Positions 1 through 37,030 of a stretch of DNA of 37,030 nt are shown piece after piece. A program made the position numbers and the translations under genes. Positions within the stretch are counted from its first letter, which is position 1; each line of letters opens with the position of its first letter. The notes beneath the pieces were generated by a model. The model ran no database searches. It was given only the letters and a program-made list of their open reading frames with translations, and was not told the origin of the DNA. This stretch comes from Treponema sp. (GTDB lineage Bacteria; Spirochaetota; Spirochaetia; Treponematales; Breznakiellaceae), in assembly GCA_031274035.1 (NCBI GenBank), contig JAISQR010000395.1:1-37030 (forward strand), read 5' to 3'.

Positions 1-387
1 GTTTGGGTTGAATCCAATAACCAAACCAATTCGATAATCTCAAAGGTTAGCAGTCAAATAACCTCCATAGATTTTACCGGAAAAGCCGCTCAAGATATGC
101 AGTTTGATAAGAGGGACAGCACATTTATCCCCATAGATAATACTACCGGCAACATTATACAGTATCCGCAAAAAACAGGCGTATTCATAGTTGGTGATAC
201 CATACCACGGACATGTACGAATTGCAACGCGGACGTATCCGTCATTGCTGATGCGGTAGCACCGAAAGGAACAACATATATCATCGGTTGTGGAAAGTGC
301 CGCAGTTCAGATTCCGGCGGTACGGTTTATAGCCGCACCCGGCCTCGACCAACTCCCGGTTCCTTTGCTTTAATAACACAGGAATGA
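1..387 (+). CDS. C-terminal part of a hypothetical protein, truncated by the window edge
   Basis: Frame 1 is open from base 1 (VWVESNNQTNSIISKVSS...) through the listed ORF to the TGA at 385-387. Contains CTNC and CGKC cysteine pairs. Confidence 0.55.
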   Translation, partial: VWVESNNQTNSIISKVSSQITSIDFTGKAAQDMQFDKRDSTFIPIDNTTGNIIQYPQKTGVFIVGDTIPRTCTNCNADVSVIADAVAPKGTTYIIGCGKCRSSDSGGTVYSRTRPRPTPGSFALITQE

Positions 388-645
388 TAACTTCTGTCTG
401 ATCTAAGCGGTTGTTCAGCAGGTTCCCCGGCCCGGTTTACCGTCTATCGGCGCTTGCCGTTTAGTCAAGACCGGGCCGGACTCCGCCGGTTCCCTCAGTT
501 CTGATAGGCGCCGGCTTGCTCCCGATCTATCAGCCCGCCGCATTAGCGCGGCCGTCTACCCTTAACAGCCCATTTCCACCCGATACCGGGAGCAATTCGG
601 GCCGCACTTCAAATATCTCTCAATAAAAATAGGTTGCAAACAGCG

Positions 646-1434
646 TCAGGGAAGCTGAAAAATCCCTATAAGTATTGGTATACTGTAAATAGGGGAAAAA
701 TTATTATTCCTCCCTATTGCTACAATATACATGGAAGTATAGGTATAACGCGGTCCTGATATATTTTTATTGGCTACGTCTGCGTTTACCAGACTGGTAG
801 CATTTTCACTCTTGTTAAGGTCATCGGTGTTCAAAAAGCGCCTGTTCTGCGGCAAAGGAGCGAACATACCATCTCCATTGGAACGGTACAAATGGTATTC
901 ATTTGAATCGATTCTTAATTCCGGCGTGGAAGGCGGCGAAAAATCCAGGGTTATGGTTTTTCCCCGTGCATTAAGCACCCTGTCGATATCTACGGCAGTA
1001 TCATCTTTATTTCTTAAATTCAAAGTATAATAATGCCTGTTTTTTAACAGCGTATCAATATTAATGGTAGTAATCAGATCTTCACGGGTATAAGGTTCAA
1101 GGCTGCTATAGTCACTCCAGAGAGCCGGATTGATATTCTGTAGGACATTCTGAGAATACTGTATTCCTCCGGGCAATGAAATATCGCTTATATAGATACG
1201 GTAATAAATAGCAAAATGAGTAAAATAGTAGTATTCCGTGCCGTAATTGGGCAAATGAATATCGGCTCTGGAATTAAGCTGCATATTGATGTTTGCAGAA
1301 GAAACAGGATAGAGGTAATAATAATCCTCTATACCGCAGGAACCAAAAAAAAATGCGGCAAAAAGAATAACGGGTATTTTACAAAAAAGGCCCTTCAAAT
1401 ATGAAATTTTTAGAGGCCCCCTATACCTTATCAT
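646..1434 (-). CDS. Putative lipoprotein of unknown function
   Basis: Hydrophobic N-terminus ending in a lipobox-like FFFGSCG. Start overlaps the stop of the upstream gene (TAATG). Confidence 0.75.
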   Translation of the reverse strand: MIRYRGPLKISYLKGLFCKIPVILFAAFFFGSCGIEDYYYLYPVSSANINMQLNSRADIHLPNYGTEYYYFTHFAIYYRIYISDISLPGGIQYSQNVLQNINPALWSDYSSLEPYTREDLITTINIDTLLKNRHYYTLNLRNKDDTAVDIDRVLNARGKTITLDFSPPSTPELRIDSNEYHLYRSNGDGMFAPLPQNRRFLNTDDLNKSENATSLVNADVANKNISGPRYTYTSMYIVAIGRNNNFSPIYSIPILIGIFQLP

Positions 1435-2120
1435 TACTTTTTATTTGATAGATAGATAATTTTGCTATGGGCCAGATTGGTCCAGATAGTCTCGGCAGGC
1501 CAGTTATTGATTACCGCACGGTAGGCTTCAACGGCCGCTTCATGGTTATTCTGCGATTCCTCAAGCCTTCCGATGGCAAACTGAGCGCGGGCCGCGCCGG
1601 GAAAATCTTCTCGCAGACCAAGACTTTTGGTATACAATTCTATCGCGTAGGGCAGCTTATCCTGTTCTTCCGCGGCAATCGCGGCATTATAGTAGGCAAC
1701 CGGCGCGAGATAGCTTTTTGCGGCCTTTTCTCCGGCCTTGATCCAGGTCTGTTCCGCGTCCGCCCACTTTTTCATGTCCGCCTGCATGTCCGCCATTATT
1801 AGGTAAGACCTAACCCCGGCATAACCGGAATTTTTTGCGGCAAATGTACCAAGTTCTTCCAGCAGGGCATTGACCTCCGCTTCTCTGGAAGTATCGTTAA
1901 TATCCAGACGCAGAGCCTCATAACGGTTGTTCAATTCTTCCACCGTACTTACCGCCTTCACGGTAAGCTTATCGCGGATAATCAAAGCCGCTATAAAAAC
2001 TACCAGAAGAATAACCGCCAGTATTATTCCAGTGAAAATTCCCTTACGGTTTCTCTGTATGAAATCGGCAATCTTTTCGTTGATGCTCAGTTCTTCTTTT
2101 TTTTCAGCCGCGCTTGACAT
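1434..2120 (-). CDS. TPR-containing membrane-anchored protein
   Basis: Likely start at MSSAAEKKEELSINEK, since the longer ORF overlaps the next gene. One TM segment (GIFTGIILAVILLVVFIAALII) followed by TPR-like repeats. Confidence 0.75.
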   Translation of the reverse strand: MSSAAEKKEELSINEKIADFIQRNRKGIFTGIILAVILLVVFIAALIIRDKLTVKAVSTVEELNNRYEALRLDINDTSREAEVNALLEELGTFAAKNSGYAGVRSYLIMADMQADMKKWADAEQTWIKAGEKAAKSYLAPVAYYNAAIAAEEQDKLPYAIELYTKSLGLREDFPGAARAQFAIGRLEESQNNHEAAVEAYRAVINNWPAETIWTNLAHSKIIYLSNKK

Positions 2121-2125
2121 GGCTA

Positions 2126-3640
2126 TTACTCCTTGGAATTCGTTATGTCCAGTTCTTTTATCAGTCTGGATAAATAGGTTCTCTGAATATCCAGAGCCTT
2201 TGCGGTTTCTGTTTGATTCCACTTATTTTCTTCCAAAACCTTCTGGATATAGTGTGTTTTAAAGGAATTTATTGCGGTTTTAAGGCTGCGATTTCCCTCG
2301 TCGTGTATAGGGGCCTGAACATTAGGCTTCAGGAAGAGGTCCTCCTCCTGTATCCAGTTAGATTTCCCGATAACACAGGCCCGCTCTACACAATTTTCCA
2401 GTTCCCTGACATTTCCCGGCCAGGAATAGGCCAACATGGATTCTATCGCCTTATTGGAAAAACCTTCAAATTGTTTTTTAGTCTCCCGCATACATTTTTT
2501 AAGGAAAAACGCCGCAAGTTCAGGAATATCTTCAGTTCTCTGTCTTAAAGGCGGTATATAAATCGGAAGTACATTTAAACGGTAGTAGAGATCGCTCCTG
2601 AACTCCCCCTTCTCTACCTGGGCTTCAATATCCTTATTGGTTGCCGCCAGGATCCGTACATTAACGGTTATTGAGGTATCGGAACCTAATTTTTCAAAGG
2701 TTCTCTGCTGGATTACCCGCAGTAATTTTGCCTGTAGCGCAAGAGACAGATCGCCAATCTCATCAAGAAAAATGGTTCCACTGTCGGCCATTTCAAAACG
2801 GCCCCGGCGGTTATTTACGGCATTGGTAAAGGCCCCCTTTACATGCCCAAAAAGCTCGCTTTCCAGTAAACCTTCCGGCAGCGCGGCGCAGTTTACCCTG
2901 ATAAACGGCCTATCCCGCCGGGCGCTGCGTATATGAATCTGCTCGGCAAAAATTTCTTTCCCTACCCCGCTCTCACCGAGGATCAGCACCGACGAATCGG
3001 TCTTGGCCACTCTGTCAATCATTTCAATCTTATCCATGATAACTTGACTCTTAGCAACCAAGGTATGATACCCCTGATCGATCTTGATCTGATCCTGAAG
3101 AAGCTGAATTTCATTCCTGGCCCGTTCAATACTCCGGGCGTTTACCAAGGCTATAGCCGCCTGGTTTGCAAAAATCTCAAGCCATTCAAGGTCTTCCTGA
3201 ATAAAACCCTTACCGTTTTTTTTATTTAAAAGCTCAATGACCCCTATACACTTATCCTTTATCCGCATAGGAACAGCCATCATAGTCGTACACGGGTAAT
3301 CAATCTGCTGGGAAATAATACTCAGATACCGCTTATCATTTTCCACATCATTAACGATGATAGATTTATTATGCATCGCAACCCAGCCGGCTATACCTTC
3401 CCCCAGCTTAACCGTAAACCGCTGTACCTCAGCGCCTTTAGCGCCCAAAGCAACCTCGAAGTACAATTCCTGGTTTTCCTGATTGGTGAGGAGTAGACTT
3501 GAAGCCTCTCCTTCACAGAGGCGGGCGGCCGAATCAATTATCTCTGTCAAAAGAGAATGAACATCCAGATAATTTGAGTTAATGAGATTACTTATCTCAA
3601 TAAGAGTATTAAATTTCTGAATGTCAATTTTTGACAGCAT
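2126..3640 (-). CDS. GAF-domain sigma-54-dependent transcriptional activator
   Basis: GAF-like N-terminus, AAA+ Walker A GESGVGKE, GAFTNA loop, Walker B TIFLDEIGD, C-terminal Fis-type HTH (WNQTETAKALDIQRTYLSRLIKEL). Confidence 0.92.
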   Translation of the reverse strand: MLSKIDIQKFNTLIEISNLINSNYLDVHSLLTEIIDSAARLCEGEASSLLLTNQENQELYFEVALGAKGAEVQRFTVKLGEGIAGWVAMHNKSIIVNDVENDKRYLSIISQQIDYPCTTMMAVPMRIKDKCIGVIELLNKKNGKGFIQEDLEWLEIFANQAAIALVNARSIERARNEIQLLQDQIKIDQGYHTLVAKSQVIMDKIEMIDRVAKTDSSVLILGESGVGKEIFAEQIHIRSARRDRPFIRVNCAALPEGLLESELFGHVKGAFTNAVNNRRGRFEMADSGTIFLDEIGDLSLALQAKLLRVIQQRTFEKLGSDTSITVNVRILAATNKDIEAQVEKGEFRSDLYYRLNVLPIYIPPLRQRTEDIPELAAFFLKKCMRETKKQFEGFSNKAIESMLAYSWPGNVRELENCVERACVIGKSNWIQEEDLFLKPNVQAPIHDEGNRSLKTAINSFKTHYIQKVLEENKWNQTETAKALDIQRTYLSRLIKELDITNSKE

Positions 3641-3666
3641 GGCAATTCATCCGGTTTCACCGTTAC

Positions 3667-6090
3667 CTAATTTGTACCTGAGGCGCTTTGGCTACTGGAA
3701 CTATTCCTAGACTTTAAAATATCCCCCAGTGTATAAGTTGAATCTGCCGATTCCTCTTCCGCCATATAACGGGAAATTTCATCCCTCTGCATCTTTTTTT
3801 GATAATCACGGATAGAGAAAGCAACCTTCTGCTTATCGCTTTGCAGCTCAATGACAACCGCCTTTATACTGTCACCAATAGCATACTTCTTGAGAGCTTC
3901 ATCGGGGTTCTCTTCACGATTCTCAACAAGGTTCGATTTATGGATTAACCCCTCAATACCTCCGGGAACCCGTACAAAGATACCAAAATCGGTAACTGAG
4001 GAAACTTCCCCTTCTACAAGACTTCCCGCTTTATAGGCCGCCGCAAAATTCTGCCACGGATCCTCAGAAAGCTGTTTGATACCAAGCCGTACACTCCGGT
4101 TTTCACCGTCAATACCAATGACCATAATTTCAATTTCCTGACCGATCTCAAGCTCGCTGCCGGGATGTTTAATCTTCTTGGTCCAAGAAATATCATCTCC
4201 GTGGAGAAAACCGTCTATGCCTTCTTCCAACTCGATAAACGCGCCGACATTGGTTATCTTTACAACTTTCCGGCGCAAACGGGCGCCTACCGGGTACTTT
4301 TCGTCTATCTCGTTCCAGGGATTGGTAGTTACCTGCTTGAGCCCAAGGGATACCCTCCCCGCCTGAAGATCGTAGCCTAGGATCATACACTCAACTTCAT
4401 CACCTATATGGAGAATATCATCAGGTTTCTGAATCTTCCTAACCCAGGAGAATTCCGAAATATGAGCCAGACCTTCGATACCTTCTTCCAATTCGATAAA
4501 CGCGCCAAATTCGGTTAACTTGGTAACTCTTCCCTTGACTACGTCATTGACGTGATACTTGTCCTCGAAATGCACCCAGGGATCATCGGTAAAATGTTTA
4601 AGCGAAAGATTGATCCTCCGTTCGGACGGGTCTATCCGGATCACCTTTAGGTGAATCTCCTGCCCCTTCTTGACAAAGTCTTTAGGCCGAGTTACATGCC
4701 CCCAACTCATGTCGTTAATATGCAGGAGCCCGTCGAAGCCTCCCAGATCAATAAAGGCGCCGAATGAGGTAAAACTCTTTACCGATCCGGTAACATTATC
4801 ACCTATTTGGGTATTATTAAAAAAATCATTACGCTTCTGCTCTATCTCTTCTTCAAGCCATTTCCGGCGGTTTACAACAATGTTGATTTTATTGTCGGAA
4901 TACAACCTTTCTATATATAATTTACTTCTAATTCCAAGGAGTTTTTCCGGTTTTTCAACTTTCTGGGCGTCCGCCTGACTTATAGGCAGGAATGCACGGG
5001 CGTCGGCGCCAAGGTTGACATCGTATCCGCCCTTGACCAGCTTTTCAATGGTTCCTTCTATCGGACTATGATCCTTAAAGGAAGTCCGCAGGTTCTTCCA
5101 AAACAGCATCAAATCCGCTTTCTGTTTAGAAACGATTACTTCGCCATACTTATTCTCTTTCATAACGAGAATAACCGCTACCGTGTCCCCGACCTTGGGA
5201 ATTTCTTTAAACTCCCCAATGGGGATCTTTCCCTCGGATTTGAGGCTTACATCAATGAAAACCTGGTCAGGGGTTACCTGTACAACCTTTCCGTCAACAA
5301 GCATGCCTTCTTCTAACTGATCAAGAGGTTTAAGATACTCTTCTTGTAATTGCATTTGCTGAGTTTTGTCAACGGTATTTACAGATTTCTGTGCTTCCGA
5401 CTCATCCATCGGACTAGTGTCCGATTCCACTTCCTTCTGGGCCATGATTGTTCCTTTCTGCTGTAATATCTCTAATAATTTGTCATAAACTTGTTCAATG
5501 GTCAAGCCCGTCGTATCGAAATATAGCACTCCCTTTTCAATTTTAAGGCTGCCTTCCTGTTTATTTTTATCAATCTGATCTCTCTCTTCTATTGCCTTTT
5601 CAATCTCTTCAAGACTGAGCTTTGATACACCCTGCAAAAAACGCCGTTTTGCCCGTTCCTTAACCGATGCGTCCAAGTAGAAGCGGTATTCAGCATGGGG
5701 AAAAACCACGGTTGTCATGTCTCTTCCCTCCACTACTATGTCGAGCCCCGCGGAAAGCCGCCTTATAAGATCGTTGACCGTATGCCGTATCGGGACAATG
5801 GCCGATACGGGCGCGGTATACTTATCAATTTCATCGCTATGAAGAAGAGAACTTACATTGTCTCCGTCCAAATACAGATCTCCGTTCCGCTTGTATTCAA
5901 TGGAGGCATTGCCTGCGTACTTAACAGCCGCGTCGCTATCCTCCAGAGATATACTGTTCCGCAGGCATCCCAGGGTTATTGCCCTGTAGATATTTCCTGA
6001 GTTTACATAGGTATAATGCAGCCGATCTGCCAGTAACTGCGCTATTGTGCTTTTCCCGGTCCCGGCAGGACCGTCAATTGCTACTACCAC
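3667..6090 (-). CDS. cmk-rpsA: Fused cytidylate kinase / 30S ribosomal protein S1
   Basis: N-terminus is Cmk (VVAIDGPAGTGKSTIAQLLA... VVEGRDMTTVVFP); C-terminus has six S1 domains (e.g. GSVKSFTSFGAFIDLGGFDGLLHINDMSW). Confidence 0.93.
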   Translation of the reverse strand: MVVAIDGPAGTGKSTIAQLLADRLHYTYVNSGNIYRAITLGCLRNSISLEDSDAAVKYAGNASIEYKRNGDLYLDGDNVSSLLHSDEIDKYTAPVSAIVPIRHTVNDLIRRLSAGLDIVVEGRDMTTVVFPHAEYRFYLDASVKERAKRRFLQGVSKLSLEEIEKAIEERDQIDKNKQEGSLKIEKGVLYFDTTGLTIEQVYDKLLEILQQKGTIMAQKEVESDTSPMDESEAQKSVNTVDKTQQMQLQEEYLKPLDQLEEGMLVDGKVVQVTPDQVFIDVSLKSEGKIPIGEFKEIPKVGDTVAVILVMKENKYGEVIVSKQKADLMLFWKNLRTSFKDHSPIEGTIEKLVKGGYDVNLGADARAFLPISQADAQKVEKPEKLLGIRSKLYIERLYSDNKINIVVNRRKWLEEEIEQKRNDFFNNTQIGDNVTGSVKSFTSFGAFIDLGGFDGLLHINDMSWGHVTRPKDFVKKGQEIHLKVIRIDPSERRINLSLKHFTDDPWVHFEDKYHVNDVVKGRVTKLTEFGAFIELEEGIEGLAHISEFSWVRKIQKPDDILHIGDEVECMILGYDLQAGRVSLGLKQVTTNPWNEIDEKYPVGARLRRKVVKITNVGAFIELEEGIDGFLHGDDISWTKKIKHPGSELEIGQEIEIMVIGIDGENRSVRLGIKQLSEDPWQNFAAAYKAGSLVEGEVSSVTDFGIFVRVPGGIEGLIHKSNLVENREENPDEALKKYAIGDSIKAVVIELQSDKQKVAFSIRDYQKKMQRDEISRYMAEEESADSTYTLGDILKSRNSSSSQSASGTN

Positions 6091-6118
6091 TCTCCTCTCC
6101 CCCTTTCCTATACCTTTT

Positions 6119-6847
6119 TCAAGTTTTCCGGCTCCCTGTTACGGGCAAGGCGCAACAAACTGCCAGCCGCTCCAGTTCTCCATCTGTAAGAGGGCGCCAT
6201 TTACCTTCTTCCAGATCATCCATCCGTATAGGCCCCACACGTACCCTTTGCAGTTTAAGCGGATGCAGATGAAAAAATGAAAAAACCCTGCGTATCTCAC
6301 GGTTTTTGCCTTCTACAAGGACTATGCGTAAAGATTTACGCCCCAACCTTTCAACTTTCAGGGCCTGATACAGAACATTATCAATTGAAATTCCATTTTT
6401 AAAATCATCTATTGTTTTATCCGGTATAGAGCCCGAAGCCTCTACCAGATACTCCTTTTCCAGTTCCGAACGGGGATGCCCCAACATTGAAGCCATATTC
6501 CCGTCGTTGGTAAAAATGATAAGCCCCGACGACCGGTAATCCAGACGGCCTATGCTGTAAAGCCGCTCTTCAAATTCAGGCGGCAGAAGATCCAGCGCAA
6601 GGGGACGGCCCTGGGGATCAAAGGAACTGCAAATATAGAGGGGCGGCTTATTCAACAGTATATACCGGAAGCGTTTCTCAAGTTTAAGGGGCCGTCCGTC
6701 CAGGCAAACCTCATCCCCCTCCCCTACTTTTTCCCCCAGGACAACAACAAGCCGTCCATTGACCGTAACCCGTCCGTCAGTGATGAGTTTTTCCGCGGAA
6801 CGCCTGGAAGCGGCTCCTGCATGGGCAAGAAAGACCTGGAGCCGCAT
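6119..6847 (-). CDS. rluB: RluB/RsuA-family pseudouridine synthase
   Basis: S4 domain MRLQVFLAHAGAASRRSAEKLI and catalytic region IGRLDYRSSGLIIFTNDG. The ORF upstream of 6847 overlaps scpB. Confidence 0.88.
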   Translation of the reverse strand: MRLQVFLAHAGAASRRSAEKLITDGRVTVNGRLVVVLGEKVGEGDEVCLDGRPLKLEKRFRYILLNKPPLYICSSFDPQGRPLALDLLPPEFEERLYSIGRLDYRSSGLIIFTNDGNMASMLGHPRSELEKEYLVEASGSIPDKTIDDFKNGISIDNVLYQALKVERLGRKSLRIVLVEGKNREIRRVFSFFHLHPLKLQRVRVGPIRMDDLEEGKWRPLTDGELERLAVCCALPVTGSRKT

Positions 6848-6866
6848 GACCGCCCCCGGACCGGCG

Positions 6867-7430
6867 TCAATCAAGTTCAAAACGTTCAGCCTCATTCGGT
6901 GTTAATTTGGGAAGATCCGCGATACTTTCCAGGCGGAACAGCGTAAGGAATTCCTTTGTTGTACCATACTGTATGGGTTTTCCGGGCACATCCTTCTTTC
7001 CTATCTCCCGAATAAGCTCCTTTTCCATAAGGATGCGTATCATATTATCCGCCTGAACCCCGCGTATGGCCTCTATCTCGCTTCGGGTGATAGGCTGGGA
7101 ATAGGCAATGATGGACAAGGTCTCCATTGCGGCCCGGGAAAGCCGGGATTCATTCTTTTTACCGTAACGTTCCCTAAGCTGATCCCAATACTGCTTTTTA
7201 GGAGAGAGCATAATCCCCCCGCCTATACGGGATACCTCAAGCCCGGACATTTCATGGGCATAACGGCCATCCAGATTCTCCAGCGCCTTTTCCACCGCAT
7301 CCTTATCAAGAGCGGAAATTCGGATCAGGTCCGCCTCGGCAAGGGGTTCCGATTCAAGGTAGAGGATAGCTTCAATAAGCGCGGCTTCCCGCTCAAGGCG
7401 CAAAACCGCTTCATCGTTTTCCATATCCAT
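6867..7430 (-). CDS. scpB: Segregation and condensation protein B
   Basis: ScpB motifs (AAMETLSIIAYSQPITRSEIEAIRGV) and adjacency to scpA. Confidence 0.9.
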   Translation of the reverse strand: MDMENDEAVLRLEREAALIEAILYLESEPLAEADLIRISALDKDAVEKALENLDGRYAHEMSGLEVSRIGGGIMLSPKKQYWDQLRERYGKKNESRLSRAAMETLSIIAYSQPITRSEIEAIRGVQADNMIRILMEKELIREIGKKDVPGKPIQYGTTKEFLTLFRLESIADLPKLTPNEAERFELD

Positions 7431-7435
7431 ATATT

Positions 7436-8191
7436 TTAGACGCCTGCCGTTCCTTCGGCAACCGCCTTGACAAAGGGTTTAATAAGGATATCCCCGAACA
7501 TACGGTTTTGGAATATCAGTATCATACGGAATTTTACCGCTTCCAGAACCGCGAGGAAGGCGCAGACTATATCCATGAGAGAACCCTTACGAACGACCAG
7601 ATCCGTAAAATTACACCCCCCCTGTTTTTCAAGCAGCTCGTTGATGAGCGTAATCTTTTCATTGACCGATACTTCTTCGTAAAGGTCGATTATCCGTTCG
7701 CTATTCAGGTTTGAAATAAGCCCGGAAAAGGTCCTTAAAAGGTCCCATATATCAAGTTTTTCCCATAGTTTATCTTCCTGAAAAGGAAGAGCCCTTTGCA
7801 GTTTTTTACGCTCGATAATCCATTCTGTTTCCCGCTCCTTTTCCTCCATAAGTTCCGAAAGTTTTTTAAATTTCTGATATTCGATAAGTTTATTCACCAA
7901 TTCCTGGCGGGGATCCTCGTTTTCCATATCCAGTTCCATTTCAACCGGAAGAAGCATACGGGACTTGATTAAAAGCAATGTGGTTGCCATAGCATGAAAA
8001 TCCGACATTTCTTCCAGGTCTATTTTGCCTCCGTTGTTTAAAAAATGCAGGTACTGTTCGGTTATTTGGGCTATGGGAATATCGTAGATATTGATCTCGT
8101 TTTTCTTTATTAAAAACAGCAAGAGGTCTAACGGCCCTTCAAATTCGTTTAACGTAAAGCTGCGGGCGGAAGTTTTTACCAAGGTTTCCAT
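7436..8191 (-). CDS. scpA: Segregation and condensation protein A
   Basis: FEGPLDLLLFLIKKNEINIYDIPIAQITEQYL is typical ScpA. Confidence 0.92.
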   Translation of the reverse strand: METLVKTSARSFTLNEFEGPLDLLLFLIKKNEINIYDIPIAQITEQYLHFLNNGGKIDLEEMSDFHAMATTLLLIKSRMLLPVEMELDMENEDPRQELVNKLIEYQKFKKLSELMEEKERETEWIIERKKLQRALPFQEDKLWEKLDIWDLLRTFSGLISNLNSERIIDLYEEVSVNEKITLINELLEKQGGCNFTDLVVRKGSLMDIVCAFLAVLEAVKFRMILIFQNRMFGDILIKPFVKAVAEGTAGV

Positions 8192-8332
8192 CTATAAGGT
8201 ATTATACGTAAGTCTATATCGAAATTCAAGCGGGGTTTTTATAATTAACGCCGGTTTGATGGAAGAATTTTTGTAACCGCAAATGATGCGTACGGACGAA
8301 TGGCATAAATGTTACCGGAAGCCTGTGTCTGT

Positions 8333-8497
8333 CTAGGAGTTTGTTGCGCTTCGCGCATAAAATAGTATAAATATTCATAAACATGAATATTTATACCATA
8401 CAAACTCCGAATACTCGAAGAGTACAGCATGCCCGTTGATCGGGATTTTTTGCATATTTATGCAAAAAATCCACAAGTGCAACAGGCTGCTAGCAGC
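8333..8497. repeat. Family A composite palindromic repeat, copy A1
   Basis: Ends ctaggagtttgttgc / gcaacaggctgctag form an imperfect TIR (12/15). Contains the modules GCGCTTCGCGC, TATAAATATTCATAAACATGAATATTTATA and TCCCGATCAACGGGCATGCTGTACTCTTCGAGTATTCGGAGTTTG (minus strand), shared with other copies in the window. Confidence 0.85.
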
Positions 8498-9029
8498 CTG
8501 CCGGCCAGAGCCCCTGGGAAATTACCTTCTCAAGAAAGATACCGTAAGGCTGACCTGTCAGGGGATCCTTGGCATCAGGAAGGATGTCCAAAAGCGGCGC
8601 CAAGGCAAAGCGGCGTTCCTTTAGGCGGGGATGAGGTATTTCCAGGACAGGCTCTTCTTTCACCCAGAGATCGCCAAAGAGGAGTATGTCTATATCCAGG
8701 GTACGCTCCCCCCAGCGCCGTTCATACCGCCTGTCCCTGCCGAATCGGGCTTCTATTTGATGTATGATTTTTAATAAATCATAAGGTGTTTTCTCATATA
8801 CCCCGCAGACCGCCGTGTTAAAAAAGTCCGCCTGTTCCGTAACATAAAGAGCCGCGCTGCGGTATACCGGGGCTTGCAGCACTTCCCCCAGAACATCTTT
8901 TAAGCATACGACAGCTTCCTGTAAGATGCCTATGGAATCCCCTTTATTGGAGCCTAGACCGAGAACCGTAAGATTCTTCTGCCCTGAAAACTCAACGGAT
9001 GATTCGATTAACCTAAGATTTATTTCCAA
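8490..9029 (-). CDS. folK: 2-amino-4-hydroxy-6-hydroxymethyldihydropteridine diphosphokinase
   Basis: LGLGSNKGDS... FFNTAV ... RRYERRWGERTLDIDILLFGDL... IPHPRLKERRFALAPL. Likely TTG start at 9029 preceded by GGGGAGGGGGCA; the longest ORF begins at 9065. Confidence 0.9.
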   Translation of the reverse strand: MEINLRLIESSVEFSGQKNLTVLGLGSNKGDSIGILQEAVVCLKDVLGEVLQAPVYRSAALYVTEQADFFNTAVCGVYEKTPYDLLKIIHQIEARFGRDRRYERRWGERTLDIDILLFGDLWVKEEPVLEIPHPRLKERRFALAPLLDILPDAKDPLTGQPYGIFLEKVISQGLWPAGC

Positions 9030-9080
9030 TGCCCCCTCCCCGCCGCGGCAGGCTCTCATTAACATGAGTTTGACAGAGAA

Positions 9081-9287
9081 AAATTTAGTAACTACTCAAT
9101 GTGCGATATTTATACGTGTTCTCAAGTGCTTGGGGACCCGGTCCCTCACAAATGGGCTCCGCCCCTTTGTGAGGGACCGGCTCATTTGGGACTAAAGTCC
9201 CCTGGTTAAAAGCCCCTTCATTCCGCCGATTGCGCCGCGATAGCGGCGACGCTATCCCCGCATTAGTCCTGAGTAGTTACAAAATTT
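9081..9287. mobile_element. Family B MITE-like element, long copy
   Basis: Terminal inverted repeats aaatttaGTAACTACTCA / TGAGTAGTTACaaaattt. Internal perfect 15-bp palindrome CCGGTCCCTCACAAA / TTTGTGAGGGACCGG (9138-9180). Confidence 0.75.
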
Positions 9288-9390
9288 AACTACAGGCGGC
9301 CCTCGCCGTGTTACCGTAGTTGTCTGAACACGCCGCGATTCTTAGGTCCGCAGCATAAGATTTCTTGGCGGGTCTATGGTTTAAGTACTC

Positions 9391-9428
9391 CGCCATCCCC
9401 AACACTAACTGAGTTTGGGGGGATGGCG
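9391..9428. repeat. Family C hairpin, copy C1 (intergenic, downstream of recA)
   Basis: Arms CGCCATCCCC/GGGGATGGCG. The minus strand contains CCCAAACTCAGTTAGTGTTGGG, matching the core at 22032-22054. Confidence 0.7.
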
Positions 9429-9438
9429 CCGAATTACA

Positions 9439-10851
9439 TTAATTAAAAAGCCCTTCTTCAGAACCGGCGGCCGCCTTGCTTCGGGTAGATATTTCCCCTG
9501 CATTGGCCTTTTCTGCCGGAGCGGTCTTCCGGGGCCGGCCGGGACCTGCCTGAACAGGCTTGACCGGCGCTGCCGGAACCTGCTTAGCGGGAGGCGCATC
9601 GGCGGCAGCGGGAAGCGTCTCGGCGGCGGCAGACGGCGGGGGATTTTCCCTATCAGCGGAACCGGAACTTTCCGGCGTCTCCGTAACGGTATCGGCAGAA
9701 TTGCCGTCAGTCGGCCGTCCGGCGGTAGATTTGCCGTCAACTGATTTACCGGCGGCAGATTTTCCGCCGGACGCCGGTTGTTCCGTTAATTCCCTGCCGG
9801 GAAATATGAGTTTCCTTAGTTTTATTTCAATATCCTTGGCCAATTCACTGTTGTTGAGCAGGTATTCCTTGGCGTTTTCCCTGCCCTGGCCAATTCTCTC
9901 TTCGCTGTAGGAATACCACGCTCCTTTTTTGTCGATAATATCGTATTTTACCGCCGCGTCCAACAGGCTGCCGATTGCAGAAATTCCCTTGCCGAAGATC
10001 ACTTCCATTTCGGCGCGGCGGAAAGGCGGGGCCACCTTATTTTTCACCACTTTTACCCGTATCCGGTTTCCTATGGCATCTTCATCTTTCCCCGCTTCAA
10101 TGGTCTCTATTTTTCTTACCTCAAGGCGGACGGATGAGTAGAATTTAAGTGCGTTCCCACCCGTAGTTGTTTCCGGACTTCCGAACATCACCCCAATTTT
10201 CATACGGATCTGGTTAATAAAGATAAGGACGCTGCGCGATTTACCTATGGTTGCCGTTAATTTCCGTAGAGCCTGGCTCATAAGCCGGGCCTGAAGGCCC
10301 ATATGGGCTTCCCCCATATCCCCCTCAATTTCCGCCTGGGGGGTAAGCGCGGCTACAGAATCTACAACAATAACATCCAGTGCGCCTGAACGAACCAGAT
10401 TCTCCGCGATTTCCAGACCCTGTTCACCGGTATCGGGTTGGGAAATCCAGAGTTCATCAATATTGACCCCCAGATTCTTCGCATATACAGGGTCCAAAGC
10501 ATGTTCGGCGTCCACAAAAGCGGCTATCCCTCCAATTTTCTGGGCTTCCGCGATGGCATGAAGCGCCAGGGTCGTTTTTCCTGAAGATTCAGGACCGAAA
10601 ATTTCGATAATACGGCCCCGCGGGTACCCCCCTATGCCCAAAGCCTCATCCAGCAGTATGGAACCGGACGGAACGACTTCAATGCCTGCCATCCGGGTAC
10701 TGGTTCCTAATTTCATAATGGAACCTACTCCAAACTGTTTCTCAATTTGAAGCCGCGCCGCTTCAAGCGCCTTTGCTTTTTCTTCGCTCGATGCCAGGGG
10801 ATCGCCCCTGACTTTTTCCTTGGATTTTTCAGAATCGCTCGATCTTGCCAC
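9439..10851 (-). CDS. recA: Recombinase RecA with long low-complexity C-terminal tail
   Basis: [64 protein letters not shown]. Likely GTG start at 10851 with upstream GGGAAGGAG. Confidence 0.95.
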
Positions 10852-10864
10852 GCTTGAACTCCTT

Positions 10865-11040
10865 CCCTTATGCAGCCTAGCAGCCTGCTGAATAAGGGAT
10901 AATTTGAATTTATACGGCCAAACCCACCTCATATATGTGGGTCGGCATATATGAGGCGCTTCAACTAAACTAAAAAATTTTATCACTTTTTTCAATATTG
11001 GTGAAGGGCTTTTATACATATTCCGCATACCAATATTGAA
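10865..11040. repeat. Three consecutive palindromes in the recA 5' region
   Basis: cccttat/ataaggg (10865-10898, enclosing a family A-like GCAGCCTAGCAGCCTGC end), CCTCATATATG/CATATATGAGG (10927-10956), TTCAATATTGGT/ACCAATATTGAA (10991-11040). Confidence 0.7.
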
Positions 11041-11269
11041 GAAAGTTCCGTCTGTTTGTTTGAACAGTAACCTCTTATTGGGGTCTCCGTGCACGGCGCT
11101 TTAGTCAAAATGAATTTTTTTGAAGAAAAATTCGCCGCCGGATAGAAAATTACGAGGTGAAAGTCCATATGCATTTACTTAGCAAATGCAATAGCCCTGA
11201 TATTCTTATTTGCCGCCCTTTTCTAAATCCTGTTTTTGGTATATGCTTATAATATGCGGGGGTATCTTG

Positions 11270-12403
11270 ATGAATGATTTTATCGTTACGGCTACACGAT
11301 CTATGCGTTCCTATGCATCGAGAGTTGCAGAGCATCTTGTAAAGTTTCCCAGTTTTGCTTCCTTTGCAGATTCCATAAACGGCGTGGATTTACTTTCTAC
11401 CGCGTGTTTTGCGGATGGGGAAATAGAGGTGGTGGTTAATAGTTCCATTCGGGGAAAAAACGTAATCCTCTTTGCAAGCTGCGCCCGGAACGAAGCTAAA
11501 ATCGGTACATCGGAAGCAAAGATAGAGATGTATCATGCGGTTGACGCACTGAAAAGGTCCCAGGCGGAAAAAATCATAGTATTTGAGCCCTTTGTTTCCT
11601 GTTCCCGGTCGGACAGGAATGTACGGAGAAGTTCCGTGGGGCTGTGGATACACTTTAATGCCCTGAAAACCCTCGGCGTTGATCAGATTGTTACCTACCA
11701 GCTCCATTCAGATAAATCAAAATCCATGGTTGACCCTACCCTCTGCGCCATAGATGATATACCTGCGCTCACCCTTTTAAAGCGTTACCTTTGTGATGTA
11801 TATATAAAAAATATTGATTTCCTTGAAAAAGAAGTCCGTTCCAATTGGGCTTTTTGCTCGGTCGATGCGGGCGGTGAAAAGTTAGCCCGCGGTTTTGCCA
11901 ATGCCTTCGGCGCTCCCCTTGTGGTGGCCCATAAACAGCGCGATTACTCCAAGGCAAATTCCGTTGATTCTCTGAATATCCTCTCGGCGGCGCCTCTTAA
12001 AGACAAGGTGCTCTGGATTGTGGATGATATGGTGGATACGGCCGCTTCTGTAGAAATGCTTATCCTTGCATTAGAGGATTTCCACCCCGCCCAAGTGAAC
12101 CTTATTGCGGTACACGCGGTATTTTCCCCCCCCGCGGTTGGACGCTTAAATAAGCTGATTGAAAGGGGGGCCTTAAACCGGGTAATGGTTACCGATACCG
12201 TTAACAGCGGCTTACAAATCGGCGGCGCCTCTCCACTGCCCAGCGCGGATCAGGAGGCCATCCGCAACCTTGAAGTTGTCCCCTCTTCGGTACTGTCGGC
12301 AAAGGTCATCAATACCATAGTAAGCAATAATTCAATGGACAAGCTCTTGCGCGAATTTAACGCCGAAATATATCTTAAATCGCCTAATCTATTTAACCAG
12401 TAG
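11270..12403 (+). CDS. prs: Ribose-phosphate pyrophosphokinase
   Basis: PRPP synthetase/PRTase features (CFADGEIEV, SVGLWIHFNALKTLGVDQIVTYQLHSDKS, DKVLWIVDDMVDTAAS). Start at MNDFIVTATRSMR. Confidence 0.85.
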   Translation: MNDFIVTATRSMRSYASRVAEHLVKFPSFASFADSINGVDLLSTACFADGEIEVVVNSSIRGKNVILFASCARNEAKIGTSEAKIEMYHAVDALKRSQAEKIIVFEPFVSCSRSDRNVRRSSVGLWIHFNALKTLGVDQIVTYQLHSDKSKSMVDPTLCAIDDIPALTLLKRYLCDVYIKNIDFLEKEVRSNWAFCSVDAGGEKLARGFANAFGAPLVVAHKQRDYSKANSVDSLNILSAAPLKDKVLWIVDDMVDTAASVEMLILALEDFHPAQVNLIAVHAVFSPPAVGRLNKLIERGALNRVMVTDTVNSGLQIGGASPLPSADQEAIRNLEVVPSSVLSAKVINTIVSNNSMDKLLREFNAEIYLKSPNLFNQ

Positions 12404-12854
12404 CTCCCCCTTGCTGTCTTGAATCCAGCAGTATAGTAACAGGGCCGTCGTTGGTATAGCTAACCTTCATGTGCGCCTGGAAAACTCCCGCCTCACAGGG
12501 AAGCCCGTGGGAGCGGATCTGTTCCATAAAATATTCATAAAGCATCTTTGCCAGGGCAGGTTCGGCGGCCCCGCCGAAATACGGACGCCGGCCTTTACGG
12601 GCATCCCCCAGAAGGGTGAACTGTGAAACCGCAAGGACAGCTCCGCCGCAATCCTTGACCGACAGATTCATCTTTCCCTGGGCGTCTCCAAAGATACGCA
12701 GATCAGCGATTTTATCCGCCAGATACCGGGCGTCGTTTTCCGTATCGCCCTGGGCCACCCCCAGATAGACAAGGACCCCTGAGCTTATACTGCCCGATAC
12801 CTTATTCTCAACCGAGACCGACGCGTCTATAACCCGTTGTACAACGGCTTTCAT
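12393..12854 (-). CDS. dtd: D-aminoacyl-tRNA deacylase
   Basis: MKAVVQRVIDASVSVENKVSGSI... LAVSQFTLLGDARKGRRPYF... TNDGPVTILLDSR. Confidence 0.95.
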   Translation of the reverse strand: MKAVVQRVIDASVSVENKVSGSISSGVLVYLGVAQGDTENDARYLADKIADLRIFGDAQGKMNLSVKDCGGAVLAVSQFTLLGDARKGRRPYFGGAAEPALAKMLYEYFMEQIRSHGLPCEAGVFQAHMKVSYTNDGPVTILLDSRQQGGATG

Positions 12855-13993
12855 TGATTAGCGCTCCTTAACCGGTTGGCATCCAGAAGGCCTGACTGAT
12901 TGAGCGCCACTCCTTCAATTTGTATTCCCTGCCCCCGTTCGCTGATTACCGGAACAATCCGGCCCAGGACTTCCAGCGGCTGCTCGGTATTCACCGGTAT
13001 GGCAAAATCAAAGGTAACCGGCACTATCCCCTCCAGCGTTCTTCGGGTATCATAACCAACCAAAAAATCAAATGAGGTGGTCTTGTCCTGAACCACCAGA
13101 TTAGTAGCCATGCCGCGCCATATTACATGACAATTCTGGTAGAGAACCGGTTCATTCCTCACCTCCGCATAGGAAAACCTATCTTTTAAAGTATCAAAAC
13201 CGGGAATATCCATATAATCGTACAGGATACGTATCTTATTTTTTATAGGTTCTACCGCGTTGGATTCCAGAATCCGGTTCAAAACAACTTTTGCCGCGTC
13301 ATCCCGGCGTTCGGTAAACAGGGAACGCCCTTCTTCATATAAGGTCAGAACCTGCCTGCGGGTAAGGATATAACGGAAACTGCCGCCGGTTTGAACAGGA
13401 TTGTCTCTTTCATCCTCCGCCAAATCGCTTAAGTGTAAACCTTGGCGTCCTGAGCCTTGGGCCAAGGGCCAAGGCACTATCTTCTGCTTTACCAGGAAAG
13501 ACAATCCGAGGGAACCAATCAGGAAAAAACAGAAAACGGAAAGCAAGACGGTCCGAAGACTGAGCGGCGGCCTGGGGAAAGGCGGAAATAAGCGGTGTAT
13601 CTGTCCTGAATCCAGCCATTCTGGAAGGGTATCCTGGGCGCCGTGTTTACGGATTATCCTGAGGGCTTTGTCAGCGATGCGGTTTTTTTCGTCAACTTCC
13701 TGTACTTCAAGATAAAAACTAACCGCCCTGTCTGAATCGCCGCGGTTTAGGAACAGCGCCGCAAGGCCGAGAAGCACCAACGGGTCCTTGATACGTATTT
13801 CGCGGGCCAGTTTAAAATACTCAAGGGCGCCTCTCAGATCCCGTGAATGAAGACAGCAGAGCCCCAGAAGATAATTGTAGCGGAAGGAACCGCGGAAACG
13901 GTTTACCTCCCCTTCCAGAAGTTTGATGGCGAGACCGTATTTTTTCCGCCTTGCAAAATGAATGGCTTTAACTAAAATGGGATCGATTCTCAT
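12851..13993 (-). CDS. TPR-domain membrane protein
   Basis: N-terminal TPR-like repeats, central TM (TVLLSVFCFFLIGSLGLSFLV). ATGA-type overlap with dtd. Confidence 0.75.
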   Translation of the reverse strand: MRIDPILVKAIHFARRKKYGLAIKLLEGEVNRFRGSFRYNYLLGLCCLHSRDLRGALEYFKLAREIRIKDPLVLLGLAALFLNRGDSDRAVSFYLEVQEVDEKNRIADKALRIIRKHGAQDTLPEWLDSGQIHRLFPPFPRPPLSLRTVLLSVFCFFLIGSLGLSFLVKQKIVPWPLAQGSGRQGLHLSDLAEDERDNPVQTGGSFRYILTRRQVLTLYEEGRSLFTERRDDAAKVVLNRILESNAVEPIKNKIRILYDYMDIPGFDTLKDRFSYAEVRNEPVLYQNCHVIWRGMATNLVVQDKTTSFDFLVGYDTRRTLEGIVPVTFDFAIPVNTEQPLEVLGRIVPVISERGQGIQIEGVALNQSGLLDANRLRSANQ

Positions 13994-14002
13994 GTATTAC
14001 AA

Positions 14003-15211
14003 CTACTTTACATTATAACGTGTTTTTAATCTGTTAATAACCGTTTCAATGGCGGCTAACTCTTCATCGGTAATGGATTCCGACGCAATATACTCGTCAA
14101 TCCGGGCGATAAGCTCCCTGAGTAAATTGATATCCGACTGTCTTACCGCATCATCAACAGGAGCGTTTACGGATGACGAGGCATCAGGAAGCGGTATGCT
14201 TTCCGCAAGGAAACGGGAAATATTTTCACCTAAAGCGGTATTCTGACTTTCAAAGCCCAGTTCATCTTCCGCTGAAAGATAAAGGGAGAATTCCTGGGTT
14301 TCTCCCCGGGCCAGGGGGATAGGATTAAAGTAGTAACAGACCGCCGAATCTCCAACTGAATAGGGCGGATAGTTAAAATTCCTTCCCGCTGAATAGGATA
14401 GTTTCCAGGAAACATCGCTTAACCGCTTCCAGTTGGCAAAATGGACGGCATCCGGTTTCCCCCTCTCTCCCGCCGGCGCTATACTTCCCATGAGAGATAA
14501 ATGGTTATTCCGTGAAACCCACCGCTGTTCCGCCCCGCCGCTTTCTATAAGGGTTTCCAAATTGATAGATCGTGAATCTATGATGAAGTGCGGCTGGGAA
14601 CCGCCTTCCCCCAGATTTGTATCCAGAAGCATGCGTATTCCAACAGAAGCCTGCTGGGACGCGCGGTTTTCAAGCCGCAGAGTCATACGGATCCCGTTGC
14701 TTGCCTGAGAACCGGGGGTCTTAATAAAGGCAAATTCCTGAGTTACCGAGAGAAAGGATGATTCAAAGATAACCGCCGGATTTTGCCCCGTACCTCCGAT
14801 CCTGGTTCTGAAAGCAGATGTTTCGCCCAGTTTGTAGGAACGGTCATTCACTATAACCGAAAGAAAGCTGGTCCTGGGGTCCTGATCTACAAAGAAAGCC
14901 TCGTAACGCGAAGGAGAAGTCATGTAATAAAGAGAAAACCGGCCGGTTCCCTCGTGCAAGACCAGCCGAATACGGCCGTCCGTATATTCAGAAGCGGAGA
15001 GAAAAAACGGCAGCGCGCCCATTAAAAGGCTTATAACAAGAAAATACCGCCGCCAGGACGCCGCTAAAAAATTTTGACGGTAGATCCTTTCCCAAAACTC
15101 GGTTAGTGCGAACCGCGAACCTTCGGTTCGATGGTTCGATGGGAAAGGCTTGGGAAATCCTCGGTATTTTAGAAATTTCAATATATCATGGGCCGTTCCC
15201 TGTTCTTTCAT
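14003..15211 (-). CDS. Exported protein of unknown function with repeat-derived N-terminal segment
   Basis: Open frame overlapping the upstream stop by ATGA. Hydrophobic signal (YFLVISLLMGALPFFLSAS) starts only after about 50 residues. Confidence 0.75.
   Translation of the reverse strand: MKEQGTAHDILKFLKYRGFPKPFPSNHRTEGSRFALTEFWERIYRQNFLAASWRRYFLVISLLMGALPFFLSASEYTDGRIRLVLHEGTGRFSLYYMTSPSRYEAFFVDQDPRTSFLSVIVNDRSYKLGETSAFRTRIGGTGQNPAVIFESSFLSVTQEFAFIKTPGSQASNGIRMTLRLENRASQQASVGIRMLLDTNLGEGGSQPHFIIDSRSINLETLIESGGAEQRWVSRNNHLSLMGSIAPAGERGKPDAVHFANWKRLSDVSWKLSYSAGRNFNYPPYSVGDSAVCYYFNPIPLARGETQEFSLYLSAEDELGFESQNTALGENISRFLAESIPLPDASSSVNAPVDDAVRQSDINLLRELIARIDEYIASESITDEELAAIETVINRLKTRYNVK
15087..15157. 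repeat. Family C palindromic element, copy C2 (inside the 14003-15211 CDS)
   Basis: tcccaaaactcggttagt (15090-15107) is identical to 22031-22048. Arms CCTTTCCC/GGGAAAGG. A nested 33-bp module at 15108-15140 matches the reverse complement of 16375-16407 at 31/33. Confidence 0.8.
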
Positions 15212-16275
15212 CTGTTTCTCTCCTCAGCCCTCTCGGCGCCGGAAGCATCGAGTTCCTTTATAAGCGTATTCTGCAACTCCAGGGCCGCGGCACGGGAAGC
15301 CGCCAGCCTGGCAGACTTTTCCGATAAGGCGCCCGTCTGAACCGAAGGCTGAACAGCCCCCACCGAAACTTCCCTGTCGTGCCGGCTTGCCTCTTTGAGG
15401 GCATTGATACCGGCCTGGGTTTCATGGAGGCTTGCCTCAAGTGAGGCTATCCGCTCTTCGGCTTCGGCAAGCTGTCTGCGGTACTGGGCATTGGAATTCT
15501 CCAGATCGGCAAGCCTTGTATCTTTAAGCATATCGGCAATGCGTTTTTGGTAGGCAATGATTGCCTGATCATAGGAACGTTCACGCCTCTGGTACTCCTC
15601 CATCGTTTTAAGGGATTCTTCATGGCTCCATTTGAGGATATTGAGCAGTTCGGCCTCAACTTTCTTTTGATTGATAAGAGCGATGCGGTAAGAAGCCGCT
15701 TCGTACTTTGCGCTCTGGGGGTACTCCTGAATGATGAGGGAGAAAACCTCACGGGCACGGTCGAGCCATCCCAATGAATAGAGACATTCCCCTATCCAGT
15801 AATAGGCCGCATACTTTTTCGCCCTGTTATCCCCCCCCTTATCCATAACATCGGCATAATTTTTAAGAAGCACCATAGCCTCTTCATAGCGTCCCAGATA
15901 ATAAAAACAGCGGCCTTTATTGTAGGGTATCTCCTCTTTCCGGTTTTCCACTCCAGGGAGCGCTTCCAATTCTTCCATATCACGGACCGCGGTTTCATAC
16001 TCCCCGGCCCCAATCTCGGCAAGGGATATCCAGTAGAGGGCCTCCGCCCGGAGTTCGGCTCTTTCCGCCTCCCCCTGAACCCGGCGGAGTTCCAGCACCG
16101 CTTCCCTCCATTTACCTTCGCTATAGAGTTCAATACCGATCTCTATGCTTGCCCTAAGCCCCTGGGATCGGGCCTCAGTCCGCCCTGGTGTTTGAGACGC
16201 GGCAAATCGGGGGAAAATACAGGTAGTTACTATAGCAAGAAAAAACAAAGAAAGTTTTTTTGTCATACGCAACAC
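15208..16275 (-). CDS. Exported TPR/coiled-coil protein
   Basis: Signal peptide MLRMTKKLSLFFLAIVTTCIFPRFAASQ, TPR-like repeats, C-terminal coiled coil. Confidence 0.8.
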   Translation of the reverse strand: MLRMTKKLSLFFLAIVTTCIFPRFAASQTPGRTEARSQGLRASIEIGIELYSEGKWREAVLELRRVQGEAERAELRAEALYWISLAEIGAGEYETAVRDMEELEALPGVENRKEEIPYNKGRCFYYLGRYEEAMVLLKNYADVMDKGGDNRAKKYAAYYWIGECLYSLGWLDRAREVFSLIIQEYPQSAKYEAASYRIALINQKKVEAELLNILKWSHEESLKTMEEYQRRERSYDQAIIAYQKRIADMLKDTRLADLENSNAQYRRQLAEAEERIASLEASLHETQAGINALKEASRHDREVSVGAVQPSVQTGALSEKSARLAASRAAALELQNTLIKELDASGAERAEERNR

Positions 16276-16297
16276 CCCTTCTGTTCTTTAACACAAG

Positions 16298-16588
16298 CTG
16301 CTAGGAGCCTGTGGGATTTATCCCGATCAACGGGCATGCTGTGCTCTTCGAGCATTTGGAATTTGTAAGACATAATCGAACTATCGAACCGAAGGTTCGC
16401 GGTTTGCCTTCATTTTATATTCATGCTATTTTATGCGCTTCGCGCGCAAAAACTCAAAAAATCGACCGCAAGGCGATTGCAAACCTTCGGTTCGATTTAC
16501 CCTGCAAACTGCGTAAGGATGCCGGGTGATCGGAATTTTTACGACACAAGCGGCGCAAAAATCAACAAGCGCAACAAACTCCTAACAG
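16298..16588. repeat. Family A composite palindromic repeat, copy A2 (long)
   Basis: Ends gctgctaggagcctgtggga / gcgcaacaaactcctaacagc. Contains TCCCGATCAACGGGCATGCTGTGCTCTTCGAGCATTTGGAATTTG and the ATCGAAC...GGTTTGC module. Confidence 0.8.
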
Positions 16589-17235
16589 CCTTTTAGGGAT
16601 TTTACCAGTTCGGCCTTATCGGATGCATTGAAAAAAGTTGCGCCGGTTACCAGGACATCAACCCCCGCAAGCCTTGCGGCGGCGGCGGTTTCTTCATTTA
16701 TGCCTCCGTCCACGGAAATAAGGAATTCAAGTTTCCGCTCGCTGCGAATCTGGGTCAGGCTTCTTACCTTGTCAATGCAGGATGGGATGAGTTTCTGTCC
16801 TCCGAACCCAGGATTCACCGTCATAACCAGTACCAGGTCGGTAAGGGGCAGCAGTTCCGCCAACGCGGAAACCGGCGTGGAGGGCACTATACTGATCCCC
16901 GCCTTTTTCCCCAATTCCCGGATAGAAGCCAGGATACGATGGGAATGTACGGCTGCCTCCAGATGAAAAGTGATATAATCAGCGCCGGCCTTGGCAAATT
17001 GTGGAATAAAGGCCTCGGGGTTATTGATCATAAGGTGCGCATCAAAAACAGCCCTGGTTCTGGGCCTGAGATCCGCAAGGAGTTTGGGCCCAAAGGTAAT
17101 ATTGGGGACAAACTGACCATCCATCACATCAAGATGTACCCATTCCGCTCCCGACGCATCAATTTCGGCTACGGCAGCGGAAAAACGAGAAAAATCAGCA
17201 GATAATACCGAAGGCGCAATTATCAAGTCTACCAT
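16582..17235 (-). CDS. rpe: Ribulose-phosphate 3-epimerase
   Basis: IIAPSVLSADFSR, WVHLDVMDGQFVPNITFGP, VNPGFGGQKLIPS, SVDGGI. Start likely MVDLIIAPS. Confidence 0.94.
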   Translation of the reverse strand: MVDLIIAPSVLSADFSRFSAAVAEIDASGAEWVHLDVMDGQFVPNITFGPKLLADLRPRTRAVFDAHLMINNPEAFIPQFAKAGADYITFHLEAAVHSHRILASIRELGKKAGISIVPSTPVSALAELLPLTDLVLVMTVNPGFGGQKLIPSCIDKVRSLTQIRSERKLEFLISVDGGINEETAAAARLAGVDVLVTGATFFNASDKAELVKSLKGC

Positions 17236-17438
17236 ATTAAAATAATAATGCCCCTGCCCTTTCTTGTAAAGACATACGGTCAAATTGAAGAGAAAAGCCG
17301 GAAGGCTATTGTAAAAATTTCTTTTTGGGTATAGTATAAAAAGTAGTTACTCTTAAGCCGGGTAGCGGCAAAGCCGCCGCTCCGCCATAAGAATACACTT
17401 TGCGGGGTTTTGCGGCGCCTTTTTATTTGTGCTGAAGG

Positions 17439-17605
17439 GGTTTAATACCCAAGAGCCCGCTTGCGTCGAACCTGCGGTTCGCGGGGGCCTTGGAGCGGTT
17501 AAAGCGGACCTTTGGTCCGAAGTATTAAACCTTCGAGTGCAACACCTTATGAGTCAGACTTTAGTCTGCCGACATACCCATACCCCGCTGTTTGCGGCGG
17601 GGGTA
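17439..17605. repeat. Nested palindrome cluster
   Basis: GGTTTAATAC/GTATTAAACC (17439-17531) encloses GAACCtgcGGTTC and CGGACCtttGGTCCG. Followed by CAGACTTTAGTCTG (17555-17568) and an ACATACCC...GGGTATGT palindrome. Confidence 0.65.
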
Positions 17606-17844
17606 TGTTGATTGTTTGCGAAGGGGGTTAGGGGTCTACGTTACTTGTTCACGGCGGGAGCATTTATTGGTGCTTACGCTATGCTGCATAGACGCCAAAG
17701 ACGCGCTCACCGGTTCGCACCCCCTCCGCGCCGGATTTGTTACGCAAAATTCGGCGCTGCCGCCAGTCATTATTGGTGTATATGGCCGGTTGGTATAGTT
17801 ACAAGTTGTAATTTGCATCAAAATTATATGAAACTATTCAAGAC

Positions 17845-18780
17845 ATGAACGAAGTATCTATCCTGGGGCTTATTCAGAAAGCCTACGACAAATTAAAAGC
17901 CGCTGATGCCCAATCAGCTCTTATGGCCTTGGAGGAGGCGCAGAAGATCGATCCAGAGGATTCTGAAGTAGTATTTGCGTTAAAATGTCTTAATTGGTGG
18001 CTTGACAAGATTGGACAACTGGAGAAATTTCCTGAAGCTTACGAGAAGGGCGGTTTTATTCTTTCTCAGTGGAAGTCTTTCTATAGCTTCTTGGACAGAC
18101 TGGGAACAACTTACGATACTTGTCTCTATGCCCTACGGTGCTTTATTTTTTCACGGGCGCTGGTATCCTTTGAGGATCTTTTGGACGATGGGGTTAACAA
18201 GCATGATCCCGAACTTTTGCTCCAGGTAGGCCGCTGTTTCAAGGGTGTCGGCGATTATGAAAAGGCTATACGTTATCTGGAACAGGCAGGCCGGTTTAAA
18301 CGGGAGGACGGCGAGGTCCTTTCCGAGTTGGCGGATGTAAACGCGTTGCTTGAGGAAACGAGGATAGCCAAGGCTCTATTCAGGGAAGCCTTTTTCCTGG
18401 ATCCCCAAAGCATAGATCTGAGGGATATGGAGTCGGAATTGATTGTCCGACTGAGGGACAGGGTAAAGGAAATGGGTTATTCCGGCCCCGAACTGCCGGA
18501 ATGGATACCGATATACGGGAACCTTTTTGGAGTTTTTACCGTTAAACGGGTGCTTAAACAGGTTGAGATAGGCAGGCTGAAACAGTCTATCTTTTCTCTG
18601 GAGAATGAGCTGCGCAGTCAGAGCCGTAACGAGAAGGTGCTTAAACCCAGGCTGCTCAACCGGTATTTTTGGTTAATCGACCACTATGAGAATATTCATG
18701 AGGATGCTTCCCTTATCAGGGAGACCATGATAAAGATAAAGCAGCTTGATGCGGTTGTTTATAACCGGTACTGTAATTAG
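17845..18780 (+). CDS. TPR-domain protein
   Basis: Repeated helical TPR-like pattern (YDKLKAADAQSALMALEEAQKIDPEDSEV...). Confidence 0.75.
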   Translation: MNEVSILGLIQKAYDKLKAADAQSALMALEEAQKIDPEDSEVVFALKCLNWWLDKIGQLEKFPEAYEKGGFILSQWKSFYSFLDRLGTTYDTCLYALRCFIFSRALVSFEDLLDDGVNKHDPELLLQVGRCFKGVGDYEKAIRYLEQAGRFKREDGEVLSELADVNALLEETRIAKALFREAFFLDPQSIDLRDMESELIVRLRDRVKEMGYSGPELPEWIPIYGNLFGVFTVKRVLKQVEIGRLKQSIFSLENELRSQSRNEKVLKPRLLNRYFWLIDHYENIHEDASLIRETMIKIKQLDAVVYNRYCN

Positions 18781-18923
18781 CAGTTTGTCTAAAGAGCCTG
18801 CATCGGAACAAAGCCCCCGGTGCAAAACGGTACGTAAATGCGGTTTAAAAAGAAACCGCAGACCTAATGAGGGAAGCTCTGAAAAACCAATCATGTTTTA
18901 TAGAGCTTCTTTCTATGAAATGA

Positions 18924-19039
18924 CTAGGAGCCTGCGGGACTTTGGTGAATTTTTGCATATTCATGCAAAAATTTCGATTAACGCGGCTCCTTTGGGAGTT
19001 TGCAAGGTATAAATATTCATATTTATGAATATTTATACC
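18924..19039. repeat. Family A composite palindromic repeat, copy A3
   Basis: About 100 bp nearly identical to the reverse complement of 26604-26707, ending in the palindrome tataaatattcatatttatgaatatttata. Confidence 0.85.
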
Positions 19040-19067
19040 TTGGAGTGGAAATTTATTATACTGGCGC

Positions 19068-19149
19068 GGTCCATACCCCGATCCGAAAAGTATTTTACAA
19101 GTTGTTTTGGGGTGGTAAATTTTCCGGAGCAAGCTCCGGGGTATGGACC
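19068..19149. repeat. Inverted repeat upstream of greA
   Basis: Perfect 13-bp arms GGTCCATACCCCG / CGGGGTATGGACC, with internal CCGGAGCaaGCTCCGG. Confidence 0.65.
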
Positions 19150-19265
19150 ACGCCTTCCAATCAACCCTGGGTTAAATCTATATCTACAGATATTCCCCAG
19201 GACCATGATTTTTTCGGGATTTTCTATTAAAGAAGTCCTGAGATTGTGTAAACAGGAGTTAAATG

Positions 19266-21956
19266 ATGTCTGAAGTTCTCCTTAAGAATGTACAGGAAAT
19301 ACTGAATGAGTAAAAATTTACCCGTGCCTCCATCAGTAATTATTCTACCAATCAGTTTAAGGAGTTTGATCTTATACTGAAAGAAGCCCAGGAAAGCAGG
19401 GCCTATGATGATTTAAAAAAACTCTGCGATGAACATCTGGGGCATACCAAGAACAGTATTATTGCCCTGTATCTTTCCGGTATGATCGCACTGTCACGGC
19501 AGCTTATTGATGACGCGGCTATGGTCTCCCTCATCACTATCTTTCTTGACAACCATAAATGGAATATTGTCAAATTTCTCTGTGAACGCATGTTGGATTT
19601 TGGAGAGTCAAAATTTGCCCTTCGTACCCTGGCGGATGGTTATAAAAACGAGAATGAAGAGGATGTTATCTATGGTATATGGGAAAGGCTTGTTAAAGTT
19701 GATTATGATGAAGCCGACCTTGCGAAAGCCCTGGCTGAACATTATGAAAAACTGGAAGATTCCGCAACCGCGATTGATTACTATAAAAAAGCCCTGAACC
19801 GGTATATCAACAAACAGCTCTTTACTAATGTCAAGGATATTTGGGAAAAACTTCTTCTCTATTGCCCTAATGATATCGATTTTTTTCTCCATATACAAAA
19901 GAAGATCGCCAGAAATATCAGTGAGGATAAAGCTGTGCTGCTGCTGCGGGATGTCTACAGCGCCTGTATAAAACGGGATGAAATGGACATAGCAATTATC
20001 ATTTTAAAGCTCATGCTTCAATACGATGAAAAAGACGTTCAGGCCCGGAAGGATATTACCGAATGTTTTCGTAAAAAATACGCGCATCATAGCCAGCTTG
20101 AAGAGTATATCCGTATTTCAAATCTGACTTCCGCCTATCGTGATGTGCATGAAGCCATTATGTCCTTTGAAAAGCATATCGCATTTGATAAAGGTAATTT
20201 TGTTTTCCATCGTACCTGGGGCGTAGGGAGGATAGCCGGTGTTGAAGGCGGTGAAATCGTTATTGATTTTGCAAAAAAACGGGAGCATTCCATGTCCTTG
20301 GAAATGGCGGTAAACGCCCTGCAAACCCTGTCAAAAAATCATATTTGGGTACTTAAAGCTACTCAGAAAAAAGAAAAACTGCATGAACGGATTAAAAATG
20401 ATTATAGTTGGGCATTAAAAACGATAATAAAAAGTTTTGATAATGCCTGTGATCTTAAACGGATCAAGGCCGAACTGGTTCCCAGTATACTTTCCACAGG
20501 TGAATGGACTACCTGGAGCCTTAAAGCCAAAGAGATATTTAAATCGGACCCTTCTTTTGGGACAAGTTCTAATAGTGTTGATGTGTTTACGGTACGGGAA
20601 CGGCCTATCAGTATTGAAGAAAAGCTGTTTAATGAATTTAAAGCGGAGAAGAATTTCTTTGACCGGGTACAAACTATACGTAATTTCGTTGCACAGAAGG
20701 ATATTGAACCGGATTCGGAGTATTTTAACGAGATGCTGGATTATTTCAGGGGTTTCCTCCGGCCTAACCAGCAGACGGACGAGCAGGTTGTCGCTTCCTA
20801 CCTCCTTGTAAAAGAGATACTTGCCCAGCATCCCCAATCAGGCATTACTCTGTCGCTTAATTTCCCCGAGATTTTTGAACCTATCGAAGATGTAGCAGAA
20901 CTGTTTAGCAAGATTAAAGATAATAAATTAAAAGAAGATTTTCTGCACCATATAAAGCTCTTCGTTCCGGCGTGGGCTGATATTTATGTGAAGCTCTTTC
21001 CTCACGCACTGCTTAATACGATCCTTGTCAATCTGGTAAAAGAAGGATACGAGGGAAAACTTGTTGCTATGACCGTTAATTGTTTTGAAAATTTCCGTGA
21101 ATACCGTGAGGCGGTGGTATGGCTTTTCCGTAATGCCGCGGAGGAAAGCTGGTTTATAAAAGCCGCTATACCTTATGAGAAACAGCTTATCACGCTTATT
21201 TATATTCTGGATATCAGTTACCGCGAAATAGAAAACCACCGGGATACGTCAGAAAACAGGAAGATAAACAAACAGGTCCACAGTATCCTTTTTAAAGAAG
21301 CTAAACTGATAAATTATATTGATACTGCGGATCCTGATACTATCGTTTGGATATACACCTTTATCAGCGATGTTAAGGATCTGGACCCGCAGGATAAGAT
21401 CAATCTCCGCAGCCGTATTCTGGATAAACATCCGGATTTAAAATTCTTTGAGAATGAAGAAAAAACACCAATCAGCATACGAGGGCTTATCGTTACATCT
21501 GCAATGTATGAAGAAAAGCAGCGGCAGCTTACCCACATCATGGAGGTGGAAGTTCCCGCCAACTCAAAAGAAATTGAAAATGCTCTTCTTCAGGGAGATT
21601 TGCGGGAGAATGCCGAATATAAGGCGGCCAAGGAAAAACAAGATATGCTTAATTCAACTGTGGCTAAACTAAAAGAGGAAATAGAGCAGGCCCAGCTTTT
21701 TGATCCTGCAACTATCAATACAGCTAAGGTATCTTTTGGAACAAAAGTAACCCTGAAAAATAACGGCAGCAGGAAGCATGAAGAATACACGATTCTGGGT
21801 CCGTGGGAATCAAATCCTGAAAATGGAATCATTTCTTACCTTGCGCCGTTAGGGAAAGCTATGTTGAATAAAGGTATTGGAGATAAATTTGATTTTACCG
21901 TCAGCAATGAAAAGGTATCGTATATTGTTGAAAAAATAAGCGCCGTCCCGTTCTAA
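19266..21956 (+). pseudogene. greA: Long GreA-family transcription elongation factor, interrupted by an in-frame TAA at 19311-19313 (possible pseudogene, recoding or assembly error)
   Basis: Frame reads MSEVLLKNVQEILNE*KFTRASISNYSTNQFKEFDLILKEAQESRAYDDLKKLCDEHLGHTKNSIIALYLSGM... and continues into the ORF 19482-21956, with a C-terminal GreA domain (ALLQGDLRENAEYKAAKEKQ). RBS aggag before the ATG. Confidence 0.8.
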
Positions 21957-21985
21957 AAAACAGGGAAACGAGGAGAAACAAATAA

Positions 21986-23851
21986 TTGAAGGAAAAACCG
22001 GTTTACGGAAAGGTTTGTATTATGAACTTATCCCAAAACTCGGTTAGTATTGGGATAAGCTACGGAAAAAGCGGCCAAAGGCCCGCTTTTTCCCCTAATT
22101 CAAAGGCAGCTTTCCCAAAAACTGAAGTTTTGGGAAAGCCGCTTATTATTTTGCTTTTCCTGATGTCTGTTTTGACTGTTCATGCGGAAGAACGGAATCC
22201 CATAGACTTGATACTGCTTCTGGATACCTCTGCCAGTATGAGTGAATATTACCCGCAGCTTAACGGTTATCTAACAGGGCCTTTTCTTAAAAAATATTTA
22301 CAAGTTGGGGATACTTTTCATCTAATTTCTTTTTCCAGCACGGCGCGGCTGGAGATATCACGCCGTATTCAGGAACTGGGGGATGTAGAAACCGTTATAG
22401 CACGTATCCTTCTCATGCTCCCCGTATACCCTGATTCCGATATTGCCGGCGGTCTTAATTATGCTGAGGCGTATGCCGCTTCTGTGCCGGGTGAACGCTC
22501 CAAAAAAATTGTCCTTGTATCGGATGGAAATTTAAATGGCAATTCCTTTTCGGATCAATCGCTTACCATTGATAAAATTGTTTCAGCATCCGCCCTGCGC
22601 TTAAAAAAAGATAGAATAGAACTTGAATTTGTCAGTATCCCTGAAAATATGCTTTCTTCCGTTCAAAGTCCGCCGGCAGCAACGGCTGCCAGGCCCCCCG
22701 CCTCAGAAACCCCGGCCAGGCCCGGACAGACGGTTCCCGGCTCTTCGTCTCCCGCTCCCCAAGGGGCATCCAGTCCGCCGGTAACAACGGCTCCCAGGCC
22801 GCCCGCCCCAGAAACCCCGGCCAGGCCCGGACAGACGGTTCCCGGCTCTTCGTCTCCCGCTCCCCAGGGCGGCTCCGGCCCTTCGGCAGCAACGGCTCCC
22901 AGGCCCCCCGTCCCAGAAACCCCGGCCAGACCAGGACAGGCGGCTCCCGGCTCTTCGTCTCCCTCACCCCAGGGGGGTGTTTCCGGCACACCGAGCGCCG
23001 ATATGGGCGGTATTGATAGAAATCAGACGCAGACCGGTATAGATCAGGGTGATGTTTCCGCCATACAGGGCGGCGTACCCGGTACCGATAGAGAACCGCA
23101 ACCGCAGGGCGGTGTCTCCGGCATACCGAGCAGCGGTACGGGCGGTATTGATAGAAATCAGACGCAGACCGGTATAGATCAGGGCGGAATCTCCCGCGGT
23201 CAGAACGCCGGTCTTCCATTGCCGCTCTTAATTGCGTTGGGGATTTTTGCTCTGGCTTTGATCGTCTTGATAATATTCCTTGTTGCAAGACGTTTGCATG
23301 AATCGCCGAATCGGGCGATGGCAAGCGCATCGGGTATGTCGGCCATCAAGACGAAGGATGCGAAAATGCTGGCGGAATTTGCCGTAAATCAGACACGGCG
23401 CAAATCCCGGCCCCCCTCTTCACCGCCTAAAAAGGTCTCTCTCATGGGAACAAGCGCTCCTGAGGCGGTAGATGACGGGCCTCTGATGCTATCTCTCTTT
23501 GTTGAGGATCAGAATACCGCTATAGGCAGGCGGAATATCCATGTTGTTAAAGAGGGGTATTCCTTTAGTATAGGCGGCGGAAAATCAGATTTCCTAATTT
23601 TCCTTGTACCAATACCTCCCCATATTGCCGATATCCGCTTTGACGGCAGGCAGTGCACCCTGATTCCGCGAAAGCCGCAATTTTTTCCGGATATAGGTTC
23701 CGGGCCGGTTTCTGATTGTATAGGGGAAACGATCCGTATTGTTTCACAACGGGGCTACGAGCTTTTTATCCGTATAGAGCGGTATGAGGACCCCCTGAAA
23801 GCCCTGAACCGTTTGCTCAACTCGGTAAAGGTTGTCGGATCGAATGTATAA
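21986..23851 (+). CDS. VWA-domain membrane protein with Pro-rich tandem repeats and FHA-like cytoplasmic tail
   Basis: MIDAS LILLLDTSASMSEYY; 3 x 35-aa repeats; TM LPLLIALGIFALALIVLIIFLVARR; possible FHA-like C-terminus (YSFSIGGGKSDFLI). Confidence 0.8.
   Translation: MKEKPVYGKVCIMNLSQNSVSIGISYGKSGQRPAFSPNSKAAFPKTEVLGKPLIILLFLMSVLTVHAEERNPIDLILLLDTSASMSEYYPQLNGYLTGPFLKKYLQVGDTFHLISFSSTARLEISRRIQELGDVETVIARILLMLPVYPDSDIAGGLNYAEAYAASVPGERSKKIVLVSDGNLNGNSFSDQSLTIDKIVSASALRLKKDRIELEFVSIPENMLSSVQSPPAATAARPPASETPARPGQTVPGSSSPAPQGASSPPVTTAPRPPAPETPARPGQTVPGSSSPAPQGGSGPSAATAPRPPVPETPARPGQAAPGSSSPSPQGGVSGTPSADMGGIDRNQTQTGIDQGDVSAIQGGVPGTDREPQPQGGVSGIPSSGTGGIDRNQTQTGIDQGGISRGQNAGLPLPLLIALGIFALALIVLIIFLVARRLHESPNRAMASASGMSAIKTKDAKMLAEFAVNQTRRKSRPPSSPPKKVSLMGTSAPEAVDDGPLMLSLFVEDQNTAIGRRNIHVVKEGYSFSIGGGKSDFLIFLVPIPPHIADIRFDGRQCTLIPRKPQFFPDIGSGPVSDCIGETIRIVSQRGYELFIRIERYEDPLKALNRLLNSVKVVGSNV
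22027..22140. repeat. Family C palindromic array, copy C3 (three hairpins inside the VWA-protein CDS)
   Basis: CTTATCCCAA/TTGGGATAAG (22027-22059), GGAAAAAGCGGCCaaaGGCCCGCTTTTTCC (22064-22093), GCTTTCCCAAAA/TTTTGGGAAAGC (22109-22139). Confidence 0.85.
22668..22982 (+). repeat. Three tandem 105-bp repeats (35 aa each)
   Basis: Units start at 22668, 22773 and 22878; each encodes a variant of PPAATAPRPPxPETPARPGQTVPGSSSPAPQGxS. Confidence 0.9.
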
Positions 23852-23900
23852 TACTTTACATAACAAAGAACTTAGCCATCCAATGAATCTGAGCAAAAAA

Positions 23901-23982
23901 TCCCGATCAATGGGCATGCTGTACTCTTCGAGTATTCGGAGTTTGCACGGTATAAATATTCATATTTATACCGTGCAAACTC

Positions 23983-23985
<3 letters not shown>
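23901..23985. repeat. Family A composite palindromic repeat, copy A4
   Basis: TCCCGATCAATGGGCATGCTGTACTCTTCGAGTATTCGGAGTTTG, then GCACGGTATAAATATTCATATTTATACCGTGC and CAAACTCCTAG. Confidence 0.85.
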
Positions 23986-26576
<2,591 letters not shown>

Positions 26577-26603
26577 TCATTTAGCCGTGCGCGCCGATGG
26601 GTT

Positions 26604-26707
26604 CCTATTTATGAATATTTATACCTTGCAAACTCCCAAAGGAGCCCCGTTAATCGGAATTTTTGCATGAATATGCAAAAATTCACCAAAGTCCCACAGG
26701 CTCCTAG
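26604..26707. repeat. Family A composite palindromic repeat, copy A5 (inverted relative to A3)
   Basis: Reverse complement nearly identical to 18924-19027. Confidence 0.85.
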
Positions 26708-26827
26708 GCGTTCATATTGCTGAGTGTCTAAATTTCAGTATTTTAATGGGGTGTTGGATGCTTTTTTTCGATCTTCCGGGCTTTTCAGAAATTGTTCTCA
26801 GTTATATAGTATGGTGGGAGGTTTCCA

Positions 26828-28030
26828 ATGCAATACAGGATAGATAAGAAATCGGGAAACAGGCTCTCGGTACTGGGATTCGGCTGTATGCGTTTCCCCA
26901 GGAATCTGGGAGCCATAGATATGAAGAGAACCGAAACACTGATAATGAAGGCAATAGAGGGCGGAGTTAATTATTTTGATACCGCCTATATCTACCCGGG
27001 AAGCGAGGAAGCTCTGGGGGCTATTCTGGCAAAGAACAGTGTGCGGGAAAAGGTGTTCATTGCTACAAAGCTGCCCATAGTTCTGGTAAAGGACAAGGCG
27101 GATTTTGACAGATTCTTCAATAAGGAACTGGAAAGGCTTAGAACGGATTATATTGATTACTACCTTATGCACCAGCTTACCGATATGGATTTCTGGGACA
27201 TGCTTAAGAATTTGGGCATTGAGGAATGGATTGCGGAACAGAAGAAAAGTGGACGGATACGGCAGGCCGGTTTTTCCTTTCACGGCACGCAGGCTGAATT
27301 CCTTAAATTGGTAGATGTTTATCCCTGGGATTTCTGCCAGATACAGTACAACTACTCCGATGAAAACTTCCAGGCAGGAACCATCGGCCTTAAAAAAGCA
27401 TCGGAAATGATGCCGGTTATCATCATGGAGCCGCTTTTGGGCGGTAAACTCACCGAAGGCCTCCCCCAGGAGGCTGCGTCCATTTTCAAAAAGGCCGATT
27501 CTCACTCCAGCCTTGCCGCATGGGGCCTCAACTGGGTGTGGAACCATACCGGTGTAACCCTCCTCCTCTCCGGCATGAGCAGCGAAGCCCAGCTTGAGGA
27601 GAATATCCGTCTGGCCGATGCTTCGGCGCCGGGTATGCTCGGCCCTCTGGAACTGGATGTCTACCATCAGGTTCTAAATGTATTCAATAAATTCTATAAA
27701 ATACACTGTACCGGCTGTAATTACTGTATGCCCTGCCCCCAGGGTGTCAATATACCCGGTTGTTTTGCAGGTTACAACCTTTCCTATTCGATGGGTTTTG
27801 TACTGGGCCTCAAGCATTACATTACGAGCATTGCCGCCATATCTGAAAAAACCGCGGGCGTCGGCCTCTGCGTTAAATGCGGGAAATGCGAGAAAATCTG
27901 TCCGCAGCGTATACCCATCATCCGCTGCCTTGAAGATGTCAAGAAACGCATGGAGCCCTTCTGGTATCGGTGGGTGATAGGTATAGCCCGTTTTGTTTTG
28001 GGTAAAAACGGAAAGAAAAACTTGCAATGA
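26828..28030 (+). CDS. Aldo/keto reductase with C-terminal 4Fe-4S ferredoxin-type domain
   Basis: AKR motifs (GVNYFDTAYIYPGSEEALG, DYIDYYLMHQ) and cysteine clusters CTGCNYCMPCPQGV, CVKCGKCEKICPQ. Confidence 0.92.
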   Translation: MQYRIDKKSGNRLSVLGFGCMRFPRNLGAIDMKRTETLIMKAIEGGVNYFDTAYIYPGSEEALGAILAKNSVREKVFIATKLPIVLVKDKADFDRFFNKELERLRTDYIDYYLMHQLTDMDFWDMLKNLGIEEWIAEQKKSGRIRQAGFSFHGTQAEFLKLVDVYPWDFCQIQYNYSDENFQAGTIGLKKASEMMPVIIMEPLLGGKLTEGLPQEAASIFKKADSHSSLAAWGLNWVWNHTGVTLLLSGMSSEAQLEENIRLADASAPGMLGPLELDVYHQVLNVFNKFYKIHCTGCNYCMPCPQGVNIPGCFAGYNLSYSMGFVLGLKHYITSIAAISEKTAGVGLCVKCGKCEKICPQRIPIIRCLEDVKKRMEPFWYRWVIGIARFVLGKNGKKNLQ

Positions 28031-28059
28031 TTATCCATTTTTGCTAAACTTATCTGTAA

Positions 28060-29418
28060 ATGTATAAACCTTACCAGCCTCCGGTGGTTCACGCATATCC
28101 GGATATTGAGACACCGGAACCTCATGTTTCAAAATTCATGATACTGCTGGTAAAATTATTTGGACGTTTGTACCTCTTTCTTTTTCTGGGTATAGCCCGT
28201 ATCTTTTTAAAAGGTAAGCGCTATTTCTTTGACTCTTTTGATAGGGCTTTACGGGGAAAGAGTCGTTGTATCCTTGCGTTCAGGCATCCCTGTGGAGGGG
28301 AACCCCAGATGCTCTCCTGGTTCATCCTCTTCAAGTTCAGGGCTCTGGCGAAGAAGAGCGGCTATACTTTTGCAAGAGCGCCCCATACGGTTTTTGTGTA
28401 CGGCTACGAGGTGGTACGCTGGGGCGGGGCTATTGCACGCATGGTCATGCCCAGGCTGGGGGCCATGCCGGTTCATCATGCCAAACTGGATACACGGGGT
28501 ATGAGCCGTATCTACAGGGCCATAACGGAAGGTCCCTATCCCCTGGCCATAGCTCCAGAGGGTCAGGTTTCCTATACTGCCGAATCTATTCCCCGCCTTG
28601 AACAAGGCGTAATCAGAATTGGGTTCCATGCGGCGGACCGGCTTCAACATTCAGGCAGCAATTGCCCGGTAGAGATACTTCCCGTGTCGGTTCATTTCCG
28701 CTACGGCGTGTGGGGAAAGCTCGCGCTGAAATCGCTCGTCGGTAAGATTGAAAAGTATACCGGCCTTGGAAAGGGAAATAAGGATGCCGGGGAATTGTCT
28801 ATGCAGGAGCGTATCCTGCACTGCCGTGAACATATCCTTGCGGTAAACGAGAAACGTTATGGTCTTCCGGTATATCCCGATAGACCTTATACTGAACGTA
28901 TTAACGCGGTCATAGACGCGGCCTTGAACTATACAGAAATGCTCCTGGGGCTTCAAAAGGGGCGTGGAGAAATTATTGACCGCATGTACCATCTACGTCA
29001 GATATGCTGGGATCGTATATACCTTCCTGGTACAAACGTGTTGGACGATTTTTCCCCTGTTGAAAGGAGCGTTAAAGATCTTCGTGCCGGAGAAGCCTGG
29101 CATGCAGGCCGCCATCTGGAGGTGGTGGATTTTTCCTGGTATTTTCGCGGCGCTCTTCCCTCCGAAGATGCGCCTCTGCATACAAGGATAGAGTATGTTC
29201 AGAATCTCTGGGATTTTGCCAATCGTACTATGGGCGGGGCCTATGCGAACCGTACAAATATCTTTCCCCGTCGTGTTATCTTCCGGGCAGCTCCGCCTAT
29301 AAACCTGTCGGCGCGGCTTCCCGAATACAGGAGCAACAGAAAAGCAGTTGTCAGGAAAGTTATGGATGAACTAAAAGACGCCTATATGAATTGTATAGAA
29401 GAAATGAAAAAAGAGTGA
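28060..29418 (+). CDS. PlsC-like acyltransferase
   Basis: Motif-I-like FRHPCGGEPQML and motif-III-like IAPEGQVSY. Confidence 0.65.
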   Translation: MYKPYQPPVVHAYPDIETPEPHVSKFMILLVKLFGRLYLFLFLGIARIFLKGKRYFFDSFDRALRGKSRCILAFRHPCGGEPQMLSWFILFKFRALAKKSGYTFARAPHTVFVYGYEVVRWGGAIARMVMPRLGAMPVHHAKLDTRGMSRIYRAITEGPYPLAIAPEGQVSYTAESIPRLEQGVIRIGFHAADRLQHSGSNCPVEILPVSVHFRYGVWGKLALKSLVGKIEKYTGLGKGNKDAGELSMQERILHCREHILAVNEKRYGLPVYPDRPYTERINAVIDAALNYTEMLLGLQKGRGEIIDRMYHLRQICWDRIYLPGTNVLDDFSPVERSVKDLRAGEAWHAGRHLEVVDFSWYFRGALPSEDAPLHTRIEYVQNLWDFANRTMGGAYANRTNIFPRRVIFRAAPPINLSARLPEYRSNRKAVVRKVMDELKDAYMNCIEEMKKE

Positions 29419-29466
29419 AGCTCATTCCCTGAAAGGCCCTGCCGTACTCGCATAAACCTGTTTTTT

Positions 29467-30915
29467 ATGGTAAACTTTAACTTAACTATGAAGCGATTTG
29501 AAGCCCTTCTTGCCGCCGGACTGGGGGATTGGCCAGCGGGGACGGTATTCCTTGCCGCGGTTTCCGGCGGTTCCGATTCTACGGCTATGCTGGCGGCCCT
29601 TGCCGCCTTACGGCAGGGGCAAGGGTTTACGCTGTATTGCCTGCATGTAGAGCATGGGATACGGTCGGCGGAGGAGTCTAAAGGCGATGCGGAGGCGGTT
29701 CGGGGGCTTTGCGGAAAACTGAACGTACCCTGCCGTATCGTGCATATTGCGCCGGGAAGAATCGCGGCGGCGGCCGGTAAATGGGGGACAGGCATTGAGG
29801 CGGCGGCCAGGTTTTTCCGGCATAGGGTATGGTTAAGGGAAGCGCGGCGTCTGGGCGCCGGCCGGGTGCTGGCGGCTCATACACGGGACGATGTCCTTGA
29901 ACTGCTCCTGATGCGCTTCCTGCGGGGCTCAGGCCCAGCGGGACTTGCCGGCATTCCCCGTGAGCGGGGCTGTGTGTTACGGCCCATGCTGGCGCTGGGC
30001 AGGGAAGATGTGCTTGGCTACCTGGATGAGTGCAACATTCCCTATAGGACGGACTCTACCAATGCCGATACAAAGTACCTCCGTAACCGCATACGGCTCA
30101 GGCTTATCCCCCGGTTGAATGTGCTGTTTCCGGGTTGGCAGAAACCGGTTCTCAGCCTGGCGGAAACTCAAGCCATGAGCGCTTCTTTTTTAAAGGCTGA
30201 AGCGGAGAAGCGTATCCCCTGGCATTCAGGCCGTTCGGGGCTTGAGCCTAAGATAAACGCGGCGGCGATCTTAAGCGCGGACAGGGGCGTATTTTTTGCC
30301 GAGCCCTTGATTGTTCGGGAAGAAGCCCTGTTCCTTGCCGCGGATAAACTTGCGCCGCAGAGCGGGAATGAGGCAACACTAAAGCGCAGTACTATACGGC
30401 GCTTTGCGGCCGGAAAAACCGGGGCCGCGGATCTGGGGGGGCTGCAACTTGAAAGCAGTTCCGGCATGGTAAATATATGGAAAAAAGGCAAGGATTTCTT
30501 TGAACGGGGGTTTTTACTGTTGATTAAAGAGCCGGGAGTCTATAATCTTAAAGGGTTAAGCATAAGGATCGGCACGGCACGACCTGCCGGGGAGTTTTGC
30601 GGATATTTTTCCGCCGATCTTCCTCTGGCCATAAGGCCGGTTTATAAAGATGATTATATTTTCCATGACGGAAAAAAGCGGAATGCGGCAAGCCTTTTTG
30701 CGGAAAAATCTGCCCGCAGGGTACTTGAAGGGGCTTGTGCTTCCCGGTACACAGATAGGATATGCGCGGAAGACAGAACAGGGATTGCGGCCCTAATCGG
30801 TAGGGGGCTGGACGGCGGCGTTCTTGTATGGCGAAGGGAAGAAAAGCTCTCTGTTTTCTTTGCTTCCCTTGAATACGAAGTATTTTGCGGCGGAAAAAGA
30901 TCGTTTCCCGGATAA
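29467..30915 (+). CDS. tilS: tRNA(Ile)-lysidine synthetase
   Basis: PP-loop AAVSGGSDSTAML and downstream LAAHTRDDVLELLLMRFLRGSG, YRTDSTNADTKYLRNRIRLRLIP. Confidence 0.93.
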   Translation: MVNFNLTMKRFEALLAAGLGDWPAGTVFLAAVSGGSDSTAMLAALAALRQGQGFTLYCLHVEHGIRSAEESKGDAEAVRGLCGKLNVPCRIVHIAPGRIAAAAGKWGTGIEAAARFFRHRVWLREARRLGAGRVLAAHTRDDVLELLLMRFLRGSGPAGLAGIPRERGCVLRPMLALGREDVLGYLDECNIPYRTDSTNADTKYLRNRIRLRLIPRLNVLFPGWQKPVLSLAETQAMSASFLKAEAEKRIPWHSGRSGLEPKINAAAILSADRGVFFAEPLIVREEALFLAADKLAPQSGNEATLKRSTIRRFAAGKTGAADLGGLQLESSSGMVNIWKKGKDFFERGFLLLIKEPGVYNLKGLSIRIGTARPAGEFCGYFSADLPLAIRPVYKDDYIFHDGKKRNAASLFAEKSARRVLEGACASRYTDRICAEDRTGIAALIGRGLDGGVLVWRREEKLSVFFASLEYEVFCGGKRSFPG

Positions 30916-30992
30916 TTGTGGAAATTTAATTGGTATAAAGGCATTTCTAAAAAACCTGGTTAAGTTTTTAGAGGTCTTCTTAATAAATTCAG

Positions 30993-31069
30993 GTAACTAC
31001 TCAGATTAATGTGTGGGTTAAAAGTATCTGAAAACACGTATCAAAAATCGTACATGCTTGAGTAGTTGC
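30993..31069. mobile_element. Family B MITE-like element, short copy
   Basis: Ends GTAACTACTCAgattaatgtg and tacatgcTTGAGTAGTTGC; both ends are similar to those of 9088-9280 in inverted orientation. Confidence 0.7.
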
Positions 31070-31111
31070 CAATTTAGTCTTTCCTCGGTGAGTTTTGGAG
31101 GGTATATTAGA

Positions 31112-33016
31112 ATGAGCGAAGAAAATAACAAGACGCCGGATCAGCCGAATCTGCCGCGTCCTTCCCTGCAAAAGGGGAAGCCGAACCGTTTTGCGCTGGT
31201 CTTTTTCATCGTTGTAGCGGCGCTTTTCGTTGCCTACTTTTTCCGTAACGATAGTCAGCCGGTACGGGAATTGCCGTATTCGGCTTTTATAAACTATCTG
31301 GAACGGAACGAGGTTGCTACGGTGAAGATTTTCGATAACAACACAATAGAGGGAACGCTGAAAGGCGCCTCCGGGGAGCAGACGCCTTTCAGGACCCTGA
31401 TCCCCTATCACGACCCGGATCTGCTGCCGAGCCTGCGTTCCAAGAATATAAGCGTATCCGGCGCCGTGGCGCCGGTAAGTTTCTGGCAGCTTATCCTGGA
31501 ATTCCTTCCCTGGATGATAGGCTTTGCTTTTATCTGGATAATGTTCAGGAATATGCAGGGAGGCGGGAATAAGGCTTTTCAGTTTGGTAAGAGCAGGGCA
31601 AGGCGCTATCAGGAGGAGGGCAAAAAGATAAGTTTTGCCGATGTTGCAGGGCAGAAGGATGCCAAGTACGAACTTGAAGAGGTAGTTTCCTTCCTTAAAA
31701 ACCCGCAGAAATTTACCAAGCTGGGTGCAAAGATACCCAAGGGGGTGCTCTTGGTCGGTATGCCGGGCACGGGAAAGACATTGATGGCAAGGGCGGTAGC
31801 CGGTGAGGCTGGGGTTGCCTATTTCCACATGTCAGGCTCGGATTTTGTAGAGATGTTTGTGGGTGTAGGCGCAAGCCGTGTTCGGGACCTTTTTGAACAG
31901 GGCAGGCGCAATGCGCCCTGCATCATCTTTATTGACGAATTGGATGCGGTGGGCCGTACCCGCGGAGCCGGTTACGGCGGCGGCCATGACGAACGGGAGC
32001 AGACCCTGAACCAACTCCTTGTGGAGATGGACGGTTTTGATTCCAAGGACGGGGTGATAATCCTTGCGGCCACAAACCGGCCTGATGTTTTGGACCCTGC
32101 CCTGCTGCGGCCTGGCCGTTTCGATAGGCAGGTGGTGGTAGCCATGCCGGATATCAAGGAGAGGGAAGCTATACTCCACATTCACGCAGGTAAAATCCCC
32201 CTGGGCAAAGATATTGATCTGAGCCGTGTAGCCAGGGCTACACCGGGGATGAGCGGTGCGGATATTGCTAATTTGGTCAACGAGGCGGCCCTTTTCGCCG
32301 CCCGCAGGGATAAGCCCCATGTTGAAATGTCTGAATTTGAAGAGGCGCGGGACAAGATACTCATGGGGGTAGCGCGGAAGACCCTGGTCATTTCGGACAA
32401 GGAACGGCGTATGACGGCTGTTCATGAGGCGGGCCACGCCCTGCTGCACTATTTTCTTAAAAATGCCGATCCTCTTCACAAGGTAACAATTGTACCTCAC
32501 GGGCGCGCACTGGGCATGGCAATGTCCCTGCCGGAAGAGGATACCTACAGCCGTACCAGAGGCTGGATTGAGGACCGTATTGTGATCTGCTACGGCGGAT
32601 GGATAGCGGAGATGCTCTTCTACAACGAAACCACGACAGGAACCAAGCAGGACATTCAGCAGGCAACAGAAATGGCCAGGCACATGGTCTGCGAATGGGG
32701 TATGGCCGAGGAGATGGGCCCTGTCGCCTACGGTCAGGAGGAGGAACCAATCTTCCTTGCAAGGGAAATTGCGCGGCACAAGGACTATTCCGAGGACACG
32801 GCGCGGAAAATAGATCAGGCGGTAAAGAAGATTCTGGACGCCGCCAAGGAAAAGGCGGCGGAAATTCTGAGAAACCATCGGGGGAAACTGGAGAAGCTGG
32901 CCGAGGCCCTTATGGCCAGGGAAACCCTGATTGACGACGAGGTACGTTCTCTGCTGGAACTGCCGCCCCGCATTATCCTGAATCCCCCCATCGGACGCGC
33001 ATTACCGGAGACCTAA
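31112..33016 (+). CDS. ftsH: ATP-dependent zinc metalloprotease FtsH
   Basis: Walker [31 protein letters not shown] zinc site, SRH region [24 protein letters not shown] ggaggg before MSEENNK. Confidence 0.96.
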
Positions 33017-33021
33017 TTTAT

Positions 33022-34842
33022 ATGACAGTAAAGGTAACTTTAGTAGGCTCTCTGCTGTTTTGTATATGTTCATTCCTGAATGCCGAAGGTTTCAGGGACA
33101 GGACAGGGAATGGATTAAAGGGGGATGAAGGAGCGGCGGATCGCTATGTCGAATGGGCGGAAAAATATATCGGCGAAGGTAAATGGACCGAGGCCCTTGC
33201 AGGGCTTGAGCGGGGCGCTGATTTTTCCAATGCAAGTTCGGATATTTCCTACCTGCTGGCCCTTACCCGCCTGCATGAGGGTAGACCGCGGGGGGCGGCG
33301 CTGGAAGCAATACGCAGGGGGCTTACGCTGAACAAATGGAGGCGTTATTCGGAGGACTCCGCAAAGCTCCTTGAGGCGCGTATACTTACCGAACTGCGGC
33401 AATACGAAGCAGCTCTGGAGGTGCTTTCCTCTAGTAACCGGAGTGCGGAGGAGTCAAGGCTGCGGCTTCTGGCCTTAAAGGGTCTTGGCAGGGAGGAAGA
33501 ATTTCTGGATGTTATGGCAGATGCACTGGACAGGTATCCAGAGGATCCAATTTTTCTATCAATCCTTTTTTCCTACGGACTGGAAGTTCAGGCGGAAAAT
33601 CCTGATGGAATGCTGCGAGGCAGGGCGGGGGAACTTACCGCCTTGGCTATCTGGCGGCTCCCCCTGCTGACGGAAACCGATCCCAACCTGGCTTGGCGTG
33701 CTGTTCCCTTTATTAATGATGAAGAAAACAGCCGGCGGCTGCTGGAGGCTTACCGCAGTATTAACCCCCATGTTCCCGCTTCCCTTCCGTCCGCTCTCCG
33801 TCTGGGCGTTATCGGTGAGGAAGCAGGTGTAGAGGAGTTTTTTTTACAGGGGGCTTGGAAGCCTGAAGCCTCCGCGCCTGTCCTGGACAGGGCGCTTTTT
33901 CCTGAGTTTTACGGCCTGCTTTCCGGCGATACCGCTAAGGCGCTATTCAGGCAGAACTTTCTGCGCTACACCGGAGCTATTACCGAGGACCTTGATCATG
34001 ATGGTATACCGGAAGTATGGGTACATTACCAGGACGGGCTCATCGTGGATTATTCATTCGATGCGGACCAGGATGGTATTGCGGAGATCGATATCTTATT
34101 CTCAGGGGGACAGCCGGTCCGTATGTTGATCGTTGCGGCGGAAGAAACCGCCGCAGATGGTTTTTTGAAAGAAGGCAGGGACTATCCGGTAAGTAGGGAA
34201 GGGCTGCGGAGGGTGGAGATTATCTGGGAGCAGTTTCCGGCAGCCGCGGAAACCAGGCTGGACGGAGTGAGGTATATGCACAGGCCTAGGGACTTTTTCT
34301 ACAGTCCCATATTATTAAAGGAATTTCTCCCCGGTTTTTCTATGTACCCTGAGCTTGATTCCCTGTCAAAGCTGCTGTCCCCGGAGGATATAATCTTTTT
34401 TTCAGTTTATCTGGAACGGTCAAGCCGTGAATTTCCCGGCGGTGTTGAGCGCGTAGAACTGAAACAGGGTGTACCTCAGAGGGCCCTGGAACTGGTTGGC
34501 GGCAGGCCGGCAGCGGAAACCGAATTCAGGGAAGGCATGCCTGTGTTTCAGCGCATAGACACCGATCTTGACGGCAGAATGGAAACCGAACGGCGCTTTA
34601 GGGAAAATACAGAGGATACGGCCGGTCTTTCTTCGGGGGAAGAGGGCCGTGATGCTCTCTTTAATTTTAAAAAAATAGCCGAATCGAGTCAGAGCGACTG
34701 GGATGGAGATAGTATATTTGAAACGGGGGAAGATTACTTCTACTCTGTAGGCGGGGAACGGACCATACGTTCCTGGGATATGGATAAGGATGGAAACAGG
34801 GAATATACCTGGGGGCAGCCTGCTGATATCTTCAACAGGTAG
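33022..34842 (+). CDS. Exported TPR-like protein with multiple DxDxDG motifs
   Basis: Signal peptide; N-terminal TPR-like; motifs DLDHDGIPEVW, DADQDGIAEID, DTDLDGRMETE, DWDGDSIFETGED, DMDKDGNREYTW. Confidence 0.75.
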   Translation: MTVKVTLVGSLLFCICSFLNAEGFRDRTGNGLKGDEGAADRYVEWAEKYIGEGKWTEALAGLERGADFSNASSDISYLLALTRLHEGRPRGAALEAIRRGLTLNKWRRYSEDSAKLLEARILTELRQYEAALEVLSSSNRSAEESRLRLLALKGLGREEEFLDVMADALDRYPEDPIFLSILFSYGLEVQAENPDGMLRGRAGELTALAIWRLPLLTETDPNLAWRAVPFINDEENSRRLLEAYRSINPHVPASLPSALRLGVIGEEAGVEEFFLQGAWKPEASAPVLDRALFPEFYGLLSGDTAKALFRQNFLRYTGAITEDLDHDGIPEVWVHYQDGLIVDYSFDADQDGIAEIDILFSGGQPVRMLIVAAEETAADGFLKEGRDYPVSREGLRRVEIIWEQFPAAAETRLDGVRYMHRPRDFFYSPILLKEFLPGFSMYPELDSLSKLLSPEDIIFFSVYLERSSREFPGGVERVELKQGVPQRALELVGGRPAAETEFREGMPVFQRIDTDLDGRMETERRFRENTEDTAGLSSGEEGRDALFNFKKIAESSQSDWDGDSIFETGEDYFYSVGGERTIRSWDMDKDGNREYTWGQPADIFNR

Positions 34843-34878
34843 ATTAGTATTGAGCGGGAAGCCTGAAATGAGGAGAAT

Positions 34879-36729
34879 ATGACGCGAAAACATTTAGACA
34901 ATAGATGTCTGTGGAAGACGGGGTGGATAATTGTCCTTGTGCCGGTGCTTTTTTCCTGTCATTCCGTGGCGAAAGCCGAGAAACGGCTTATCCCGCCAAA
35001 ATCTACAAGCGAATTCCGGCTGGATGATATAAAAAATAGTATCGGTGATGATCCTGCCTTGGCTATTCATAGAATAGGCATATACAGGGCCATCTATGTA
35101 TCGGAAGACGCCGTCCCCGGAAATGACGAGGAGACACTGGAAACGCTTAGAAACCTGGAAGAAGAGGCGGTACGAAATCTAAAGGAGTTTCAGGAGAAAG
35201 CTATTGCAGAGAAACGTTGGGGCGACGCCGCATCTCTGGCACGGTCGCTTGTAAGCCTTGGTATTCCGGTAGAACAGTCCGGCAACGAGCCTGAATTTGT
35301 CCTCTCCGAGGCAAAAAAGGATCTGAACGATGGTAACTACCTGCCGGCTTTTCTTGGCGCTGTACAGGCACATGAAGAGTTGGGCCTTGAAGATGCTCTG
35401 CTCTTTCTTGAACATGCGGTTAAGGCTAAACAGCGGCGTACCGCGGCCTTCTTTCTTGCCGTAGCGGACAAGCTGGCAGGAAACGGGGGAAACATTACGG
35501 AAGAATACCGTATCTATGCCCAGGGGCGCGATTCTCCATCCGATATGATAAAAGGAGTCGCTACGATTATCGTAGACCGCGGCACCAGGATAGAACGGGG
35601 CATGGGCTTCCCCGATATGGTTTTGGGTTCGGCCTTCTTTGTGGATATATCCGGCCTCCTTATCACCAATTATCATGTGATAGCAAGTGAAGTAGAGCCC
35701 AGTTATGAAGGTTATTCGCGCATGTACCTGCGTATGGGGAGTAGTTCCAGTCCGCGGATTCCCGCCAAGGTAATAGGCTGGGATAAGGCCATGGACCTGG
35801 CCCTTATCAAGGCTGAGTTTAGCCCTGAGTATGTATTTTCGGTGGTGGACAGGAGCATCCCCCGTATTGGGGATACCGTGCTGGCCATCGGTTCCCCCGG
35901 CGGTCTTGAAAAAACCGTTACCTCCGGTATTGTCTCCGCACTGGGCCGGCGCTTCCTCCAGCTTGGCGATGTTATTCAGATCGATGCGGCGGTGAACCAC
36001 GGCAATTCCGGCGGGCCTGTCATCGATCAGGAAGGAAGGCTTGTAGGCATAGTTTTTGCCGGTGTGGAACAGTACCAGGGGCTGAATTTTGCCGTGCCCG
36101 CGGAACGGCTGGCGGCGGCTCTTCCCTCTATGATAAAAGGAGGTAAGGCTGAACGGCCCTGGCTTGGCCTTACTTTAAGCGAAACCGTTTACGGCGCCGA
36201 GATCATCTATGTTGCGCCCGGGACGCCCGCCGCGGATCAGCAGATAAAAGAAGGGGTCTACATCAAGACCATTAATAAACAGGAGGTAACAGCGCCCCAG
36301 GGAGCCCTGATTACGGCATTGCAGGATTGTCTTTTTCAGCTTCGCCCCGGCGAGCTTATCAGTCTGGAAACATCGGACGGCGCCAGTCATACTCTGATGA
36401 TGGCTAAACGCCCGGATATACCGCTGGCTGAAGCCGCAAAAAAGGATAGCCGCGAGCGTCTGGCCGCCCCTCTTTTTGGTATTATTCTTTCCCCCGCAAT
36501 GAGCGGGGATCTCTTATTTTTCGACTATCTTGTAAAAAAGGTTGTGCGCGGTTCTATTGCCTATGAAGCAGGTCTCTCAGAGAACGATCCTATAAGCATA
36601 CGAGGTTTTCAGGTTGAAGAAAAGAACGGTTATGCCCTGCTTAACATCAGCGTCAAAAAACGCCGATCGGGATACCTGCAAACTTTCATGCAGCTTCCGG
36701 CGCTTCTCGATTCGCCTGATACCCTTTAA
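34879..36729 (+). CDS. Lipoprotein trypsin-like serine protease with PDZ-like regions (HtrA/DegP-like)
   Basis: Lipobox-like VLFSC; catalytic His region LLITNYHVIASE, Asp region DKAMDLALIK, Ser region NHGNSGGPVIDQEGRLVGIVF; PDZ-like repeats after about residue 430. Confidence 0.88.
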   Translation: MTRKHLDNRCLWKTGWIIVLVPVLFSCHSVAKAEKRLIPPKSTSEFRLDDIKNSIGDDPALAIHRIGIYRAIYVSEDAVPGNDEETLETLRNLEEEAVRNLKEFQEKAIAEKRWGDAASLARSLVSLGIPVEQSGNEPEFVLSEAKKDLNDGNYLPAFLGAVQAHEELGLEDALLFLEHAVKAKQRRTAAFFLAVADKLAGNGGNITEEYRIYAQGRDSPSDMIKGVATIIVDRGTRIERGMGFPDMVLGSAFFVDISGLLITNYHVIASEVEPSYEGYSRMYLRMGSSSSPRIPAKVIGWDKAMDLALIKAEFSPEYVFSVVDRSIPRIGDTVLAIGSPGGLEKTVTSGIVSALGRRFLQLGDVIQIDAAVNHGNSGGPVIDQEGRLVGIVFAGVEQYQGLNFAVPAERLAAALPSMIKGGKAERPWLGLTLSETVYGAEIIYVAPGTPAADQQIKEGVYIKTINKQEVTAPQGALITALQDCLFQLRPGELISLETSDGASHTLMMAKRPDIPLAEAAKKDSRERLAAPLFGIILSPAMSGDLLFFDYLVKKVVRGSIAYEAGLSENDPISIRGFQVEEKNGYALLNISVKKRRSGYLQTFMQLPALLDSPDTL

Positions 36730-36803
36730 CAGATGCCAAAGAAGCCCGCTATGGCTCCTTGCAGCCGCGGACACTTCGTGTCCGATTGTACTTGTGGGTG
36801 TTT

Positions 36804-36872
36804 TTGCAAGGTATAAATATTCATAAATATGAATATTTATACCATTTTATGCGCGAAGCGCAACAAACTCCT
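36804..36872. repeat. Family A composite palindromic repeat, copy A6
   Basis: tgcaaggtataaatattcataaatatgaatatttataccattttatgcgcgaagcgcaacaaactcct is nearly the reverse complement of 8333-8400. Confidence 0.85.
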
Positions 36873-36897
36873 GGGCGGTTTCCAGCAATTTTACTTT

Positions 36898-37030
36898 TGA
36901 GTCCCCTCCGAAAAGGGGCTTTTTTGCAAATTTGACATTTCTAGTCTTTCGTAAGTCATTGTATTATAAAGACTTAGGATTTCAGAAAAAGGTCGGAATT
37001 CACGGAAACAGAGTTTTCGGAGGGGACTCA
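36898..37030. mobile_element. 133-bp element with perfect 17-bp TIRs (MITE-like or IS-end pair)
   Basis: TGAGTCCCCTCCGAAAA (36898-36914) and TTTTCGGAGGGGACTCA (37014-37030) are exact reverse complements. No ORF inside. Confidence 0.75.

Follow-up and report, generated by a model that had tools for sequence, protein, structure and literature searches.

A gene for a putative exported protein in a Treponema sp. contains a MITE of 80 bp in the middle of its signal peptide, between the n-region and the hydrophobic core. The gene lies on the reverse strand at 14003-15211 of the window, by which is meant the whole stretch of 37,030 nucleotides that was analysed. Identifying the insert as a MITE that makes 4-bp target duplications goes beyond the initial annotation of this DNA, which had described an in-frame palindrome. 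At least five separate signal-peptide insertions belong to the same family, which suggests that an export signal that is cut off may tolerate insertions.

The best explanation, which is probably the right one, is that a non-autonomous MITE was inserted in frame, is translated as an extended n-region, and is tolerated since the signal peptide is cleaved off. That the insert is translated, that the protein is exported and that the addition is neutral we infer. A transposase acting in trans would insert the element mostly at random, and selection would then remove most coding insertions. The 80-bp derivative landed between the n-region and the hydrophobic core of the 14003-15211 product, where it would be read as part of an n-region that can take extra length. 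With the core and the cleavage site kept, export would still work. The added residues would leave with the cleaved signal peptide, and the mature protein would be unchanged. Insertions at the boundary between n-region and hydrophobic core (the n/h boundary) would thus owe their survival to lying at one of the few intragenic places where selection tolerates them.

Two insertions and their empty sites

Table 1. Features of the two interrupted genes, with positions in the window.
Feature	Position	Strand	Remarks
Host gene, conserved exported protein of unknown function, 402 aa	14003..15211	-	Orthologues in 41 of 61 genomes searched
ATGA overlap with upstream TPR gene, fixes start codon	15208..15211	-	Same overlap in same-genus genome
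Target duplication GGTA, 4 bp, copy 1	15079..15082		Family-wide 4-bp duplications
MITE copy, 80 bp, in frame	15083..15162	-	Encodes extra residues between n-region and h-region; family match, empty-site comparison
Nested GAACC palindrome module	15108..15140		In loop of first hairpin; also in other repeats and elsewhere in genome
Target duplication GGTA, 4 bp, copy 2	15163..15166		Flank of 80-bp copy
Signal peptide hydrophobic core YFLVISLLMGALPFFLSA	14993..15046	-	Read from sequence
VWA-domain exported protein with second insertion	21986..23851	+	PF13519
Target duplication TTAT, 4 bp, copy 1	22020..22023		Flank of VWA copy
Full-length MITE copy, 119 bp, in VWA signal peptide	22024..22142	+	85% identical to family consensus
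Target duplication TTAT, 4 bp, copy 2	22143..22146		Flank of VWA copy

The initial annotation placed a palindrome at 15087-15157. The palindrome is there, but these limits are 4-5 bp short on each side; the true ones are 15083-15162, to which the GGTA repeats (TACC on the coding strand) are added. This copy is a derivative of the family element, with an enlarged GAACC palindrome in the loop of its first hairpin. The module had been described as nested, and it does recur at 16375-16407 in the window and in a larger genomic repeat that is unrelated.

The insertion point is at about codon 17, and 28 residues are added. The product begins with MKEQGTAHDILKFLKYRGFPKPFPSNHRTEGSRFALTEFWERIYRQNFLAASWRRYFLVISLLMGALPFFLSASEYTDG, where the palindrome-encoded part comes after LKFLKY. 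No Pfam match was found for this product. The host gene is intact, and its mature part differs from that of a same-genus relative by a dN of 0.10 and a dS of 0.49. This means that the gene has been under constraint, although these figures do not date the insertion and cannot place the constraint after it.

Whether the insert is part of the protein depends on where translation starts. It had been argued that the ATGA overlap fixes the start codon, and this holds up: the upstream gene's stop shares bases with the ATG at 15211, and both the overlap and the start codon are kept in the same-genus orthologue (L010). A sequence scan found no ATG, GTG or TTG within the 80-bp insert and, as claimed, none between it and the hydrophobic core. 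The first in-frame start-type codon past the insert is an ATG 20 codons on, within the core. Translation from either of the in-frame starts upstream of it, ATG1 or TTG11, reads through the insert. With no start codon between insert and core, export by this signal requires that the insert be translated.

The 80-bp element and one repeat together make 84 bp, or 28 codons, and without these the gene matches the empty site of a same-genus genome (G001) with no gap. The orthologue there begins with MKDGYNARELLKRRRYSLTASIGRYVLVISL and is 80% identical over the rest of the protein. On the coding strand, the excised 80 bp read GAGGATTTCCC...GGGAAAGGATC. Removing them, along with one TACC, leaves CTAAAATACCGTCAAAATTTTTTAGCGGCGTCCTGGCGGCGGTAT, which aligns by eye without a gap to CTAAAACGACGGCGTTATTCTTTAACGGCATCCATAGGGCGGTAT in G001. 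There is a further, separate 9-nt difference upstream of the insertion site. Other orthologues in the family have ordinary short signal peptides.

The VWA protein was rightly noted to carry a second insert. Its gene minus 123 bp reads LKEKPVYGKVCIIILLFLMSVLTVHAEERN, and the G001 orthologue, which is empty at the identical position, reads LKKKPVCAKVRIIILLFLMTVLTVHAEEGK, again without a gap. The same-genus genome is therefore empty at both loci, and no unrelated unique sequence was found at the site, which is what the proposed comparison of orthologues had to settle. The VWA protein also contains three tandem 105-bp (35-aa) proline-rich repeats, at 22667-22981.

A repeat could also have been misassembled into these genes. 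The assembly is in 590 contigs with an estimated contamination of 5.9%, and repeats are found at many contig ends. Both loci, however, are internal to one 37-kb contig and have clean 4-bp duplications, and independent assemblies show the same pattern. An artefact of assembly or binning is very improbable.

Both copies fold strongly, with a z of -3.4 for the 80-bp copy and -7.0 for the VWA copy. They might then be regulatory hairpins at the 5' end of the mRNA, tuning translation or mRNA stability and kept for that, with the peptide as a by-product. Many copies of the family do lie close upstream of start codons. But the insert is conserved in no relative examined, and the copies sit in unrelated genes, which makes this explanation improbable.

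The element family

The family to which both copies belong is a family of MITEs. The ends are terminal inverted repeats, GAG[G/C][A/C]TTTCCCAAAAC in inverted orientation. Target duplications of exactly 4 bp were found around 24 of the 54 copies with clear ends, versus 0.9 expected from shuffled flanks; none of the 54 has a longer one. Such fixed 4-bp flanking duplications are the signature of a transposed MITE. The copies are short (36-181 bp where ends are clear, 119 bp at full length), numerous, and without a transposase of their own. No recognisable transposase turned up at PF01609 loci or within inverted end pairs 0.6-3.6 kb apart, in a search of stretches of a fragmented draft genome with the PF01609 profile only.

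The palindrome is not a product of chance, given how often its parts recur in the genome. The outer core CCCAAAACTCGGTTAG has 50 copies versus 10 for a reversed control (at most 2 mismatches), the end motif GAGGMTTTCCCAAAA has 109 matches versus 2 for the control (at most 1 mismatch), and the inner module has 40 significant matches.

Full-length copies of 119 bp fold into three hairpins (z about -7). At 36-39 bp the short forms are nearly perfect palindromes; intermediate forms occur too. Canonical copies of 119 bp have three open frames out of six. Together with a 4-bp duplication they add 123 bp, or 41 codons, and with several frames open a frame-neutral insertion is possible. Many family copies have a frame-breaking length.

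Most copies stay out of genes. Among the 55 examined in this genome 52 are intergenic, while around 80% of the sequence is coding according to a simple gene finder. This means that coding insertions are strongly selected against.

In a sample of 200 genomes of the same bacterial family, 118 contain the end motif; copy number runs from 0 to about 92 per genome, and the distribution is patchy. The great majority of named matches belong to one isolate series of metagenome bins labelled Treponema or Spirochaetaceae, which, to go by the isolate codes, come from termite guts. Full-length element matches are nearly absent from other families of the order.

The genome contains other repeats as well. 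The GAACC module is present within several unrelated larger repeats (L002-L006, L087-L098), many of which sit at contig ends; repeat families in this genome therefore swap modules. Other abundant intergenic palindromes (GGTATAAATATTCATA..., GCGCAACAAACTCC) are found in the window at 8357-8397, 18999-19039, 23942-23982 and 36803-36843, and on many contigs. They reach roughly 40-90 copies per Mb in this genome and are absent or almost absent from the same-genus sample. Some 37-bp palindromes near gene ends (L154, L170, L172) have inverted, not direct, flanking repeats; these may act as transcription terminators.

Insertions in other signal peptides

Copies were sampled by screening this genome and its relatives, which gave 241 element clusters by end motif and 215 by profile. 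Counting both window copies, five in-frame insertions at the n/h boundary were found, in five unrelated genes and three genera. The further three are a lipoprotein of this genome (L362: MMKKVFF, 140 bp, FFFLLFAAMLRLLSSCSN), a TPR protein (L212: MRKKILVS, 119 bp, LYIIFLSLSCVPAFAQ) and a third protein (L408: MKNLFIA, 134 bp, LKVFVFLLVLSAAVGPAFA), the last with the caveat that an alternative start is possible at a GTG directly after the element. The duplication is TCCC in L212 and imperfect in the other two (TTTT/TTTC, GCGC/GTGC). All three have empty relatives: L434 (MKKCGLFFSLFFPALMLWPVLSC), L442 (VRRKTLLSLLILSLSGVSVFAQ) and L462-L464.

An added 28-48 residues before the core is a large change, and the inserts are absent from relatives, so they may be recent. 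The host genes could thus be turning into pseudogenes whose proteins are no longer properly exported. Yet in all five cases insert length plus 4 is divisible by three, the reading frame is kept and the downstream frame is intact, even though so many copies are of a frame-breaking length. The core and cleavage region are also unchanged. Damage of this kind is quite unlikely.

Outside signal peptides, one internal insertion was found, a partial element in a Fur-like regulator (L271, 2504-2557). About four others are C-terminal (L213, L221, L257, L276), where the element replaces or extends the C-terminus and supplies a new stop codon. Apparent N-terminal fusions, of which L124, L137, L224, L226, L254, L402, L416 and L152 are examples out of many, were rejected. 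In these a plausible start codon follows the element and precedes the conserved protein, which probably puts the element in the leader. Matches that resemble the element in L425 (histidine kinase), L356 (methyltransferase-like NPP motif), L098 and L195 are ordinary protein motifs that match by chance. A possible further N-terminal insertion, L134 (C126:4576 of this genome, MKTKRLLKFSQNPVSINMGLIVKS), was left out of the count because its contig ends after 59 bp.

The n/h-boundary region makes up about 1.4-1.7% of codons, as found by a simple hydropathy rule and not a trained predictor. With the boundary taken as 2%, five of about 10 coding insertions falling there has a p near 7e-7. Without the two cases that prompted the analysis, three of eight remain, with a p near 4e-4. 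Depending on what is counted, the nominal enrichment p ranges from about 1e-8 to 4e-4.

There is an asymmetry in these counts. In cytoplasmic genes, an N-terminal insertion is readily discounted if a start codon is available further on. A conservative null therefore considers N-terminal insertions only, against the share of genes with a hydrophobic N-terminus, which is 33%, or 22% after multi-span proteins are removed. This yields a p of about 0.004 to 0.0005. The enrichment in signal peptides that had been predicted is thus supported on small numbers, with three further n/h cases versus one internal cytoplasmic and about four C-terminal ones. An insertion bias toward signal peptides is likely but not proven.

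Such a bias could also come from the transposase, if it favours AT-rich or otherwise particular sites that the codons at the n/h boundary happen to match. The target duplications are 74% A+T, the codons of hydrophobic cores are T-rich, and the intergenic DNA that is home to most copies is AT-rich. Three of the five signal-peptide sites nevertheless have targets with G or C (TACC, TCCC, GCGC), and the 24 duplications show no fixed target motif. Target preference in place of tolerance is rather unlikely.

If tolerance is the reason, a simple rule may lie behind the location bias: insertions survive where the peptide they encode is discarded. Cleavable signal peptides might then be a general safe harbour for protein-coding mobile palindromes. 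Frame-neutral MITEs would repeatedly accumulate at the n/h boundary across this bacterial family, the n-region being both extendable and discarded after export. This wider claim is put forward tentatively, and the chances are somewhat against it. In this way a long N-terminal extension could be added to an export signal in a single event. Close to such repeats, start codons are easy to mis-annotate. A palindrome family in gut spirochaetes, with precise empty sites in relatives, also offers natural insertions that can be polarised.

Relation to known systems

Most of what is known about protein-coding palindromes comes from Rickettsia and Wolbachia. To our knowledge, how hosts tolerate them has so far been an open question. 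A literature search, with most subscription journals outside it, found no earlier report of a MITE family splitting signal peptides, no papers on MITEs in termite treponemes and none on transposable elements in signal-peptide n-regions. It appears to be new that a MITE family, in this family of spirochaetes, has split existing signal peptides time after time at the same place.

REPs are short palindromic repeats that are mostly intergenic (PMC3733652). The elements described here are likewise short, palindromic and mostly intergenic, and the short forms of 36-37 bp look similar, but they differ in having paired inverted ends starting with GAG[G/C] and 4-bp duplications. RAYT-associated REPs are recognised by a GTAG/CGTC-tagged hairpin and no target duplication, a description that the element does not fit. 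We know of no REPs mobilised by RAYT proteins that make 4-bp target duplications or have paired inverted ends.

Yersinia YPAL/RU-2 and other MITEs have been found fused to reading frames, and at one Yersinia locus a signal peptide is partly made of the element (Delihas, PMC2229807). As here, a MITE is fused in frame to coding sequence. The Yersinia element, however, contributes to a newly formed signal peptide of what may be a new gene, whereas here the pre-existing signal peptide of a conserved gene is split, with its n-region on one side of the element and its core on the other.

Going by behaviour, the closest known system is that of the Rickettsia palindromic elements (RPE; Ogata et al. 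2000, 2002), palindromes of around 100-150 bp that are found intergenic and in frame in conserved genes (reviewed in PMC2229807, PMC10969869). Whether RPE have a target duplication is left undecided in PMC2229807. In both systems palindromes lie in frame within conserved genes, are absent from orthologues and leave the frame open, with five such cases here. The host phylum is a different one, the sequence may be unrelated, and the likeness claimed is of the 'works like' kind, not membership of the RPE. Here, moreover, there are clear 4-bp duplications, and coding insertions concentrate in signal peptides, whereas those of RPE are in many enzymes.

Follow-up and report, generated by a model that had tools for sequence, protein, structure and literature searches.

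A MITE-like palindromic element of Treponema and related spirochetes recurs in frame between the n- and h-regions of signal peptides

Rickettsia palindromic elements (RPE) are mobile palindromic sequences of 105–146 bp with terminal inverted repeats, which reside in frame in protein genes and are translated (PMC2229807, PMC10969869). YPAL of Yersinia, also referred to as RU-2, is a MITE-like element of 168 bp that forms part of the signal peptide of the exported protein YPO1552 (PMC2229807). The Correia or NEMIS elements of Neisseria are stem-loop MITEs of about 107 bp whose open frames can be fused to genes (PMC2229807), and no concentration in signal peptides is reported for them in the literature consulted.

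We describe here a copy of a dispersed, non-autonomous, MITE-like transposon family located in a Treponema sp. gene for a VWA-domain protein. The window, meaning the whole stretch of DNA analysed, comprises 37,030 nucleotides. The features of the locus are as follows.

21971–21975, + strand: Shine-Dalgarno-like AGGAG, 10 nt 5′ of the TTG start; the same gaggagaaacaaataaTTG occurs in the empty-site orthologue (L079)
21986–23851, + strand: VWA-domain protein gene with the insertion, 621 codons; Pfam VWA_2 at residues 75–181
21986–22021, + strand: signal-peptide n-region, codons 1–12, MKEKPVYGKVCI, aligned to LKKKPVCAKVRI of the empty-site orthologue
22020–22023, + strand: target duplication TTAT, left copy; the empty site in L079 reads ...GTATTATTATTTTGC
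22024–22142, + strand: MITE-like element, 119 bp, with terminal inverted repeats GAACTTATCCCAAAAC / GCGGCTTTCCCAAAAC
22027–22059, + strand: hairpin 1 of the element, 10-bp arms (from folding)
22064–22093, + strand: hairpin 2 of the element, 13-bp arms with a bulge (from folding)
22106–22142, + strand: hairpin 3 of the element, 12-bp core (from folding)
22143–22146, + strand: target duplication TTAT, right copy (from boundary analysis)
22145–22189, + strand: signal-peptide h- and c-region (IILLFLMSVLTVHAE), shifted by 41 codons

The gene starts with TTG at 21986 and its ORF translation is open from end to end, with no internal stop. The initial annotation had pointed to three back-to-back hairpins in the signal-peptide region, and these are indeed present: the block folds far beyond chance, at -52.6 kcal/mol (z = -6.96), and none of 200 shuffles folds equally well. 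No Rfam match covers 22024–22142, even at E 0.1. The same annotation described a 114-bp block that keeps the frame. The frame is kept but the size needed revision, since the unit is 119 bp and, together with its duplication, adds 123 bp or 41 codons net; as several of the element frames are often stop-free, the VWA gene remains translatable. Removing the insertion would restore a normal-looking signal peptide, as had been proposed, although the exact join is ...KVCI-IILLFLMSVLTVHAEER. In the filled gene, the two junctions give rise to residues M13 and L53. Further along, at about 22680–22960, the VWA protein includes a proline-rich linker with approximately three tandem repeat copies reading like ARPPASETPARPGQTVPGSSSPAPQG. 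The window also carries two copies of a repeat of about 77–80 bp that belongs to a different, unrelated family (23893–23969, +; 8377–8453, -), of which the first overlaps a near-perfect palindrome, GGAGTTTGCACGGTATAAATATTCATATTTATACCGTGCAAACTCC; about 40 scored copies in the same genome are 87–99% identical and a first look gave 377 candidates.

The uninterrupted signal peptide that the initial annotation suggested looking for in orthologues was found both within the genus and within the family, and no homologous segment takes the place of the insert. The same-genus orthologue (genome G001, locus L079) provides a clean empty site, KVRI-IILLFLM, with the DNA sequence gaggagaaacaaataaTTGAAGAAAAAACCGGTTTGTGCAAAGGTTCGTATTATTATTTTGCTTTTCCTGATG and the protein sequence LKKKPVCAKVRI-IILLFLMTVLTVHAEEG. 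Its flanks are nearly identical to those in the window, where the 119-bp unit and a further TTAT are added. The insert is absent from all 20 family orthologues inspected (L079 and 19 others), and the inspected relatives of two further split genes likewise have uninterrupted N-termini. The block at 22024–22142 is thus an insertion, whose mobility the empty site demonstrates base by base for the VWA gene. Hardly any credence can be given to the idea that the segment is an ancient N-terminal domain passed on vertically within the VWA family: nothing was found to support it, and it is refuted by the empty sites, including the one with near-identical flanks. It is also very improbable that a repeat was misjoined into the VWA gene during assembly. 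The source assemblies are fragmented metagenome genomes in which copies of the element are frequently found at contig ends, as might be expected of such an artefact. Against it stand the exact 4-bp duplications, the 119-bp length, the open frame, unique flanking sequence that agrees with the orthologue on either side, and the same pattern in many independent assemblies.

Members of the family have terminal repeats GAGSNNKTYCCAAAACT and 4-bp target duplications. The ends can be written as inverted repeats, GAG(C/G)NNTTCCCAAAACT or the variant ...GTTCCAAAACT. Allowing at most one mismatch, GAGSNNTTCCCAAAAC ends gave 153 matches in the element's own genome and the reversed control gave 9. A shift-tolerant boundary search found a perfect 4/4 duplication in 62 of 108 copies, compared with a mean of 2.8 and a maximum of 10 when partners were shuffled. 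Copies with matching duplications fall into size classes of 36–39, 118–120 (the dominant class) and 129–142 bp, the smallest consisting of little beyond the two ends. In these minimal members (L114 1501–1536, L117 1501–1536 and many others in genome G000) the inverted ends lie nearly back to back between 4-bp duplications, and they are so short that their handling by a transposase becomes a question. Small size, dispersal in many copies, terminal inverted repeats, target-site duplication and empty sites are together the attributes of a MITE.

A query with the element DNA matched about 40 other places in its own 5.17-Mb genome, and of 200 genomes from this bacterial family, 106 contained the element family. 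Among the matches listed in a 21-mer scan, all named records are spirochete assemblies, mostly Treponema sp. and otherwise Spirochaetaceae, Spirochaetia and one record labelled Brevinematales. Several of the isolate labels suggest genomes from termite-gut metagenomes. No match was obtained in the phage and plasmid records searched. We also considered whether the element is in general unusually stop-free. This was rejected, as the excess of open frames is modest (1.39 of 6 per element versus 0.98 of 6 in shuffles), which points to selection, and not design alone, as the source of the open frames in genic copies.

A search of 1.8 Mb of loci yielded neither an autonomous partner nor a transposase with matching ends, repeats being poorly assembled in these genomes. 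PF01609 (DDE_Tnp_1) loci in ten genomes, pairs of terminal repeats 500–3500 bp apart with 4-bp duplications, and lone terminal repeats at contig ends (L099, L112) all failed to reveal a transposase between matching ends. An IS5-like remnant of 875 bp (L152 1287–2161, genome G014) has a loosely similar end, GAGCCTGTTCAATAT, and a duplication that looks to be 3 bp (TTA); it was not accepted as the partner and is a loose candidate for the transposase lineage. A 420-bp element in the same genome (L149 646–1065) ends in GAGCCTGTTCCAAAA and is bordered by nearly matching duplication copies, ATTT/CTTT; it may be a larger relative.

Insertion sites are AT-rich, averaging 71% over 40 bp compared with 50% a few hundred bp away, and genic and intergenic copies do not differ in this respect. 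The copies catalogued in the Treponema genome are nearly all intergenic, as are most of the approximately 171 near-full copies overall (126 and 45 new). None of the latter lies in frame inside a gene body, whereas the reading frame runs through 19 copies situated in or close to an N-terminus, as judged by ORF logic and with several weak starts (TTG, or lacking a Shine-Dalgarno motif). Sixteen of the 19 are located between the n- and h-regions of signal peptides or signal-like N-termini, this status being less clear for L281, L253, L388 and L200; the remaining three are in other N-termini. The split signal peptides include MSRK^LLIILAAAALFTTGFSSC of an NMT1-like binding protein, MKKNI^IILFGVLSLALFMGTGC of an SBP_bac_8 protein, MKKPAY^LLWFLAVSFLVFAWSC of a protein with an LEA_2 domain, MRKKILVS^LYIIFLSLSCVPAFAQ, MIPAKKKR^IKTISKAALGLTLLLLASGVFGQ, MKKVFF^FFFLLFAAMLRLLSSC from the same genome as the window (C464) and that of a transglycosylase (SLT). 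The split genes encode real domains. The family has thus entered unrelated exported-protein genes in frame at least sixteen times. Outside this group, an in-frame copy occurs at codon 10 in a protein judged by eye to resemble RelA/SpoT (L252, G113:C234), so that a cytosolic N-terminus can apparently carry the element too. One additional signal-peptide copy (L483) constitutes a natural knock-out: the T of the duplication and the GA of the element create a TGA stop at the junction (MKTRIMAVI*), and the gene is broken.

Read-through was observed in 16 of 17 signal-peptide copies, against an expectation of 17% for a non-genic copy placed in a gene at random phase and orientation (p = 5e-12), and of the 19 in-frame copies, 14 have a hydrophobic stretch beyond the junction as scored by a fixed hydropathy rule, compared with 29% among 440 background genes (p = 7e-5); since the list of 17 cases was partly picked by eye, the p-values are to be taken as guides. 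The read-through also bears on where translation of the VWA protein begins. If it began downstream of the element or inside it, the element would be a 5′ untranslated or regulatory insertion and its in-frame reading incidental. An ATG does arise at the left junction (22022) with AAGG upstream, TTG (22151) and ATG (22163) come after the element, and many other copies lie upstream of genes. Yet a start at 22022 would translate the element anyway, and those downstream of it lack both a charged n-region and a Shine-Dalgarno motif. The initial annotation had named a true start downstream of 22140 as the finding that would speak against an in-frame insertion, and no convincing start codon with such a motif exists there. 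Moreover, the AGGAG-N10-TTG arrangement at 21986 is common to the window gene and its empty-site relative, AAAGGAGAA-ATG is conserved in a second split gene, and the high proportion of read-through would be unexpected were frame irrelevant. We consider a start downstream of the element or inside it to be quite unlikely.

The bias towards signal peptides can be traced in part to base composition. The first 13 codons are at least 65% AT in 51% of signal-peptide genes, compared with 19% of other genes and 2–5% of gene interiors, so that AT targeting accounts for part of it. Signal-peptide genes would then make up about half of the AT-rich N-termini, compared with the 16 of 19 observed, and the smaller excess left over may represent tolerance or benefit. 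A benefit would mean that a longer n-region, or mRNA hairpins in the first codons, tune the export or translation of surface proteins. Besides this excess, such an adaptive role would fit the stable RNA hairpins and the Lys/Arg-rich peptides inserted in the frames used. It is nevertheless unlikely. The in-frame copies occur in either orientation and use four or more frames, and hence encode unrelated peptides, which indicates that no particular element peptide is needed and makes tolerance more likely than a specific function. The insert is missing from orthologues in neighbouring species, and occurrence is therefore sporadic, as tolerated selfish DNA should be.

Alongside the transposition signature, the family, the empty site and AT-rich targeting, recurrence at the same place at least sixteen times and retained read-through were observed directly. 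The explanation we prefer, and hold to be highly probable, is that an AT-seeking MITE inserted into the 5′ end of a signal-peptide gene and was tolerated, under purifying selection, in a disposable pre-sequence. A transposase presumably acting in trans would insert the hairpin element into an AT-rich 5′ end with a 4-bp target duplication, so that 41 extra residues separate the charged n-region from the hydrophobic h-region. Translation would run through the element, Sec export would continue despite an n-region some 40 residues longer, and the extended pre-sequence would be cut off by signal peptidase I or, for lipoproteins, signal peptidase II. The mature protein is thus predicted to be unchanged, and the insert would be tolerated because its peptide joins a part that is discarded. 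AT-rich targeting would deliver the element and selection would purge those copies that disrupt the frame or are placed within mature domains. More tentatively, and with the balance of our judgement against it, the family may itself have become adapted to be translatable (41 codons, several open frames, AT-seeking), finding a refuge in the signal peptide that is cleaved off. Host signal peptidase would in that case remove a transposon-encoded peptide, and protein-level removal of selfish DNA would be a repeated genomic niche.

In-frame MITEs are already known; what appears to be new here is the recurrent splitting between n- and h-regions by one family in many uncultured spirochetes. No description of recurrent splitting of existing signal peptides was found in the literature searched, subscription journals being outside its scope. 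The split genes amount to many independent natural experiments on the length and strangeness tolerated in a signal-peptide n-region, and on the places within genes that can shelter selfish DNA. They also serve as a warning that the N-termini of exported proteins in these spirochete genomes may be mis-annotated.

The minimal 36–39 bp members resemble REP sequences and BIMEs in being near-perfect palindromes scattered between genes, but they carry terminal repeats together with target duplications of 4 bp, features not regarded as a hallmark of REP. The Correia elements differ from the spirochete element in having 24-bp ends with a TA motif at their termini. The resemblance to RPE raised in the initial annotation holds for behaviour, as both are small palindromic mobile DNA found in frame within genes (with translation of the spirochete element suggested by the retained frame), and appears not to extend to membership. 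The host is a spirochete, a bacterium unrelated to Rickettsia, there is a clear 4-bp duplication where '?' is listed for RPE, and, whereas RPE occur in conserved metabolic genes such as gmk, most spirochete copies are intergenic and those in frame are at N-termini, mainly signal peptides. None of the approximately 171 near-full copies lies in frame in the mature, folded part of a conserved protein, as is the case for RPE. The spirochete family is set apart from RPE by these features and is not shown to be a member. It appears to work like RPE and other translated MITEs (Correia, ERIC, YPAL; PMC2229807, PMC10969869), with membership shown for none of them. For signal peptides, the nearest precedent is YPAL in YPO1552: that element supplies part of a signal sequence and makes a new protein, whereas the spirochete element repeatedly separates n- from h-region in signal peptides that conserved genes already possessed.
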